This document shows positions 1 through 64,000 of a stretch of DNA of 64,000 nucleotides, piece after piece. The stretch is taken from positions 1-64,000 of the forward strand of contig JACQFI010000037.1 in the NCBI GenBank assembly GCA_016200135.1, written 5' to 3'. The notes under the pieces are model-generated. The model searched no databases. It saw only the letters and a program-made list of their open reading frames with translations, and was not told the origin of the DNA. This DNA is from Planctomycetota bacterium. GTDB lineage: Bacteria > Planctomycetota > SZUA-567 > H5-PLA8. Positions within the stretch are counted from its first letter, which is position 1. The number at the start of each line of letters is the position of its first letter. Made by a program: the position numbers and the translations under genes.

Positions 1-105
1 CATCCCGAGGCCAAGTTCGCCGCGCCGACATTCGACCCGAAGCGCGAGGAGCTTTCGACTTACCGCTATCCGCACAACATCTTCTGGCGGGGACCGCGGA
101 AGTAA
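1..105 (+). CDS. C-terminal end of an unidentified protein (partial)
   Basis: Frame 1 is open from the window edge to a TAA at 103-105 and encodes 34 residues ending in NIFWRGPRK. The peptide is rich in proline and aromatic residues. It is too short to place in a family. The gene converges on the anti-sigma gene, and the gap between them holds a tandem repeat array. Confidence 0.6.
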   Translation, partial: HPEAKFAAPTFDPKREELSTYRYPHNIFWRGPRK

Positions 106-121
106 CGAGTAACGGCAACGG

Positions 122-201
122 AAGTAATCAGTAACTACAGTAATCAGTTACCACAGTGATCAGTAACTACAGTGATCAGTAACTACAGTGATCTGTAACG
201 G
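122..201. repeat. Five-copy 16-bp tandem repeat between convergent genes
   Basis: Five consecutive 16-mers are visible at 122-137, 138-153, 154-169, 170-185 and 186-201. The commonest form is CAGTGATCAGTAACTA; the other units differ at one to three bases. An inverted, degenerate version of the same words follows at about 219-254 (GTTACTGATCGCTGATTAC), so the block can also fold back on itself. It fills the gap between two convergent genes. Confidence 0.9.
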
Positions 202-262
202 CTTCCTTTTGGGATGCGGTTACTGATCGCTGATTACTTTTGTTACGGATTACTTTAGTGCG

Positions 263-3200
263 CTACTCCTTCTTCTCAGGCTTGCTCTCGGCCGCGCTGG
301 GCGCGTCCGGGGTCTTGGGCGCGGGCGCGACGGCACGCTGCAGGGCGGCCCTCTGCGCGGCGGTCTCGGCTTCCTTCTTGCGCTGCGAGCGGACCACGAG
401 CCAGGCGAAGAGGCCGAAAATCATCAGCCAAGGTCCGATGAAGCCCAGCCCGCGGATGATGTAGCCCATGGAGGCGAAGAACCCGCCAAAGGTATCGCGC
501 AGCATGAGCCGGAACGCGCCTTCTTCCTGCGGTGCGAGCGTGGGTTTCTCTTCCAACAGCACCGTCACCTCGCCGATCACGTTCGAATCCGCCTTGGACG
601 GATCGGACAAGCCGAGGCCTTGACCCACCCGCGTCTTCACGCGCCCGAGCTTCTCGATCTCGGCCACGGCCTCGTCCATCTTGTCGGCCTTGATGCCGAG
701 CTTGAAGGTGCCGAATGAGACGCCGTCGCGCTTCTGCAGATTGCGGTCGAGGATCTGCAGGTCCTTGTCCTTGATGAGCGCCGAGAGCTTGTCGCGGGTC
801 TCGTCGAACTTCTCGACTTCGAGTCCCAACTGCGCCGTGGGAATCTGCTGGGGCTTCTCTTCCAGGAGCACAGTGACTTCGCCGATCACGCTCGCGTCCA
901 CCTTGGCCAGGTCACCCAGGCCCAGGCCCTGTCCTTGCCGCGTCTTCACGCGCCCGAGCTTCTCGATCTCGGAGACGGTCTCGTCCATCTTCGGAGCCTT
1001 GACGCCGAGCTTGAACGTGCCCGTCCATGTGCCGTCGGGCCGGCGCGCGCTGGTCGAGGCCAGGATCTGAATCTCTTTGTCCTTGATGAGCGCGGAGAGC
1101 TTGTCGCGGCCCTCGGTGAACTTGGCCACTTCCATGGAGAGCGCACCCGTCGGCACCTGCTTGACCGGCTCGTACAGGTAGAGCTGGATCGCGCAGGGTA
1201 CTTCGGCGGCACCGCCCTGCACTTGCGCGGCCTCGCCGTTCACGACGCGGTGCGCGACGCGGCCCATAGCGGGCAGCGCGTCCATCAGGCCCTGGAAGTT
1301 CCCGGCCTTCACGCGCAGCGAGATCGTGGAAGCGGTGCTGCCGTCGCCCTGCCGCTGCGTCTGGTTGCTCAGGATGCTGCCCTGCGCGGCGGAGAGGGCC
1401 ATGTTCAGCTTGGACATCGCGTCGCCCATGGACACCACTTCAAGGCGCAGGTCGCCGCGGGGCAGGCTCACGGAACGTTCGAAGAGCCGCAAGCCCAGTT
1501 CGCACGGCACACTCTCCGCGCCCACGGGCACGGCGCCGCCGAAAGGTTGGTTCACGATGCGCTCGTCTTCGGTGCGCCCCAGGCCCTTGATCGCGCCGAC
1601 CACGTCGCCGAAGCGGCCGAAGTTCACCTTCAGCGTGTAGGTACCCATCAGCGTGCCGTCTTCGCGCTTGGTGATCTGTCCGCTGAGGAGCTGCCCGCCG
1701 GCTGTGGCGAGCGCCGCATCGAGGGTCTTCTTGGCCTCGGTCAGGCTGGCGATCTCCACAGCGAGGCTGCCAGAAGGCACGGCCCGCGTGGGCTCCTGGA
1801 TGGTAAGCCGGATCGTCGAGAGGCTGATCTGGTTCTGCCAGACGCGCATCTGGCCCTGGTAGCCCTCGATCTCGCCGCGCACGCGCGCCAGTTCGTGCTC
1901 GACCTGGAGCAGATCGGCCATTTTGTCGAGCCAGTTCTTGCTCTTGATCAAGTCCTGCAACCGCGCTTCGGAGATCTGTAGGTTCTTGATGCGCGCTTCG
2001 GTGTCCACGTACGCGGCGGTGATGTCCTGCCCGCCGGCGCGCTCGGTGAGCACGCTGCCGATCTTCTTGAGCTCGGCAAAGAGTTCTTCGAACTTCTCCG
2101 GCGCCACGCGAATCACGATCGTGCCGCTGCGCGTGCCGCCCGGTAGATCGAAGGTGTGGCTGTCCGCGACGAAACCCTGGTACTTGACCACCAACGCGTC
2201 CGTCTGGCGGCTGGCGTCTACGAAGTTCTTGACCTCGACGGTGATCTCGCCGCTCTTGATGATCTTCGGCCGGTCGATGGCGGTCTCGCCCTCGGCCTTC
2301 GGCTCGTTTGCCTTCGGATCGGCCTTGCCTCCGCCGTGCCGAACGGCCAGCACCTTGCGTTCCGTCTCCTTGGTCTTCTCCGTATCCTTGCCGAGATCCT
2401 TCTCCGCCTCTTCGATGGCCGCGACGGAAGGCGCCTTGGGCGATTCGAGTTGCTTTGTATTCTTGAGGTCGGACGCGTCGCCGTTTGAATCGAGGCGCCC
2501 ACCGGACGTGGGGGCGTCGGGGCCTGCAAAGCCGCCCCCGGTCCCTGGGGTGGCCGGCTTTTCACTAGGGACCGTTTCGAAGTGATCGGTTAGCTCGGCC
2601 TTCGAGAGAACCTCCGCAGGCACGACGATGTTGCTGCTGGGTCCGTTGGTTGGCCCTGCCTGGGCCTTCTCTCGCTCCTTTTCTTCATTGAGCGCCGCCC
2701 AACCGTACTGGCCCTCGGCCTGTTTTCTCGCCTCATCTTTTCCTGATCTCTTATCCTCCGTTCCAATAACTGGACCGGAGTATGAGAACCCGCCATCGGC
2801 GTTACGGGGAGGCCTTTCCAGATTTGTGGCCGATGCCATCCTAGATCGTTCTCCATACGCGCCCTTGCCGACCTGGAAGCAGACGAGCAGCAGCGCGGCC
2901 GCCAACAGGGACGAGAGCGCGACGAGCTTCCACTTCGAAGTCGGACGCTTCTCGTCCTGAAGGCGCAGCGGCGGGCGGTGAACGCGGGTCGATTCTACGG
3001 TGGCTTCCATGGTATCGTCTTCCTTCGTGGAGTGGCGTGAGGGGATCCTTCCGGCGGGCAGCGGCGCCCGCCCTTGGTCCAGCTTCTCGTTCTGCTGCTG
3101 CTGAATGCGGGTCCAGATGCGCGCCAGCTCGCCTTCCGGCGGCATATCGTTGCGGGCCTCGGCGAGCAGTTCGCGGGTCTTCATGAGTTGCGCGAGGTCC

Positions 3201-3313
3201 TGGGTGCAATCGGGGCAGGCGTGGAGGTGCTCGTCGAGCCGCGCGTGGGCGTCGGACGCCGGCACACCCTGGACGCGCTCATCGATCAGCAGGCGAGCTT
3301 CGTTGCAATCCAT
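263..3313 (-). CDS. Zinc-finger anti-sigma factor with a DUF4349 domain array
   Basis: A predicted membrane-anchored anti-sigma factor of 1016 residues. Residues 25-40 carry the zf-HC2 zinc-binding motif H29-x3-C33-x2-C36, which in this family holds an ECF sigma factor inactive. A membrane helix lies at about 128-148, followed by a charged, low-complexity linker. A DUF4349 domain with a coiled-coil centre spans about 351-508. Four further related repeats follow at about 514-612, 617-716, 720-820 and 824-924; the last two are near duplicates sharing DKLSALIKDK and EIEKLGRVKTR. A second membrane helix at about 952-974 precedes a basic tail. The ATG has a GGAG six bases upstream. The cognate sigma gene lies immediately upstream on the same strand. 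The family usually has one DUF4349 domain, so the array is unusual. Confidence 0.85.
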   Translation of the reverse strand: MDCNEARLLIDERVQGVPASDAHARLDEHLHACPDCTQDLAQLMKTRELLAEARNDMPPEGELARIWTRIQQQQNEKLDQGRAPLPAGRIPSRHSTKEDDTMEATVESTRVHRPPLRLQDEKRPTSKWKLVALSSLLAAALLLVCFQVGKGAYGERSRMASATNLERPPRNADGGFSYSGPVIGTEDKRSGKDEARKQAEGQYGWAALNEEKEREKAQAGPTNGPSSNIVVPAEVLSKAELTDHFETVPSEKPATPGTGGGFAGPDAPTSGGRLDSNGDASDLKNTKQLESPKAPSVAAIEEAEKDLGKDTEKTKETERKVLAVRHGGGKADPKANEPKAEGETAIDRPKIIKSGEITVEVKNFVDASRQTDALVVKYQGFVADSHTFDLPGGTRSGTIVIRVAPEKFEELFAELKKIGSVLTERAGGQDITAAYVDTEARIKNLQISEARLQDLIKSKNWLDKMADLLQVEHELARVRGEIEGYQGQMRVWQNQISLSTIRLTIQEPTRAVPSGSLAVEIASLTEAKKTLDAALATAGGQLLSGQITKREDGTLMGTYTLKVNFGRFGDVVGAIKGLGRTEDERIVNQPFGGAVPVGAESVPCELGLRLFERSVSLPRGDLRLEVVSMGDAMSKLNMALSAAQGSILSNQTQRQGDGSTASTISLRVKAGNFQGLMDALPAMGRVAHRVVNGEAAQVQGGAAEVPCAIQLYLYEPVKQVPTGALSMEVAKFTEGRDKLSALIKDKEIQILASTSARRPDGTWTGTFKLGVKAPKMDETVSEIEKLGRVKTRQGQGLGLGDLAKVDASVIGEVTVLLEEKPQQIPTAQLGLEVEKFDETRDKLSALIKDKDLQILDRNLQKRDGVSFGTFKLGIKADKMDEAVAEIEKLGRVKTRVGQGLGLSDPSKADSNVIGEVTVLLEEKPTLAPQEEGAFRLMLRDTFGGFFASMGYIIRGLGFIGPWLMIFGLFAWLVVRSQRKKEAETAAQRAALQRAVAPAPKTPDAPSAAESKPEKKE

Positions 3314-3331
3314 CGGTCGCTCCGGTCTCTA

Positions 3332-3421
3332 TTTTGGATTTTAGATTTCGGACTTCGGATTGAACTGCCGTTACGCAATCAACCCAAAACCAATCCGAAA
3401 TCGCCAATCCAAAATCCAAAA
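3332..3421. repeat. Inverted word-repeat between sigma and anti-sigma genes
   Basis: The left arm (3332-3361, TTTTGGATTTTAGATTTCGG...) and right arm (3391-3421, ...CCAATCCAAAATCCAAAA) are imperfect reverse complements built from the words GGATTT and CGGATT. They are separated by about 30 bases. The array could form a long hairpin in the intercistronic RNA of the sigma/anti-sigma operon. Confidence 0.75.
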
Positions 3422-3979
3422 TCAGGTGCCCGCTCCCACGTAGCTTCCCAGCATCGAACGCAGCCTGCGCCGCGCGCGATAGAGCGTCACCTTCAGGCGC
3501 GATTCGCTCCAGCCGAGCACCTCGCAGGCATCGCGCAGCGGAAGTTCCTGCAGCTCGCACATAATTACTGCTTCGCGCTCGTTCTCGGGTAACCGCGTCA
3601 CCGCGTCGCGCACGGCCTCGCGGGTCTCCGCATCGATCAAACCATCCATCGGTTCGCCGTCTTGAGCGGGCACCCGCGCCATCTGTTCGCCCTCGGCCTG
3701 TTTCGGCGCCTTGCGCAGCTTGGTCGTCACGTCGATGGCCGCGGACCGGACCACGGTATAGAGCCAGGTGGTGAAGCGCGCCCGGCCCTCGAACGCGTGC
3801 AGGTTCCGCGAGACGCGCACAAACGTCTCCTGGACGATCTCGGCCGCGGCGTCTTCGTTGCCGGAGAAGTACCGGGCATAGCGCCAGACGCGCTCCGCGT
3901 GCCGCCAGTAGAGCGCCTCCAGGGCCGGGGCATGCCCGGCTTTAAAGGATGCGGCCAGTTCCGCGTCCGCGTCGCTCAT
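3422..3979 (-). CDS. ECF-family RNA polymerase sigma factor
   Basis: A sigma-70 family extracytoplasmic-function factor of about 185 residues. Region 2 (roughly residues 15-85) has the typical segments ALEALYWRHAERVWRYARY, NEDAAAEIVQETFVRV and RFTTWLYTVVRSAAID. Region 4 (roughly 115-180) has the LPENEREAVIMCELQ and SRLKVTLYRARRRLR helices that read the -35 element. An upstream ATG at 4000 is possible. I prefer the ATG at 3979 because AAAGGG lies five bases before it and because it leaves room for a candidate promoter. The anti-sigma gene follows after a 108-base gap, so the two probably form one operon. Confidence 0.92.
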   Translation of the reverse strand: MSDADAELAASFKAGHAPALEALYWRHAERVWRYARYFSGNEDAAAEIVQETFVRVSRNLHAFEGRARFTTWLYTVVRSAAIDVTTKLRKAPKQAEGEQMARVPAQDGEPMDGLIDAETREAVRDAVTRLPENEREAVIMCELQELPLRDACEVLGWSESRLKVTLYRARRRLRSMLGSYVGAGT

Positions 3980-4004
3980 CCGATCCCTTTCCTCGTCCAT
4001 GGGT

Positions 4005-4033
4005 ATGAGAGTATCTTCGCCGGGAAAGGTTAC
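4005..4033 (-). promoter_or_regulatory. Candidate ECF-type autoregulatory promoter
   Basis: On the minus strand GTAACC begins at 4033 and continues into TTTCCCGGCGAAG, with TCTCAT about 17 bases further on. A GTAACCTTT-like -35 element is typical of many ECF-dependent promoters. Its position just before the sigma gene suggests autoregulation. This rests on motif resemblance only. Confidence 0.35.
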
Positions 4034-4224
4034 GAGAATTGCAGGCGCTTCTTACCTGAATTCTTTCGCTTTGCATCCTACTGCAATGAAAGGCTTTGCG
4101 TGATCAATGCCGAGTACCTTGCATGGGTAAGCTGCTCAGCGCGGTACTCAAAAAGAACAACGAGCCGAATGCGCGCGTGCAGGGCACACTTTGCATTCCG
4201 CGTGAAAACGGATAAAGCTCTTCC

Positions 4225-6570
4225 ATGGCCGCCGAACTGCAAGTCCTGCGCGAGCACCTCCTCAAGCTCGTTCAACAGCCCGGTTATGTTCCGCTGCGCA
4301 AACGCAAGCTCGCGAAGAAGCTCGGCGTGGACGACAAGGACTACGTGGACTTCCGCCATCTTGTCGAAGACATGGTCAGCGAGGGCGTGCTCGCGGAACT
4401 GAAGCACGGCAAGTTCGGCCTGCCCCCGCGCTCGGGCGATAACGCGGCCGGCCTGCGCGACGGCGGGCGTCCGGCCGTGCGCAGCGGGCGCAAGCATGAG
4501 GTTCACGACCCGTTCGAGCATTCGCGCAAGAAGCGCCCGGTGAAGAACGCGCTCCAGGGCCGCATCGAGATCAAGCGCGGCGGGTTCGGGTTCCTGCTCT
4601 CCGATCCGCCCGGCAACGACGTCTACATCTCGCAGGAAGACCTGGGCGGCGCCATGAGCGGCGACTTGGTCGCGGTGATCCCCAAGCGCAGCGAACACGG
4701 CCGCCGCCAGGGCCGGCGCTACATCAGCGGCACCGGCAGCGGCCAGCGGCCCAGCGGGCGCGTGGTGGAGATCCTCGAACGCGGGCACCCCGTCGTGGTC
4801 GGCACGTTCTACCTGCATAAAGCCGGCCGTTACGATCCGCCCGAAGGCCCCGGCGGGTTTGTAGTCCCCGATACGCGCGGCGTCTTCACGCAGATCGACA
4901 TCTTGCCTGCGGACAAGAGTTCGGCGCAGGACGGCGACAAGGTCGAGATCGAGCTGCTCGAACCCGAGGAACAGTTGCGCTCGGGGCACCAGCCGACGGG
5001 CAAGGTCTTAAAGGTCTACGGCGAAGCGGGCGAGGCGCGCGCCGAGATCGCCGCGGTGATCCGCAATTTCAATCTGCGCGAGGAATTTCCCGCCGAGGCG
5101 CTCGCGCAGGCGGAGTCGATCCCCGAGAAGATCTCCGAAGAGGAGTTAGCGGGCCGTGTGGACTACACCGCGCCTATCACCTTCACTATCGACCCCGCCG
5201 ACGCGAAGGACCACGACGACGCCGTCGCCATCCGGAATCTCGGCGAAGGCCGGACCGAACTGCTCGTCCACATCGCCGACGTCGCACATTATGTGACGAC
5301 TGAATCGCCGATCGACGTGGAAGCCCGCGAGCGCGCCACGAGCGTCTACCTTCCCGGCCAAGTGTTGCCGATGCTCCCGCCCAAGCTGAGCAACAACATG
5401 TGCTCGCTCAAAGAGGGCCAGATCCGCCTCACGCTCACCTGCGCGATCACGTTCTCGAAGAACCTGATCCCGACGGCCACGCGCATTGAGCGCAGTTTCA
5501 TTCGCTCCGCCGCGTTCCTCACCTACGACCGCGTCAAGCAGGCCATCGACGAGGAAGATCCGGCGCAACTGCCGTCGCAGGAGATCTACGACACGCTGCG
5601 GCAGATGAAGGGCTTCGCCTCCGCGCTGCGCCGCAAACGGCTGGAGGACGGCTCGGTGGACCTGGAGTTACCCGAGGTCAAGCTGCTCCTCGACGATCAA
5701 GGCCGCGTGACCGGCTGGGAGAAGGAAGCCCACCACTGGGCGCACCAGCTCATCGAGGACATGATGCTGGCCGCGAACCGCGCGATCGCGGAGTACCTCG
5801 TCGAACACGAGATCCCCGGGCTCTACCGCATCCACGAAGACCCCGACCCGGACGCGCTGGAGCGGTTCGCCGAATTTGTGCGCGAGTTCGGGATCTCGAT
5901 AAGTCCGCCCATCGACCGCAAAAAGATGCGCTTCGCGCTCGAGAAAGTGAAAGGCAAGGACTACCAGCACGCGGTCCACATGGCGCTGCTCACGAGCATG
6001 AAGCAGGCGCATTATTCGGCCGAATGCCACCCGCACTTCGCGCTGAACTTCACGCGCTACCTGCACTTCACCAGCCCGATCCGGCGCTATCCGGACCTGG
6101 TGGTCCACCGCGCGCTCAACGCACGCTTCGCTCCGGGCGAGAAGCAGTTGCCCGCGCACGGCAAGAAGCGCCGCGGCGGCGACCAGGGCCGCGCGCACTT
6201 CGAACGCGTGGCGGACCTGCGTGGCCTTGCCATTCACACCAGCCACCGCGAACGCCAAGCCGCGGCGGCCGAGGAAGAAGTCAAAAAGTTCCGGCAGATC
6301 GAGTACCTGCGGAGCAACATGCGCGAGAGCCACCCGGGCGTCATCACGGGCGTGAAGGACTTCGGGCTCTTCGTCGAACTTCAGGACTGCTACGTGGAAG
6401 GCCTCGTGCGCATCCAGGACCTGAACGACGACTTCTACGAGTTCCACGAAGAACAACACCTGCTGCAGGGCCGCCGCAAGCGCCGCAGCTTCCGGCTCGG
6501 CGATAAAGTGACCGTCCGGGTCGTCCACATCGACCTGGGCCAGAAGCGCGTGGGCATGATGCTGGTGTAG
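4225..6570 (+). CDS. rnr: Ribonuclease R (RNB-family 3'-5' exoribonuclease)
   Basis: A 781-residue hydrolytic exoribonuclease that degrades structured RNA from the 3' end. Order of domains: an N-terminal winged helix (residues 1-70), cold-shock/OB folds (about 105-265), the RNB catalytic domain (about 310-640) and a C-terminal S1 domain (703-781). The catalytic motif IDPADAKDHDDA keeps the four metal-binding aspartates (D323, D329, D331, D332). FTSPIRRYPDLVVHR at about 615 is the usual RNB signature. Length and order match RNase R rather than RNase II. It stands alone on the plus strand and converges on the HAD phosphatase gene. Confidence 0.97.
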   Translation: MAAELQVLREHLLKLVQQPGYVPLRKRKLAKKLGVDDKDYVDFRHLVEDMVSEGVLAELKHGKFGLPPRSGDNAAGLRDGGRPAVRSGRKHEVHDPFEHSRKKRPVKNALQGRIEIKRGGFGFLLSDPPGNDVYISQEDLGGAMSGDLVAVIPKRSEHGRRQGRRYISGTGSGQRPSGRVVEILERGHPVVVGTFYLHKAGRYDPPEGPGGFVVPDTRGVFTQIDILPADKSSAQDGDKVEIELLEPEEQLRSGHQPTGKVLKVYGEAGEARAEIAAVIRNFNLREEFPAEALAQAESIPEKISEEELAGRVDYTAPITFTIDPADAKDHDDAVAIRNLGEGRTELLVHIADVAHYVTTESPIDVEARERATSVYLPGQVLPMLPPKLSNNMCSLKEGQIRLTLTCAITFSKNLIPTATRIERSFIRSAAFLTYDRVKQAIDEEDPAQLPSQEIYDTLRQMKGFASALRRKRLEDGSVDLELPEVKLLLDDQGRVTGWEKEAHHWAHQLIEDMMLAANRAIAEYLVEHEIPGLYRIHEDPDPDALERFAEFVREFGISISPPIDRKKMRFALEKVKGKDYQHAVHMALLTSMKQAHYSAECHPHFALNFTRYLHFTSPIRRYPDLVVHRALNARFAPGEKQLPAHGKKRRGGDQGRAHFERVADLRGLAIHTSHRERQAAAAEEEVKKFRQIEYLRSNMRESHPGVITGVKDFGLFVELQDCYVEGLVRIQDLNDDFYEFHEEQHLLQGRRKRRSFRLGDKVTVRVVHIDLGQKRVGMMLV

Positions 6571-6602
6571 TTTGGATTCGTTTAGAAGCGAACGCGGACT
6601 TC

Positions 6603-7445
6603 TCAGCCTAAAACCCAGCGCTCAATCGCTTCGGCGACGCCGTCGTGGTTGTGGTCGGACGCGGTTATGGCGCTGGCTACCGAGCGGACGCTGGGCTTGG
6701 CGTTCGCCATGCCGATGCCCCAGCCCGCGGCGCGAACCATGGGCTCGTCGTTGTCCGCGTCGCCCACGGCCATCACTTGCTCAATGGGGATGTTTAGCGC
6801 CGCCGCCAGCCCGCGCAGACCCACGCCTTTGTCGACTTCCGGATGCAGGAACTCGAGGTACTCCGGGTCGGTGCGCGTGATGGTCGCGCGCGTCGCGAAG
6901 CGCGGCTTCAATTTCGCTTCCAGGGGATCGCGGACCTTGGGATCGACCACGAAGAGCACCTTGTACGGCGCGCGCGTGGCGTACTTTTCCATGCTCGGGA
7001 CGAAGCGATACGGCGACCTCGTCCGCTTGATGTACAGGTCGATGTGCGGGCGCAGATGCGGCGCGTCCTCGCTGTAGATCAGCTCGTCCAGGTAATAGTT
7101 CATCTGCAGGCCGCGCGCCTTGGCGAAGGAGAGCAGCGCCTGCGCGACCTCGAGCAGCATCGGTTTCTCGAAGAGTTTCTTGCGGCCTTGCGCGCGCGGC
7201 CCCGCCGCCGCGGCTCCGTTGTAGCTGATCAGGTGGACGTCGAAATCGAGCAGATCCGCAGCGTACTCCATGCTGGGCGTCATGCGGCCGGAGTTCAACA
7301 CGATCTTGACGCCGCGCTCGTGGGCCGCCTCGAGCGCCTTGCGCGTGCGTTCGCCGATCGTGTTGTCGGAACGCAGCAGCGTGCCGTCGAGGTCCAGCGA
7401 GACCAGGCGAATCTGTCCGGGCTTTGGCGGAACTTTTTGCGCCAT
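6603..7445 (-). CDS. Cof-type HAD-superfamily hydrolase
   Basis: A 280-residue cytoplasmic phosphatase of the HAD IIB (Cof) type, probably acting on sugar phosphates or nucleotides. Motif I is SLDLDGTLL with the nucleophile D18 and acid D20. The serine of NSGRMT at 51-56 fits motif II, K206 motif III, and GDADND at 228-233 motif IV. The cap domain lies between. The ORF is open further upstream, but the ATG at 7445 is the natural start because motif I then sits near residue 18 and the vapD-like gene ends five bases before it. The substrate cannot be told from sequence. Confidence 0.9.
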   Translation of the reverse strand: MAQKVPPKPGQIRLVSLDLDGTLLRSDNTIGERTRKALEAAHERGVKIVLNSGRMTPSMEYAADLLDFDVHLISYNGAAAAGPRAQGRKKLFEKPMLLEVAQALLSFAKARGLQMNYYLDELIYSEDAPHLRPHIDLYIKRTRSPYRFVPSMEKYATRAPYKVLFVVDPKVRDPLEAKLKPRFATRATITRTDPEYLEFLHPEVDKGVGLRGLAAALNIPIEQVMAVGDADNDEPMVRAAGWGIGMANAKPSVRSVASAITASDHNHDGVAEAIERWVLG

Positions 7446-7450
7446 CGAGG

Positions 7451-7828
7451 TCAGGTATGCGCCTGTTGAACGGCGGGCATGAGATCGTTCATCTCTTCGA
7501 TTCGAAGCATGCGGATGTCTCGCACCGAGGCGGCAAACCAAGGCAGCTCTTGCGATAGTTGAAGGGCGGCCAACACGCAAGTCACAGCATTGATCCGCTC
7601 ATCGCCAAAATAGACGCTTCCCTGCTGCCAGTTGAAGCCGTGTTGCTGGAGCACGCGTTTGATCTCGGAATAGGCATTGTTGTACGGATCGCCGTAAGCG
7701 TTCTTCAGAGCCTCAATGTCCATGTCGAACGCGATGGCGTACATACGCCCTCCCTTGGACTTGATTCTCGCGGGCATGTCCGATTGCGCCTTGGACGCCT
7801 GCGTGGGAAGCATTAGGCCGCTGGACAT
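7451..7828 (-). CDS. vapD: VapD-family ribonuclease
   Basis: The core begins at residue 29 with MYAIAFDMDIEALKNAYGDP and continues through QGSVYFGD and ASVRDIRMLRIEEM, the pattern of VapD proteins. These are small Cas2-like endoribonucleases found on plasmids, in pathogens and in toxin-antitoxin contexts. The VapD core is 97 residues. Two starts are plausible in the same frame: ATG at 7828 with a perfect AAGGAGG eight bases upstream, and ATG at 7744 with AAGGGAGG before it, which gives the usual length. No antitoxin gene is adjacent. The HAD hydrolase follows after five bases. Confidence 0.88.
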   Translation of the reverse strand: MSSGLMLPTQASKAQSDMPARIKSKGGRMYAIAFDMDIEALKNAYGDPYNNAYSEIKRVLQQHGFNWQQGSVYFGDERINAVTCVLAALQLSQELPWFAASVRDIRMLRIEEMNDLMPAVQQAHT

Positions 7829-7858
7829 GGTCGGGCCTCCTTGATCGTTCTTAAAACC

Positions 7859-7864
7859 ATTATA
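7859..7864 (-). promoter_or_regulatory. -10 element for the vapD-like gene
   Basis: A consensus TATAAT lies on the minus strand 31 bases upstream of the first vapD start. I see no good -35 hexamer at 16-18 bases, so only the -10 is proposed. Confidence 0.4.
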
Positions 7865-7906
7865 GTCGAACCGCGGCCAATGCCTAGAACGTAAAATTCA
7901 ATCTGC

Positions 7907-9352
7907 TCATGCCGCGGCTGGCTCCACGACGCGCTTGGACTTCCAGCGCCCGGTGTGGAAGCGCGCCATCCAAATGAGCGCCTGAGCCATCACGCAGACC
8001 GTCGCGGCCAGCCAGAAAGTATACAGGTGCGCCGCGGATTTTTCGAGCAGCCAAAGCACGAGCAGGAACGCCAGATTGATCGCCGCGCTCATGCCGAACG
8101 TCCAGCGCGTGTCGCCCGCGCCTTGCAGCGCCGCGAGGAAGATGAAGTTCAGCCCGTCGAGCAGGCAGTAGAGCGAGACGAAGCGCAGCAGCACCACGCA
8201 GGACTCGGTGACGCGCGAAAAGTCCTGCGCGGAAGCCTCGTCGTAAAAGAGGCCCACCAGTTCGCGCGGGAAGACGAGAAAGAGCGCCGCGCCCAGCACC
8301 ATCCAGGCTTCGCCCAGCGCCAGGCCCCGCCAGACGTAACGTTCGGCCAAGTCGGACCGCCCGGCGCCCTGCGCTTGCCCGACGAGAATCGAGAGCGCCT
8401 GCGAGAAGCCCAGCATCGGGAAGAACGCGATGCCGTTGATGCGCCAGGCGATGCTCGAGGCCGCCATGGCTTCGGTGCCCAAACGCCCGATGAAGAGCAG
8501 GAAGAAGGTCCACGCAAGGCATTCCACCACCCAACGGAAACCGCTGGGAAACCCGAACGCGAGCAGGCGCTTGAAGAGCACTCGGTCGAAGGCGCGCGCG
8601 CGCCAGGTTCCGAACTCCGCCTGAAGGCCCGGACGGAAGAAGAGCGCCGCCAGGATCAGCGCCATGCAGGCCTGCGAGATGCCCGTGGCCCACGCCGCGC
8701 CTTCGATGCCCATCTCGGGGAAGCCCAGGTGCCCGAAGATCAAGATGGCGTCGAGAATGCCGTTCAAGAGAAAACCAAAGAGCTGCACGCCCATGATGGT
8801 TCGGGTCGCCCCCATGCCGGTGAAGAAGCCCGAGAGCGCTCCGACGATCAATGCCGCGGGACCGAACCAGCACGAGATCTTGAAAAAGACCGCCTCCATG
8901 TCCCGCACTGTGGCCTCGTGACCGAAGAGTGCAAAGAGCGGCTCGGCCAGCCAGGCCACGGCGAATACCGCCACGCCTGAGACCAGCGAAAAGTAGAGGC
9001 CCTGCCAGACCGCCGCCGAGGCGCGCTCGCGCCGCCCCGAACCGATGTAATGCGCCACAAAAGTGGAGGTGTACATCGAGACGCCCATGAACACGCTGAT
9101 CACGAGATGCGCGGCCATGCTGGACGGCACCACTGCGCCGACGGCCTCCTTCGAGTACCGGGCCAGAAACAGCGCGTCGACCAACTGCATGATCATCAGC
9201 CCGGTCGAAGAAAGCATCAGCGGTCCGGCGAGGAGCAGGATCTGCTTGTACGAGCCCGCTTCCGGACCTGAACTGGGCAGGTCCATGAAGATTCGAGTGG
9301 GTGCGGAGGGCTTGGAGTCTAGAATGGGGGTTGAAGCGTCTTGGGTGTGCAT
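7907..9352 (-). CDS. MATE-family multidrug/metabolite exporter
   Basis: An integral inner-membrane protein of 481 residues with about twelve hydrophobic segments arranged as two similar halves, the layout of MATE (NorM/DinF) antiporters that extrude cationic compounds using a sodium or proton gradient. Family-like segments include LLLAGPLMLSSTGLMIMQLV near the start, GFFTGMGATRT in the first half and FLAALQGAGDTRW in the second. Translation could also begin at the internal Met of MDLPSSGPE. It is separated from the vapD-like gene by 78 bases and stands alone. The substrate is unknown. Confidence 0.92.
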   Translation of the reverse strand: MHTQDASTPILDSKPSAPTRIFMDLPSSGPEAGSYKQILLLAGPLMLSSTGLMIMQLVDALFLARYSKEAVGAVVPSSMAAHLVISVFMGVSMYTSTFVAHYIGSGRRERASAAVWQGLYFSLVSGVAVFAVAWLAEPLFALFGHEATVRDMEAVFFKISCWFGPAALIVGALSGFFTGMGATRTIMGVQLFGFLLNGILDAILIFGHLGFPEMGIEGAAWATGISQACMALILAALFFRPGLQAEFGTWRARAFDRVLFKRLLAFGFPSGFRWVVECLAWTFFLLFIGRLGTEAMAASSIAWRINGIAFFPMLGFSQALSILVGQAQGAGRSDLAERYVWRGLALGEAWMVLGAALFLVFPRELVGLFYDEASAQDFSRVTESCVVLLRFVSLYCLLDGLNFIFLAALQGAGDTRWTFGMSAAINLAFLLVLWLLEKSAAHLYTFWLAATVCVMAQALIWMARFHTGRWKSKRVVEPAAA

Positions 9353-9733
9353 CGGTCGTCTCCCGTTCGAACATATCCAGATGGATCGGATTTACCACTT
9401 ACCGCCGGCACGAACCGGAAGGCCAGCACCGTGGCCGCCACAGGCATGGCCGTGCTCTGGGCGTCAAAGCATTTCGATTTAGAAAGGATGCGTTAAAAGA
9501 GGCCGCCGCCTTACCGGGATGCGGTCACGGCAGGTCGTGCAGCGGAGAGGAATAGCGCAAGGAATGGAATATCATGGAGGCCGTAGTAACTGGAAGGACG
9601 ATCCATCGCAAGGAGAATCCAGTCCGGGAGGTCAGAATCGCCACAAGGTGCAATTGTTTTACGAGATTCTACACGGCATAGGCTTGAGTCGCGCTTCGTC
9701 TTATTCGTATAATGCCTCGCTCAAATTGAGGGA
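9353..9733. other. Gene-free region upstream of a TPR gene
   Basis: 381 bases between the divergent MATE exporter and TPR genes. Short open frames here have no coding character. The only clear signal is the plus-strand promoter at 9684-9713. Confidence 0.6.
9684..9713 (+). promoter_or_regulatory. Sigma-70-type promoter for the TPR gene
   Basis: TTGAGT at 9684-9689 and a perfect TATAAT at 9708-9713 are separated by 18 bases, about 20 bases before the TPR protein start. Confidence 0.7.
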
Positions 9734-10843
9734 ATGAACATGCTGCGAATCAAGTGGGCGTTGTGTTTGGCAGGCACGGTCATGGCTTGTGTGCCGGCCG
9801 CGTTTAGCCGCGAGCGCGGGGATCCGAAAGAGACCGTCACCTACGAGGCCGCTCCGGACTCGCAGAATAACAAGAAGAAGTCCGCCGCCGAGACGCAGGC
9901 GCAATCGGTCCGCTACCACATCAAGAACCTGAGCGATCCCGATCCCGCGGTCCGCGAGAACTCCGCGGAGATGCTCGGCATCATCAACACGCCCGAAGCG
10001 GTGCCCTACCTGATCGAGGCGCTTAAAGACAAGCACGTGATGGTCGCGATCAAGGCGCACGGCTCGCTCAACAAGATCACCAACCAGAACTTTGGATACA
10101 AGAACTACCCGGACTGGCGCAAATGGTGGGAAGACAACGGCAAGGACTTCATGAAACGGGCCAACACCGGCCCCTCCGATGCCCAGAAGTTCGGCGCAAC
10201 CAACAGCAACCAGCAGGGGCTGATGTACTTGAACTCGGGCCAGCCGGCCCAGGCCGAACAGATGTTTCTCGACGCGGTGAACCGCGATCCCGAGAAGCCC
10301 GATTTCCGCAACAACCTGGGTCTCGCGGTCATGCAGCAGGGCCGCTACCTCGACGCGATGGCCTACTTCGACGAATCCATCGGCTTGAACGACTCCTTGC
10401 CGCAGCCGTACATGAATATCGGCCAGTGCTATGCGCGCATCAACCGCGACATCGAGGCGCAGGTCTGGTTCCATAAGGCCATGGAGAAAGACAAGGACGG
10501 GCGGCTCTGGGAGCCCCTGTGGTCGCTGGGCAAGGAATACCTTAAGAAGGGCGACTACAACATGGCCTACGAGTACCTCGACCAGGCGCGCGTGCGCGCC
10601 GAGCGGCGCCGTATCTTCGATCCGCGCATCTACCGCGATCTGGCGCTCACGCATTACGCGCTCGACCAGTACCACTCGGCATGGAAAGAGATCAAGAACG
10701 TCGAGACGATCGGCTATAAGCTCGACGACGGCTTCGTGCTCAAGGTCCGCAAAGCCCTCGAAGCCATGGGTGTCGATCCGGACAAGGAAGACGCCGAAGC
10801 GCGCAATACGAATCGCGCGCCCGAGGAAAATCCCAACCCCTAG
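9734..10843 (+). CDS. Exported HEAT-repeat plus TPR protein
   Basis: A 369-residue protein with a signal peptide (residues 1-25, hydrophobic core ALCLAGTVMACVPAAF). A charged linker is followed by HEAT-like repeats (about 50-105, with DPDPAVRENSAEMLGI and AVPYLIEALKDKHVMVAIKA) and then TPR repeats (about 150-340, including FRNNLGLAVMQQGRYLDAMA). Both are protein-binding scaffolds, so it probably assembles partners in the periplasm. The GAGGGA directly abuts the ATG at 9734; the second ATG at 9740 has better spacing and may be the true start. No enzyme motif is visible. Confidence 0.8.
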   Translation: MNMLRIKWALCLAGTVMACVPAAFSRERGDPKETVTYEAAPDSQNNKKKSAAETQAQSVRYHIKNLSDPDPAVRENSAEMLGIINTPEAVPYLIEALKDKHVMVAIKAHGSLNKITNQNFGYKNYPDWRKWWEDNGKDFMKRANTGPSDAQKFGATNSNQQGLMYLNSGQPAQAEQMFLDAVNRDPEKPDFRNNLGLAVMQQGRYLDAMAYFDESIGLNDSLPQPYMNIGQCYARINRDIEAQVWFHKAMEKDKDGRLWEPLWSLGKEYLKKGDYNMAYEYLDQARVRAERRRIFDPRIYRDLALTHYALDQYHSAWKEIKNVETIGYKLDDGFVLKVRKALEAMGVDPDKEDAEARNTNRAPEENPNP

Positions 10844-10965
10844 CCTTTTCTATTTCTCGACGTTCTGCCGCGCGGTCTTTGCAATCGCGGCGTCTCATGC
10901 CAAAATGAGTTCCACATGGGCGGAACTGGCCGGTAGGGACCGGGTCCTGCTTCATGTTCCGTTGA

Positions 10966-11652
10966 ATGGAGCTCCCAGGCGTGATCGAGGTCGTGATCAA
11001 CCGCGAGGCCGCGCTGGCCGAGGCCGAGAAACGCGTGCGCTGTCTGCCTGAGATGGTGGAGTCCGCGCGGCGCACGGACCCGGAAGCGCTCGAGGAATGC
11101 CTGGACGGCGCCGCGCAGATCGTCCGCGAGCACGCCCGTCCCACGGGCCTCTTCATGCCCCGCGTAGCGCGCGCGGACCGCAAGGCCCTGGTGCTCGGGC
11201 GCGCCCGGGTCGTAAACGAGTCGCTGCTCCGCCGCATCGCCCCCGGCGAGCGCGTCCTGCTCTATCTCGCCACCGTCGGCTACACGAACATGAAGATGTT
11301 CGAAGCGGTGGAGCGGGATTACGTCGCCTACCACTTTCAGCATTACCTCTCGCTACAACTGCTCTTTGCGACCGCGAACCAGCTCCATAAGGAGATCCTC
11401 GCGCGCGAAGGCGCAGAGTACGTACGCTATTCCATCCTCGACAAACATTTCTGCGACCGCGGCAAGCCGTCCTTGCGCTCCGACGGCCTGCAGCTCTATT
11501 GGGACACGCAGGCAATCGCGCAGCTCTTCGCGGACTTCGAGGCCAACCCCGCGGGGGTCACGCTCACGTCTTCCGGCGGGCTAAATCCGATCTACTCGCT
11601 GCTCGGGATTATGGTCCGCAAAAAGCCGCAGGACGGCGGAGCGCACGCATGA
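10966..11652 (+). CDS. MetH activation-domain-like protein
   Basis: A 228-residue soluble protein. Segments such as PEALEECLDGAAQIVREHARP, GERVLLYLATVG and a C-terminal GVTLTSSGGLNPIYSLLGIMV resemble in order and spacing the vitamin B12-dependent methionine synthase activation domain. In MetH that domain binds S-adenosylmethionine and reactivates the cobalamin cofactor. This copy stands alone without the catalytic MetH modules, and the usual P-R-K-S near the end is replaced by LNPIYS, so the role may differ. Its stop overlaps the next start (ATGA). The start is uncertain because no good ribosome site is seen. Confidence 0.5.
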   Translation: MELPGVIEVVINREAALAEAEKRVRCLPEMVESARRTDPEALEECLDGAAQIVREHARPTGLFMPRVARADRKALVLGRARVVNESLLRRIAPGERVLLYLATVGYTNMKMFEAVERDYVAYHFQHYLSLQLLFATANQLHKEILAREGAEYVRYSILDKHFCDRGKPSLRSDGLQLYWDTQAIAQLFADFEANPAGVTLTSSGGLNPIYSLLGIMVRKKPQDGGAHA

Positions 11653-13439
11653 CGGAGTCCGCTCCGGCACAAAGGACCACGGTCCAGCCGATCCTAGTTG
11701 CGCTGGCCGTCCTGATTCTGGCAGCAGCCGGTTGGTATCTCGCGCGCCGGCCGGCCTCCGGCGCCACGGACCCCGAGGGCCTGCCGCCGGGCAATGACGT
11801 CAACATACGCCTGGGCCGCGGCGCGGTGATGGTGGACGGCGATGCGCCCGATCCGCTGGTCTCCGCCACTTTTTCGCAAGCAGGCAAAGACCTTCCCATC
11901 GAGTCCGGCCAATGGGGTCAGCGCTGGCGCGTCCTGGCTTTCTTCGATCCCGCCGCCGGTCCAGTAAAAGCGCGAATCCAGACGCGCTTTCGGCCTCCTG
12001 TTGAACGCACGCTCGATCCGGCCGGTCCCGCAGAGCCACTCGAACTCCTGAAGATCGACCTCGCCTGGACCGACAACCTTCCGACCTACGGCGTGCCGGA
12101 CACGTCGGTAGCTTTCTCGCCCGACGGGCATGCGCTGGCCATCGGGTCCGCAAGCGGTGAATTGAAACTCCTGCCGCTCAATGCAACGTGCGAGTTTCCC
12201 GGCAAGCCGATCATCGACCGCAAGATCCCCGAAGGGCTCATCAAGGACCTGACCTTTACCGCTGACGGCAGCGTGCTCGTGGCCGGCGAGCAGTCCCCCG
12301 ATGGCTGCATCTACGGCCTGGACGCCAACGATGGCAGGGAACTCTGGAAGTTCCCGCTCGCGCAGGATCTGGGCAACGAGCGGTCGCCTGGCCGCGATGC
12401 TGTGACGTTTTACTCGCTGCCCAGCGCCGTGCGCGTGCTGCCTCTGGAAGGCGGCGACGTGCTTGTGCTGGGCATGCACGCTTGGAAGTCGGTCGCCGAC
12501 GGCAAGGAACAGAAGAACGCCCGCTGCCGCATCTACCGCCTGGACGCCAAGAGCGGCTCGGTGCGCTGGCGGTATCCCGCGGATCAGCCGAGTACGCGCA
12601 ACATCACCTGGATCAGCGCGAGCGCGGACGGCTCACGCGTGGCGGGCGTGCAGAGCATACCCGGTGCGGGCCAAACGGGCACTTCGACTGCGACCTTGGA
12701 CGCCCTCTTTCTGGACGGAGCCACCGGCACGGAGACCGGCCGGCTCTCGTTCGAGCCTTTCAAGCCGTTCAGGAGCACGTACTCGTGGCAGTCCCTCTCT
12801 CTGCTGAAGGACGGCAGCGCGGGCGTGCTGGGCGCGGGCGACGGCCGCGTCTGGGCCTTCGACCTGGACAAGCAAGGCAAACCCGCGCTGCGTTGGGATA
12901 CGACGCCGGGCACGCCGATCCTGGTCGGCGGAACCAGCTATCACTGCTCCATCGGCTGGGGCGCGGCTGCGCCACAGGCCCTCTGCGTTACGGTCGGAGG
13001 AAGTTCCGTCGAGTTCGGCGCGGCGCCTCCGGCAGGCTTCGCGCTCGATTTGCATCCCGAAGCGATGACGGTGCAGGCTTTCAACGCCGCACCGGGATCG
13101 AAAGCGGAGCGGCTCTGGCGCTATGATGTTCCAGGCGAACCCCAGGGCTTGTGGCTCTCGCCGAACACGCGCTGGCTCGCCCTGGCCTATCAGAAGGACC
13201 CCGGCTCCAGCGAACGCGGCGAACCCACGCCGCCCGACTATGGCGTAGCCATGCTGGATCTGAATAGAACCGGCGCGGGCGCCAAGAAGCTCGTCTACCA
13301 GCATGCCACGCAAGGGCCGCTCTTCTTCCGCGCCGCGTTCTCGAACGATGGGCGCCTGCTGGCCGTGGTCGAAGGCCCGCGCCAGGGCGCCGATAAATTA
13401 AGCGCCACCCGCACCTATCGGGTCCTGATACTCCACTAA
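11649..13439 (+). CDS. Membrane-anchored beta-propeller (WD40/PQQ-like) protein
   Basis: A 596-residue protein with an N-terminal signal anchor (PILVALAVLILAAAGWYLA) and a large extracytoplasmic part. Repeats such as VAFSPDGHALAIGSASGELK, IYGLDANDGRELWKF and WAFDLDKQGKPALRW are typical of WD40 and quinoprotein-type propeller blades. No quinone or metal ligand set is evident, so a binding or scaffold role is more likely than dehydrogenase activity. The ATGA overlap with the MetH-activation-like gene implies translational coupling. A short TGCACA/TGTGCA hairpin lies just after the stop (13445-13459). Confidence 0.78.
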   Translation: MTESAPAQRTTVQPILVALAVLILAAAGWYLARRPASGATDPEGLPPGNDVNIRLGRGAVMVDGDAPDPLVSATFSQAGKDLPIESGQWGQRWRVLAFFDPAAGPVKARIQTRFRPPVERTLDPAGPAEPLELLKIDLAWTDNLPTYGVPDTSVAFSPDGHALAIGSASGELKLLPLNATCEFPGKPIIDRKIPEGLIKDLTFTADGSVLVAGEQSPDGCIYGLDANDGRELWKFPLAQDLGNERSPGRDAVTFYSLPSAVRVLPLEGGDVLVLGMHAWKSVADGKEQKNARCRIYRLDAKSGSVRWRYPADQPSTRNITWISASADGSRVAGVQSIPGAGQTGTSTATLDALFLDGATGTETGRLSFEPFKPFRSTYSWQSLSLLKDGSAGVLGAGDGRVWAFDLDKQGKPALRWDTTPGTPILVGGTSYHCSIGWGAAAPQALCVTVGGSSVEFGAAPPAGFALDLHPEAMTVQAFNAAPGSKAERLWRYDVPGEPQGLWLSPNTRWLALAYQKDPGSSERGEPTPPDYGVAMLDLNRTGAGAKKLVYQHATQGPLFFRAAFSNDGRLLAVVEGPRQGADKLSATRTYRVLILH

Positions 13440-13612
13440 AAGTATGCACATGCTGTGCAAAACACGGAGCTTTAGTTCATTACGCGTAAATCTTGCACCC
13501 TACAGGCGGTGACGTCTGATCTAATAATGGGGAAGGCGTGGAACTAAGCCATCGGCTGGACCGTCGTCCATCTTGCCGGTGTACTCAGGTAGGCCAAGGA
13601 ACGGAGTCTCGC

Positions 13613-14716
13613 ATGCCTCATCTTTTAAAGACGCTGCTCGGTCTAGTCCTCTTCCTCGGCTTCAGCCAGGCCTGGGGCGCGAGCATCGACGACGCCCGCA
13701 AACTTAAGGCGGATGCCGACGAAACCCTGCGCAAGGCCAGCGGGATGTCCGCCGATCCCAAGCTCTACGCCGACGCCGTGCGCAAGCTCGAGAAGGCCAG
13801 CGACATCCTCGACGAACTCGCGAAGACCGATCCCAAGGGCGTGGAGCCGATGCAGGAAGAGATCTCTTCGGCGCTCTTCTGGGCCAAGCGCTTCGCCAAT
13901 GTGCAAGTCGCGGACGAACTGAATCACACCAAAAAGGACACGCCGGCAACGCCGGCCAAGCCGCCCGAACCGGTCCCGGCGGGGGACCAGGCGGAGAAGG
14001 AGTTCCATAAAGCCGAGGAGTTCGAGGCTTCGCACAAGGGCGACGACCACGGCATCGCGCTGCGCTGGTTCCAGGTAGCCGACAAGTATTCGGGCACCGA
14101 CTGGTCGCTGCGTGCACTGCAACGCGCGCAGGAAGCCCAGGCGCGCTTTCGCGCCAGCCAGCAGTCGGAGAAGAAGGACGATACCCCGGACGCGAAGCTC
14201 ATCGCGGAAGGCGACGCCCTGATTCAGCAGAAGAATCCCGAGGAGGCGCTCAAAAAGTTTCTGGAAGCCAAGAAGAGCGCGGACACCGTCCTGGCGGAAC
14301 GGCGCATCGGCAACGCGCACCTGACGATCGGCTACAAAGGCCGCGACGAGTACGCGAAGCAGTACCTCCCGCTCCAGACCCGCTATCAGGAGGCGCTCAA
14401 GCGCGGCGCCCGGGCCGAAGCCGACGCCTTAAAGCGGCAGGCCATCGATCTGGTCAACCGGCTGAAGCCGCTCGAAGACGGCATCTTGAAAAGCTACGCG
14501 GACGCGCAGGCCGCCTTTCAGCGCGGCCTGGATCTCGCCAAGAACAAGGACCTCGACAGCGAAGCGCACCTCGCCATTTTGCAGTTCGAGAAGAAGAACC
14601 GCACCGCCGCGCGGCCCATGCTCAACGCGGTGCTCGACAAATACCCTCCGGCAAACGACGAGGACCGCACCATCATCGAATACTGCAAGAGCCTGCTGCG
14701 GCTGATGGGCGGCTGA
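13613..14716 (+). CDS. Exported coiled-coil/TPR-like protein
   Basis: A 367-residue protein with a signal peptide ending near GFSQAWGASID and a helical, charged body. Repeated helix-turn-helix units resembling degenerate TPRs appear in residues 85-180 and 200-360 (KEFHKAEEFEASHKGDD, EGDALIQQKNPEEALKKFL). A Pro/Ala linker near 110-125 separates the halves. The frame is open 25 codons further upstream, but the ATG at 13613 has GGAG six bases before it and begins the signal peptide. No enzymatic motif is visible; a periplasmic scaffold is the likely role. Confidence 0.72.
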   Translation: MPHLLKTLLGLVLFLGFSQAWGASIDDARKLKADADETLRKASGMSADPKLYADAVRKLEKASDILDELAKTDPKGVEPMQEEISSALFWAKRFANVQVADELNHTKKDTPATPAKPPEPVPAGDQAEKEFHKAEEFEASHKGDDHGIALRWFQVADKYSGTDWSLRALQRAQEAQARFRASQQSEKKDDTPDAKLIAEGDALIQQKNPEEALKKFLEAKKSADTVLAERRIGNAHLTIGYKGRDEYAKQYLPLQTRYQEALKRGARAEADALKRQAIDLVNRLKPLEDGILKSYADAQAAFQRGLDLAKNKDLDSEAHLAILQFEKKNRTAARPMLNAVLDKYPPANDEDRTIIEYCKSLLRLMGG

Positions 14717-14780
14717 GGCGCCGCCTGTCCGCGCGCGTCCGGCACTACCTTTCCCCGACAAGTTTCTTATTCTTGAGCGC

Positions 14781-16403
14781 ATGTCGGATACGTCCGCATT
14801 CCAGCCTGCTTCCGGCCACGACGCTTCCGCGGCGGCTGCGCTGCCGTTCTCGCACGAGGAACTACGGCGGTGCGCGGAGATTCTGGAGGCCCTCGTCGCC
14901 GACCGGGGGCTGCTCGCCGAAGTGCCCGCCGAACTTCGCCGCGCGCTGCTGATGGCCGCGGGAAGAGTCTCGCGGCCCGAGAGCCGCGCGGCGCGCAAGC
15001 TGGCGAAGGCCTTCCGCCGCGGCGACCGCCGCAAACGCCAGGCGCAAGACCGCGCTGCGGTGAATGCCGCCGAGATTCGCACCGTCCGGCAGGCCGCCGT
15101 CTACGCGCCGCCGGAACCGCGCGCGCTTGCTCAGCCCGCGCTTGCAGCCCCGCTCGACAAAGTCCGCGAACTGGCCGTTCCGCGAGACTGCTACGTCTGC
15201 AAGGCTCCGTTCACGCGTCTGCAGTTCTTCTACGATTCCATGTGTCCCGCGTGCGCGGAGTTCAATTATGCCAAGCGTTTCTTCACCACGCCGCTGGATG
15301 GCCGCGTCGCGGTGGTCACCGGCGCGCGGGTAAAGATCGGCTTTCAGGCAGCGTTGAAGCTGCTGCGAGCCGGCGCGAGCGTGGTCGCGACAACGCGCTT
15401 TCCTCACGATGCCGCGCAACGCTACGCCGCCGAGCCCGACTACGCGCAATGGAGCGGCCGCCTGTGGATTCACGGGATCGACCTGCGCCATTCGCCTAGC
15501 GTGGAACTCTTCGCGCGCTATCTTGCGCAGACGCTCGGGCGGCTCGACATCCTGATCAACAACGCCTGCCAGACCGTGCGGCGTCCGCCGGGTTTCTACG
15601 CGCATCTGATCGATGGGGAATCGCGTAGCCTCATGGAATTGCCAACGCACATCCGGCCCGTGCTTCAGGAGCATCACAAACTTAAGCAGGCGTTGGCCGA
15701 ATCGTCCCCGGGCTTGTTGCCTCAAGAAACGGAGCCAGCCGATTGCACCGGCATGGCCGCGTGGCACGGCGGCGGCATCCGGAACTCGGCCGTGGGCCTG
15801 CGCGAATCCGCCCGGCTCGCGCTGGTTCCCTACGCGTACGAAGACGCGGCACGGCGGACGGACCTTTTCCCGGATGGCAAGACCGACGCCGATCTCCAGC
15901 AGGTGGACCTACGAACGCAGAACAGTTGGCGCCTGGCGCTCGCGGAGGTGCCCACACCGGAACTGTTGGAGGTCCACCTCGTCAACGCCGTCGCGCCATT
16001 CATCCTCTGCGCAAGGCTCAAGCCGCTGATGCTGAAGGATGCGAGCCGTGCGCGTTACATTATAAACGTCTCGGCCATGGAAGGGATCTTCTCGCGCGGC
16101 ACCAAGACCGACAAACATCCGCACACCAACATGGCCAAGGCGGCGCTAAACATGCTGACGTTCACGTCCGCGAAGGATTACGCGCGCGATGGCATCTGCA
16201 TGAACGCGGTCGATACCGGCTGGGTGACCGATGAAGACCCCGCCGCAATCGCGCAGCGCAAACGCGAGGAACTCGATTTTCAGCCGCCGCTGGACATCGT
16301 GGACGGCGCCGCGCGGGTCTGCGATCCGGTCTTCGACGGCGAGGCGACCGGCCGGCCGGTATGGGGCCAGTTCCTGAAGGACTACAAGCCCGCGCCCTGG
16401 TAG
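14781..16403 (+). CDS. Short-chain dehydrogenase/reductase with a CxxC-CxxC knuckle
   Basis: A 540-residue protein, about twice the usual SDR length. The first 130 residues are helical and basic. A four-cysteine motif (C137-x2-C140, C155-x2-C158) looks like a zinc ribbon. The SDR Rossmann fold follows: TGARVKIG at about 180-187 for the dinucleotide, NNACQ at about 260-264 and a serine at 431 in INVSAMEG. Where SDRs have YxxxK, this protein has T449-x3-K453 (HTNMAKAALNML), so the catalytic tyrosine is replaced. A long insert (about 270-385) separates the halves. It may be an atypical oxidoreductase or a non-catalytic nucleotide sensor. No operon partner is evident. Confidence 0.8.
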   Translation: MSDTSAFQPASGHDASAAAALPFSHEELRRCAEILEALVADRGLLAEVPAELRRALLMAAGRVSRPESRAARKLAKAFRRGDRRKRQAQDRAAVNAAEIRTVRQAAVYAPPEPRALAQPALAAPLDKVRELAVPRDCYVCKAPFTRLQFFYDSMCPACAEFNYAKRFFTTPLDGRVAVVTGARVKIGFQAALKLLRAGASVVATTRFPHDAAQRYAAEPDYAQWSGRLWIHGIDLRHSPSVELFARYLAQTLGRLDILINNACQTVRRPPGFYAHLIDGESRSLMELPTHIRPVLQEHHKLKQALAESSPGLLPQETEPADCTGMAAWHGGGIRNSAVGLRESARLALVPYAYEDAARRTDLFPDGKTDADLQQVDLRTQNSWRLALAEVPTPELLEVHLVNAVAPFILCARLKPLMLKDASRARYIINVSAMEGIFSRGTKTDKHPHTNMAKAALNMLTFTSAKDYARDGICMNAVDTGWVTDEDPAAIAQRKREELDFQPPLDIVDGAARVCDPVFDGEATGRPVWGQFLKDYKPAPW

Positions 16404-16497
16404 TCTTATACGTTTATTCGGTGGCATTGAACTGAATCGTCTTGAAGAACGCGTCGAAACCATAGACAGTGGTCCGGTACGTCCAAGGGAGGATGGT

Positions 16498-18927
16498 ATG
16501 GCGCAATTCGATCCGACGAGCACCGCTCGCTCCATTGCCCGCAGCAGCGGGGTCGATGCCAAACGCATCCTCGACGTGCTCCTTCGCACACTGGTCCAGA
16601 AAAAGACCGTCTCGCCCGAGGACCTCGACACAATTCTCGGCATCACGATCCGAAAAGTCGCGGACACCGTTTACGCGCAGGCGGTCTCGGTCTTCATGGT
16701 CGACAAGGCCACGCAGCGCATCCGCTTCAAGAACGTGTATTACTCCCCCAGCCTGTACGGCCTGGACGGCGCCAAGAAGAAGTTCTTCGACGCCAAGGCG
16801 AAGGAACTCGAGAACGTCACGCTGGCCCTCGACCAGGGCATCGTGGGCAAGGTGATCCAGACCGGCGAGCCGATCTTCCTGGAAGACGTACACAAGGACG
16901 CGAGTTTCTCCGACCAGATCGACAAGAGCACCGGGTTCAAGACGGTTTCGATGATTGCGGTCCCGCTCAAGGTCGACGACCAGACCATCGGCTGCATTCA
17001 GGTGCTCAACAAGTGCCCCGACAGCAAACGGGTCGTGAAGTTCACCGAGGAAGACGTGAACTTGGTACTCGAAGTCGCGACGTACTCGGCCAAGGTCGTC
17101 CAGCGCGCACTCGACCCCAACCCGCCGTTCAGCGACAAGGAGATGGCGCGGTACGTCGCGAAGCTGGCCAACTGCGAGTACATGGAATTGGATCCAACCT
17201 TCGAGCCCGCCACGGTGCTTATGGACCAGCTCGGCGAAGAGGTCCTCAAGCGCTACCAGATTCTGCCGCTGGCCAAAATCGCCGAGAAGACGCTGAAGGT
17301 GGGCCTGAGCAATCCGCTGGACTTCCAGTCGATTCAGGATTTCGAGGTCGTGACCGGCTACAAAATGGGCGAGAGGATCGTGCTCTCGTCCGGCGACATC
17401 AAGGAAGCGCTGCTCAAGGCCTACCCCGAAGCCTCGCAAGTCTCCGAGATGGCCGATGTGATCAAGGACGAATTCGGCGTCGGCGATGCGACCTCGGACG
17501 TGGCCGTGCGCGACGAGGACGACGAGAACTCCGCGCCGATCGTGAAGCTGGCCAACCGCATCATCGAGGACGCGTACATCCAGGGCGCAAGCGACATTCA
17601 CGTCGAGCCCTTCGAAAACAAGGTCATGGTCCGCTACCGCATCGACGGCATCTGCAAAGAGAAGCTGGCGCTGCCCAAGCAGGCCCACCGCGCGCTCGTG
17701 AGCCGCTTCAAGATCATGAGCGAACTGAACATCGCGGAACGCCGCCTGCCGCAGGACGGGCGCATCGTGTATAAGAAGTTCAACGCGAAATTCGACCTGG
17801 ATCTGCGCGTATCCGTGGCGCCGATGAACCACGGCGAAAAATTGTGCATGCGCATCCTGGACAAGACCAAGTCTACCCTGCCGCTCGATAAGCTCGGTTT
17901 CTCGCCCTACAACCTCGAACTCTACCGCCGCGTTATCCAGGCGCCGTACGGCATGATCCTGCACTGCGGACCGACGGGCTCGGGCAAGTCGATGACGCTG
18001 TACGCGGCGCTCAATGAGATCAACAGCCCCGAATGGAACATCTCCACGGCCGAGGACCCGATCGAATATACGCTCGCCGGCATCAACCAAATGCAGGTAA
18101 AGAAGGACATCGGCCTCACCTTCGCCGCGGCGCTGCGCTGCTACCTGCGCCAGGACCCCGACATCATCCTCGTCGGCGAAATCCGCGACCAGGAGACCGC
18201 CGAGATTGCCACCGAAGCGGCCCTCACCGGCCACGTGCTGCTCAGCACGCTGCACACCAACGACGCGCCGTCCACCATCACGCGCCTCGTGGAGATGGGC
18301 ATCGAACCGTTCATGCTCTCCACGTCGCTGATCTGCGTGTGCGCGCAGCGCCTGATGCGGCGGCTGTGTTCGTGCAAAGTCGCCGGCGATCCCCGGCCCG
18401 ACGAGCTCGAATATCTGCTCCGCGCGCGCGACGAGGCGCTCGTCACCAAGATCAATCGCCCGTCGGGCTGCCCCAAGTGCGGCAAGACGGGCTACAAGGG
18501 CCGCACCGGTATTCACGAGCTGATGGTCAACACCGACGAGCTGCGCGAGATCATCAACAAGCACGGCAACTCGGAACAGATCAAGGAAGCCGCGCGGCGC
18601 GGCGGCATGCGCACCCTCTTTGAAGACGCGATGGAGAAGGTAAAGCTCGGGATTACGTCGCTGCCCGAATCCATGGGCACCGCGAAGCCCGACGACCAGT
18701 TCGTGAAAACAACCTACGAGGCCGCGGCGTCCGAGGCCGCCTGGGCCAAGCAGCAGAAGGGCGAGAAGCGGTCCGGCGGGCATCCGGCGGTGGCTTCCAA
18801 GCAGGCCGCGGCATCCACTGCCGCTGCGCCCGCCGTCGAGGCGCCCACGCCGGAGAAGAAATCCACCGGCAACACGGTGGTCGGCCTGGGCTGGCTCGCG
18901 GAAGTGGACGAAAAAGATAAGAAGTGA
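16498..18927 (+). CDS. GAF-fused GspE/PilB-type secretion ATPase
   Basis: An 809-residue ATPase of the type II secretion/type IV pilus assembly family. A GAF domain occupies about 20-205 (ITIRKVADTVYAQAVSVFMV, GIVGKVIQTGEPIFLED, MIAVPLKVDDQTIGCIQVLN). An MshEN/T2SSE N-domain follows at about 210-320. The ATPase core has Walker A GPTGSGKS at 491-498, Walker B around 553-562 (DPDIILVGEIRD) and a cysteine cluster (CSC...CPKC) before GRTGIHELM. An Ala/Pro-rich tail of about 70 residues ends the protein. GGGAGG lies upstream of the ATG. No pilin, platform or secretin gene is nearby. The GAF domain suggests control by a small ligand such as a cyclic nucleotide. Confidence 0.92.
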   Translation: MAQFDPTSTARSIARSSGVDAKRILDVLLRTLVQKKTVSPEDLDTILGITIRKVADTVYAQAVSVFMVDKATQRIRFKNVYYSPSLYGLDGAKKKFFDAKAKELENVTLALDQGIVGKVIQTGEPIFLEDVHKDASFSDQIDKSTGFKTVSMIAVPLKVDDQTIGCIQVLNKCPDSKRVVKFTEEDVNLVLEVATYSAKVVQRALDPNPPFSDKEMARYVAKLANCEYMELDPTFEPATVLMDQLGEEVLKRYQILPLAKIAEKTLKVGLSNPLDFQSIQDFEVVTGYKMGERIVLSSGDIKEALLKAYPEASQVSEMADVIKDEFGVGDATSDVAVRDEDDENSAPIVKLANRIIEDAYIQGASDIHVEPFENKVMVRYRIDGICKEKLALPKQAHRALVSRFKIMSELNIAERRLPQDGRIVYKKFNAKFDLDLRVSVAPMNHGEKLCMRILDKTKSTLPLDKLGFSPYNLELYRRVIQAPYGMILHCGPTGSGKSMTLYAALNEINSPEWNISTAEDPIEYTLAGINQMQVKKDIGLTFAAALRCYLRQDPDIILVGEIRDQETAEIATEAALTGHVLLSTLHTNDAPSTITRLVEMGIEPFMLSTSLICVCAQRLMRRLCSCKVAGDPRPDELEYLLRARDEALVTKINRPSGCPKCGKTGYKGRTGIHELMVNTDELREIINKHGNSEQIKEAARRGGMRTLFEDAMEKVKLGITSLPESMGTAKPDDQFVKTTYEAAASEAAWAKQQKGEKRSGGHPAVASKQAAASTAAAPAVEAPTPEKKSTGNTVVGLGWLAEVDEKDKK

Positions 18928-18929
18928 CG

Positions 18930-18951
18930 CGCGCTTACACGAATAAGCGCG
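18930..18951. terminator. Hairpin shared by two convergent genes
   Basis: CGCGCTTA at 18930-18937 pairs with TAAGCGCG at 18944-18951 across a six-base loop. It begins three bases after the ATPase stop and overlaps the stop of the convergent heparinase-like gene. There is no T-tract, so it may be a weak bidirectional terminator or an RNA 3'-end protector. Confidence 0.4.
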
Positions 18952-20809
18952 TCTCGACTTTTAAATGGCCTTCGTCGTCGCTGCGATAGACGGCCTCGAT
19001 GCGGCAGAGCGTCCTATCCTTAAAATCCCTGAGCAGGAGGTCCGCGGGCATAAACGGCGTCGGGCACAGCGCAAACGGCGCCGGCGAGATCTCGCAGTTC
19101 AGCCCGCCCAGCCGCAGCCGGAAGCCCCCGCCCTCCACGCGCTCGTCCGGCTCCTTGAAGCTTTCCAACGCCCAGAGCACGTGCGTGATCTTCTGCCGCG
19201 GTGCCTTGGTCTTGAAGACGTCGCTGATCACCACGCGCGCCGGCGCTTCTTCGGCCGCCGGCCAGCGCTCTAAGGTGCGCGTCCACGCGAGCAGCCCTGC
19301 TTCGGGCGGATACGCGGCGGTCAGGTCGAGCACGAACCTGGGAATCTCGCCCTCGGGCGTCCACGCGAGCACTTTGCCTGCGGCCTCCGCGCCAGTGCGC
19401 TGCTCGTGCTCGCCGATCACCGGACAACAGTGCCCGAGGCTCGAGGCCGTAACGTATTTATACCGGTTGGGGCCGAAGAAATCGGATTTGTAGACCGGCG
19501 CGCCCAGGTCCGGGACGACGATCTTGCCATCCAGCGCCACGATGAAGTGGCCCAGATCGTTGTGGTTGTGCCGCTCGGCGTTGTGCCCGCCCGAGAGGCA
19601 GACGATTAGCTCGCCTTTCGGCGTGGCCTCGCGCAGGATCGCAACTTGCTGGTCTTCCAGATAGCTGGCGACGGTGCGCTTGGTCTCGGCCGGCAACCGA
19701 GCGGAGGAACCGCGCGCAGCGCGCGCGTCCTCGAAATACTCCGTGCCCGGCGCGGCCAGAATCCGCAGGAGCATGCCGAACATCCGGCCTCCGCCGGAAG
19801 GACTCTCGTGCATCCAGCGCGCCAGGAAAGCATTGTCCGCCGCGGCCGCCAGCCAGGGCACGAAATAGGCCTGCGCGCGCGCGGTCAGCCCGGCGTCGTT
19901 GCCGCTGAAGAAGGTGTCGCCGAAGAGATGCGTGCGGCGCGGGTAGTCGGCGATGCGGCGGAACCGTTCGAGGTTGAAGGTCAGCGCAAACTCGTCGCGT
20001 TCGAGCCGGCTCAGGCCCAGGCAGGCCAAGCCCATCCCGTACGTCCAATACCCGACGCCTTCGTCGCACTCGCCGCTGGGCGTAAAGCCGATCTCGAAGA
20101 AGCGCTTCAGCGCCGTGAGCGCGCGCTCGCGCGCCTTCGGGCGCGGCTGACCTTGAACCGCAAGCGAATCGCACGCGGCGAGGATGCTGCCCGCGCAGAC
20201 GCCGGTCCAGTTGTTCGTACTCGTCTGCTTGGGGTGGTCCCACCACGTATCGACGCCCTCGGCATAGGGCGTCAGGATGCGTGCGTCGATTTCGTGGACG
20301 ACCGAATCCGCGAGCGTCTTCGAGACGGAATCCATCCACGGCTTGAGGCACTCGCGGAACTCCGCGAACTGTGCGGCCATCTCGCACGCGGCCAGGTCCA
20401 GCGTGGGCTTGCCGGAGGCCGGCAGGTCCATGCCGGGAAGATGCGCCGAGACCGCCCAGGTCGATTCCGTAAGGAAACTCCAGGTCCAATCGAGCAACCG
20501 GTCGTCGGCGTCTTTCGGGTCCAAGCCCAGCACGCAGCGGCGCAGCGCCAGCGCGGACCAGATGCCGCGATCGGACTGCCAGCGCCGGTCGAGACGGCCG
20601 CGGTCGTTGTCGAGCTTGGCGGCCAGGAAATCCGTCGCGCATGGCACCGGCGGTTCGGGCGAGGCTTCCCCGCAGGTCCTTTCGATCTGCTCGAAGAACT
20701 CCGTGAACCGGGGCTCACGCCGCACGGCATCCCAAAACGGGCGGTCGTCCATGGCATGCGGCGTGAAGCGGTAGTACGCGCTGAGTGATGGATTCACGGG
20801 CAGAGGCAT
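18935..20809 (-). CDS. Heparinase II/III-family polysaccharide lyase
   Basis: A 624-residue protein of the heparinase II/III fold: an N-terminal alpha/alpha toroid followed by a beta-sandwich. Recognisable pieces are NNWTGVCAGSILAA (toroid asparagine region), GECDEGVGYWTYGMG (catalytic tyrosine region) and HNHNDLGHFIVALDGKIVV (metal/active-site histidines). Enzymes of this group cleave uronic-acid polysaccharides by beta-elimination. No signal peptide is visible, so the protein is probably cytoplasmic and acts on imported oligosaccharides. AGGTGA precedes the ATG. The PFK gene lies upstream on the same strand. The substrate cannot be predicted. Confidence 0.85.
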   Translation of the reverse strand: MPLPVNPSLSAYYRFTPHAMDDRPFWDAVRREPRFTEFFEQIERTCGEASPEPPVPCATDFLAAKLDNDRGRLDRRWQSDRGIWSALALRRCVLGLDPKDADDRLLDWTWSFLTESTWAVSAHLPGMDLPASGKPTLDLAACEMAAQFAEFRECLKPWMDSVSKTLADSVVHEIDARILTPYAEGVDTWWDHPKQTSTNNWTGVCAGSILAACDSLAVQGQPRPKARERALTALKRFFEIGFTPSGECDEGVGYWTYGMGLACLGLSRLERDEFALTFNLERFRRIADYPRRTHLFGDTFFSGNDAGLTARAQAYFVPWLAAAADNAFLARWMHESPSGGGRMFGMLLRILAAPGTEYFEDARAARGSSARLPAETKRTVASYLEDQQVAILREATPKGELIVCLSGGHNAERHNHNDLGHFIVALDGKIVVPDLGAPVYKSDFFGPNRYKYVTASSLGHCCPVIGEHEQRTGAEAAGKVLAWTPEGEIPRFVLDLTAAYPPEAGLLAWTRTLERWPAAEEAPARVVISDVFKTKAPRQKITHVLWALESFKEPDERVEGGGFRLRLGGLNCEISPAPFALCPTPFMPADLLLRDFKDRTLCRIEAVYRSDDEGHLKVETRLFV

Positions 20810-20863
20810 GGATCACCTATAGAGATTGCGGGAACCTATCAAGTTTCCGCGGTACGCCCGCGG

Positions 20864-21967
20864 TCAGTCTCCAAAGCAGATGCCCATCTCGCGGCCGGTG
20901 AGCACCGTGTCGTCGTAAACAGACACCTTCTTGGTGTCCCGGATCACCTCTTCGATGGGCACGTGCCCCATTGAGGGCGGGTTGAAGCAGATCATATTGC
21001 CCCACATGCCCTCGGCGGCCAGGCGCACCGCCGCCGCTCCGTAGCGCAGGGCGAGCAGCCGGTCGTACGTGCTGGGCGAACCGCCGCGCTGCAAGTGCCC
21101 CAGCACCAGGGAGCGCGTCTCGAGGCCCGTCCGCTTGGTGATCTCACTGGCGACCCATTCGCCGATGCCGCCCAGGCGCTGCTCGCGTCCGCGCACTTTG
21201 CCGCCCTTGAAGAACATGCCCTGGCCTTTGGGGTGCGCGCCCTCGGCCACGCAGACGATCGAGTAGGTCCGCCCGAGTTTCCTGCGGTTGAGGATGTGGT
21301 CGCAGATCGCTTGCATGGTGAACGGAATCTCGGGAATCAGGATCACGTTGCACGATCCCGAGAGCCCCGAGTGCAGCGCGATCCAGCCGGAATAGCGGCC
21401 CATCACTTCCACCACCATAATGCGCTCGTGCGCCGCCGCGGTGCTATGCAGCTTGTCGATCGCCTCGGTTGCCGTCTGCACAGCGGTATCGAAGCCGAAC
21501 GTGCGGTGCGTGCAGGCCATGTCGTTATCAATGGTCTTCGGGACGCCGATGATGGGAATACCCATCTGCATCAGCTTGTGGCCAATGCGCATCGAGCCGT
21601 CGCCGCCCACCGCGATCAGGCCGTCGATCTTGAGCTTGTGAAAGTTGTCGACGATGACGTCGGCCGCCAGGCGTTTTTTCTTGCACCCAGGCACGGTGAT
21701 GTAGGTTTCGAACGGATTGCCGCGATTGACGGTGCCTAGAATCGTTCCGCCCTGCGAAGCAATCCCCAGCACGGCCTGCCGGTTGAGTTTCATCACGGGT
21801 TCGCCGCCCAACAGGCTGCCGTAGCCGTGGCGAATTCCCAGGACCTCCCAACCGCGGCGGCGCGCGCAGAGCGTGACCGCCCGGATGACCGCGTTCAGGC
21901 CGGGGGCGTCGCCGCCGCCCGTGTTAATGGCAATGCGATGAATCTTGTGCGGACCTAGATTGGCCAA
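20864..21967 (-). CDS. pfkA: 6-phosphofructokinase
   Basis: A 367-residue phosphofructokinase that phosphorylates fructose 6-phosphate at the committed step of glycolysis. Signatures: NTGGGDAPGLNAVIR (15-29), GGDGS at 121-125 and PKTIDND at 143-149 with the catalytic D147. The glycine of GGDGS is typical of ATP users, whereas the lysine of PKTIDND is typical of pyrophosphate users. This mixed combination is known in some ATP-dependent PFKs of the long or group X type, so the donor should be tested. The start is TTG, preceded by a strong GAGGAGGAG about five bases upstream. Confidence 0.95.
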   Translation of the reverse strand: MANLGPHKIHRIAINTGGGDAPGLNAVIRAVTLCARRRGWEVLGIRHGYGSLLGGEPVMKLNRQAVLGIASQGGTILGTVNRGNPFETYITVPGCKKKRLAADVIVDNFHKLKIDGLIAVGGDGSMRIGHKLMQMGIPIIGVPKTIDNDMACTHRTFGFDTAVQTATEAIDKLHSTAAAHERIMVVEVMGRYSGWIALHSGLSGSCNVILIPEIPFTMQAICDHILNRRKLGRTYSIVCVAEGAHPKGQGMFFKGGKVRGREQRLGGIGEWVASEITKRTGLETRSLVLGHLQRGGSPSTYDRLLALRYGAAAVRLAAEGMWGNMICFNPPSMGHVPIEEVIRDTKKVSVYDDTVLTGREMGICFGD

Positions 21968-22145
21968 AAAGCTCCTCCTCTCAAGCTCCCGCGCGCATTG
22001 TATGGACTTGCCGCCTGTATGCCAGAGAGGTTAAGGGGATGCGGTGCCTGGGTTGGTTTTGCGCGTGCGCTTTCAGAGGCGATGTGGCCTTAACAGGGCG
22101 CCTTCGGCCCGTTAGAGTCCTTTGTGCGGAAGATTATTCGAACGG

Positions 22146-22832
22146 ATGCCTATGCACGGACGCCCCGAACCTCGAAACGCTCCGGTTGGAACCGCGGCCG
22201 GTGCGCCGGTGCGCCGCGAAGCCGCGCCGCAAGACTTGGCGCTGCTGAAGGCGGCGCGAATCCAGAAAGCCAAGGAGAGCTCGCGCAAGACCGCCTGTGT
22301 GCTCTTCGCGATCGCAGGCGCGCTTTTCCTAGGCGTGCTTGTGCCCACGCTACTCACTGCCATGCATACCGTGGACCAGGAGCCCTTGCGCATCCCCGAG
22401 TCCCAGATTCCGTACGTTTTTCTGCGCTTCCTCGTCAAGTTCCTGGTGCTCGTGATTTGCGCCGCCGCGGGTTGCGGGCCCGGCGCGGCGCTGCTCGCGG
22501 GGTATTTCCTCTACCGGCTGATGAAACACCCCTGCACCAAGGAAGCCGACGAGCGCGCGGCCATCTCCCACGGCGCGAAGCTGGGCGCGCTCTTCGCCTT
22601 CTTCAACCTGCCCGGCTTTCTGGCATTGGTGTTTCTGTATTACGAGGACTTCGCGTTCCTGCGCGTGCTGGCGCTCTTCATGATCACGGGGGCGACATGC
22701 GGCGGATGGATCGGCTGGCAGGCCTATCGCGCCCACCATCTCGAACGCGGGTTCTTCCCGCGGTTCACGCTGGGTACGCTGGTCTCGCTGGCGTTGGGCT
22801 GGGGCGCGCTGCTGGTGTTGTTCGGGCCCTGA
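22146..22832 (+). CDS. Four-helix membrane protein A1 (flank of duplicated locus)
   Basis: About 228 residues with four hydrophobic segments (ACVLFAIAGALFLGVLVPTLL, FLVKFLVLVICAAAG, GALFAFFNLPGFLALVFLYY, TLGTLVSLALGWGALLVLF). No family is recognised. The C-terminal part MITGATCGGWIGWQAY...FPRFTLGTL aligns clearly with the protein at 29671-30270, so the two are paralogs at the two ends of the duplicated P-R-X locus. A TTG at 22122 is an alternative start; ATG at 22146 is preferred. The gene ends two bases before the stop of the convergent protease gene. Confidence 0.7.
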   Translation: MPMHGRPEPRNAPVGTAAGAPVRREAAPQDLALLKAARIQKAKESSRKTACVLFAIAGALFLGVLVPTLLTAMHTVDQEPLRIPESQIPYVFLRFLVKFLVLVICAAAGCGPGAALLAGYFLYRLMKHPCTKEADERAAISHGAKLGALFAFFNLPGFLALVFLYYEDFAFLRVLALFMITGATCGGWIGWQAYRAHHLERGFFPRFTLGTLVSLALGWGALLVLFGP

Positions 22833-22834
22833 GT

Positions 22835-24010
22835 TTACGGCAGCCGCATCTGCGCCCCGACGACAATCACGTTCGGATTGCGAATGTTGTTCGCCGCGAT
22901 CAGATCGTTGAGCGCGACCTTGAAGCGCCGGGCGATCTTCGTCAGGTTGTCGCCTTCCTGAACCACATACACGGCGGGCACGGCTTCTTTTACAGGCGCC
23001 GGCGCCTTGGGCGCTGCGAGCGTGGCGCGCTCTTCGGCGCTGGCCAGTTCCACCACCGGCGGCATATTGGCTTTTAACACGGGAGCCGCAGGCACAGGCG
23101 GCGCGGCGGGCGCTTCCGTTCTCGAAGCGACCGCTACTTTTTCTGCCGAAGGCGGAGGCGGCGCTTCGCTCGCCGCCAAGGCCGGACCTTTCACCTGAGC
23201 TTGCGGCGCAAGGACCTGCAAGGTCTTGGCGAATTCCTGCGGCGGAGGAGTCTGTTTGGTCTCATGCCGGGCCACCGTAGCTACGAGCGTCTCGCGCGTA
23301 CCGCCCTTGCGCTGCCTTTCGAGAAAGCTCCTGACCGCGGCCACCGGTACGAAGAGGCCGATTTCATGGTCCAGGTCGCCGTCCTTGGGGACGCCCGCCA
23401 CGGCCACGCCGATCACCTTGCCGCTGTCCGAGGCGACGAACGGACCGCCGCTGTCGCCGTGATCGAACGGAATGCGCACGGAGGTCCGGATGGAGCCGCT
23501 GTCGAAGCGCTTGGTCAGTTTGCCATCGAAGAGTTTCACCGGAATACCTCGGGGCGATCCGGCCAGGATCGTCTCCGCGCCAACTTCCGAATCTTCGTCT
23601 GCCAACTCCGCAAGCACCGGAACCGGATCGTTGGATTCCAGCAGACACAGGTCGAGTTCCTTATCGAAGGCGAGCACGCGGCATTTGGACCAGACGGTGC
23701 GGTCCGCACTCTCCAGTTCGATCTTGACCGTGCTGAATGGCGCGCCATTGTCGTCCAACACGTTATGCGCGGCGCTCAAGAGATAATGGGACCCTTGGTA
23801 GCCGTAGGGCGACAGGTTCACGCCAAAAGCGGTGCCGTGCCCCGTGATGACGGACCTTCCCTCGGTGCGCTCGTACTGAATGCGGACGGCCGAATTTAAT
23901 AGCTTTGCACGCTGTGTAGAATCCAGGGCTTGGAGGTTAGTGATCACCGTAGTCAAAACCAAGCCGGCTACTAAACCAGCGCCGAGTAGTCGCCTTTGCG
24001 TTCCAGGCAT
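22835..24010 (-). CDS. Exported trypsin-like serine protease with LysM domain (P1)
   Basis: 391 residues with an N-terminal signal (LLGAGLVAGLVLTTVITNL). The trypsin-like domain (about 40-235) has a complete triad: H82 in LLSAAHNV, D120 in DKELDLCLLE and S187 in DHGDSGGPF. A Pro/Ala-rich linker (about 250-345) leads to a LysM peptidoglycan-binding domain at 347-391 (YVVQEGDNLTKIARRFKV). It is probably a cell-wall-tethered periplasmic or surface protease. GGAG precedes the ATG. It is divergent from the repeat-protein gene R1, and the same divergent pair recurs at 26190-28657. Confidence 0.93.
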   Translation of the reverse strand: MPGTQRRLLGAGLVAGLVLTTVITNLQALDSTQRAKLLNSAVRIQYERTEGRSVITGHGTAFGVNLSPYGYQGSHYLLSAAHNVLDDNGAPFSTVKIELESADRTVWSKCRVLAFDKELDLCLLESNDPVPVLAELADEDSEVGAETILAGSPRGIPVKLFDGKLTKRFDSGSIRTSVRIPFDHGDSGGPFVASDSGKVIGVAVAGVPKDGDLDHEIGLFVPVAAVRSFLERQRKGGTRETLVATVARHETKQTPPPQEFAKTLQVLAPQAQVKGPALAASEAPPPPSAEKVAVASRTEAPAAPPVPAAPVLKANMPPVVELASAEERATLAAPKAPAPVKEAVPAVYVVQEGDNLTKIARRFKVALNDLIAANNIRNPNVIVVGAQMRLP

Positions 24011-24255
24011 GATTTTTCTCCATTCTCCATGAATAAGTCCTGCCTCGGTATCGACTAAAAGGGGGCAGTACGTGAAGGGATTTGAGGCTGGCAGATCTTT
24101 TGTCCATGCTTAGAAATGGGTAGATCCCAACTTTGAGGAAGTTCGCTTGAAACAAGTGTTTTGAAGCGCAGAAATCTTACGACTTGCAGTTGGAATTCAG
24201 CCTGGGCTGGGTAAAAGTGTAGGAGCCATCCAGATTCTTACCAGATCGACTCAGG

Positions 24256-24273
24256 CACTCGGGAAAACGAGTG
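24256..24273 (+). promoter_or_regulatory. Hairpin before the R1 ribosome site
   Basis: CACTCG (24256-24261) and CGAGTG (24268-24273) are perfect complements around a GGAAAA loop, 14 bases upstream of the AAGGAGG of R1. It could influence translation initiation or leader stability. The R2 copy lacks an obvious equivalent. Confidence 0.4.
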
Positions 24274-24301
24274 TCCTCGGCTAAAAAGGAGGAGTGACGT
24301 C

Positions 24302-25270
24302 ATGATGAGCAAAAAATTAGCAGGTATTCTTGCGCTTGCGGCCCTGGTTGCCGGTTTGAACCTCGCCGTCCGCGCCGCGGACACTCCGACGGAAGTTCCC
24401 TTTGAAGAGGGCAAAGAACCGCCGCCCTGCAAGCCGGGCGAAGGCTGGTGCCTGGTGACGGTCCCCGCGATCTATAAGACGGTGCCGAAGCAGCAGCAGA
24501 CGCAGGCCGCCACTTTCTACATGGAAGCGGTGCCCGCGAAGTTCGAGACCAAGCCGGAAGTCGTCGCGCTGGCTCCCGAAAAGAAAGTCTCCACGGTCGT
24601 GCCGGCCAAGTTCAAGACCGAGGCCGTCAAGGTCATGGTTCACCCGGAATACAAGGTGATCGAGGTCGTCCCGGCGCAGTTCGAATGGGCCGAAGAGAAG
24701 GTCGAAGCTCGCGCGGCGTACGACACGCTGACGGTGAGCGACGCGACCTACAAGATCGTTCCCGAGCAGATCCAGGTGGCCCCGGCGACCTCCTATTGGA
24801 AGAAGGAAGAGGGCAAGGACTGCTACTGCATGTGCGAGAAACCCGCGAAGTTCGTCACCGTCAACAAGGAAATGCTCGATAAGGACGCCGTTCAGAACAA
24901 GGCCTCGGTTCCGGCCGTGTTCAAGACAGTCAAGGTCCAGAAGCTAGTGAAGCCGGCGAGCGTGGTCGAGAAGACGATTCCGGCCGAGTACATCACGGTG
25001 GACAAGGAAGTCGTCGACGCCCCCGCATCCGTGACCGCCGCGACCGTTCCCGCCAAGAGCGAGACGATCAACAAGGAAATTGAAGTCGCCAAGGCGACGA
25101 CCCGCAAGATCGAGATTCCCGCGAAGTTCGAGACGGTCAACGAGACGGTGCTCGACAAGCCCGCGCACCTCGTCTGGCGCAAGAACACCTGCAACTGCGG
25201 CTCCATCGTGGCCAAGTACAAGGAAGTGCCCGGCACCGATGAGGAAAGCCTCCTGAAGTTCTCGAAGTAA
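24302..25270 (+). CDS. Exported VPA-[KE]-[FY]-x-T repeat protein (R1)
   Basis: 322 residues with a signal peptide ending near AVRAADTP. The body contains about ten degenerate repeats of roughly 20-25 residues of the form (V/I)PA(K/E)(F/Y)xTVxKxV, for example TVVPAKFKTEAV, TIPAEYITVDKEV and IEIPAKFETVNETV. A central DCYCMCEKPAK and a C-terminal TCNCGS carry most of the cysteines. Similar PA-Y-x-TV repeats occur in OmpA-like and peptidoglycan-associated envelope proteins (from memory). No catalytic motif is seen; it looks structural. AAGGAGG lies nine bases before the ATG. The paralog R2 is at 27695-28657. Confidence 0.85.
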   Translation: MMSKKLAGILALAALVAGLNLAVRAADTPTEVPFEEGKEPPPCKPGEGWCLVTVPAIYKTVPKQQQTQAATFYMEAVPAKFETKPEVVALAPEKKVSTVVPAKFKTEAVKVMVHPEYKVIEVVPAQFEWAEEKVEARAAYDTLTVSDATYKIVPEQIQVAPATSYWKKEEGKDCYCMCEKPAKFVTVNKEMLDKDAVQNKASVPAVFKTVKVQKLVKPASVVEKTIPAEYITVDKEVVDAPASVTAATVPAKSETINKEIEVAKATTRKIEIPAKFETVNETVLDKPAHLVWRKNTCNCGSIVAKYKEVPGTDEESLLKFSK

Positions 25271-25281
25271 CTTGGCCGTTC

Positions 25282-25318
25282 GGAGGGCCTGAACCCTGCG
25301 TTCAGGCCCTCCTTGTTT
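25282..25318 (+). terminator. Rho-independent terminator between R1 and X1
   Basis: A perfect 13-bp stem (25282-25294 with 25300-25312), a five-base loop and TTGTTT form a strong intrinsic terminator 12 bases after the R1 stop. X1 starts 38 bases later, so either X1 has its own promoter or readthrough sets the R1:X1 ratio. Confidence 0.85.
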
Positions 25319-25355
25319 CTGGACTTCGCCCGACTAAGCCCCAAGGGAGATTACC

Positions 25356-26189
25356 ATGCGTTGGAATAAGCCGTTTATGTTCTGTACGCTCCTCCTGGTC
25401 CTGGTGTCCGCGCGTTGGGCGGCCGGCGAGACCGCCGCCGCAAAGCCCCCCGCGGAAGCCGCGCAGCGGATTGTCGAGACCTATAAGGACGTGCCCAAGG
25501 GCGTGGTGCTGGAAGGAAGCGCTTCCGGGATCGAGGCGCTCGAGACGCTTACCTACGACAAGGAAAAGAACACCTTCGTACTCAACGGCAAGGCGACCTA
25601 TGCGAATCCGGTGAGCCGCAAGGATTTCGCGCGCATCTTCAAAGCCGTCCGCAAGGACGACCGCTTGGGCGTGACGCTGGTCAATGGCGAGCTGCGGACC
25701 TACGGCGACATCGGCGGCGACTCGCAGATCGCTAAGGATCTCTCCGAGACCGACCGGTTCCTCGGCGGCGTGATCTACGGCATCGACCGTCTGCTCGGCG
25801 ACGTCAAACTGCCCGGCAACTACAAGCCCCAGAAGGCCGAAAACCGCTCGGTGGCCGTCGTGGCGTTTTCCAGCTTTACGGAATTTACGTTCGAGAAGAA
25901 GGACCTTGTCTATTCGCGCGCCGGCTGCGGCCTCAGCATCATGCTCATTCCGCTCGCCGACAAGAAAACCTCTTCGGGCGGCCACTTGCCCGACGAAGAC
26001 AAGATGAAGACCTACGAGATGGAAAAAGCCGACAAGGCGAACATCGACCACCTGAAGAGTTACCAGGCCGATTATTTCAAGATGCCGCAATTCGAGAAGA
26101 CCGTGGCGTGGGGCGAGGCCGCCGCTTTTGCACGCTTCGTGCGGGATTCGAAGATCGACGCCGAGGAGTTTCTCAAGAGCATCAAGTAA
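25356..26189 (+). CDS. Exported protein of unknown family (X1)
   Basis: 277 residues with a signal peptide (MFCTLLLVLVSARWAAG). No known domain is recognised. The conserved core with its paralog X2 includes TYKDVPKGVVLEGSASG, NGKATYANPVSRKDF, KAVRKDDRLGVTLVNGELR, LPGNYKPQKAENR and KADKANIDHLKS; by eye about three quarters of residues are identical. The composition suggests a soluble alpha/beta periplasmic protein. AAGGGAGA precedes the ATG. Its TAA abuts the stop codon of the convergent protease gene P2 with no base between them. Confidence 0.82.
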   Translation: MRWNKPFMFCTLLLVLVSARWAAGETAAAKPPAEAAQRIVETYKDVPKGVVLEGSASGIEALETLTYDKEKNTFVLNGKATYANPVSRKDFARIFKAVRKDDRLGVTLVNGELRTYGDIGGDSQIAKDLSETDRFLGGVIYGIDRLLGDVKLPGNYKPQKAENRSVAVVAFSSFTEFTFEKKDLVYSRAGCGLSIMLIPLADKKTSSGGHLPDEDKMKTYEMEKADKANIDHLKSYQADYFKMPQFEKTVAWGEAAAFARFVRDSKIDAEEFLKSIK

Positions 26190-27113
26190 TCAGCGCTTAT
26201 GGTCCTGGCCGTCCTCGGTCCCTGAAGTCGAAGGCGAATCCGCCTTCGGCTTAGGGGCCGCGGGTTTCTCCTCACCCGCTTTCCCCGCCGGCTCGCTTGA
26301 TTTTGTCATGGCGGCTGGAACAGCCGGCACGGGGTTCTTCTCGATGCGGTCGGTACGCAGAGGCGTTGCCGGTTGCGCGGGCCGCGCATCGGTGGCGCGG
26401 TGCTGATCGAGGAAACTGCGCACGCCGGCGACGGGCACGAATAGCCCCAGATTATGGTCTAAATCGCTGCCCTTCGCGACCCCTGCCACCGCCACGCCGA
26501 TCACCTTACCGCTTTGCGCAGAAAAGAACGGCCCGCCGCTGTCGCCGTGATCAAAGGTGATGCGCGCCGAGGACCGAACCGAGCCGCTATCGAAGCGTTT
26601 CAGCAGCGTGCCATCATAGAGTTTCACCGGAATGCCTCGGGGCGAACCGGCCAACACCACTTCCGTTCCCGGGTCCGCATCGGCCTCCGCAAGTGGTGCG
26701 ATCTCAGGTATAGCTTCTGTAGACTCGATTAGGCAGAGGTCCAGATCCGTATCGAACGCCACAACCTTGCACTTCGACCAGACGCTTCGGGCATTCTCTT
26801 CCAGTTCGATCGTCAACGCCTCGTAGGGCTGTCCATTCTTATCGAGCACATTATGCGCGGCGCTCAGGAGGTATTTGGCACCCTCGTAGCCGTACCGGCT
26901 CAAATCCACGCCAAAGGCCGTCCCGTGACCGGTAATCACCGCTGTTCCTTGTGCGATTTCGTAACGAATTCGGACGGCGGCTTTCAAGAACTTTGGCCGC
27001 TGTGCTCCGCCCTCTTCCGCAAGCGACCGTCCGGAAAACTGCAAGAATAAGAATGCGCCCGCGGCAAGCACGGTGTTACGGAATCCAAATGGACGGGGCA
27101 GAACATTCAGCAT
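26190..27113 (-). CDS. Exported trypsin-like serine protease (P2)
   Basis: 307 residues. The frame is open further upstream, but ATG at 27113 follows GAGGAG and begins the signal peptide (RNTVLAAGAFLFLQFSGRSLA). The protease domain is clearly paralogous to P1 with the triad H87 (LLSAAHNV), D125 (DTDLDLCLIE) and S192 (DHGDSGGPF). The C-terminus is a Pro/Ala/Lys-rich tail without a LysM domain, so this copy has lost, or never gained, the peptidoglycan anchor. It is divergent from R2 across a 581-base AT-richer gap. Confidence 0.92.
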   Translation of the reverse strand: MLNVLPRPFGFRNTVLAAGAFLFLQFSGRSLAEEGGAQRPKFLKAAVRIRYEIAQGTAVITGHGTAFGVDLSRYGYEGAKYLLSAAHNVLDKNGQPYEALTIELEENARSVWSKCKVVAFDTDLDLCLIESTEAIPEIAPLAEADADPGTEVVLAGSPRGIPVKLYDGTLLKRFDSGSVRSSARITFDHGDSGGPFFSAQSGKVIGVAVAGVAKGSDLDHNLGLFVPVAGVRSFLDQHRATDARPAQPATPLRTDRIEKNPVPAVPAAMTKSSEPAGKAGEEKPAAPKPKADSPSTSGTEDGQDHKR

Positions 27114-27694
27114 GCGTGTCTCCTCAGGTGCGCCTCGCGCTGTTTTCCAAACTCCAAACCGGTTCCCATTTGCTGGAAATGCTTCATGTGAAAGAAAACT
27201 TGCTGCAGCGCCGCTATCGGCGGCGAAAAATTCCAATCAATAAAATGACTGGGTGCGGTGTTTGCTCCAGGTTCATGCACTTTTGGAGGTACGTCGATGG
27301 AGAAAGTGGAATCCCGCAGTGTAAGACCCAGCGGACAGCCATGTAAGAGAAAGGATTATAGGGATGCGAGTGGAGACTTCAATTCTTATTCCGCTCGAAT
27401 TTACTGCACCAATGCGAATCAGGCGTGAATTCCACCCGTCTGGTGAGGAAGAAAGGTCTATTTTATGACAAGAAGTCCAATGCAATTGTTTTTCGTCAGA
27501 AGACTTAGGTGAAGAGGTAAGATCGCCCATTTCGCATCAAAAGGCCCACCCCTTATAATTCTCGGGATGGGAGATTTTATATAAATAGGCCGCAAACTTG
27601 ACGGGGAATGAGGCCGTGCCTCCTTCCAAATTCTTCAACGCTGGGTTGTCATGGGCGCAGTCGAGTGATCGTATCGAAAGAAAGGAGGTAGAAC
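27114..27694. other. Divergent regulatory region between P2 and R2
   Basis: 581 bases, clearly lower in GC than the neighbours. Short frames here lack coding character. A CGCCGC/GCGGCG hairpin lies at 27209-27225 and a plus-strand promoter at 27531-27559. The remaining sequence shows no recognised motif. Confidence 0.6.
27531..27559 (+). promoter_or_regulatory. Candidate sigma-70 promoter for R2
   Basis: TTCGCA (27531-27536, four of six matches) and a perfect TATAAT (27554-27559) are separated by 17 bases. The R2 start is 136 bases downstream, giving a long leader of roughly 125-130 bases. Confidence 0.55.
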
Positions 27695-28657
27695 ATGGCC
27701 GCTAAGCATCTGAGTTTGGGCTGTATGCTGCTATCGCTCCTGGCAGCGATTAGCGTCATGGCCGTCGACACACCGGACGAAGTTCCTTTTGATGAGGGCA
27801 AAGGCCCCCCTCCCGCCAATGTCGGCGAGGGATGGTGCCTCATAACGATCCCGGCCTGCTACAAGACCGTCACCAGGCAGCAGGAAGTCCAGGCCGCGAC
27901 GCACTTCCTCGAAACGGTTCCGGCGAAGTACGAGACCCGGACCGAACAGGTACTGGTCGCGCCCGAGAAGACCTGCAGTACGGTCGTGCCGGCTTGCTAC
28001 AAGACTGAGATGGTGACCATGATGGTCAAGCCGGAGCACAAAGTCCTGGAGATCGTCCCCGCCCTGTTTGAATGGGCAGAGCAGCAAGTCGAGGTGAAGG
28101 CCGCATGCGAAACCGTCTCGACATGCGACGCTATGTATAAGACCGTGACCGAACAGATCATGGTCTCGCCCGCAAGCACCTACTGGAAGAGAGAAGGTCC
28201 GGGCGAATGCTACTGTTTGTGCGAGAAACCCGCGAAGTATGTGACGGTCTGCAAGGAAGTGCTGGACCGGGAAGCCACGCAGAACAAGGTCCCGGTTCCC
28301 TGTGTCATGAAAACCGTCCGGGTTCAGCGGCTGGTGAAGGCGGCCAGCGTCGTTGAGAGAGTTGTGCCCGCTGAATTCGTTTCGGTCGAAAAGCAGGTGG
28401 TGGATGTTCCGGCCAAGGTCGTCGCGCGCACGGTGCCTGCGCGCTTCGAGACGGTCACCAAGGAAGTGGAAGTGGCGGCGGCCGCGACGCGCAGGATCGA
28501 GATCCCGGCGAAGTTCGAAACGATCACCGAGACGGTGCTCGATCAGCCGGCGCATCTTGTGTGGAGAAAACACAAGTGTGACTACGCCACCATTGTGGCG
28601 AAGTACAGGGAAGTGCCCGGTACCGATGAAGCAAGTCTCTTGAAGTATGTGAAATAG
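27695..28657 (+). CDS. Exported cysteine-rich VPA repeat protein (R2)
   Basis: 320 residues, paralogous to R1 along the full length with the same signal peptide, repeats and C-terminus (PAHLVWRK, IVAKYREVPGTDE). It differs in having many additional cysteines at repeat positions where R1 has other residues: IPACYKTV, EKTCSTVVPACYKT, KAACETVSTCDAMYK, VTVCKEV and VPVPCVMKT. The central ECYCLCEKP is kept. This pattern suggests inter- or intra-molecular disulfides and a cross-linked structural protein. AAAGGAGG precedes the ATG. Confidence 0.85.
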   Translation: MAAKHLSLGCMLLSLLAAISVMAVDTPDEVPFDEGKGPPPANVGEGWCLITIPACYKTVTRQQEVQAATHFLETVPAKYETRTEQVLVAPEKTCSTVVPACYKTEMVTMMVKPEHKVLEIVPALFEWAEQQVEVKAACETVSTCDAMYKTVTEQIMVSPASTYWKREGPGECYCLCEKPAKYVTVCKEVLDREATQNKVPVPCVMKTVRVQRLVKAASVVERVVPAEFVSVEKQVVDVPAKVVARTVPARFETVTKEVEVAAAATRRIEIPAKFETITETVLDQPAHLVWRKHKCDYATIVAKYREVPGTDEASLLKYVK

Positions 28658-28672
28658 TATGGCCCTTTGAGA

Positions 28673-28698
28673 TGGCCCGGGCGCCAACGCCCGGGCCA
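28673..28698 (+). terminator. Hairpin between R2 and X2
   Basis: A perfect 11-bp stem (28673-28683 with 28688-28698) around a CCAA loop lies 15 bases after the R2 stop. No clear T-tract follows, so it may act as an RNA stabiliser or a weak terminator. It occupies the same place as the R1-X1 terminator, although the sequences differ. Confidence 0.6.
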
Positions 28699-28747
28699 CT
28701 CTAGGTTCGGTCAACCCGCACTTTCAGCCTTCTAATGGAGAGCCGCC

Positions 28748-29587
28748 ATGCGCTGCAAAGACGTCTTCAAACTCGTTCCCCTCTTATTCGCAATTCTGGT
28801 CTTCAAGCTTGCGGCGGATGAAGCGGCCACAGGCAAGCCGAAACCTGAGACCTCCGCGCGCGCTATCGTGGATACCTATAAAGATGTTCCCAAAGGCGTT
28901 GTGCTTGAAGGCAGCGCTTCCGGTTTCGAAGCTCTGCAGAGTCTTGCCTACGACAAAGACAAGAACGCATTCCTGATCAACGGCAAAGCGACCTACGCCA
29001 ATCCGGTCAGCCGTAAAGATTTCTCCCGAGTCTTAAAGGCGGTGCGCAAGGACGATCGGCTGGGCGTAACGCTGGTCAACGGTGAACTGCGGACCTACGG
29101 CGACTTGAGTACCGAGGCGCAGATGGCGAAAGAGCTCTCAGAAACCGACCGCTTTCTGGGCGGCATCATCTACGGTATCGACCGGCTGCTCGGCGACCAG
29201 AAACTGCCCGGCAATTATAAACCTCAAAAGGCCGAGAACCGCACGGTGGCCGTCGTGGCGTTTACCAGCTTCACCGATTACGCTTTCGAGAAGAAGGGCA
29301 ACGAATACAAGCGGGCCGGCCTCAATCTCAGCGTCATGCTCATCCCGCTCTCCGACAAGAAGACGGCAAGCGGCGGCCATCTGCCCGACGAGCCCAAACT
29401 GAAGACCTATCAGATGGAAAAGGCCGACAAGGCAAATATCGACCACCTGAAAAGCCACCAGGACGAATACATCCGGATGCTGGAACTGAATAAGACCGTG
29501 GCCTGGGGCGAGGCCGCCGCCTTTGCCCGCTTCGTGCGGGATTCCGCAAAGATCGATTCCGAAGAGTTCCTCAAGCAGCTCAAATAG
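28748..29587 (+). CDS. Exported protein of unknown family (X2)
   Basis: 279 residues, a close paralog of X1 with signal peptide (LVPLLFAILVFKLAADE) and the same conserved blocks (TYKDVPKGVVLEGSASG, VRKDDRLGVTLVNGELRTYG, KTVAWGEAAAFARFVRDS). No known domain. It differs from X1 mostly in the last third, where X1 has GCGLSIMLIP and X2 has GLNLSVMLIP. GGAG precedes the ATG, and a strong terminator follows the gene. Confidence 0.82.
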   Translation: MRCKDVFKLVPLLFAILVFKLAADEAATGKPKPETSARAIVDTYKDVPKGVVLEGSASGFEALQSLAYDKDKNAFLINGKATYANPVSRKDFSRVLKAVRKDDRLGVTLVNGELRTYGDLSTEAQMAKELSETDRFLGGIIYGIDRLLGDQKLPGNYKPQKAENRTVAVVAFTSFTDYAFEKKGNEYKRAGLNLSVMLIPLSDKKTASGGHLPDEPKLKTYQMEKADKANIDHLKSHQDEYIRMLELNKTVAWGEAAAFARFVRDSAKIDSEEFLKQLK

Positions 29588-29610
29588 CAGCGGTCAGGCC
29601 AACTGCAAGC

Positions 29611-29641
29611 AAGCGGGGCGCGCATGCGCCCCGCTTTTATT
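29611..29641 (+). terminator. Rho-independent terminator after X2
   Basis: An 11-bp stem (AAGCGGGGCGC at 29611-29621 pairing with 29626-29636) has a four-base loop and is followed by TTATT. It ends the R2-X2 transcript. Confidence 0.85.
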
Positions 29642-29670
29642 GACGCGAATATCCCCTATCATAGCTTGCC

Positions 29671-30270
29671 ATGGTATTTCCGGTAGCGCCTCGCAATAGA
29701 AATAGTCTGCCACGCGGCTTCGATGGCCGCATGAATTACGCGCTTTTCGGTTCGGCATTCATCGGAGTCCTACTCCCCTGCCTGTTAACTTGGATTCACT
29801 GCAGCGGGACTCCTATGAACATGCTTGATTACGGTCTTATCGATAGGGAAAAGCAATGGCTGGTCGAGGACTTGATACAACTATGCCTAATGGCCGGAGT
29901 TTTCTGCGGTCCGGGCATTTTAATGCTGTCCTATGGAATTATGGTATCTCGCAGGGACCGCTTTAAGCATGCAATAGAACTCGACCTGAAGGGGAACCTA
30001 TTTACCTCCGCCATGCAGGGGGCTCTTTTATCATTTATCAATTTACCTGCCTATAGTTCTTTGACCTTCTTCAAGAACGATCCCAACTCCCCCTTCCTTA
30101 TCTGCGCGTTATTCGGAATTACCGGTTTCACCTGCGGTCTTTGGATCGGCTGGCAGGCTTGGAAAGAAGTGTATCCATCGGAAGGCCTAATTCCTCGTTT
30201 CGGCCTGCGCACACTTCTTCTGTTCGTAATGGCGTGGGGCATCGTATTGGCCGTGTTCATGCCGCGCTAA
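29671..30270 (+). CDS. Four-helix membrane protein A2 (flank of duplicated locus)
   Basis: 199 residues with four hydrophobic segments. The segments GITGFTCGLWIGWQAW and IPRFGLRTLLLFVMAWGIVL match A1 at 22146-22832, so the two are paralogs at opposite ends of the P-R-X duplication. Codon use is visibly more AT-rich than the surrounding genes (many TTA, AAT and CTA codons). That would fit relaxed constraint or a different origin. The first ATG lacks a good ribosome site; the ATG at 29731 is an alternative. No function can be assigned. Confidence 0.7.
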   Translation: MVFPVAPRNRNSLPRGFDGRMNYALFGSAFIGVLLPCLLTWIHCSGTPMNMLDYGLIDREKQWLVEDLIQLCLMAGVFCGPGILMLSYGIMVSRRDRFKHAIELDLKGNLFTSAMQGALLSFINLPAYSSLTFFKNDPNSPFLICALFGITGFTCGLWIGWQAWKEVYPSEGLIPRFGLRTLLLFVMAWGIVLAVFMPR

Positions 30271-30313
30271 CCGCCGCTTGCACAGGCCAGCCCTTCGCGC
30301 CAAAATATCCTCC

Positions 30314-31429
30314 ATGGCCACCAGGGAGATTCAGCCCATCCTCGACAAAGCCGTCGCCGGCGAGCGCCTCTCGCCAGACGAGGGCCTGCTGTTGCTCGAA
30401 CGCGCCGACTCGAACGACCTTGGCCGCGCCGCGCTGGCCGTGAAGAACCGACTCCACTCCGAGCCCCTCGCGACTTACATCATCGACCGGAACATCAACT
30501 ACACTAACGTCTGTGTCGCCGACTGCGACTTCTGCGCCTTCTATCGCCGGCCGGGAGACGTCGAAGCCTACGTGCTCCCGCGCGAACAGCTCTACCAGAA
30601 GATCCGCGAGCTCGAAGCGATCGGCGGCACGCAGATCCTGATGCAGGGCGGGCACCATCCGTACCTCAAGATCGAATGGTACGAGGAACTCCTGGGCGAT
30701 ATCCGCCGCGAGTTCCCGCGCATCCACATCCATGCGTTCTCGCCCAGCGAGATCGTCCATTTCAGCAAGCTCTGGAAGATGCCGCGCCGCGAAATCATTC
30801 GGCGCTTCAAGGCCGCGGGGCTGCACAGCATTCCCGGCGGCGGCGGCGAGATCCTGGTCGATCGCGTGCGCCAGATCATCGCGCCGAAGAAGGCCATGAC
30901 CGACGACTGGCTCGATGTGTACGTCCAATGCGCGGCCGAGGGCCTGCGCGGCTCGTGTACGATGGTGATCGGGCATTACGAGACCCTGGCCGAACGCATC
31001 GAGCACCTCGAACGCCTGCGCCGCATCCAGGATCAGACCGGCGGGCTCGACGGCGTCTGGAGCGCCTTCATCGTCTGGACCATGCAGCCCGACCACACGG
31101 CGCTCGAAGGCAAGATCCGCAAGGCCGGCGCGGCGGAGTACCTGCGCATCAACGCCGTCGCACGGCTGTATCTCGATAACATCCGCAACATCCAGTCGAG
31201 CTGGGTGACGCAGGGCGCGAAGGTTGGGCAGATGAGTTTCTTGTATGGCTGCAACGATTGGGGCGGGCTGATGATGGAGGAAAATGTCGTTAGCCAGGCC
31301 GGCACGGTCCATCACGTGCAGATCGACGAGATGCGCCGCCTCAGCGCGGAACTCGGCCTGACCTTGCGCAAACGAAATTTCTTCTACGCACTGCTTGACG
31401 ATCCGCCCGTGCCCGTCGCGGCGGACTAG
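30314..31429 (+). CDS. mqnC: Dehypoxanthine futalosine cyclase
   Basis: A 371-residue radical-SAM enzyme of menaquinone synthesis by the futalosine pathway; it cyclises dehypoxanthine futalosine. The cluster motif is C67-x3-C71-x2-C74 in NVCVADCDFCAFY, preceded by IDRNINYTN. SIPGGGGEIL and a C-terminal WGGLMMEENVVSQAG are typical of MqnC and distinguish it from MqnE and CofG/H. A TTG at 30278 would add 12 residues; the ATG is preferred. The other mqn genes are not in the window. The gene converges on manB with four bases between the stops. Confidence 0.92.
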   Translation: MATREIQPILDKAVAGERLSPDEGLLLLERADSNDLGRAALAVKNRLHSEPLATYIIDRNINYTNVCVADCDFCAFYRRPGDVEAYVLPREQLYQKIRELEAIGGTQILMQGGHHPYLKIEWYEELLGDIRREFPRIHIHAFSPSEIVHFSKLWKMPRREIIRRFKAAGLHSIPGGGGEILVDRVRQIIAPKKAMTDDWLDVYVQCAAEGLRGSCTMVIGHYETLAERIEHLERLRRIQDQTGGLDGVWSAFIVWTMQPDHTALEGKIRKAGAAEYLRINAVARLYLDNIRNIQSSWVTQGAKVGQMSFLYGCNDWGGLMMEENVVSQAGTVHHVQIDEMRRLSAELGLTLRKRNFFYALLDDPPVPVAAD

Positions 31430-31433
31430 AACC

Positions 31434-32786
31434 TCAGGCGCCCTGAATCAGCGCGGTCACTTCCGCCTTCTTCGTGTCCAGCTCCTCTTTCGAAGCGGTG
31501 CTCTCCAGGTTCAACCGGACCACTGGTTCCGTGTTCGACATGCGCAGGTTGAACCACCACGAGCCCAGGTCGATGCTCACACCGTCCACCTTGCTGACGC
31601 TTTTGGCCTGAAGTCCGTACTTGGCTTCCGCCGCGGCAAGCACCTTCGCGGCGTCGTGGACTTCGAAGTTGATCTCGCCGCTGTGGTGGTAGCGCATCAG
31701 CGGCGTCACAAGCTCGCTCGGCTTCTTGCCGCTGCGGCTGAGCAGCGAGAGAATCAGAAAGAACGCGGTCTCGCCCGAGTCCGAGCAGTAGAAGTCGCGG
31801 AAGTAATAATGCCCGCTCAGCTCCGCGGCCATCACCGCCTTCTCGCGGCGCAAGCCGGCTTTGATGTGGCTGTGGCCCACGCGCGTCTCAACCGCGCGGC
31901 CGCCCGCTTCGCTCACGGCTTCCGCGAGCGCGCGCGTGGCTCGCACGTCGTACAGCACCGTTCCGCCCTTGGTCCCTTTCAAGATCACTTGAGCCATGAG
32001 CGCGCCGGCTACATCGCCGGGAATTGCCGCGCCCTTTTCGTCCACAAAAGCCACGCGGTCGCCGTCGCCGTCGAAGGCCACGCCCAGGTCGCAGCCCTTC
32101 TCGACCACGGCATTCTGCAGAGCGACGATGTTCTCGGCCTTGAGCGGGTTCGCTTCGTGATTGGGGAAGCGGCCATCGGGCTTCCAGAAGAGCGGCACGG
32201 TCTTGAGCGGCAGGCCCTTTAGCAGCGCCGGAAGATGCGCGCCCATCGCGCCGTTGCCGGTATCGATGGCGATCTTGAGCGGCCTTTGTGGATCGAGGTC
32301 CGCGAAGCGGCGGCAGTGCTTGTAATAGCCGGGCCAGTAATTGACCTTCTTGACCTTGCCCGCCTTGGAAGCAACGTGCGGTTCGTCCTTCAGGAATAAC
32401 TTCTCGACCTCTTCGAGACCCTGTCCGTGGCTCATCGGCAGCGCGCCGGCTTTGGTGAACTTAAAGCCGCCGTATTGCGCAGGATTGTGCGAGGCCGTCA
32501 CTTGCACAGCGCCCTGGCATTTTTTCACGCCGAGTAAACCCGCGGCATAGTAGCTGATCGGCGTCGGGCCCATGCCCAGGTCCAGCACGTCGCAGCCGGC
32601 GGACGTGATCCCCGCCATCAGCGCCGCCTGCAGGTCCGGACTGCTGATGCGCGCGTCGCGCCCGACGGCCAGGACCTTCGCCATAAGGTACGCGGCGGTG
32701 GCCTTGCCGATCTTGTACGCGTCGCCGGTGGTCAGTTGCGCTGGGACGATCCCGCGCACGTCGTAGCTCTTGAAGATGCCCGCCAT
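31434..32786 (-). CDS. manB: Phosphomannomutase/phosphoglucomutase
   Basis: A 450-residue alpha-D-phosphohexomutase interconverting hexose 1- and 6-phosphates for nucleotide-sugar and envelope polysaccharide synthesis. Features: phosphoserine S99 in TASHNPAQYGG, metal loop DGDGDR at 239-244, sugar-binding AELSGHYYF and phosphate-binding RMSNTEPVVRLNLE near the end. The frame is open far upstream, but ATG at 32786 follows GAGG and begins with the family-typical IFKSYDVRGIVP. The single gene is divergent from the MBL hydrolase. Confidence 0.95.
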   Translation of the reverse strand: MAGIFKSYDVRGIVPAQLTTGDAYKIGKATAAYLMAKVLAVGRDARISSPDLQAALMAGITSAGCDVLDLGMGPTPISYYAAGLLGVKKCQGAVQVTASHNPAQYGGFKFTKAGALPMSHGQGLEEVEKLFLKDEPHVASKAGKVKKVNYWPGYYKHCRRFADLDPQRPLKIAIDTGNGAMGAHLPALLKGLPLKTVPLFWKPDGRFPNHEANPLKAENIVALQNAVVEKGCDLGVAFDGDGDRVAFVDEKGAAIPGDVAGALMAQVILKGTKGGTVLYDVRATRALAEAVSEAGGRAVETRVGHSHIKAGLRREKAVMAAELSGHYYFRDFYCSDSGETAFFLILSLLSRSGKKPSELVTPLMRYHHSGEINFEVHDAAKVLAAAEAKYGLQAKSVSKVDGVSIDLGSWWFNLRMSNTEPVVRLNLESTASKEELDTKKAEVTALIQGA

Positions 32787-32936
32787 GGGACCTCGCTTGT
32801 TGTGGTTGAATGAATTCCGCTTGAAGGAACGTAGGGGCGCGACACAAGGCGTCAAGAGAAAGCATATCGCGGCGATGGGCTTTTGTTTTTCATATGCGCC
32901 GTTAGATTTTCCTCGTTGCTCGGCTTCGAGACCACG

Positions 32937-33629
32937 ATGACCAAACCAAAGAATGCCGGATCGCTGCGTTCGCTTCAGATCGTCACCGGCGATCTGGAAG
33001 AGAACTGCTACTTGCTCTGGGTCGAGGGCGCGAAGGAGGCCGTCGTCTTCGATCCGGGCGACGAGCCCGAGAAGATCCGCGCGGCCTTGCACGAGCACGG
33101 CCTGACGCCCGCCGCGTTCGTGCAGACCCACTGCCATGGCGACCACATCGGCGCGCTGACGCCGCTGAAGGCCGCTTTCCCCAACGCGCCCATTTACGCG
33201 CCCGAGGCCGAGCGCGAATGGCTCGTGCGCCCGCTGCTGAATCTGAGTTACTTCGTCGGCGGTTCGGTGACCGGCCCCCGAGCCGATCACTTGGTAAGCG
33301 ATGGCGATTTGCTCGAACTGATCGGCCTCAAACTGCGTGCGATTCACGTGCCGGGACATTCGCCGGGAGGCACCGCTTACTTTGTCGAAGATCCCCAAGG
33401 CGGACGGCCGCATCTCTTCAGCGGCGACATCCTCTTTCAAGGCTCGGTCGGCCGCTCTGACCTGCCCGGCGGCGCGGGCGAGGCGGCGCTGGTGAACGGC
33501 ATTCGCGCGAAACTCTTCATCCTGCCCGACGAGACGCGCGTGCATCCGGGCCACGGCCCGGAGACCACCATCGGCGAAGAGAAGGAGTTCAATCCATACT
33601 GCGGACTCGGCGATGGCGGCATCGCGTGA
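32937..33629 (+). CDS. MBL-fold metallo-hydrolase (glyoxalase II-like)
   Basis: 230 residues with the metallo-beta-lactamase fold. The metal motif is H65-x-H67-x-D69-H70 (THCHGDH), with further ligands in HVPGHSPGG and SGDILFQGSVGRSD, and GHGPETTIGEEKEFNPY at the C-terminus. The arrangement is that of the small bacterial glyoxalase II-like or YcbL-like hydrolases that cleave thioesters such as S-lactoylglutathione. The exact substrate is not predictable. ATG at 32937 is chosen because the N-terminal beta strand begins just after it. Confidence 0.9.
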   Translation: MTKPKNAGSLRSLQIVTGDLEENCYLLWVEGAKEAVVFDPGDEPEKIRAALHEHGLTPAAFVQTHCHGDHIGALTPLKAAFPNAPIYAPEAEREWLVRPLLNLSYFVGGSVTGPRADHLVSDGDLLELIGLKLRAIHVPGHSPGGTAYFVEDPQGGRPHLFSGDILFQGSVGRSDLPGGAGEAALVNGIRAKLFILPDETRVHPGHGPETTIGEEKEFNPYCGLGDGGIA

Positions 33630-33633
33630 AAGC

Positions 33634-33759
33634 AACTACAGATGAACACGGATAAACTCGGATACGAAACGATCAATTGAAACGAATCGGAATCCAGCAC
33701 GCGCAAGCCGTTCGTTCTTCGTTGAAATTATCCGTGTGTATCCGTGTTCATCTGTGGTT
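33634..33759. repeat. Inverted word-repeat array with ACACGGAT vocabulary
   Basis: The left arm (33634-33663: CTACAGATGAACACGGATAA...) and right arm (33728-33759: ...ATCCGTGTTCATCTGTGGTT) are imperfect reverse complements about 30 bases long separated by about 65 bases. The words GATGAACACGGAT and its complement are common in intergenic regions of several bacterial phyla. It lies between convergent genes and touches the tonB-like stop. Confidence 0.8.
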
Positions 33760-34731
33760 TCATTCGTCTTCGATCTGGAAGCGGATATTCAGTTCGAACG
33801 TGCCCGCTTCGGGAATCACGGAGTTCATCAGAAACTTGCGCGTGCTCGCGTCCAGCAGCGAGCAGCCGGCCGACTTGAGCAGTTCAACTTTCACGGGCGT
33901 CGCGCCGGCCTTCTCGGCGTAGATGCGCCACCGGCCGACGCCTTGGCACGGGACCCCGCCCTTGCACGTGCCCGCGCGGCAGGAATGCGGGTAATCGGGC
34001 TTGCCGGGCAGACGGATCGCCGCGCGTCCGCCATCGGCCCTGCCGAAGGAATTCGCCAGAGCGTCCCAGCCGTCCCCCTGACCGTTTCCCGTTCCCTTGC
34101 CTTTGCCATTACCTGAACCGCCGCCGGTTCCAGTTCCCTGGCCGCCGCCCCCGGAACCGCCAAATCCGCTGCCTTCGCCTCCGCCGGCTCCGCCTAAGCC
34201 CGAACCCGAGCCGCCCCCCGAGAGCGGGCCGTCGGCCGCATCGCCCGAGACTGCGCGCCCCGCAGCTCGCGCCGTGTTCCTGACGGAAGGCACACGCACC
34301 ATCGAACCGTCCGCCGTCCGCCCTTCCTGTTCACTGGCGTGCGCGCTCGGCCCGGCATTAACCTCCGTGGATCTTTCATCTGGAAATGCAGCGGCACGAT
34401 CCGAATTCGATACCCGCGCCGCAGCCGGCCGGCCGACCTCTTGGCCGCTGCTCGAACCGCCCGCCGAGCCCCGATAGCCGGCGCTCTCGGGCACAAACTC
34501 CGCCCGCTCGGCATCGAGAAGCACGTCCGCGACGACCGCCGGCTCTCGCGGTTGCTCCAGCGAACAGCCACCCCAATAGACGAACGCGCCCACCGCAAAC
34601 ATGCCGGCGTGCAGGCCCACGACGAGGCTCAAGACCAGCGCCCAGCGAACAGGCCGGGGGGCAGCGGCCGCAATCCACGGGCCGGCCCCCCTGGCTGCTC
34701 CCGCCATGGCCGGTTGCCTTAGAAGCGCCAT
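33760..34731 (-). CDS. TonB-like energy transducer
   Basis: 323 residues. A membrane helix (about 30-52) follows a short cytoplasmic part. A long flexible region includes a Gly/Ser stretch (about 175-225). The C-terminal domain (about 245-323) matches TonB: PGKPDYPHSCRAG...GRWRIYAEKAGATPVKVELL and LLDASTRKFLM. It transmits proton-motive force to outer-membrane receptors. The gene overlaps the end of the BtuB-like receptor gene by 13 bases and is probably co-transcribed with it, so it is probably the receptor's dedicated transducer. GGAG lies five bases before the ATG. Three closely spaced cysteines (CRAGTCKGGVPC) are unusual for TonB. Confidence 0.8.
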   Translation of the reverse strand: MALLRQPAMAGAARGAGPWIAAAAPRPVRWALVLSLVVGLHAGMFAVGAFVYWGGCSLEQPREPAVVADVLLDAERAEFVPESAGYRGSAGGSSSGQEVGRPAAARVSNSDRAAAFPDERSTEVNAGPSAHASEQEGRTADGSMVRVPSVRNTARAAGRAVSGDAADGPLSGGGSGSGLGGAGGGEGSGFGGSGGGGQGTGTGGGSGNGKGKGTGNGQGDGWDALANSFGRADGGRAAIRLPGKPDYPHSCRAGTCKGGVPCQGVGRWRIYAEKAGATPVKVELLKSAGCSLLDASTRKFLMNSVIPEAGTFELNIRFQIEDE

Positions 34732-36932
34732 GAAAACTCCAAGCCGCCCAAAAAGCTCGCCCCGTCCGCCGGGAACGTAGCCACGTCCTGGTACTTCGCG
34801 TTGGTAAAGTTCTGGAACCGTCCGAACGCGCGCAGCCGGTCCTTCCAGAAGCGGTAGCTCAGCGCGAGGTCGAAGCGCTGGTAGCCGGGCACTTTGACGT
34901 GAGCGAAGGCGGAATCGAAATCGAATGCCGCAATCTGGCTCGTCGGCGCGAGCGTCCCGACGTCCCGCCGGTTCGATACGGAGAGGAACTCAAACGAGAT
35001 ATCGAGGCCCTGGTAGTCCTTTGGAACCAGATCCACGAGCGGGTGCGCGACCACGCGCGCGGAGTAGGTCTCGCCCGGCCGCCGCAGCAGGCGCTTGCCT
35101 GTCTCGCCGTCCTTGGCCTTGAGCAGAGTGGCCGTGCCTTCCACCGTGACTTGCTTCACCGGTTCGAAACGGGCGAAGAGTTCCCAGCCTCGCGTTGTGG
35201 CTGCGCTCAGATTCAAGAAACTGAAAGTGGAGGTGACGGTATTGAACTGGTTCACGATCAAATTCGAAAAGCTGTTCGAAAAGTAGGTGGCTCCGAACGC
35301 GATCCGCCGCTTGAGGAAATGCTGTTCGAGGCCGGCATCCCAGCCGAAGTTCTGTTCGGGCAGCAACTGGGGATTGCCGCCGAACGGCCCGAAGAGTTCC
35401 GAGAAGGCCGGCGCACGAAAGGCCGTGCCCGCCGACCCAAAGACCCGCGTGCCTGACTCCGGAATAACGATCGAACCGTCGCCATGTGCCGTGTAATGCA
35501 CGCCGAAGTTCTCGTTGTCCTCGCGGCGGCCGGCCGCCGTGAGGAAAACCCGGTCGTAAAGTTCCAAGCGGTTCTGAACAAAGACGGCCTGGTTAACGCT
35601 TGAAAAACGCTGGCGGTCTTTGCGAAAATCGATCTCGGGAATAAAGAACGGCGGCGGAAAGTTGACCTCGAATCCTGTCTCGGTGTCTCGAAAGGTCTCC
35701 TTATCGGCGTAATAACCCGCGCTGAACGTGTCTTTTATATGCTTGTCTTCGTATGCGGTGATGTTGTTGCGCCATTCGAGCGAGCGGCGGGTGTCGAGTG
35801 TATCGCTTCGATTGGGTTGCTTACTCGCCGGGCCGCTGAAACCAAACGGATCCAGCGCGGCGTTTAGAGGCGAATCGGGGTTGAACGCCTTCGAGATGCT
35901 CACCACTCGTGACTGGTAGTAACCGGGACGCAAAATCGTCTCCCAGATCGGCACGGGGCGTCCGTCGTATTCGAGGCCAATCAGGTCGTTCGTGCTTCCA
36001 ATGTCGTCGTTGGGATCGGCGGGGTCGATAGCGGTGCCGTACCCGGAGGCCGTGCTCTCGTACCAGCCCTTCTCGATGGCCGCGCGGCGCAGGAAGAGAC
36101 GCACCACATGGTCCTTCGCCGCCTGGAAATCGAAACGCGCGGCCTCGTTGTCGGTCGTGAAGCCCGAGTTCTTCACCTCCGCTCCGCTGCGGTGTTCGTG
36201 CGAGGAAGCCACGCTGTAGGAGAGGAAATCCACGCTGCCTTCGATAGCCAGCGTCTCGCGGTCGGTGCCGAATGTCCCACCGGCCGCGGAGGCCGTCAAC
36301 TTCGGCTTGCCTTCGCCCTTTTTGGAAAGCACGTTCACCGAGCCCGTCACCGCGTCGGAGCCGTTGAGCGTGGAAACCGGCCCGCGCGCGACTTCCAGCC
36401 GGTCCGCGCCGACCGGATCGAGGCTGTCGAAGTTGTACTGCCGGACCAGACCGGAACTGTTGACCTTAAAGCCGTCCCACATCACCAGCGCGTGGTCGGT
36501 CTCGCCGCCGCGGATGCGCAGTTGTGTGAAGTCGCCCGTGCGTCCGGACTGGTTGATGGTCGCGCCTGGAACCATGCGCAGGGACTCTCCGACGTTATTG
36601 TCCTGGCTCAGTCCCAGGTCCTTCTGCGTGATGCGCGTAATGGACACGCCGGTCTGTTCGCGCGGCGTGGGAAGTTTTTCCGCTGAGACCACGATCTCCT
36701 GATCGGTCTTGGGGTCCTTCTTCTTGTCCTTGGCGTCTTTCTTCTCGTCGGTCTTCTTCGCGACTTCCGGCTTTTTCGAGTCTTCCGTCTTCTTTGGTTC
36801 CTCGGTCTTCTTGGCGTCCGCTCCGGCGGGAGCGTCCTTCTTGGGAGGCGCCTGGTCTTCCCCGAAAAGGGAGGCGGCCCCCGACAGCGTGAGAATGGCG
36901 GAAAGAGCGATGCAGACTAGACGGCGCGGCAT
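34719..36932 (-). CDS. btuB: TonB-dependent cobalamin receptor (BtuB-like)
   Basis: A 737-residue outer-membrane beta-barrel receptor with a plug domain. A signal peptide (LVCIALSAILTLSGAASLFG) is followed by an unusual Lys/Glu-rich segment of about 55 residues, then the plug (DQEIVVSAEKLPTPREQTG, TQLRIRGGETDHALVMWDG). The barrel ends in FLGGLEFSWRF with the expected terminal phenylalanine. Assignment to cobalamin rests on the riboswitch upstream. The ATG at 36932 follows AAGGAG at five bases. Confidence 0.93.
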   Translation of the reverse strand: MPRRLVCIALSAILTLSGAASLFGEDQAPPKKDAPAGADAKKTEEPKKTEDSKKPEVAKKTDEKKDAKDKKKDPKTDQEIVVSAEKLPTPREQTGVSITRITQKDLGLSQDNNVGESLRMVPGATINQSGRTGDFTQLRIRGGETDHALVMWDGFKVNSSGLVRQYNFDSLDPVGADRLEVARGPVSTLNGSDAVTGSVNVLSKKGEGKPKLTASAAGGTFGTDRETLAIEGSVDFLSYSVASSHEHRSGAEVKNSGFTTDNEAARFDFQAAKDHVVRLFLRRAAIEKGWYESTASGYGTAIDPADPNDDIGSTNDLIGLEYDGRPVPIWETILRPGYYQSRVVSISKAFNPDSPLNAALDPFGFSGPASKQPNRSDTLDTRRSLEWRNNITAYEDKHIKDTFSAGYYADKETFRDTETGFEVNFPPPFFIPEIDFRKDRQRFSSVNQAVFVQNRLELYDRVFLTAAGRREDNENFGVHYTAHGDGSIVIPESGTRVFGSAGTAFRAPAFSELFGPFGGNPQLLPEQNFGWDAGLEQHFLKRRIAFGATYFSNSFSNLIVNQFNTVTSTFSFLNLSAATTRGWELFARFEPVKQVTVEGTATLLKAKDGETGKRLLRRPGETYSARVVAHPLVDLVPKDYQGLDISFEFLSVSNRRDVGTLAPTSQIAAFDFDSAFAHVKVPGYQRFDLALSYRFWKDRLRAFGRFQNFTNAKYQDVATFPADGASFLGGLEFSWRF

Positions 36933-36962
36933 GGGATCTCCTTCACCCGCTGGTGCGGCGGG

Positions 36963-37004
36963 GAAAAAAGATTGCCGGGCTTCCTGTCGTGGAGGAAGCC
37001 CAGC
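36963..37004 (-). terminator. Intrinsic terminator of the cobalamin riboswitch
   Basis: On the minus strand GCTGGGCTTCC pairs with GGAAGCCCGGC (11 bp, one wobble) around a nine-base loop and is followed by AATC and TTTTTT. It lies between the aptamer and btuB, so it fits premature termination when cobalamin is bound. Confidence 0.88.
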
Positions 37005-37157
37005 CATGCGCTTGAATGGGAGATGCGCCGGGCGGGACTAGATGCCGTTCGCACACGTGGAACGGCCGCTCCACGGATTCCTTGGTTCGAGGAAACCCGT
37101 GAAGACTCATCACCCAAGGCATAACGTAACCCAAGGCTGCGACCAGACTTCGATCGC

Positions 37158-37356
37158 CTTCGGCAGGTCTTCTGGCTTCCGGATCAACCCTACCACTGCG
37201 CCTTCCCAACCCGTACTGCGGTCAGTGGCAGCGCTCTTCTGCAAGCGCCTTGCAGCGGCAAGTCCCCGGTTACAGCGGCGACCACCGCGGCGGTTTTGCA
37301 CCGCCTTCCCTTTAAATCCCTTGCCTCACCACAAGATGGCGAGACAGGAACCGAAG
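37158..37356 (-). promoter_or_regulatory. Cobalamin (AdoCbl/B12) riboswitch
   Basis: The minus strand carries the conserved cobalamin aptamer elements in order: AAAGGGAAGGCGGTGC, CGCCGCTGTAACCGGGGA, GCTGCCACTG, GGGAAGG and the B12 box AAGCCAGAAGACCTGCC (37162-37178). The P1 helix can form between CTTCGG (37351-37356) and CCGAAG (37158-37163). The terminator lies 154 bases downstream in the leader, followed by btuB. The riboswitch is expected to repress btuB and tonB when cobalamin is plentiful. Confidence 0.97.
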
Positions 37357-37466
37357 AGAGTCTTCATTAAATTGTCAGACCGTCACTATAGTTTCGGAGC
37401 ACCCGCGGTCAAACGGAAATGCGCCGCGCCTTGCAAAAAAAGCGCGGTGCGGCCTAAAATGATTCG

Positions 37467-38156
37467 ATGAAGGCAGCCCCAACACCACGACCCAAAGCGC
37501 TGCTCGCATGGAGCAGCGGCAAGGACAGCGCCTGGTCGCTGCACCTATTGCGGCAGCGCAACGAGGTCGAAGTCGTCGGCCTGCTGACGACGATCAACGA
37601 GGCCTTCGACCGTGTCGCAATGCATGCGGTCCGGCGTGAACTCGTGGAAGCCCAGTCCCGTGCGGCCGGCCTGCCGCTCTGGCCGGTGCCGATTCCTTGG
37701 CCCTGCTCGAACGAGATCTACGAACAGCGCATGGCCGAAGCCGTGGCGCGCGCGAAAGCGCAGGGCATCACGCGCATGGCCTTTGGCGATCTCTTTCTCG
37801 AAGACATCCGCGCCTACCGCATCGAGAAACTCAAAGGCACCGGCATCGAACCGCTCTTTCCGGTCTGGGGAACGAAGGCCGACACGCCCAAGCTCGCCCG
37901 CGAGATGCTCGCGGCCGGCCTGCGCGCGATTCTTACTTGCGTCGACCCCAAGCAGTGCGATCCGCGCTTCGCCGGGCGCGTCTTCGAGCCCCAGTTGCTC
38001 GCAGATCTCCCGCCTAGCGTCGATCCCTGCGGCGAGAACGGCGAGTTCCACACCTTCTGCTACGCGGGACCCATGTTCTCCGCGCCGATCGCCGTGAAGA
38101 CCGGCGAGAGCGTGCACCGCGATGGTTTTCAGTTCGCGGATGTCCTTCCCGCCTGA
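37467..38156 (+). CDS. DUF71/COG2102-family PP-loop ATPase, B12-associated
   Basis: 229 residues with an N-terminal PP-loop (SSGKDS at 16-21) and a C-terminal ENGEFHTF at 190-197, both characteristic of DUF71/COG2102 enzymes that adenylate a substrate and amidate it. The archaeal and eukaryotic members make diphthamide. A bacterial branch has been linked by comparative genomics to B12 salvage. Divergent placement next to a cobalamin riboswitch and BtuB supports the B12 branch. Its promoter must lie in the 110 bases before the gene, beside the riboswitch leader. The substrate is unproven. Confidence 0.85.
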   Translation: MKAAPTPRPKALLAWSSGKDSAWSLHLLRQRNEVEVVGLLTTINEAFDRVAMHAVRRELVEAQSRAAGLPLWPVPIPWPCSNEIYEQRMAEAVARAKAQGITRMAFGDLFLEDIRAYRIEKLKGTGIEPLFPVWGTKADTPKLAREMLAAGLRAILTCVDPKQCDPRFAGRVFEPQLLADLPPSVDPCGENGEFHTFCYAGPMFSAPIAVKTGESVHRDGFQFADVLPA

Positions 38157-38342
38157 GCTTCAAATTTATCCGACTCTTTTCGGTAATTTTTGCAACCCAA
38201 TTAGGCGAATGCTAAGCCCCCGATGCTGGAACATGCGCAATTGCCTTATCTTCGAAATACGCAATCTTTGCGCATCACTTGTGCAACCGTGGAATTTATG
38301 CGCCAAAACATTGTATATTTAATGCGTGATGGAGCGCGAGTT

Positions 38343-39146
38343 ATGGAACGGCGCACGACCACCTGGAAAGCCCTTCACGAAGCCGGCGAGAAGGCCTTCG
38401 AAGCGAACAATTTTTTCGAAGCCGAAGGCCATTACCTTGGCGCGTTGCGCGCCACCAAACGCCTGCGCCCGCACGATCGCCGCCGCTTGAAAAGCATCGA
38501 AGGCCTCGCACATGTCTATCGCATGATGGAGAAAGCGAACCTCGCGGCCTCGGTCTACTCGGGCGTGCCGCGGGCCATCGAGGCCGCATACGGCCCCCAC
38601 GACCCGCGCCTCGCCGAATCGCTCGAGCATTATGTTCTGATGTTCATCCTGGACCGGCTGGCCGAAGCCGAGGAACTCCTGCGCCAGTCCATGGCCATCC
38701 GCCAGAAGGCCTGGGGCATGCACAGCCCGGACCTCGCGATCAGCGACGTCAGCTTCGCGTTCCTGCACGCGCGGCACGGCAACCTGGAGGCCGCCGAGCG
38801 CAGCTTCCGCCAAGCGGTGCAGCGCGTGGAGTTCGGCCGCGGCTACCGGCATCCGGATCTCGTCTTTTATCTGCGGCAGCTCGCGGGTTTCTATCGCGCG
38901 TGCGGGCGCTTTGCCGAAGCCGAGCCGCTCTACGAGCGCGTGCTGGCCCTGGTGGAACGCAGCCGGAGTTGGGGCGACGACGCGCTGACAGAAGCGCTGG
39001 AAGACCTCGGCCGCGTGTATAAGTTTCAAGGCAAGGAAGAGAAGGCGCAGGCGCTCTTTGTGAACTCGAACGCGCCTTCGCCACCGAAGAGGCCTCGCCG
39101 TGGTCTTTCGAGCCCGGCAGCACGGACGCGGTCCGCAGTGTCATGA
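38343..39146 (+). CDS. TPR protein, 3' end probably frameshifted
   Basis: About 267 residues of tetratricopeptide/kinesin-light-chain-type repeats (ALHEAGEKAFEANNFFEAEGHY, AEAEELLRQSMAIRQKAWG, AEAEPLYERVLALVERSRSWG). No signal peptide. From about 39060 the frame becomes proline/arginine-rich and non-coding in character (NAPSPPKRPRRG), whereas the frame of the next gene becomes coding there. This suggests the last 28 residues are an artefact or damage. Upstream alternative starts exist (38322 and earlier). Confidence 0.7.
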   Translation: MERRTTTWKALHEAGEKAFEANNFFEAEGHYLGALRATKRLRPHDRRRLKSIEGLAHVYRMMEKANLAASVYSGVPRAIEAAYGPHDPRLAESLEHYVLMFILDRLAEAEELLRQSMAIRQKAWGMHSPDLAISDVSFAFLHARHGNLEAAERSFRQAVQRVEFGRGYRHPDLVFYLRQLAGFYRACGRFAEAEPLYERVLALVERSRSWGDDALTEALEDLGRVYKFQGKEEKAQALFVNSNAPSPPKRPRRGLSSPAARTRSAVS

Positions 39147-42100
39147 CCACGCCCGCGGCCGCATGGGACTTAACGAAACTCAAGAGTCTCTCGGTAAAAG
39201 CGCGCAACTTAAGTGGCACGCGCCGGGCTGTTCGCCTGCGCTGGCGGCTGTTTAGCCATGCCGGCGGACTCTACGAGGCCGTCCGCCCCGTGCCGATCTC
39301 GGCCGCGGGGCCGGCCACCGAGGTCGCGCTCGATCTGCGTCCCGGCGCAGGCCAACTGGCGCCCGTTGGACATCAGCGGCCCTGGGATGAACTGGCCGCC
39401 GCGGAGGTCTTGAGCCTGGAACTCCACGCCGAGGTCACCGGCGGCGGGGATGCTCCCGTAAAGGTGGATCTCAAGGAATCCAAACTCGTTGCTACGGATG
39501 CCGTCCGCGCGGCCGAAGCCGAAGTGGTGGACGTTTCCCTCGAAGCGCCGCCGCCGGATTCGGATGCCGCAGCCGCGTTGGTCTTTCGCATCGTTCCGCT
39601 CCCGATCGATCCCTTCGCGTCCGAAGGCGAAGCCGACGTACGTGTGCAACTGGGCGCGTCGGGCAAGGACGGGCAGGCGCTCGCCTTCCTCGATCAGACT
39701 TTCTTTGCCGTCGCTGAAGGCTCTTCGGCTCGCTGGGCGCCTGCGGGCGAGCCGCACTATCGCGCCTATCTCCCCCAATTTCCCGCCGACGGAATGCTTA
39801 CGATCACCAGCGGCGCGCGTACGTGGACGCTTTCCATCGAGAATCTGCGTGAAGCAGGCATAGCTGTTTCGCCTGCTGCGCCAATGCTGACAGCCGCGCC
39901 GCGCTGGTCTGCGCCGCTCAAGGTCCCGCTCGGCCACGCGCGTGAGCCGCTCTCTGCCGGACTGTGGGCTTCGGCTCCGTCGGCCTGGAAGCTTAACGTC
40001 GCCGGGCGCGATCCCTGGACCGTCTCTGCTCCGCTTACGCTCGGCAACGCCTGGCGGCCGATCTCGTTCTGGAACGCGCAGTGGGGCGATTATGGCGGCG
40101 AGCGCCGGCCCGATCTCTCGCTTGCGCTGTGCCTCGACCGCATGCTCACCGACGCCGCGGCCGCCAAGCGCTCGGAACCGCTCGTCATTCTCGACGGTGA
40201 AGGCTTCTCGCGGCAGGGCGTCTTCAACTGGGCCAGCCACCCGCTCAACGTGACCCAAGGCGGCAATCTTTCCGGACCCGGAGAGCTGATGCGCAATCCC
40301 CATGGCGTGGAGTTCTGCCGCCGCGCGGCGCGCTACGCCGTCGCGCGTTGGGGCCGGTCGCGCGCGGTCTCCTCTTTCCTCATTGATGTGGACCTGAACG
40401 CGCCCGGTGCTGCCGACCTGCACGCGCTGCTGGCCGCCACCATGCGCGACTGGCCCGGCCTCGGAGATTCGCCCGCCTCCAAGCCCGTTTACTCACTTCA
40501 TCCTCTCGCCTGCGAACCGATTCCCGTCGCGGACATCGGCGAATTCGAGCGCGGCGTCCGCGCGGCCAGCGGCGCGTGGTACGCGGGCGATCCGCAGCCC
40601 GCGCGCTTAAAGGCGGTCGCGTTCGACAACACGCCTGCGCTCGAGGCCTCCGCGCTCGACCGGGCGGGCTCCATCTGCGCCATCAAGCCGTACAACATGT
40701 CCATGGTGGATTACCGCGCCCGCGCCGCGGACGATTTCGGCGCCGCCGATGCCTTGCTTTTCGACGTATGGCTGCCCGAGAACGCGCCGGCCGATTTGCG
40801 CGCGGGCGTCCACCTCCGCGACCGCGACCGCCTCTGGTATCAGACGCTACTCCCGGGCCTGCTGCGCCCCGGCGACTGGACGACCTGCCTGCTGGACTTG
40901 CGCGAATCCAACGCGCAGGGCCTGAAGGCCGTCGCGCACGAGAAGGCTTGGACCGGGTACAGCCGCGCGCGCATCACCGAGATCGGCCTGCATGTCTACA
41001 CGACGCACCCTGAACGTGTCCTCTCGGCGCGCTTCGCCCGCGTTCGTGCCGTCCGTTTCGACCGGCTGGGAAGCCCGCCCGCGCGCAAGATCGAACTGGC
41101 CGACGCGCCGCCCAATGAGATCCGCAAGGGCGAAAAGTGGGAGTGCCACCTCAAGATCAACCGCACCTACGCCAATCCGTTCGACGCGCAGCAAGCCGAT
41201 CTCTGGGCCATCGTGACGGCGCCCTCGGGCAAGACGCTCCGCGTGCCGGGCTTTTTCGATCAGCCGTGCAAGCGCCGCGAGGAGAAACCGGGCGGCGCGG
41301 AGAGCGTGGAACCCGTGGGCGAAGAACGCTGGACGATCCGCTTCCGCGCCACCGAACAGGGCCCGCACAAGGTCGCGCTCGAACTCCGCGAAGGCGGCAA
41401 GTACGCGCAGGCTTCCAAAAAGTGGATTCCCGACCATCGTTTCTCGAACGAAGGCGAACCCTTCGCGCCGGCCATCGACGGTCCCGACGACTGGGTGTAT
41501 GGGTATGAGCAGTCCGCGTTCGACGGCAAGCGCCTGCTCGAGAGCGTCAAGTTCGAGCCCGGGCCGGTCGCCGCGACGCTCGACCTCGGTGCCGCGTTCA
41601 CAGCAGGGCCTGCCGCGCCCGAATGGCACGGCTTCGTGCGCGCCGACTGCGGCGGGCGTTACTTCCACTTCGACGACGGTTCGTTCTACTATCCGCTCGG
41701 TCCGTGCCTGCGCAGCCCTTCCGACAACCGCCTGCCCTACGACGATCCCAAATGGAGCGAGCAGGAGATCGACCGCATCGGCAAGCGCGGGACGTACCAG
41801 TACGACGACTACTTCGCCTCCTTCGAGAAGGCAGGCATCACCTGGGCGCGCGTGTGGCTCTGTTCGTGGTGGGGCGGCCTGCAATGGCGGCGCGACTGGC
41901 CCGGCTACGGCGGTTACATGCGTTACAACTTGCTCAATGCCTGGCGCATGGACCACGTCCTCGATGACGCCGAGCGCCGCGGCATCCGCATCAACCTCTG
42001 CCTCATCAACCACGGGCAGGTCTCCTACGTGATCGACACCGAGTGGAAGCACAACCCCGTCAATGCGGAGCTCGGCGGGCCGCTCAAGTCGCCCGCGGAG

Positions 42101-43159
42101 TTCTTCACGCGCTTCGACGCCAAGGCGGAGCACATGAATATGCTGCGCTATGCCGCCGCGCGCTTCGGGCATTCCTCCGCGGTGCTCACCTGGGCGCTTT
42201 TTTCGGAACTCGAGTTCACCGACGAGTACCGCAGTTCGCTGCAGCGCACCGACCGGGGCGTACCCGACCGTCCTGCGCCGAACATCGAGAGCTGGCACGT
42301 CGAGATGGCCAATTTCATGAAATCCGTCGACCCCTGGAAGCATCTCGTCTCGTCGCACTTCAGCCATCCGGTGCGCGGTGCCGGTGTTTTTAACCTGCCG
42401 CAGGTCGAGATCGCGATGTCGAACGCGTACTCGGCTTTTGATGAACTCGCGTGGGGCAAGATGGACGCGGCCGCAGCGCTGAGCGACTACTGGAGCGGGA
42501 GCGAATTCGGGGGCGGCGTCTTTCAAGGCATGCGCGCGTACAAGAAGCCCGTGCTCGTCGAAGAGCAGGGCCGGCACTGGATGGGCGTGGAGTTTCAAAA
42601 CGGGCGCAAGATCGTCCACAACTCGCGCGAACAGCTCGACGCGGACCTCCACGCCGGCCTCTGGGGCTCGCTCATGCAGCCCCTCGCCGGCGCGACCGGT
42701 TACTGGTGGTGGCTCCACGTGCATTTCGACAACCGCTACAGTGAATACAAGGCCTTCGCTGAGTTTGTCAAAGGCGAAGACCTGCGCCCGGCCGCCGGCG
42801 AGAAGACGCTGGAGCCCGAGTTCCTCGCGCTGGACCCGCCCGGCCGCATGCTCCTCGCCCGCGGGCTGCGCTCCGACAAGCGCGCGTACGCCTGGGTCTA
42901 CAACCGGATGCTGCCGCTGCAGGCGGGGCCCTACCCCGAGGTCGCCGGAGAACGGCTGACGGTCGCGGGCCTCGCGGCCGGCGATTACGCCATCGAGTTC
43001 TGGGATACGCGCGCGGGCAAGGCCGTCGGCAACGCCACGGGACGTGTGGAAGACGGTGGACGCCGCGGCGCGACAGGCGTGCTCACCATTCTGCTGCCGC
43101 CGATCAAAGGCGATCTCGCGATTAAGATAAAATCGAAGGACGGCGCCGAAGGACGCTGA
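39143..43159 (+). CDS. DUF5060/GH5-like glycosidase (N-terminus uncertain)
   Basis: 1338 residues from the first ATG. The N-terminal two thirds form beta-sandwich and carbohydrate-binding-like regions. Around residue 650-780 a DUF5060-like domain appears (NEIRKGEKWECHLKINRTYANPF). The C-terminal part is a (beta/alpha)8 glycosidase of the GH5-like type: FHFDDGSFYYPLG, KAGITWARVWLCSWWGG, ALFSELEFTDEY with a likely acid/base glutamate and KPVLVEEQGRHW with a likely nucleophile. There is no signal peptide. The frame reads as coding for about 27 codons before the ATG (ATEEASPWSFEPGSTDAVRS), so the true start may lie upstream or have been lost. Confidence 0.72.
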   Translation: MTTPAAAWDLTKLKSLSVKARNLSGTRRAVRLRWRLFSHAGGLYEAVRPVPISAAGPATEVALDLRPGAGQLAPVGHQRPWDELAAAEVLSLELHAEVTGGGDAPVKVDLKESKLVATDAVRAAEAEVVDVSLEAPPPDSDAAAALVFRIVPLPIDPFASEGEADVRVQLGASGKDGQALAFLDQTFFAVAEGSSARWAPAGEPHYRAYLPQFPADGMLTITSGARTWTLSIENLREAGIAVSPAAPMLTAAPRWSAPLKVPLGHAREPLSAGLWASAPSAWKLNVAGRDPWTVSAPLTLGNAWRPISFWNAQWGDYGGERRPDLSLALCLDRMLTDAAAAKRSEPLVILDGEGFSRQGVFNWASHPLNVTQGGNLSGPGELMRNPHGVEFCRRAARYAVARWGRSRAVSSFLIDVDLNAPGAADLHALLAATMRDWPGLGDSPASKPVYSLHPLACEPIPVADIGEFERGVRAASGAWYAGDPQPARLKAVAFDNTPALEASALDRAGSICAIKPYNMSMVDYRARAADDFGAADALLFDVWLPENAPADLRAGVHLRDRDRLWYQTLLPGLLRPGDWTTCLLDLRESNAQGLKAVAHEKAWTGYSRARITEIGLHVYTTHPERVLSARFARVRAVRFDRLGSPPARKIELADAPPNEIRKGEKWECHLKINRTYANPFDAQQADLWAIVTAPSGKTLRVPGFFDQPCKRREEKPGGAESVEPVGEERWTIRFRATEQGPHKVALELREGGKYAQASKKWIPDHRFSNEGEPFAPAIDGPDDWVYGYEQSAFDGKRLLESVKFEPGPVAATLDLGAAFTAGPAAPEWHGFVRADCGGRYFHFDDGSFYYPLGPCLRSPSDNRLPYDDPKWSEQEIDRIGKRGTYQYDDYFASFEKAGITWARVWLCSWWGGLQWRRDWPGYGGYMRYNLLNAWRMDHVLDDAERRGIRINLCLINHGQVSYVIDTEWKHNPVNAELGGPLKSPAEFFTRFDAKAEHMNMLRYAAARFGHSSAVLTWALFSELEFTDEYRSSLQRTDRGVPDRPAPNIESWHVEMANFMKSVDPWKHLVSSHFSHPVRGAGVFNLPQVEIAMSNAYSAFDELAWGKMDAAAALSDYWSGSEFGGGVFQGMRAYKKPVLVEEQGRHWMGVEFQNGRKIVHNSREQLDADLHAGLWGSLMQPLAGATGYWWWLHVHFDNRYSEYKAFAEFVKGEDLRPAAGEKTLEPEFLALDPPGRMLLARGLRSDKRAYAWVYNRMLPLQAGPYPEVAGERLTVAGLAAGDYAIEFWDTRAGKAVGNATGRVEDGGRRGATGVLTILLPPIKGDLAIKIKSKDGAEGR

Positions 43160-43170
43160 GGGTTCGAGCC

Positions 43171-43437
43171 ATGCGCGAACACTTCGAACGTATCTGCGTT
43201 GGCGTGTTGGTCGTTTTATTTGGATGCATTTCGGGCCTTGTGGCTATCCCGCTTGGACTTCTCTATTTTGTGAACTTCAAGGCGGACTACGATCTCGTCT
43301 TTTTCTTTGTGTTATTAGGCGTGAGTGTGGTTTCGGCACTAGTTGGATTCGTCGTGGGCGCGTCCTCAATGTCGGGCTTCTACGCCCTACTCTGGTGGTC
43401 CGTCACACGCAGGAGCAGCGTAGCCGCTACGGAATAG
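43171..43437 (+). CDS. Small membrane protein, two helices
   Basis: 88 residues with two clear transmembrane segments (ICVGVLVVLFGCISGLVAIPLGLLYF and VFFFVLLGVSVVSALVGFVVG). GAGGG lies before the ATG, and the gene begins 11 bases after the GH5-like gene. No family is recognised. Confidence 0.55.
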   Translation: MREHFERICVGVLVVLFGCISGLVAIPLGLLYFVNFKADYDLVFFFVLLGVSVVSALVGFVVGASSMSGFYALLWWSVTRRSSVAATE

Positions 43438-43512
43438 CGGCCGTTCATTTCCCCATCTCGATCAACCCAGCCGGACGCAGGATGCCGCCAAAAGTCTGTT
43501 CGGCCGTCTCTC

Positions 43513-44361
43513 TCAAGACTCCCGCTCCCAAGCGCGGATACGCTGATAAAGTCGTCTTAACAAATCCATACCGGAACCCAAGACCAGCAACAGCGAGAAC
43601 TCCGGCGCCACGTCAAAAAGGACGGCCATGCTGGAAGCTACAAAGATCATGATCAGCAGCAGCGTCATCAGGGAGAAGCTGGTGGCCTTGGGCTTTGAGA
43701 CGCTTTCCTGGCCCTTCGATTCCTGCTGAGCTTCCCGGTCGCGCTTGGGTTTTAGGAAAAGCAGCACGATGCCGGGGCCGAACGACCAGAGCATGACGTA
43801 CACGCCCGCGGCGACCGCCATGGCCGTCTGAAGACCGACGAGGCAGCCCGGCCTGCGCGAAACGATGATATGAGACGGGATGCAGGCCATCATTTCGGCA
43901 AGGCTGCCGCCGAGGACCCAGAAAGTCAGGCGCCTCAACACGGCATATCGCGGGTGCTCGCGCGTGTGGATATAGAAGAAGACGCCCCACGCCAGCCAGA
44001 CCACTGCTACGAACGAGATAAAAGCCTCGAAGGTGCTGAGCGGGAACTGGGAACCTTTCCACTCGAAAAGTTCATCCGCGGAAAAGATCATCCCCGCCGC
44101 CAAGAAAGCCATCAGCAGCGCGGCCACTGCAACAGGTGCGATCAATCTCCGCTTCCGATGAATCGGTTTGATCAGATCGCGGGTGCCGGCTCCGAAGATG
44201 AAAAGGACCTGTGAGGAAAGTGTGAAGAAGGCAAGCCCAAGCAGGAAGCAGCAGAGACCCTCATCGCTCTGCTTCGCAAGCCCGAGCATCCACAACAACA
44301 GAAGCAGCAGCGCATAAAGGACCAGCATCACCCAGCGAAAGCCGTAAAGGCGAAAGCGCAT
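43513..44361 (-). CDS. Integral membrane protein, unknown
   Basis: About 282 residues with seven or so hydrophobic segments (WVMLVLYALLLLLLWMLGLA, PVAVAALLMAFLAAGMIF, FISFVAVVWLAWGVFFYI, FGPGIVLLFL, LMTLLLIMIFVASSMAVLF) and a basic loop (PKRDREAQQESKGQ). No family is recognised. ATG at 44361 is preferred over 44391 because the latter lies in the stem of the downstream terminator of the YHS gene. Confidence 0.7.
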   Translation of the reverse strand: MRFRLYGFRWVMLVLYALLLLLLWMLGLAKQSDEGLCCFLLGLAFFTLSSQVLFIFGAGTRDLIKPIHRKRRLIAPVAVAALLMAFLAAGMIFSADELFEWKGSQFPLSTFEAFISFVAVVWLAWGVFFYIHTREHPRYAVLRRLTFWVLGGSLAEMMACIPSHIIVSRRPGCLVGLQTAMAVAAGVYVMLWSFGPGIVLLFLKPKRDREAQQESKGQESVSKPKATSFSLMTLLLIMIFVASSMAVLFDVAPEFSLLLVLGSGMDLLRRLYQRIRAWERES

Positions 44362-44390
44362 CCCGAGAGCATACGTGCAAGCGCCTAACA

Positions 44391-44422
44391 AAAAAGCCAG
44401 CCTTTCGGCTGGCTTTATTTTT
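44391..44422 (-). terminator. Rho-independent terminator of the YHS-protein gene
   Basis: AAAGCCAGCC and GGCTGGCTTT form a 10-bp stem with a TTTC loop. An A-tract on the left gives a T-tract on the minus strand; a T-tract also follows on the plus strand, so it can work in both directions. It lies just past the stop of the minus-strand YHS gene. Confidence 0.85.
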
Positions 44423-44452
44423 ATCGAGAGGACCTGCGCATTACGTCTGTAC

Positions 44453-44857
44453 TTACTGGCCCATCATCCCGCCGGCATCTTCGGTTTTCTCTTCCTTGGA
44501 AGGCGGCGCGGTCTTGCCCGAGTCCTTCTTGGCCGTCTCCTTCTTCTCGTCGGGCTTCACGCCGAACTTGGCGGGGTTCTCGGAAAACTCCTTGTAGCAC
44601 TTGCGCGTCGCGAAGTGGTACGTCTTCCCGCCAACATCAAAATGGTAGACGAGCTTGTGCTCGTTCCGGCAGACCGGGCACCGCCCGGCCTCCTCGAGCT
44701 CGTCGGCGGTCATGTCCTTCACGTCCTTCTTGGGCTTCTCCTCTTTCTTGGGCTCCTCCGACTTTTTCTCTTCGGCGCGCGCCGAACTCGCGCCGATCAA
44801 GGCGGCCATCCCAAGGCTAAAGAGTGCAACCTTTAAGGCCCATCCGACCGATTTCAT
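44453..44857 (-). CDS. Exported YHS-domain protein
   Basis: 134 residues with a signal peptide (ALKVALFSLGMAALIGASSARA), a Lys/Glu-rich linker (about 30-50) and a YHS-like metal-binding domain: CPVCRNEHKLVYHF...GKTYHFATRKCYKEFSENPAKFG. YHS domains occur in copper/heavy-metal transporters and oxygenases, and the cysteines suggest metal handling in the periplasm. A second Lys/Glu/Pro-rich tail ends in GGMMGQ. The frame is open upstream, but only the ATG at 44857 starts the signal peptide. Confidence 0.8.
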   Translation of the reverse strand: MKSVGWALKVALFSLGMAALIGASSARAEEKKSEEPKKEEKPKKDVKDMTADELEEAGRCPVCRNEHKLVYHFDVGGKTYHFATRKCYKEFSENPAKFGVKPDEKKETAKKDSGKTAPPSKEEKTEDAGGMMGQ

Positions 44858-44957
44858 GAGAGCACCCTCACCTGGTCCTATGAGATTCACCGACGGCTCC
44901 AGCATGATAGACGCAACAGCAGGCCTTGAAAATGCGCGATTTGCCCGCGATCCCATT

Positions 44958-44986
44958 TTGCAAACGGGCAGAGCATGGGGTATATT
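44958..44986 (+). promoter_or_regulatory. Sigma-70-type promoter for rbfA
   Basis: TTGCAA (44958-44963) and TATATT (44981-44986) with a 17-base spacer. The gap between the YHS gene and rbfA is 326 bases; transcription from here would give a leader of about 190 bases containing a small open frame. Confidence 0.65.
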
Positions 44987-45038
44987 CAATTTCTCGTTGA
45001 AGTTTCTCCAAGCGGGTTCCCTTGCGGAGGATACAGAT

Positions 45039-45086
45039 ATGCGTGCCGCCGACGCTCCTGCCTTCATCCGCCACGCCCGCGCCTAG
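45039..45086 (+). CDS. Possible 15-residue leader peptide upstream of rbfA
   Basis: ATG to TAG encodes MRAADAPAFIRHARA. A strong GGAGG lies eight bases before the ATG. It sits in the rbfA leader, 97 bases before rbfA. The peptide is basic and His/Arg-rich at its end; it may be an attenuation or coupling peptide, or chance. Confidence 0.35.
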   Translation: MRAADAPAFIRHARA

Positions 45087-45183
45087 CGTCCAAGCCTCAT
45101 TCGATGTGCTTGCGATAACTCCTTAGAGCCGCGCGGGGTGGGTTCACACCATTCCGAGGCCAAGCCGCAAGGAGCGTCGTCGC

Positions 45184-45834
45184 ATGCCATCGCAAGACTC
45201 CGGCCCGCGCGGATTTCGCGCGAGCCGCCTGGAACGCATGATCTCTGAAACGCTGGAATTCATGGTCCTGCCCGGATTGGAAGATCCGGGATTGCAAGAG
45301 GTCCATGTCGCGCACGTCGAGGTGACGCGGAACCTCGCGCGCGTGCTGGTCGTTCTGGCGGGAAGAACGCCTGAAGGTACGTTTTCATCGGAAGAGGTGG
45401 CCGGCGCGCTTGAACGCGCCCGGCCGCGCATCCAGCGCGAACTTTGCGAGCAGTTGCATATCAAGCGCATGCCGTTGCTCAAGCTGGCCTATGTGCCCCT
45501 GCCTCCCGGCGAGATACCGCAAGGGGTGGAGCGTGAAGGAAATCGCGGATGCGACGCTGCGCGTGCCCCTTCGAACCTGGGCCACGCGCATCGATCCCGA
45601 AAGCCGCCTGCGCTTGGAACGCCTGGCGCGATCGGAGCGGCTGGCCGGACCCATCGCCGTCATGCCCGACGTTCACGCGGCGGGCGCTGTATGCGTGGGC
45701 ACGGTGTTCGTGAGTGCCGACGCGATCTTCCCGACGGCCGTTGGGCAGGATCTTGGTTGCGGGATGTGCGCTCAAGCTTACCCGCTGGACGCCGGCGATT
45801 TGCCGCGCGCACGGCTCGAACGTTTGTTGGCTGA
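45184..45834 (+). CDS. rbfA: Ribosome-binding factor A with an overprinted tail
   Basis: RbfA binds free 30S subunits and 16S rRNA helix 1 for late maturation and cold adaptation. The KH-type domain covers residues about 10-105 (RASRLERMISETLEFM, DPGLQEVHVAHVEVTRNLARVLV, LHIKRMPLLKLAYVPLPPG). RbfA is normally 110-135 residues. This frame runs to 216 because no stop occurs until 45834, and the last 110 residues overlap rtcB in another frame and are Arg/His/Gly-rich. The real protein may end near 45530 with an unseen indel, or truly carry a basic tail. Confidence 0.8.
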   Translation: MPSQDSGPRGFRASRLERMISETLEFMVLPGLEDPGLQEVHVAHVEVTRNLARVLVVLAGRTPEGTFSSEEVAGALERARPRIQRELCEQLHIKRMPLLKLAYVPLPPGEIPQGVEREGNRGCDAARAPSNLGHAHRSRKPPALGTPGAIGAAGRTHRRHARRSRGGRCMRGHGVRECRRDLPDGRWAGSWLRDVRSSLPAGRRRFAARTARTFVG

Positions 45835-46693
45835 ACTTGGGAACGCCATTCCTGCGGGCCGCCGGAGTTACCGGCGCCCGCAGGAACTTCCCGTTCATTT
45901 AAAGGAGAAACCCTTAAGTACGCACGCGCTCCTGCACGAACGCGAGGGCATAGGGCGCTTTCATTTCGGCACGTTGGGCGGGGGAAATCATTTTGTCGAG
46001 ATACAGCGGGCGCTCTCAGGCCAGGTGTGGATGGCCGTTCATTCCGGTTCACGCGGCATCGGAGCTGCGATTGCCGGACACCACGCGCAGGCCGCGCAAT
46101 CCAGAGGCGGCACGGGACCCCTGCCTTGGCTAGAAGGGGACAGCGCCGCGGCGCGCATCTTTCTGGAGGATCTGCAGTGGGCGCTTGCGTATGCCGCCGC
46201 CAATCGAAGACGCATGCTGGACGCCGCAACCGCCGCGCTCGAACGCCTGTTTGAAGTGAAGCTGGGCGCCGAGGGCTTCTTCGACGTGGCGCACAACCTG
46301 ATCTCATGGGAAGTCCACGGCGGCCGGCTGCTCGCTGTACATCGCAAAGGCGCGATGCCGGCCCACGCGGGCGCGCGCGGCATCATTCCGGGCTCCATGG
46401 GCACGGCGAGTTACATCGTCGAATGCCTGGGCGCACCGGAGTCCTACGCTTCCTGTTCGCACGGCGCGGGCAGGCGCATGTCGCGCACGGAAGCGCGCCA
46501 GCGCATCGGCGTGAAGGACTTGCGCCGCCAGCTTGCACACGTCGTCTATCCCGCGCATCCGGGCATCGAACGCGCGCTTGTCGAGGAAGCGCCCGCTGCC
46601 TACAAGGACATCAAGGAGGTCCTGCGCGAACAAGACGATCTGGTGCGGCCGCTGCTGCGGCTTGAACCGCTCGCGGTGCTCAAAGGCGGCTAG
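45533..46693 (+). CDS. rtcB: RtcB-family RNA ligase
   Basis: 386 residues. RtcB joins RNA 2',3'-cyclic phosphate ends to 5'-OH ends with GTP and manganese and acts in RNA repair. Motifs: MPDVHAAGAVCVGTVF, QDLGCGMCA with the metal cysteine, LGGGNHFVEIQ, VHSGSRGIG, HNLISWE, VHRKGA, IIPGSMGTASY and CSHGAGRRMSR with the catalytic histidine. The start is GTG with AAGGGGTGGAGC just upstream. Several motif residues differ from Escherichia coli RtcB (QDLGCGM for the usual YDI-CGV), so it belongs to a divergent branch. It overlaps the 3' part of the rbfA frame. Confidence 0.92.
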   Translation: MKEIADATLRVPLRTWATRIDPESRLRLERLARSERLAGPIAVMPDVHAAGAVCVGTVFVSADAIFPTAVGQDLGCGMCAQAYPLDAGDLPRARLERLLAELGNAIPAGRRSYRRPQELPVHLKEKPLSTHALLHEREGIGRFHFGTLGGGNHFVEIQRALSGQVWMAVHSGSRGIGAAIAGHHAQAAQSRGGTGPLPWLEGDSAAARIFLEDLQWALAYAAANRRRMLDAATAALERLFEVKLGAEGFFDVAHNLISWEVHGGRLLAVHRKGAMPAHAGARGIIPGSMGTASYIVECLGAPESYASCSHGAGRRMSRTEARQRIGVKDLRRQLAHVVYPAHPGIERALVEEAPAAYKDIKEVLREQDDLVRPLLRLEPLAVLKGG

Positions 46694-46696
46694 CCG

Positions 46697-48826
46697 CTAA
46701 AGCGGCTTCACGGTCACCGGTCCGTAATCGACCCGGCCTTCTGCGCACAGCAGCGCCACGGCGCCGCTCGCGAAGGGGGTCCGCTTGTCTTCGAAAGACA
46801 GGACCTTCTTGCCATTCACGTAGCCGGTCAGCTTCCCGCCGTGGGTCTCCAGGCGTAGGTCCAGTTCCTGATCGTAGGTCCATTTGTAGGATGCCTGCGC
46901 CAGCACTTTGCGGCCGTAGCGCTCCTTCACGATCTGGATCTTGTTCCCGCGCGTGACGACCAGCGCGTAGTAGCGCTTGAGGCCCTGCACGCAGGCCGCG
47001 ATGCCGGCGCTCTCGGCCAGGTGCGGGCGCACGATTCCACTGACGGCGTAGTCGCGCCACTCGCGGACGCCGTGGATCGCAAGCCCCACGCCCTCCACAT
47101 GCGCGATATGGTACGGCCACTTCGCGTCGCCGAACCAGAGCCGGTCAGCGGCGTTCACCCAGGCTTTCTGCCAGAACGTCCCGCTGCCTTCCGGCCTTCC
47201 CAGCGTGGCGCTGGGCACGCCGTCCCAGGTCAGGTAATCGAGGTACACCGAGCCGTCCGCGCGGCGCGGGCTCGTGACTTCCAGGCCCACCTCGCAGATC
47301 GGCTGGCCGCCGGTGTCGGGAACCTTCCAGGTAAGTTCGTGCGAGCGGCCGGGTTCGACTTTGGTTGCCGGGCCGGACAGCGCGAGGACAGCGTCCTTGT
47401 CGCCGAAGTAGCGCACGAAGAGCCGCGCCGAGGCCGGACCGCGGCACGCCGTGTCGGCTTCAATGCCCGCGCGGATCGTCTGGCCCGTATACACCGTGGG
47501 CGAAGCGACGAGCGTATAGCCGGGCATCTTGGCGGATTCGGGCGACAGAAACGTCTCGGCCTTGGCGCGCGCAATGCGGCCGGGCGCAAGATGCGTATAT
47601 CCGATCGCGAGACTGCGCTTGCCGCGGCGGCTGTGGCCCTGCGTGTTCCAGACCGTTCCGACGCACTTGCACTCGGGCGCGTCGTCGAAGCGAATGCCCT
47701 GCACCGAGCCCGGCAGTTCGAAATGATAGCGCGCGCCGCCCTTGGGCGCGGGCGCGGGTTTGCCCGCCAGTGCGCAGCCGGCGCGGACGATCGCGTAGGT
47801 CTCCTGGACGGCGTCGCTCAGGCAGCGCCCGCCGTCGGCGGTGGGCAGAAAGATACGGTCTGCGACAGGCCCGCGCCAATCGGGCCCCGCGTCGATGCTC
47901 GCCAGGCCGTTCTTGATGCCGAGCAGACAGCCAACGTTGCCCGAGTTGCAATCGGTGTCCCAGCCCGCCGTGTTCGCGATCATCAGGCTCCTCTGGAAGT
48001 CGTCGCCGCCGTAGACGAGCCCCAGCACGATCAGTGCGTGGTTGGGAATCATGTGGCAGCCGCCGCCGAACTTGTCGTAACCGTACTTCTTCTCAATGCG
48101 CTCGCGCGTCTTGCGCCAGTCGTGGTCGCGCTCGCGCCAGTCGCGGATGTCGTCGATCAGCTTGCGGATCGTGCAGGCTCGCGGAATGAAGCGTACGCCC
48201 ACATCGAAGAGCTTGTTCAAGTCGCGTTCGACGAAGGCTTCGGCCTCCATCGCGGCGATCACCTGCCCGCCGTACACGGCCTCGCCGTCGTGGCTCACGC
48301 TGCCCGCGCGCTTGGCCAGCTCGGCGGCGCGCTCCGGATCGCCGGGCGCGACCATACCCCAGCCGTCGATGAAGATCTGCGCGCCGATCTGTTCGGCCAC
48401 GACCTGCCCGTTCAATTCCATGGAGCCGCTCTTCGGCGCGGGGATGCCGCGCTTGAGCCGGTGGAACGCGGTGTGCTCGGTGCTCGTCCCCATCCCGCCC
48501 CACCACAGGATCGTGCGGTCCTCGATGATGTAGTTGAGCCACGTCTGGCCGATCTGCGCGGCGGTGAGGTTCTTCGAGTACGCGAAGTCCTCGAGCGCGC
48601 GCACGAACGTGAACGTGCCCGAGATGTCGTCGTCGGTGACGACCAGCGGTTTGTTCAAGCGTTCGTGGACGTAGTAACTGACCTCGCCGAGGTCCTTCAT
48701 GATGTGCTCGTACGTCCAGCCCTCGAACGGACGGCCGAGGTAGACGCCGATGATCTTGCCGAGTACGCCGGCGTAGACTTTCTCTTCGTAGTTCGCGGGA
48801 AGCGAGCGGACGGCAGCGGCGGGCAT
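46697..48826 (-). CDS. ADP-ribosylglycohydrolase-family protein with C-terminal binding domain
   Basis: 709 residues. The N-terminal domain (about 15-345) has the dinuclear-magnesium motifs of ADP-ribosylglycohydrolases: T64-D65-D66-D67 (VVTDDDISG), SHDGEAVYGG at 178-187 and NTAGWDTDCNSG with D290 and D292. The middle and C-terminal part (about 420-709) has beta-rich segments, ending in a LamG/DUF1080-like sandwich (LDLRLETHGGKLTGYVNGKKVLSFEDK) that would bind a glycan. No signal peptide. It lies directly downstream of a heparinase-like gene, so its substrate may be a glycoside rather than ADP-ribosylated protein. Confidence 0.85.
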   Translation of the reverse strand: MPAAAVRSLPANYEEKVYAGVLGKIIGVYLGRPFEGWTYEHIMKDLGEVSYYVHERLNKPLVVTDDDISGTFTFVRALEDFAYSKNLTAAQIGQTWLNYIIEDRTILWWGGMGTSTEHTAFHRLKRGIPAPKSGSMELNGQVVAEQIGAQIFIDGWGMVAPGDPERAAELAKRAGSVSHDGEAVYGGQVIAAMEAEAFVERDLNKLFDVGVRFIPRACTIRKLIDDIRDWRERDHDWRKTRERIEKKYGYDKFGGGCHMIPNHALIVLGLVYGGDDFQRSLMIANTAGWDTDCNSGNVGCLLGIKNGLASIDAGPDWRGPVADRIFLPTADGGRCLSDAVQETYAIVRAGCALAGKPAPAPKGGARYHFELPGSVQGIRFDDAPECKCVGTVWNTQGHSRRGKRSLAIGYTHLAPGRIARAKAETFLSPESAKMPGYTLVASPTVYTGQTIRAGIEADTACRGPASARLFVRYFGDKDAVLALSGPATKVEPGRSHELTWKVPDTGGQPICEVGLEVTSPRRADGSVYLDYLTWDGVPSATLGRPEGSGTFWQKAWVNAADRLWFGDAKWPYHIAHVEGVGLAIHGVREWRDYAVSGIVRPHLAESAGIAACVQGLKRYYALVVTRGNKIQIVKERYGRKVLAQASYKWTYDQELDLRLETHGGKLTGYVNGKKVLSFEDKRTPFASGAVALLCAEGRVDYGPVTVKPL

Positions 48827-48907
48827 GGAGCGGTCTCCGTGGTTGCGTTTGTTTTCACTGGGGAACGCTAACGGTCTACCACGCTCGATGGCACGCGCCA
48901 GCGCCGG

Positions 48908-51280
48908 TCACGCGCGCCATTCGGCCTTCTTGCCCCGATACACACCCTTGCCCAGTACGCTCAGCCGTGAACCGCGGACGAGGCACCAGGTGCTGAGTTT
49001 GCCTCTGCCGTCGAGCAGCGCGACGGCCAGTTCCGCGTCGGTCGCGAGCTCCGCGTGATCGAGCGATCGGCCATAGGGACAACTCGCGACGAGCAGCGTC
49101 CCGTGCGCGCCCAAGCTAAGCGCGTGCGCGCTTAGGCCCTCGTGCTGCTGGAACTGCCACTTCGCGGGCGTCGAACCGAGATAGCGCGCGCTGGGAACTT
49201 TGGCCAGGTCCTTGGCTGGACTCGTAATCAGAAAGTTCGTGAAAACACTCGGGCCTTGGATGCGCCGCGTCAGTTCCGCGACCCACGGCGCCGGTCCGCG
49301 TTTGCCCTCGGGGGACCGGCTCACGCCGTACAGGTCCGCGAGGCGCTCGTCGCGCCACGCCTTCCACTGCGTCTCGGCCTCCGCGCCGGGCACGACGAAA
49401 CAACTCGCCGGTTCCTTCCAGGCGCGCACGGTCTGCCCGGCCTTCGGCTGCGACGGCGTCATCTCCACGCCGCCTTCAAAATGGTACAGTTGCGAATACT
49501 GGTGCGGGCGCAGGTCCAGGCCCGCGCGCGCGAGCAGATCGACGAAGACAAACCCGATCCCGCGCACGTGAACCACAAAGCGCCGGTGGCGCGTTGGCGC
49601 GTAGGCATCGTGCCAGAGTTCGGCCACTTCAATCGGCCCGCCGGCTTGCAGCAGCCCCAGCCCGTGCTTGGGCGGATAGCCGCCCCAGCAGCAGCCGTGG
49701 CCCAGGGCCTTCAGCGGCTTGAGCGTGTCGTCGTTCATGATCAGGCAATTGTGAGATTCCGGCGAGTACGCGTAGCCGCGCATTTCCGTTGACTCGAAGT
49801 TTCGCTTGTCAGAGTAGATCCACGTCGCCGGATCGCCGATCAGCGTTACGCCTTGCGTATGGAGCACGAAGGACATCATGTCCCAGTGCGTATGGCCGTG
49901 CGGCATGCAGTCGGTGTAGTGTGCGACGGCAAGGTAGTCGGCCTGCCTCGACCATCCATTGCGGAAGAAGGTATAGCCGCCGTTCGGGTAGCGCACAGCC
50001 TCCGGCTTTGGCAGCGCCGCGGCCGCGGGTTTGCCGACCGTCCGGTCCTTCGTGAAAAAAGGCGAGAGTCCGATGCGAGGCGGCGTGCTGGGCTTCCAGT
50101 CCTTGAAGCGCTTTGCAAGCGACGCGGGCGTCTCGTAGTTCAAGGAGCCGGGTTCGTGGCCGAGCGCCCTCGAGATCGCCGCCAGGCGTGGCGTCATGAC
50201 CGGCACGGCCAGCGAGCCGAAGAGATACGCCAGCGATCCGCCAAACTCGTCGCCGAAATCCGCCAGCACACCGTCGGGCTTGCAGGCGTTCGCATTGAAT
50301 TCGACCCATTTCGCCAGCAGCGCCAGCTGCGCGGACGAGAAGAGATCTACGCCGTTGGCCATCGCAAGCGCATGCGGATTCAAGTAGTGGTAGGTGATGT
50401 GGTACTGATACTTCGTGCTGTGCTCGGCGTACCCTCCATCTTTGAAGACGTTGTGCCCAAAGTGATGCAAGATCGTCTTGCGCCCCTGCTCGGCCATGGC
50501 CTTGGAGACGGAGAACTCCGGAAACATAGTTCCCAGCACGAACGGCGCGTGGCCGTGATCGACGAGGTGGTGGTTGTCGCGGCGCATCTCGTCGCCCACA
50601 AAACGGTAAAACTGCATCGCGTAGAACCAGAGCTGTTTGACGAACCGAAAAACGTCCGCGCCGGAGAAGACTCATGGCGCGTGCAGCACGCCGGAGTGCA
50701 TCGCGTCGAGCCAGCGCACGCAGCGGTAAATGACAGTGAGGGTTTCATTGTACGTCCCGCCGAAGTAGCGGTCGTGGTCCTCGTGAAAGCCGGGCTCGAG
50801 CACGAACGGGAAGTGCTCGGCGAACGAGCGCATCAAATCTCGAACTTTCTCCGCGTACGCAAGCTTGCCCGTCAGCGAAAAGGCGGTCGTGAGTTCGGGC
50901 GCAAAGATGTTGCGCGCGAGCGACCCGCCCTGCGTCTTCATGGCCCTGGACCAGTCGAGCTCGCCGCCGCTGGCGTCAATGTCGTCACTTTGGAAGGGCG
51001 GCCACGAGTTGCGCGTGCGGTTCCGCAGCAGGTCCTCGGCCTTCTCGAGCACACTCCCGCGTCCGTCGATCTCCAGCCAGGCCGTTCCGTGCATGTAGAA
51101 CGGCCAGCGCGGACTCTTGCGCGTGCGGAAGTGCTCGGCCACGATGCGGATCGCCGCGCCGTCGTCGCCGGCCTTACGCGCGCCGGCCAAGGCCTTGCCT
51201 GCGGAGCCGGGCAGCGTGAGGTGCTCAAGAAACTGGGAGTCGGTTACGGTGCGTTGGTCTTCGAAAGGAACGTCCTGCAT
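48908..51280 (-). pseudogene. Heparinase II/III-family lyase split by an in-frame TGA
   Basis: One continuous minus-strand reading frame of 790 codons is interrupted only by TGA at codon 203 (50672-50674). Before it is an N-terminal toroid part (WPFYMHGTAW, NSWPPFQSDD, GGTYNETLTVIYRCVRWLD). After it the coding continues as VFSGADVFRFVKQLWFYAM..., with DGGYAEHSTKYQYHITYHY and HGHTHWDMMSFVLHTQG typical of heparinase II/III lyases. The next Met after the TGA is at 50617, but a protein starting there would lack half the toroid. The gene may be a recent pseudogene, a sequencing error or readthrough. The 5' ATG follows GGAG by about six bases. Confidence 0.85.
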
Positions 51281-51328
51281 GGAGAATCTCCGCGATGGAT
51301 AATGGATGCGGCTGCAACCTCGCCGCGT

Positions 51329-54124
51329 TTATTTTGCCGAAAACGCGGCGATGTGCTTCGCAAGCTCGGCGCGGAAGGCGGTCCATTCGCCGGGCTTGAG
51401 CGCGGCGCTGCTTTCCTCACCGAGTTTGACCGCGGCGAGCGAACCCGCAAGGAAGTCTTCGGCGGCCTTGGCTTCGGCGGCCTTCGCGCCGGACTTCTTC
51501 GCGGCCTCGATGCGCGCCTGCAGCGTCTTCAGATAGCGGTAGTCGTTCACGCCTTGCGCCGTCCGCTCCCAACCCACCGTGGACGCGATGCCGTTTTTGC
51601 TCGGATAGGTCTGCGCCCACGAGCCCTCCGTATCCGAGAAGTCGTAGTACGCGTCGGAGTTCACGTACTGGTATCCGTTGCGCAGGAAACCGGTCAGGCC
51701 TTTCTGATGCGCGACGAAGAGCCAGCGGCCGATGTCCTGCCGCGCGCCGCCGCCGGTATAGGTCCACGCTTCCTTGCCATTCTCGACGCACCACTGGATC
51801 GACTCGTCGTTGTGGTGAGCGATGCTGATGCCCGCCGTCTTGAAATACTTGTCGCGGCCACCGCCGGGCGAGTAGTACCCGCTGAACTTCGTGTTTGGCG
51901 CGGCTTTCACGTGCAATTCGAGGAACTGGAACGCGTCCTCCACGTTGCCGAATTCGGGGCGCGGTTCGTCCAAGAGGTAATAGCTGCGCGGCGGCCAGCT
52001 CTTCTCTTTTGCGTGCCGCTCTACCTCCTCGTACACGGCCTTGACCAGTTCGGCGAAGCCGATCCCGAACTGCTGCTTGGCGTGCTTCTCGTTCTCGGCC
52101 ATGCAACCCTTGCCCTGCGAGCGCCAATACGATGCGTCGAACCCTTGGTAACCGTCGCCGCGTTGGGTCAGGCCGTACTTCACTGCGAGCGCCATCCAGC
52201 GGTCCGCGTCGGCGAAATCGATCTCGGCCTTGCCGTCTTTCACCGCCTTGACGGCAAAACCCGGGCCGCCGGTCACCGCGTTCATGCCGTGTTCAGCCTG
52301 GTCGCGCAGCACTTCGTCCGCGACCTTCCACCAACGTTCCTCGAGCCCCGGCCTCCAATTCCGCCAATGGCCACCGGTGGTTCCGGTGCAGGAGATGGTG
52401 AAGTCGCCCGCCGGATCCAGCTTGAACGGCAGGACCGTGAGCGTGACCGGCATGGCGCTCTTGCCGCCGCCCGCGTCGAGACTCAGTTCGCCTTTGTACT
52501 CGCCCGCGGCGGCGTCCGGCGGAACTTTGAGCGTGAGCCACACGCCTTGGCTGACGCCGGGATAAAGCGTGAGCGCCTCGAACGGCTGCAGGATGCGCGG
52601 CTCCAGATGCATCGAGTTCCCCGAGCGCGCGTAGAAGTGCCGGACCTTGCGGAGTTCGACTGCGGACGACGGAATCTTCGCGCCGCCGGGCCCCGTGAGA
52701 TCGGAGGCTGAGACTTTGATGCCGGTGGTTTTCTTGAGCGGATAGAACCCGATCTGCGCCGCTTCGCGTTCGTCCGGGCAGGCCGTGAGCGCGACGCCCG
52801 CGCCGCGCTGCGCATCGTTCGGCGCGTACGCGCAGGTTACGTCTTCCTGCGTATGGCACGCAAACGCGATGAATCCGCGCTTCTCGTCCTCGGCCGCCGG
52901 CTTGGGCGCTTCGGCGTTGGGCTTTGGGAGCATCTTCGTCACCGCGCCGTCGAAGAGTTCCTTGCGGCGCTTGTCGAGCGCCTCCAGGTACGCCTTGCCC
53001 TCGGCGGCCTTGGCCTTGGGATACGCGACGAGCCACGCAATGGCGCCCGGCCCGCGGTCGGTCTGCACGGAGATCTCCAGCTTGCCGTCGGCCGCGGCTT
53101 CGGCCTCGAAGGACCGCACGGGCAGCGCGGGCTTCACGCGCTCTTCCCAAAGATCCGTGGACGGCAAATCCTCCGCGTCTTCAAAGCGCAGATAACGCGA
53201 CTTGAGGAACGTTTCGCCGCCGAGATTTTCCTCGGAGATCTGCTTGCCGTTAATCGCAATCGTGCGGTGGCCGAAGATCTGCGGCGTCTGCCATTCGCCG
53301 AAGGTATCGACCACCATCTGGACGATGTAGGTCCCCGCGCCGGACTTCATATCGACGGTGAAGGACTCGCCGGAGCCGAAGTCGCCGCCGAGGTCGTCGG
53401 GGTTGGCCACGCGACTGAAGCGGCCCGGCGCCTTCCAGCCGAAACCGGCCTTGGGGTCGTACAGGGTTTTCTCGTTCACGCCCGTGAAGCCCGGAAAGAC
53501 CCCCGAGACTTGCGGGCCGAAGTCGAACGCCTGCAGGCCTTCGACCTTCGGCAGGCCATCGTTCTCCATGCGCAGCGCGTCGAAGAAAAGGATCACTGGA
53601 TTCGGGCGCTGGTGCGGATGCAGGAAGATCCCGAAGAACACCAAGTCCCGCGCGTTCAGCGGGCGGCGTTCGTTCCAGTTGTTCGAGTTCGAGCAGAGCA
53701 GGCCGGTGAGGTTCAGGCGCAGCGTGGACCAGCCCGGCGGCGCGACGAGGCGATCCTCGTTGTAGCGCGAGCCGTAGTCCTTGCTCTTGGCGTCCCCCGC
53801 GTTGGCGCCCATGGCGACGGGGAAGTCCTGCGGATTGAAGATATCGAGCGTAAGGATCGGGAACTCGGCAAAGCGTTCGTGAATCGTCTTGAGGAACTCC
53901 GGTTTCTCGATGCGCAGGCACGGGTAGCCTTTGCCGTCGTGCACGATCTTCAGCGCGTAGTCGCCGCGCTTGGCGTGTTCCTTGGCGATCGTGACGGCGG
54001 GAGCATTCTCAAAAACCTTGTCCGCATCTTTCTCGAAATCGGCGAGCAGCACTTCGGATTCGGCGGCGTGCAGCGTAACGGCGATGAATGCCGCGAAGAG
54101 CGGCGTAAGGAATTCGATGCGCAC
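51329..54124 (-). CDS. Exported DUF4091/GH123-like protein
   Basis: 931 residues with a signal peptide (FLTPLFAAFIAVTLHA). The N-terminus has galactose-binding-like sandwich regions (ADFEKDADKVFENAPAV; FFDALRMEND). The second half resembles DUF4091/GH123 glycosidases: LEPRILQPFEALTLYPGVSQG...DAAAGEYKGELSL followed by a barrel with YYLLDEPRPEFGNVEDAFQFLELH, which carries the conserved acidic pair of this group. Probable secreted hexosaminidase-like enzyme. The start is GTG with GGAGG seven bases upstream. It lies upstream of the broken heparinase gene. Confidence 0.8.
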   Translation of the reverse strand: MRIEFLTPLFAAFIAVTLHAAESEVLLADFEKDADKVFENAPAVTIAKEHAKRGDYALKIVHDGKGYPCLRIEKPEFLKTIHERFAEFPILTLDIFNPQDFPVAMGANAGDAKSKDYGSRYNEDRLVAPPGWSTLRLNLTGLLCSNSNNWNERRPLNARDLVFFGIFLHPHQRPNPVILFFDALRMENDGLPKVEGLQAFDFGPQVSGVFPGFTGVNEKTLYDPKAGFGWKAPGRFSRVANPDDLGGDFGSGESFTVDMKSGAGTYIVQMVVDTFGEWQTPQIFGHRTIAINGKQISEENLGGETFLKSRYLRFEDAEDLPSTDLWEERVKPALPVRSFEAEAAADGKLEISVQTDRGPGAIAWLVAYPKAKAAEGKAYLEALDKRRKELFDGAVTKMLPKPNAEAPKPAAEDEKRGFIAFACHTQEDVTCAYAPNDAQRGAGVALTACPDEREAAQIGFYPLKKTTGIKVSASDLTGPGGAKIPSSAVELRKVRHFYARSGNSMHLEPRILQPFEALTLYPGVSQGVWLTLKVPPDAAAGEYKGELSLDAGGGKSAMPVTLTVLPFKLDPAGDFTISCTGTTGGHWRNWRPGLEERWWKVADEVLRDQAEHGMNAVTGGPGFAVKAVKDGKAEIDFADADRWMALAVKYGLTQRGDGYQGFDASYWRSQGKGCMAENEKHAKQQFGIGFAELVKAVYEEVERHAKEKSWPPRSYYLLDEPRPEFGNVEDAFQFLELHVKAAPNTKFSGYYSPGGGRDKYFKTAGISIAHHNDESIQWCVENGKEAWTYTGGGARQDIGRWLFVAHQKGLTGFLRNGYQYVNSDAYYDFSDTEGSWAQTYPSKNGIASTVGWERTAQGVNDYRYLKTLQARIEAAKKSGAKAAEAKAAEDFLAGSLAAVKLGEESSAALKPGEWTAFRAELAKHIAAFSAK

Positions 54125-54286
54125 GGTGGTGCCTCCCGAAGAACGATTGCGAGTGCCAAAACTTACAGAGGAACACGTTTCCTTGAAAACTTAGAGGCGC
54201 CAAAGCCTTCGATTCCTTCGCAGGAAATGAGCGGGTAACGGCGGAGACTTCATCGCATACACCGGGCAATGAAAAGAGGACGAAGC

Positions 54287-56080
54287 TTAGCGATTGGCGA
54301 GGACCGAATCTGCGTGGGCGTCTTCGCTGAGCGCCTCGGCGGGATCGTGGAAGAGCATGCTTTCGGGGATGGGACCGCGCGGGCCATCCTTGGCCTTGAG
54401 CTGAACGCTGAGGCCCATGGGGACCGAATAATTGAAGTACTCGAGCCAGAACCGGTGCAGGCCGGCCTTCAGGTCCAGTTGCTTGGCGGCCTCCTTCATG
54501 CCGTGCCGGCCGTCGTTGTCCACGGCCAGTTCGCCATCGATGTACAGGCGCGAGCCGTCGTCGGAACTCAGGAAGAAGGTGTGCGGGCCGTCCTCGGCGA
54601 TCTTGACATAGCCGCTGAAGATCGCGGCGCACGCGCCGGAGAACGGCCAGTCGGGCATGCCCTGCCCGGGCTGCAGCGGCTGCATCGCGCCAAAGTCCAG
54701 GTTAATCTCGGCGCGGCGGCAGGTGGGCACGTCCTTCACGTTGGCGTACGTGGGCACTTTATCGAAATACTCCGCCCACACGCCCGGCTGCAGGCCCGCT
54801 TCGGATTCCGGGGCCGGGCCCTTGGGCGGCGCGCGCTTGGCGATCTTCTGGTCCTCGGGCGTATCGAAGAAGATGCCCGCCAGCACCGCGTTGTAGTTGT
54901 TGAGGTTCGTGAATTTTAGGTCCACCGAGCCGCTGATCTCGTAGTTCAGCCAGACGCCGTTGTCCATCTTGTCGACATCGACCGCATGGAGCACTTTCTC
55001 GTCGGCCATCACATCCACGCGCTGCCGCCGGCCCAGCTTGTCCCCGTCCAGACAGTAGACGGAGAGGCGGTACGTGACCGGCCGGAGGGTCCGGATCGAG
55101 ACCGTGAAATCCGAGCCCGAGTACTCGCAGACCTTGTAGCGGCGCGCAGGATCGACAGGATCTTCCAGGCCGCGCGGGTCCTGATCGACGGCCCAGACGC
55201 AGTGGTCCCCGGAACTCGCGACCTCGCCGATGTAATCGGGCAGCTTGAGATCGTGCTGGCCGCCGCCGTTCTTGTTGAAGATGACGTAGCCGTCCTTGCC
55301 CACGGTCTTCTTCCAGGTGCCGCTGCGCTTGTCGTCCCGGGAGAGAAAGTGCGCCGTGGGTTTGGCCTCTTCCGGAGCGGCTTCGGAACCTTTGCTGGAG
55401 ACCTTCCGCGCGGCCAATGGTCCCTTGCCGTCTTCGTGCGCGGCCTTGGGCGCGTCCGCGCCGCCGCCCGGCTTGAGCAGCCAGAGCCACGCGGTCGAAG
55501 CGGCCAATGCAACGCATGCGACCGCGAGCAACGCGACGATCGCCGTCCAGCGCTTGCGTTCGCTTCCCGGCGCAGCCTGCGGCTTGGCGTGAACTGAGAC
55601 TACGGCCTTCTTCTCGGGCGCAGCGGCGGCGGATGTCTTGACCGCTTCCGGCGGCGGAGCCACGGCCGCTTTGCGGTCCGAGGCCGGTTTTGCATGCGCT
55701 CCGGAGATTCTCTTGGGTGCCGTGGCCGAGGCGGGAGCAGCGGCGGCGGTTGGCCGCGCATGGCCGCCCGATGCCCGGCGAGGCGCGCCGGCCGCCGCGG
55801 GCTTGGGCGCTTCGGAAACAGGGCGCGCATGGCCGCCGGAGACTCTTCGCGGGACAGGCGCCGGAGCGGCGGCTTGAACTCTTGGCGCGGGCGCGGCGGC
55901 GGGCGCTTTGACCGCCGGCTGCGCAGGCGCGCGTTCGGACGGCTTCCGCGCCACGGCTTGCGGGGGCACGCCTGCTCCGCCGGACGCGCGCTTTTGCGGC
56001 GGATGGCTGCCCGAGACGCGCCGCGGCGCGTTCTTGTTCCGTGGGTCCATCCCGCGGCGATCCGGTCCTTGCAGTGCCAT
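54287..56080 (-). CDS. Membrane protein with (R/K)RxSG repeats and a PA14 domain
   Basis: 597 residues. The N-terminal 175 residues are Pro/Ala-rich and contain five (R/K)R-x-S-G motifs at 20-24, 30-34, 78-82, 101-105 and 123-127, three of them within RR/KR-x-SGxHA(R/K)P. A transmembrane helix (about 179-202) follows. Outside are a beta-rich region (about 245-420) and a PA14 domain (about 436-570; GVWAEYFDKV, GYVKIAEDGPHTFFLSSDDG, LYIDGELAVDNDG) that binds glycans. The basic-serine motifs resemble Arg-directed Ser/Thr kinase sites on the cytoplasmic side. It is paralogous to the next gene upstream. Confidence 0.82.
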   Translation of the reverse strand: MALQGPDRRGMDPRNKNAPRRVSGSHPPQKRASGGAGVPPQAVARKPSERAPAQPAVKAPAAAPAPRVQAAAPAPVPRRVSGGHARPVSEAPKPAAAGAPRRASGGHARPTAAAAPASATAPKRISGAHAKPASDRKAAVAPPPEAVKTSAAAAPEKKAVVSVHAKPQAAPGSERKRWTAIVALLAVACVALAASTAWLWLLKPGGGADAPKAAHEDGKGPLAARKVSSKGSEAAPEEAKPTAHFLSRDDKRSGTWKKTVGKDGYVIFNKNGGGQHDLKLPDYIGEVASSGDHCVWAVDQDPRGLEDPVDPARRYKVCEYSGSDFTVSIRTLRPVTYRLSVYCLDGDKLGRRQRVDVMADEKVLHAVDVDKMDNGVWLNYEISGSVDLKFTNLNNYNAVLAGIFFDTPEDQKIAKRAPPKGPAPESEAGLQPGVWAEYFDKVPTYANVKDVPTCRRAEINLDFGAMQPLQPGQGMPDWPFSGACAAIFSGYVKIAEDGPHTFFLSSDDGSRLYIDGELAVDNDGRHGMKEAAKQLDLKAGLHRFWLEYFNYSVPMGLSVQLKAKDGPRGPIPESMLFHDPAEALSEDAHADSVLANR

Positions 56081-56099
56081 GCCGTCGCGCGCTCCGCTT

Positions 56100-57371
56100 C
56101 TACGGACGTCTCTTTTCCGCCGGATTATGAAAGACCATCTCCGGCGGAATCGCCTTCCGGTCGTCCGCTTTGGGCTTGTAATGCAGTTGCAGGCCCATGG
56201 GACCGCCGGCGTTGAAGTAACACATCCAGACGCGATGCAGCCCGGGACTGAGGTCCAGTTGGCCCCACAGTTCCGTCATGCCGTGCATGCCGTCGTTGTC
56301 GATCAACAGCTCGCCGTCGATGTACAGTTTCGAGCCGTCGTCGGAGACCAGAAAGAACGTGTAGAGGTCCTGCTTGTCGATCTTGAGATAGCCCGAGAAG
56401 ATCGCCGCGCACGAACCGCCCATCGGCCAGCCTTTAAGGCCCTGACCTGGCGCCTGGGGCGGAGGCATCGAACCGAAATCGAATTTCGTCTCAGGGCGCT
56501 CCAGCAGCGGCTTGTCCTCGATGGTCGGATAGCCTTCGATGTCGTCGTAGTATTCGGCCCACAAACCCGGATGCAGGTCCGCCACCGCGGGCAGCGCGCC
56601 GTCCTTCGGCGCCTTCCGCAGCGGAATCACCGGGCCGTCGTCGTAGCCTTCGATTTCGACAATGTGAAGGTAGCTGTTCGCCGTGCTGGTCAAACCCTTG
56701 ATGCGCACGGCTTGCACCGGCTGCGGATTGAAATGGATATCCTGCCAGCTCTTGCATTCCTTCTTGCTCGCGTCCTCGATCATCTTCCAGGTCTTGCCGT
56801 CGGGCGAGACAAACGCCTGGTAGGTGTACGAGCGCTCGTCCTTGTCCCAGAGCAGGAAGCGAATGCGGGAGATCTCGACGGGCTTGGGCAGCGTCACCAC
56901 GCAGCCCTGGAGTTGCTTGTTGTTCATGTCGTACGAGGAGTAGCCGTTGTTGCCGTCGTACTCGGTGCTGTTCCCGTCGATCATGGTCTCAGGACGGTCG
57001 CACCCGCTCGCCTTCGCGCCGCGCGAGGCCAGGAAGTAGTTCCCGCCGCGCTGTTTCTTTTTGTGCGCCGTACTCGCTTGCGCCGGGGAGGTTCCCTTTG
57101 AGGCCGGAGTTTCCGCTTCCGCGCCGTGCTCCGCCGGAGCCGCGGGGCTCGCATTGCTGGTCCCGCCAAACAGCTTCACGGCCGACGCGCCGGCAAGAAT
57201 TACGCACAAGGCGCCCAAAACCATGACGATCTTCTTTAAGGAGCGCGCATCCTTGCCCGACGAAACAGACGCTTTTCCGGCGGAAGACTCTTCAGCCGGA
57301 ACAGGCTGTTCCTCTTCGCCGGAATGCACGTCGTTTGGTTCAGCGTCAGACACGTTCAAGAGTTCCCCCAA
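56100..57371 (-). CDS. Membrane-anchored discoidin plus PA14 protein
   Basis: 423 residues. An acidic cytoplasmic N-terminus is followed by a transmembrane helix (about 47-68), a Ser/Ala linker, an F5/8 type C (discoidin)-like domain (about 115-250; DGNSTEYDGNNGYSSYDM, RIRFLLWDKDERSYTYQAF) and a PA14 domain (about 275-400; FSGYLKIDKQDLYTFFLVSDDG). The PA14 half is paralogous to that in the adjacent gene 20 bases downstream. The start is TTG with AAGG upstream; other TTG and GTG codons nearby could also serve. Likely a surface glycan-binding protein. Confidence 0.8.
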   Translation of the reverse strand: MGELLNVSDAEPNDVHSGEEEQPVPAEESSAGKASVSSGKDARSLKKIVMVLGALCVILAGASAVKLFGGTSNASPAAPAEHGAEAETPASKGTSPAQASTAHKKKQRGGNYFLASRGAKASGCDRPETMIDGNSTEYDGNNGYSSYDMNNKQLQGCVVTLPKPVEISRIRFLLWDKDERSYTYQAFVSPDGKTWKMIEDASKKECKSWQDIHFNPQPVQAVRIKGLTSTANSYLHIVEIEGYDDGPVIPLRKAPKDGALPAVADLHPGLWAEYYDDIEGYPTIEDKPLLERPETKFDFGSMPPPQAPGQGLKGWPMGGSCAAIFSGYLKIDKQDLYTFFLVSDDGSKLYIDGELLIDNDGMHGMTELWGQLDLSPGLHRVWMCYFNAGGPMGLQLHYKPKADDRKAIPPEMVFHNPAEKRRP

Positions 57372-57733
57372 CTCTGGGCCTTACTTCTATCATTGTGCAT
57401 CCAGACTTTCAAAAACACAATAATCATAGGTCCTTTGGATAACAGGTCTAATGTTTTCTCAGTCCTAGTTTAATGGGTTTAATGGGATATAGAACCGAGT
57501 TCCTCCTGCCTAAGTTACCGCATTCTTTTCGCGTTTTATCTGCACATTGTTCATTAAACTATCTAGCCTGTCAGGGGTTACAACCACCCAAAAGCCATGC
57601 CGTTGACGAGTATCTTGCAGTTGTTTGTTGACCGTGCCCCTGGGTTTGCGGTTAGAATAGTTTGCGCTGCCTAAAGTCTTATGCCGATTCCGACCTAAGC
57701 AAGCATTCGAACAACCACGGTTCAGGAGATGTC
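57372..57733. other. Gene-free AT-rich region with a candidate promoter
   Basis: 362 bases, much lower in GC than the flanks, between divergent genes. No gene or long repeat is seen. The plus strand has TTGACC at 57628-57633 and TAGAAT at 57653-57658 with a 19-base gap, a possible promoter for the TlpA-like gene. Confidence 0.6.
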
Positions 57734-58642
57734 ATGCGAAACGCGTTGTATCCGATCGGACTACTCTGCTTCTGCGCGAGTTCCCTGTTTGCGCTCGACT
57801 TGGGCGATCCAGCCCCCGAGCTTCAAGTGGCCGAGTGGGTGAAGGGCGAGAAGGTCGACTTGGCCGCGGGGAAGGATAAGCACGTTTACGTGATCGAGTT
57901 CTGGGCGACGTGGTGCCCGCCGTGCCGCGAATCGATCCCGCACCTTTCCGCGATGCAGAAGAAGTACAAGGACCAGGGCGCGGTCTTCGTGGGCCTGAGC
58001 GGCGAGGATGCCGCGGAGGTCAAGCCGTTCGTGGCGCGCATGGCCGAGAACATGGATTACGCCGTCGGCATCGATAAAGAGAACAAGACCGCCGAGAAGT
58101 TCATGCTACCGTTCGGCGTACGCGGCATCCCGCATGCATTCGTCATCGACAAGTCCGGAAAGCTCGTCTGGCACGGCCACCCGCAGGGCAGCCTGGAGTG
58201 GGCGGTCCGCAAGGCCCTCGAAGGCAAGCTCGACGCGGAGACCTCCAAGTCGATGATGCAGACCGAGGAACTGATCCCGCAGTACTTCAAGCTCGCGCAG
58301 GCCGGCGAGGACGCCAAGCGCGCCATGATCGTCGGCGGGAAGATCGTCTCCGAGGGCGCCACGAATCCGGATCTACTCAGCGAGTTTGCCCTCACGATCC
58401 TGCTCGAAAAGGACCTGAACATCCGCGATACGCGCCTCGCGCTGAAGGCCGCCAAGTCGGCCTTTGAAGCGACCGGCGGCAAGGAACTCGTGCCGTCCGT
58501 GGCGTATGCGCGCGCGCTCTTCGAGAGCGGCAGCAAGGCCGAGGCTGTCGTGCAGCAGAAAGAGGCGCTCAAACTCTGCAAGAACGCGGACCAGGTTGCC
58601 CTGATCGAGAAGGACCTGAAGGAGTTCGAGGCGAAGCCTTGA
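57734..58642 (+). CDS. Exported TlpA/ResA-type thioredoxin
   Basis: 302 residues with a signal peptide (LYPIGLLCFCASSLFALD). The thioredoxin fold (about 23-165) has the redox pair C61-PP-C64 in FWATWCPPCRES and the cis-proline loop in GIPHAFVID. A helical C-terminal extension of about 130 residues (KLAQAGEDAKRAMIVGG, FESGSKAEAVVQQKEALKL) resembles TPR-like repeats and may bind a partner. It is a periplasmic thiol-disulfide reductase, usual in cytochrome maturation or disulfide control. AGGAGA lies five bases before the ATG. Confidence 0.9.
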   Translation: MRNALYPIGLLCFCASSLFALDLGDPAPELQVAEWVKGEKVDLAAGKDKHVYVIEFWATWCPPCRESIPHLSAMQKKYKDQGAVFVGLSGEDAAEVKPFVARMAENMDYAVGIDKENKTAEKFMLPFGVRGIPHAFVIDKSGKLVWHGHPQGSLEWAVRKALEGKLDAETSKSMMQTEELIPQYFKLAQAGEDAKRAMIVGGKIVSEGATNPDLLSEFALTILLEKDLNIRDTRLALKAAKSAFEATGGKELVPSVAYARALFESGSKAEAVVQQKEALKLCKNADQVALIEKDLKEFEAKP

Positions 58643-58647
58643 ACGGC

Positions 58648-58742
58648 GGGAGACAGAGGACAGGGAACAGAGAACAACAAATAAAGGCGCCCATACTGTT
58701 GGCCGTTCGCTGCCCTCTGCCCTCTGAATCCCTGTCCCCTGC
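58648..58742. repeat. Inverted word-repeat array with ACAGAGGACAGGGA vocabulary
   Basis: The left arm (58648-58677: GGAGACAGAGGACAGGGAAC...) and right arm (58709-58742: ...CTGCCCTCTGCCCTCTGAAT) are made of related words in opposite orientation, separated by about 30 bases. It lies between the TlpA-like and glycosyltransferase genes, both on the plus strand. Confidence 0.7.
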
Positions 58743-58799
58743 TTTTGCCATTCCGGCAGTAGCCGCTGCGGCTTGCGCGCTTTAAAATCCACCGAGCAC

Positions 58800-59948
58800 A
58801 TGCCCAGCGAGCCTTCGTCCAAGCTGACGATCCTCCAGCTCAACAGCGCGCGCCTCTTCGTCGGCGAGGCCGCCCATACGCTCAACCTTACCGAAGCCTT
58901 GCGCCGCGCCGGCCACACGGTGCTGCTGGGCCTGCGCGATGGCTACGCCACCCTCGAGATGGCCCGCAGCCGCGGGCTCGACCCCATCGGCTTTACGATG
59001 AAGCACCGTTGGTGGCCGTCGCACGATCTCCCTGACATGAAGAAGATCGCGCGTACCGTCCGCGAGCACGGCGTCCAGGTGATCCACGCGCACCGCGGCA
59101 AGGACCATTGGCTCGCGGTGCTCACCTCCAAGCTCCATCGCCTGAAGATTCCCGTCATCCGCACGCGCCACGTCACCACGCCCCTTCGCGATAACCTGGC
59201 CAACCGCATGCTCGCGCGCCGCACCGCGCGCCTCGTGGCCGTCTCCCGCGCCGTCGAAGCAGACGTGCGTTCCAAGAGCGTCTTTCCCGCGGATAAGATC
59301 CGGCGCATCCCCGGCGGTATCGACCTGGAACGCTTTGCGCCCGAGGCCGACCGGCGCGCGGCGCGCGAACGCCTCGGCCTGCCGCCGGACGCGCAGGTGG
59401 CGGTGTGCGTGGCGCGGTTCGAGGTCGTCAAAGCGCACCGCGTGCTGCTCGCGGCCTGGAAAGCCGTCGCGGCGGCGCATCCGAGTGCTATTCTTCTTCT
59501 CGTGGGCGACGGCTCGTTTCGCGGGGCCATCGAGGAACAGATCAAGGCGCTGAACCTGGAGGCAGCGGTGAAGCTCCTGGGCCGCCGCGATCCCGGCGAG
59601 ATCCCCGCGCTGCTCGGAGCCGCAGACTTGGGCGCGCTGAGTTCCGTCGGCTCGGAAGGCTTCTCGCGTGCGGTGCTGGAGTACATGGCGATGGCCCTGC
59701 CGGTCGTGGCCACGCGCGTGGGCGCCGTGCCGGACCTGCTCGAGGACGGCGCGAACGGGCGGCTCGTGCCGGTCGAAGATCCCGGCGCTTTGGCCAAGGG
59801 GTTGCTGGAAGTGCTCGCGCTGCCCGCCGCGCAACGCGAAGCCTGGGGCCGCGCCGGCCGCGCGCGCGCCGAGGCAAGCCACGGCTACACACATTGGGCC
59901 GAGGCCCACGAACGCCTTTATCGCGAGGTCCTGAGCGAGCATGGCTAA
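58800..59948 (+). CDS. Glycosyltransferase family 4 (GT-B), LPS-type
   Basis: 382 residues with the GT-B fold. The N-terminal acceptor domain begins ILQLNSARLFVGEAAHTLNL. The C-terminal donor domain has GGIDLERFAPEADR, VCVARFEVVKAHRVLLAAW, LLVGDGSFRGAIEEQ and the nucleotide-sugar-binding ...GSEGFSRAVLEYMAMALPVVAT. This layout is that of GT4 enzymes of LPS core or capsule synthesis. It overlaps the next gene by eight bases, so the two are translationally coupled. The sugar donor is unknown. Confidence 0.92.
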   Translation: MPSEPSSKLTILQLNSARLFVGEAAHTLNLTEALRRAGHTVLLGLRDGYATLEMARSRGLDPIGFTMKHRWWPSHDLPDMKKIARTVREHGVQVIHAHRGKDHWLAVLTSKLHRLKIPVIRTRHVTTPLRDNLANRMLARRTARLVAVSRAVEADVRSKSVFPADKIRRIPGGIDLERFAPEADRRAARERLGLPPDAQVAVCVARFEVVKAHRVLLAAWKAVAAAHPSAILLLVGDGSFRGAIEEQIKALNLEAAVKLLGRRDPGEIPALLGAADLGALSSVGSEGFSRAVLEYMAMALPVVATRVGAVPDLLEDGANGRLVPVEDPGALAKGLLEVLALPAAQREAWGRAGRARAEASHGYTHWAEAHERLYREVLSEHG

Positions 59949-60804
59949 CACCCGGGAGACGGCCATCATCGGCAGCGCGCGCATGCGCCCGCCATCGGGG
60001 CCCGTAAAGTGGCACGTTATGACCCGCGACGGCTACAAAATCCGCTGCCTGGGCCCGTACCAGCGCTTCCGCGGCCTCGACATTCCCTGGAACGACATCG
60101 ACGCGCTGGCCACCGTCACCGAGTTCGTCGCCAAGTCCAGCCGCAGCCGCAAGGTGGTCAAGCTCGCCGCGGGCCAGTTCGGCACGCCCATCGAGGTCTA
60201 CGTCAAGCGTTACAACTTCAAGACGTGGTACGGCCCGCTGCTGCGGGTGACGCGCAAGTCCCGCGCGCGCGAAGAATTTGAGCTCGGCTGGAAAGTCATG
60301 GAGGCCGGCATTCGCACGCCGCGCCCGGTCTGGCTCGCCGAAGCCGAGGGCGCGGTCTCGCACTTCAGCCTGCTGGCCACCGAAGCGATTCCCGAGTGCG
60401 AGAACGTCATCGAACGCTGGTGGCGGCTGGAGAGTGAGCCCGAACGCTGCGAGCTGCTGCTGGCGCTCGGCCGCTTTATCCTCATGTTCCACGACCGCGG
60501 CTTCTACCACGACGACTGCAAGGCCGAGCACTTCCTCGTGCTGCCCAACGCGCCCTCAACGCCGGGCGAGTTCTTCATCATCGACCTCTTGGGCTGTTCG
60601 ATGGCGAAGAGCGTCTCGCGCCTGAACCGCGCCAAGAACCTGTACCAGATCCTGCGCTCGTTCTTGCCGAAGAAGGACAACCACGGCTTCACGCCGGACC
60701 ACAAGGCCGTCCTGCTCCAGGCCTACGGCGGCTCGCTCGCCGAAGCCGCGAAGTGGTCCACCTGGATTAACCGCATCGGAAGTTTGAAGGGACACAAGGT
60801 CTGA
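59941..60804 (+). CDS. LPS kinase (WaaP/Kdo kinase family)
   Basis: 287 residues resembling lipopolysaccharide kinases (WaaP, KdkA, InaA). K89 in YVKRY is the likely ATP lysine. HDRGFYHDDCKAEHFLV (184-200) matches the catalytic HxRDL-like loop, with D191 or D192 as candidate base, and IIDLLG (213-218) provides the metal-binding D215. It would phosphorylate heptose or Kdo in the LPS core, stabilising the outer membrane. Coupling to the GT4 gene supports this. Confidence 0.85.
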   Translation: MANTRETAIIGSARMRPPSGPVKWHVMTRDGYKIRCLGPYQRFRGLDIPWNDIDALATVTEFVAKSSRSRKVVKLAAGQFGTPIEVYVKRYNFKTWYGPLLRVTRKSRAREEFELGWKVMEAGIRTPRPVWLAEAEGAVSHFSLLATEAIPECENVIERWWRLESEPERCELLLALGRFILMFHDRGFYHDDCKAEHFLVLPNAPSTPGEFFIIDLLGCSMAKSVSRLNRAKNLYQILRSFLPKKDNHGFTPDHKAVLLQAYGGSLAEAAKWSTWINRIGSLKGHKV

Positions 60805-60899
60805 AAGTCTGAAGGTCCAAAAGTCAAAGATCGAAAATCAAGAGAGCGCAGCGTCTCACAGGACGCTCAGAATCAAGACTTTTAGACCTTCGACTTTAT
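60797..60899. repeat. Inverted word-repeat array with AAGTCTGAAGGTC vocabulary
   Basis: The left arm (60797-60841: AAGGTCTGAAAGTCTGAAGG...) and right arm (60870-60899: GAATCAAGACTTTTAGACCT...) are degenerate reverse complements. A small AGCGTC/GACGCT hairpin lies between them. The array touches the 3' ends of the two convergent genes. Confidence 0.7.
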
Positions 60900-62147
60900 C
60901 CTGAGCGCAATCTCCGCGTACACCTTGCACGTCTCCACCATGCTCGCGATGCTCACCCATTCGAAGTCGGCGTGCGCGCCGGCGCCGCGGCAACCGTAGC
61001 CGACAGTGGGCACCTTGCCGTCGTTGGTGAGCCAGTGCATGTCGGTGAAGCCGCCGGTCATGCGGTAGCGGCTGGGCTGGCCCGTCACGGCGCGGTACGC
61101 GGCCTTCGCCGCACGCAGGATCGGTGCGCCCTGCTTCGTCCAACCGGGGGCCACATACAGCAGTTGCTCGACCTTCACCTTCAGGTCCCGGTCTTGTTTC
61201 TGCGCGCGCTTGACGGCCTGCATGATCTCCGCCTTCACGCGGCCTACATTTTCCTCGGGCAGCAGGCGCCGGTCGAGGCTGAAGCTAAAGCGGTCGGGGA
61301 TGGTGTTGACCTTCCCGCCGCCGCCGCTGACGCCGCCGAGCATGAGCGTCGGGCGGCGGGCCATCGGCGCGGCCCGGAAGCGGCTCTTGCGCCGCGCGTA
61401 GACGGCGTCGAGCGACTGCAACTCGCGAATCAGGCCGCAGGCCTGCTCGAGCGCGTTGACGCCGTTCCGCGGATTGGACGCGTGGCCCGCTTTTCCAATC
61501 ACCGTCAGGTTCAGCCACAGGACGCCCCGGTGCGCGTAGCCGATGTGCTCGCCGCTGCCGCCTTCAAGCAGCACTGCGGCGTCGGGGCGGATGGCCTTGC
61601 TCTTCACCACCCAGCCCAGGCCCGCGTAGCCGCCGGTCTCTTCGTCGGCGGTGAAAGAGAGTTCGATATTCCAGGCTGGCCGGACGCCGCATTCCATGAG
61701 CGCCTGCACGGCGAAGATCGCGGCCGCGTCGCACGCCTTCATGTCCACGCTGCCGCGGCCGATCAGCTTGTCGCCGCGCACGCGGGGAGCGAACGGGTCG
61801 GTCTTCCAGCCCGAGGTCGGCGGGACGACGTCGTAGTGGCCCGTATAGTGGAGCGTTTTTTTAGCGCCCACGTCCCAGCGCGCGATCAGGTTGTAGCGCG
61901 GATACGCGTCCAGGCCCGGCACGAGCTTGGCCTGGACCTTGGGCGGCACGCGCAGGATGCGCGTCTTGAGGCCCAGCGCGCGCAGCTTCTTGTCCAGGAA
62001 GCGCACGCATTCCAGGTACTGGTTGCCCGGCGGGTTCACCGTCGCGAAGCGGCAGAAGCGCTGGGTGAATTCCACCAGTCCCGGCTTGAGTTTATCGATG
62101 CGCGCCTGAACCTTTGGGTGCACGCCGGAAGCGGCCGATCTGGGCAT
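60882..62147 (-). CDS. M20-family metallopeptidase/deacylase
   Basis: 421 residues of the M20 (ArgE/DapE/carboxypeptidase G2) type. Metal-site residues: H104 and D106 in TGHYDVVPP, D135 in GRGSVDMKACD, E169/E170 in TADEETGG, and a C-terminal GAGAHADFEW histidine. A dimerisation (lid) domain lies at about 215-320 (GKAGHASNPRNGVNALEQA). It hydrolyses an N-acyl amino acid or peptide; the exact substrate is unclear. AAAGGA lies six bases before the ATG. No operon partner. Confidence 0.92.
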   Translation of the reverse strand: MPRSAASGVHPKVQARIDKLKPGLVEFTQRFCRFATVNPPGNQYLECVRFLDKKLRALGLKTRILRVPPKVQAKLVPGLDAYPRYNLIARWDVGAKKTLHYTGHYDVVPPTSGWKTDPFAPRVRGDKLIGRGSVDMKACDAAAIFAVQALMECGVRPAWNIELSFTADEETGGYAGLGWVVKSKAIRPDAAVLLEGGSGEHIGYAHRGVLWLNLTVIGKAGHASNPRNGVNALEQACGLIRELQSLDAVYARRKSRFRAAPMARRPTLMLGGVSGGGGKVNTIPDRFSFSLDRRLLPEENVGRVKAEIMQAVKRAQKQDRDLKVKVEQLLYVAPGWTKQGAPILRAAKAAYRAVTGQPSRYRMTGGFTDMHWLTNDGKVPTVGYGCRGAGAHADFEWVSIASMVETCKVYAEIALRIKSKV

Positions 62148-62258
62148 GAAAAGTCCTTTCTAAGCGCATGCTGGGCCTTCGGATAGGCGGGCCGAATCCG
62201 AGAAACCGCAGGCGGCTTTAAGGGTCTAATCCCTATCCTTAATGGAGGAGTGCGGACG

Positions 62259-63497
62259 ATGCCATGTCATCTTCGAGTCATCCTGGCCGCGGCGCTGCTG
62301 CTTCCGGCGGCGGGTATGAGCGCAGGCGAGGCCCCAAAGCCCGCCGCGGAGCCGTACGAGCTACACGAGTGGGGCGTCTTTCCCGTCCCGCGCAACGATG
62401 CGTGGGCCATGCGCGACCTGAAAGAAGAATGGGCGGGCTTTCCCGCGTTCTTCAACCGCGTCTGGCCAGAGCGCAAATTGCCTTACCGCGGCGCCGTCGA
62501 GAAGCCCGTGATCTTCTTCCACGCCGAGCATCAGATGGCCGCACGGTTGAAAATCCGCTTTGCCGAAGGCCGGCCCCTGGTCTGGTGGCCTAATGCGGAT
62601 ATGCCGGGCTGGCTCGGCGGCGACAGCGTCCACGGCGAACTGGACCGCCTGGAGTTCGGCCTGCAGTTGAACGCTTGGCCCGGAAGGGGTCCCAACGAAC
62701 CCCCGCATGAGCCTCCGGCGGTAGACACGGGCCACTGGATCGAGACGTTGCGAGAGGTCAAGGCGTCGTTAGTCCTGACCCCCGGCAGTTACTCCAACAA
62801 GCAGAACGGCGGCGGCCTCGCCTGCGACTCGTTCCTCTACTACGACGGCATCATGAAGGCTCCGGCGACGCCCAAAGTCACGCGCGATGGCGGGGCCGTC
62901 CTGATCGACTCTGCGCTCGACTACCCCATGCTGGACATGCTCGTGATCGACCGCAAGGACGGCCATGCCTCGGTCTCCGCCTTTGTCGACCGCGTCGAAC
63001 CCGGCGCGCGGAAAACTCGGCTCGAGCTTACCGCAGCAGACGCAAAGGCGCTCGAAGAGCGCGCCACCGATCTGGCCAAGCGCACCGAAGGCGCGGGCCT
63101 GAACGCCGCGGAAGCGGGCTCGCTGGTAAAGGTCTGGCACGCGGGCCTCTTCGAAGCCGACGGCCTTACGCTCTTCTATCGGATTCCGCAGGAGACGTAC
63201 GAGAAGTGGCTCCCGCTCGAGGCCAAGCCCGCGCCCGCCAAGATCGTCCGCGTTGGCTTGGTCGTGCATTCTCATCTGGAACCGGAACTCGACGCGCGCG
63301 TCGAGGCCCTGCTCAAGCAACTGGGCGCCGATACGTTTGAGACGCGCGCGGCAGCCCAGCGCGCGCTGGCGAAGATCGGCGGTGCCGCCTTTCCGGCCCT
63401 GGAGAAGGCCGCGCAGGGCGAGGATCTGGAGATTGCCAAGACCTGCCGCGACCTCCTGAAGGCGCTAGACGATCTCAAGGCTAAAGCTCAGAAGTGA
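62259..63497 (+). CDS. Exported protein of unknown family with C-terminal HEAT repeat
   Basis: 412 residues with a signal peptide (RVILAAALLLPAAGMSAG). The N-terminal block YELHEWGVFPVPRNDAWAM and KPVIFFHAEHQ recur in the gene that follows, so the two are tandem paralogs. The last 70 residues form a HEAT-like helical pair (DARVEALLKQLGADTFETRAAAQRALAKIGGAAFPAL). No known catalytic motif. ATG at 62259 lies 10 bases after GGAGG; a GTG at 62250 sits too close to it. Confidence 0.82.
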   Translation: MPCHLRVILAAALLLPAAGMSAGEAPKPAAEPYELHEWGVFPVPRNDAWAMRDLKEEWAGFPAFFNRVWPERKLPYRGAVEKPVIFFHAEHQMAARLKIRFAEGRPLVWWPNADMPGWLGGDSVHGELDRLEFGLQLNAWPGRGPNEPPHEPPAVDTGHWIETLREVKASLVLTPGSYSNKQNGGGLACDSFLYYDGIMKAPATPKVTRDGGAVLIDSALDYPMLDMLVIDRKDGHASVSAFVDRVEPGARKTRLELTAADAKALEERATDLAKRTEGAGLNAAEAGSLVKVWHAGLFEADGLTLFYRIPQETYEKWLPLEAKPAPAKIVRVGLVVHSHLEPELDARVEALLKQLGADTFETRAAAQRALAKIGGAAFPALEKAAQGEDLEIAKTCRDLLKALDDLKAKAQK

Positions 63498-63522
63498 ACG
63501 CCCAACACAAAGGATATACACC

Positions 63523-64000
63523 ATGCGTTTATTCTTGTTTACGGCGGTACTGGTTCTAGCTGGTAGCGTGTTTGGCGGTGAGGCGCAGCCCGCGGGGGCC
63601 TACGAACTCCACGAGTGGGGCGTCTTCTCCGTCCCGCGCAACGACGCCTGGGCGCAGCATGACATGAAGCAGGAATGGGCGCAGATGCCCAAGGAGTTCT
63701 ACGGACGCGCGCCCGGCAGGTATCTGCCCTACCGCGGGCCGGTCAAGAAACCCGTGATCTTCTTCCACGCCCAGAAGCCGCTGCAGGTGAAATTGACCAT
63801 CACGTTCGCGGAAGGCAGTCCCATGGTCTGGTGGCCCGCCGCGGAAGAGCCTGCGAATTGGGGCGGCTATGGAAAGAACGAACCCAACCGCCTGGTCTTC
63901 TCGGTTTTTGTAAAGGAGACGCCGAAGGGTGGCGCGAACGGCGCAAATACCATCAAGGTGCCCGAGAAGCATTGGATGGAATCCCTGCGCGCCGTGAAAA
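63523..64000 (+). CDS. Tandem paralog of the preceding gene (partial)
   Basis: 159 residues are visible before the window ends. A signal peptide (LFLFTAVLVLAGSVFGG) is followed by YELHEWGVFSVPRNDAWAQHDMKQEWAQ, then LPYRGPVKKPVIFFHAQKP and PMVWWPAAEEPANWGGYG, matching the upstream gene block by block. AAGGA precedes the ATG. The 3' end is outside the window. Confidence 0.82.
   Translation, partial: MRLFLFTAVLVLAGSVFGGEAQPAGAYELHEWGVFSVPRNDAWAQHDMKQEWAQMPKEFYGRAPGRYLPYRGPVKKPVIFFHAQKPLQVKLTITFAEGSPMVWWPAAEEPANWGGYGKNEPNRLVFSVFVKETPKGGANGANTIKVPEKHWMESLRAVK

Follow-up and report, generated by a model that had tools for sequence, protein, structure and literature searches.

The window, a stretch of 64,000 nucleotides from a Planctomycetota genome (G000, assembled in 140 contigs), carries a duplicated set of three genes coding for a protease (P), a repeat protein (R) and a third protein (X). 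In the first-pass annotation, P(-), R(+) and X(+) were described as occurring twice in tandem in the same order and orientation (22835-26189 and 26190-29587), with the membrane paralogs A1 and A2 on either side; this layout was borne out, and all eight (8/8) of the open reading frames were found at or near the places assigned to them. A1 (22146..22832, + strand) codes for a membrane protein of no named family, which flanks the module and lies outside its conserved core. The first cassette consists of P1 (22835..24010, - strand), a predicted exported trypsin-like serine protease (Trypsin_2) with a C-terminal LysM domain, R1 (24302..25270, + strand), a predicted exported protein of 23-residue beta repeats with 7 Cys, and X1 (25356..26189, + strand), a predicted exported protein of 277 aa that by profile comparison is remotely related to DUF1598. 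A hairpin of 13 base pairs (25282..25312, + strand) lies between R1 and X1. The second cassette consists of P2 (26190..27113, - strand), a protease of the same kind without LysM, R2 (27695..28657, + strand; 13 Cys), a GC-rich hairpin of 14 base pairs (28669..28701, + strand; z -3.7, with 0 of 200 shuffles equally stable) and X2 (28748..29587, + strand), followed by A2 (29671..30270, + strand), a membrane protein paralogous to A1, which adjoins mqnC here and likewise in the sister genome G001, the other sequenced member of the genus. The signal peptides that had been noted in all P, R and X proteins were seen again as signal-like N termini, called by eye and with a hydropathy scan.

In BLASTP comparisons, P1 and P2 were 59% identical over 254 aa (E 9e-103), R1 and R2 62% over 322 aa, X1 and X2 72% over 279 aa, and A1 and A2 36% over 177 aa (E 2e-30). 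A DNA repeat search found long direct repeats at a spacing of ∼3.1-3.4 kb, with at most 78% identity over 300 nt, so that the tandem copy is real, and the presence of LysM in P1 and not in P2 shows that the two cassettes differ in their parts. In the tree of R proteins, R1 pairs with the R of G001 (support 91/88) and R2 falls outside this pair; hence, the duplication in tandem is probably older than the divergence of G000 and G001, the only members of the genus that have been sequenced. The flanks of the module are ordinary (genes for phosphofructokinase, mqnC, a phosphomannomutase and a TonB receptor). G001 has the same neighbours and a single P-R-X rather than two, preceded by three A genes and followed by one, and in G004 mqnC lies ∼5 kb from R-X.

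The conserved core of the module is R-X: at 10 loci in nine genomes of three families (both window copies, G001, G003, G004, G006, G013, G018, G025, and G027), the gene for R immediately precedes that for X in the same orientation. G009, G012, and G014 have both genes, at separate places. X was found in 12 of the 60 genomes searched as relatives and in 12 of 392 genomes of the phylum (counting G000 itself), and all of these belong to the class of the window. R is spread more widely (23/60 relatives and 38/392 of the phylum), and its weaker matches extend to further families of the phylum, one of which holds most of them; it is present in every genome that has X, and many genomes have R without X. 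A strong hairpin was found in the R-X gap at nine of the 10 loci, the exception being G027, where the gap is shorter than 50 nt, and all nine gaps fold better than their dinucleotide shuffles (z -2.2 to -5.1). The stems occupy a common place in the gap and are unrelated in sequence. A partial terminator or a stabiliser of the 3' end would be expected to look like this, and either would give more R than X.

The AlphaFold model of X is confident (mean pLDDT 90 for X2; pTM 0.83), and it had no significant match in the PDB or in the viral structure library. None of the Pfam families gave a match of meaningful E to X or to 14 aligned homologs, and DUF1598 (PF07643) stayed below its cut-off; by eye, however, X is collinear with the DUF1598 core. 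When the long insert of most DUF1598 proteins was kept, the profile comparison was borderline (P 0.065; in another run P 0.038, with 2/200 shuffles reaching the score). Manual removal of the insert led to a strong score, which is biased, and the comparison was therefore redone with natural short-loop DUF1598 proteins, to which hhalign aligned X with a probability of 72%, a P of 3.4e-5 and a score of 39.4; because DUF1598 was picked by eye, this P value is valid for one comparison only. In 300 block shuffles the maximum score was 32.8, so that 0/300 reached the observed one, and the N and C halves of X align to DUF1598 separately and in order (0/200 and 4/200 shuffles reaching the score). On these profile comparisons, X is a remote relative of DUF1598. 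It differs from the DUF1598 proteins of Planctomycetota in being shorter, in missing the 50-residue insert that most of them have, in having no Pfam match of its own and in sitting beside R. DUF1598 was not found in the searched genomes of the window's class, and the literature searched held no mention of it and no function for it. Two X homologs that do not adjoin R (L024:12775-14004 and L027:334-1575) carry an extra C-terminal extension of ∼130 residues. In other families of Planctomycetota, the DUF1598 core also occurs in long proteins of ∼1000 aa or more together with apparent TPR repeats (L115, L117, L128-L131, and L150).

R has a period of 23 residues, with two arrays of repeats around a Cys-containing linker. 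Its model is all-beta and of low confidence (pLDDT 71, pTM 0.27); the beta nature of the repeats is thus a low-confidence prediction, and a PDB fold search with this model, which is too weak to interpret, gave no match. Searches of Pfam, NCBIfam, PHROGs and PADLOC gave no family that covers R, X or A. We compared R with the YTV-domain (PF07639) proteins of Planctomycetia, which are cysteine-rich and have been reported in planctomycete cell walls, from Planctomycetales only (PMC8567305); their class restriction is also described in PMC10632474. Both kinds of protein have a signal-like N terminus, are rich in Val/Thr/Pro/Lys, and carry two repeat arrays with a Cys-containing linker between them, and a P-x-[YW]-E-T-[KR]-T-like pattern recurs in both when they are inspected by eye. 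The repeat period, however, is 16 residues in YTV proteins and 23 in R, and Cys makes up 7-13% of YTV proteins and 1-4% of R (0.9-4.1% among 15 R proteins), a G005 variant with 9.9% excepted. No match of the YTV profile to the 15 R proteins was found at E up to 10, the R profile retrieved no YTV protein, and R does not show a 16-residue repeat with high Cys. We also found no YTV matches in G000, G001, G004, and G012, and 10-16 in each of four other Planctomycetota genomes. Membership of R among the YTV proteins was therefore rejected, as all sequence tests of it failed and the hhalign match spans 20 columns only. R may nevertheless work like a YTV protein without being classed as one. The G005 variant (L180:7719-9350) is a protein of 543 aa with many CCxPE repeats and a composition near that of YTV proteins, which indicates that R is able to turn Cys-rich.

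P1 and P2 match Trypsin_2 (PF13365) above its cut-off (E 1e-10 and 1e-11), and the complete catalytic triads that had been claimed for both proteases are present (LLSAAHNV for His, DLDLCL for Asp, and DHGDSGGP for Ser). Translation of P2 most likely begins at ATG 27113, which was preferred over TTG 27236 and at which the signal-like sequence begins (MLNVLPRPFGFRNTVLAAGAFLFLQFSGRSLAEE). The C-terminal LysM of P1 (E 1.4e-12) was also found in P of G001, G003, and G004, and no LysM was found in P2 or in the second-locus P paralogs of G004 and G006. In the P proteins adjacent to R-X in G004 (L022:8055-9401) and G006 (L023:8200-9100), GCSGGP replaces GDSGGP with the Ser retained, and the assembled reading frame of the latter has a stop before the expected LysM region.

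Strong P homologs (above ∼75 bits) are confined to the window's family, and each genome with such a homolog also has R. The five members of the family with X, namely G000 (twice), G001, G003, G004, and G006, all have P next to R and X. Within the genus (twice in the window and in G001), P and R are divergently oriented, whereas P follows X in the same orientation in G003, G004, and G006. In addition, G004 and G006 each have a second, long-diverged P placed tail-to-tail with a second R, and X is absent there. P thus tracks R more closely than it tracks X. Elsewhere in the family, G005 lacks X, and its P and R fall on separate contigs, both short, with P not beside R on the examined stretch; G002 has A, lacks X and P, and gave no more than a weak match resembling R. 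In G004 (L178:6186-6767) and G006 (L179:6052-6630), the place of X between the second R and P is taken by a gene for a coiled-coil-like lipoprotein of 192-193 aa, which had coiled-coil-type matches below cut-off only; it is possible that this lipoprotein substitutes for X at these loci.

The earlier proposal of an envelope module made of P, R, X, and A thus stands in part. The predicted export of its proteins holds, as does the tie of P to R (five genomes, two arrangements, and the second P-R pairs), but the proposal is not supported as one indivisible P-R-X-A set, for R-X occurs without P in four genomes, R without X in many, and A is unlinked. The co-occurrence check that had been suggested for the homologs likewise gave a divided answer: R and X are found without P, and a strong P homolog is always accompanied by R. 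These distributions bear on the view that P acts on X, or that X restrains P as an inhibitor, chaperone or delivery factor, R being a separate co-expressed envelope protein. Such a view would account for the placement of X between the other two genes in G003, G004, and G006, and would suit a predicted fold of X that is well formed and unmatched among solved structures; yet the four genomes with R-X and no such P belong to other families, and the second loci of G004 and G006 have P-R without X, which together make X and P separable, and we regard this view as improbable.

A further explanation is that P serves in general quality control of the envelope, as a protease of the HtrA/MarP kind, and owes its place by R to inherited synteny, with no specific link to a substrate. 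Like these proteases, P is a predicted exported Trypsin_2 protein with a complete triad; its only relatives by sequence in the PDB are HtrA1 entries (E 1e-4), and MarP is its best NCBIfam serine-protease profile, far below the cut-off. However, P1 and P2 scored 26 and 20 bits against the HtrA cut-off of 470 (that of MarP is 250), neither gave a PDZ match, and P1 has a C-terminal LysM. Moreover, from one genus to another P has changed its strand and its position with respect to R-X while remaining next to it, and paralogous P and R pairs occur twice over (in the window and, at their second loci, in G004 and G006). Plain inherited order predicts neither this lasting adjacency nor the repeated P-R pairs, and we consider this explanation unlikely, if less so than the preceding one. 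An anti-phage role or a phage origin of the module was also considered and rejected: R, X, and A had no PADLOC or PHROGs match, and P had protease-domain matches only, to the RT-Protease, LmuA and Avs1b models. R was absent from the phage and plasmid records searched, and X from the plasmid records.

We tentatively prefer the explanation, which we judge to fall somewhat short of an even chance, that R is an abundant repeat protein of the envelope, that its partner X is exported and present in lower amounts, and that P is a protease responsible for maturing or policing R, presumably by cleavage. R would be exported to the cell envelope and built of 23-residue beta repeats, and X would be co-transcribed with it, exported and made in smaller amounts, the hairpin stopping or protecting most transcripts after R. 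P would be a serine protease that is exported, was ancestrally anchored to peptidoglycan through LysM and came to be recruited in the window's family to mature, trim or degrade R. The TonB receptor gene near the module in the window would suit an envelope of two membranes. Against this preferred explanation are the occurrence of R and R-X without P elsewhere in the class, which makes P dispensable for the function of R-X, the missing LysM in P2 and in the second-locus P, the separation of P from R in G005 and the weak model of R. A related alternative, differing mainly in the role of R, is that R is a surface protein for binding or adhesion rather than a structural one, with X as a partner in its secretion or assembly and P releasing it from the cell. 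The signal-like N terminus, the repeats and the Cys-rich G005 variant are compatible with such a protein, and a LysM-held protease would be well placed to release it; on the other side, no binding domain was recognised in R and the release is purely putative, and we give this alternative a low probability, about that of an action of P on X.

In a wider reading, this class would have a proteinaceous envelope layer or fibre of its own that consists of R, is put together with the DUF1598-like X and, in one family, undergoes maturation by a dedicated protease tethered to peptidoglycan; taken as a whole, this is a rather doubtful proposal, rated well below the preferred explanation and marginally above the general-protease one. 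If true, the R layer would be the equivalent of the YTV wall for those lineages that have no YTV proteins. Planctomycete envelopes are unusual, and R, a conserved, predicted exported repeat protein with X as its fixed partner, is a concrete candidate for their builder or decorator where YTV proteins went undetected. X, and through it DUF1598, gains a testable context, with R as its partner, the hairpin as a possible control of dosage and P as the likely processing enzyme of one family. The P-R-X module appears class-restricted and has been uncharacterised so far.

The membrane protein A, for which ∼4 hydrophobic segments were found in both A1 and A2 with a hydropathy scan, had been proposed as the anchor or transporter of the module. 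This role did not hold up: A lies ∼170-350 kb from R-X in G004 and G006, was not found in G003, and occurs in G002, where P and X are missing and R is a weak match at most. Being unlinked or absent outside the genus, it was rejected as a member of the module. In G001, three tandem A genes adjoin P (L020:5536-7557), and A is seemingly a small, locally expanding family of membrane proteins.
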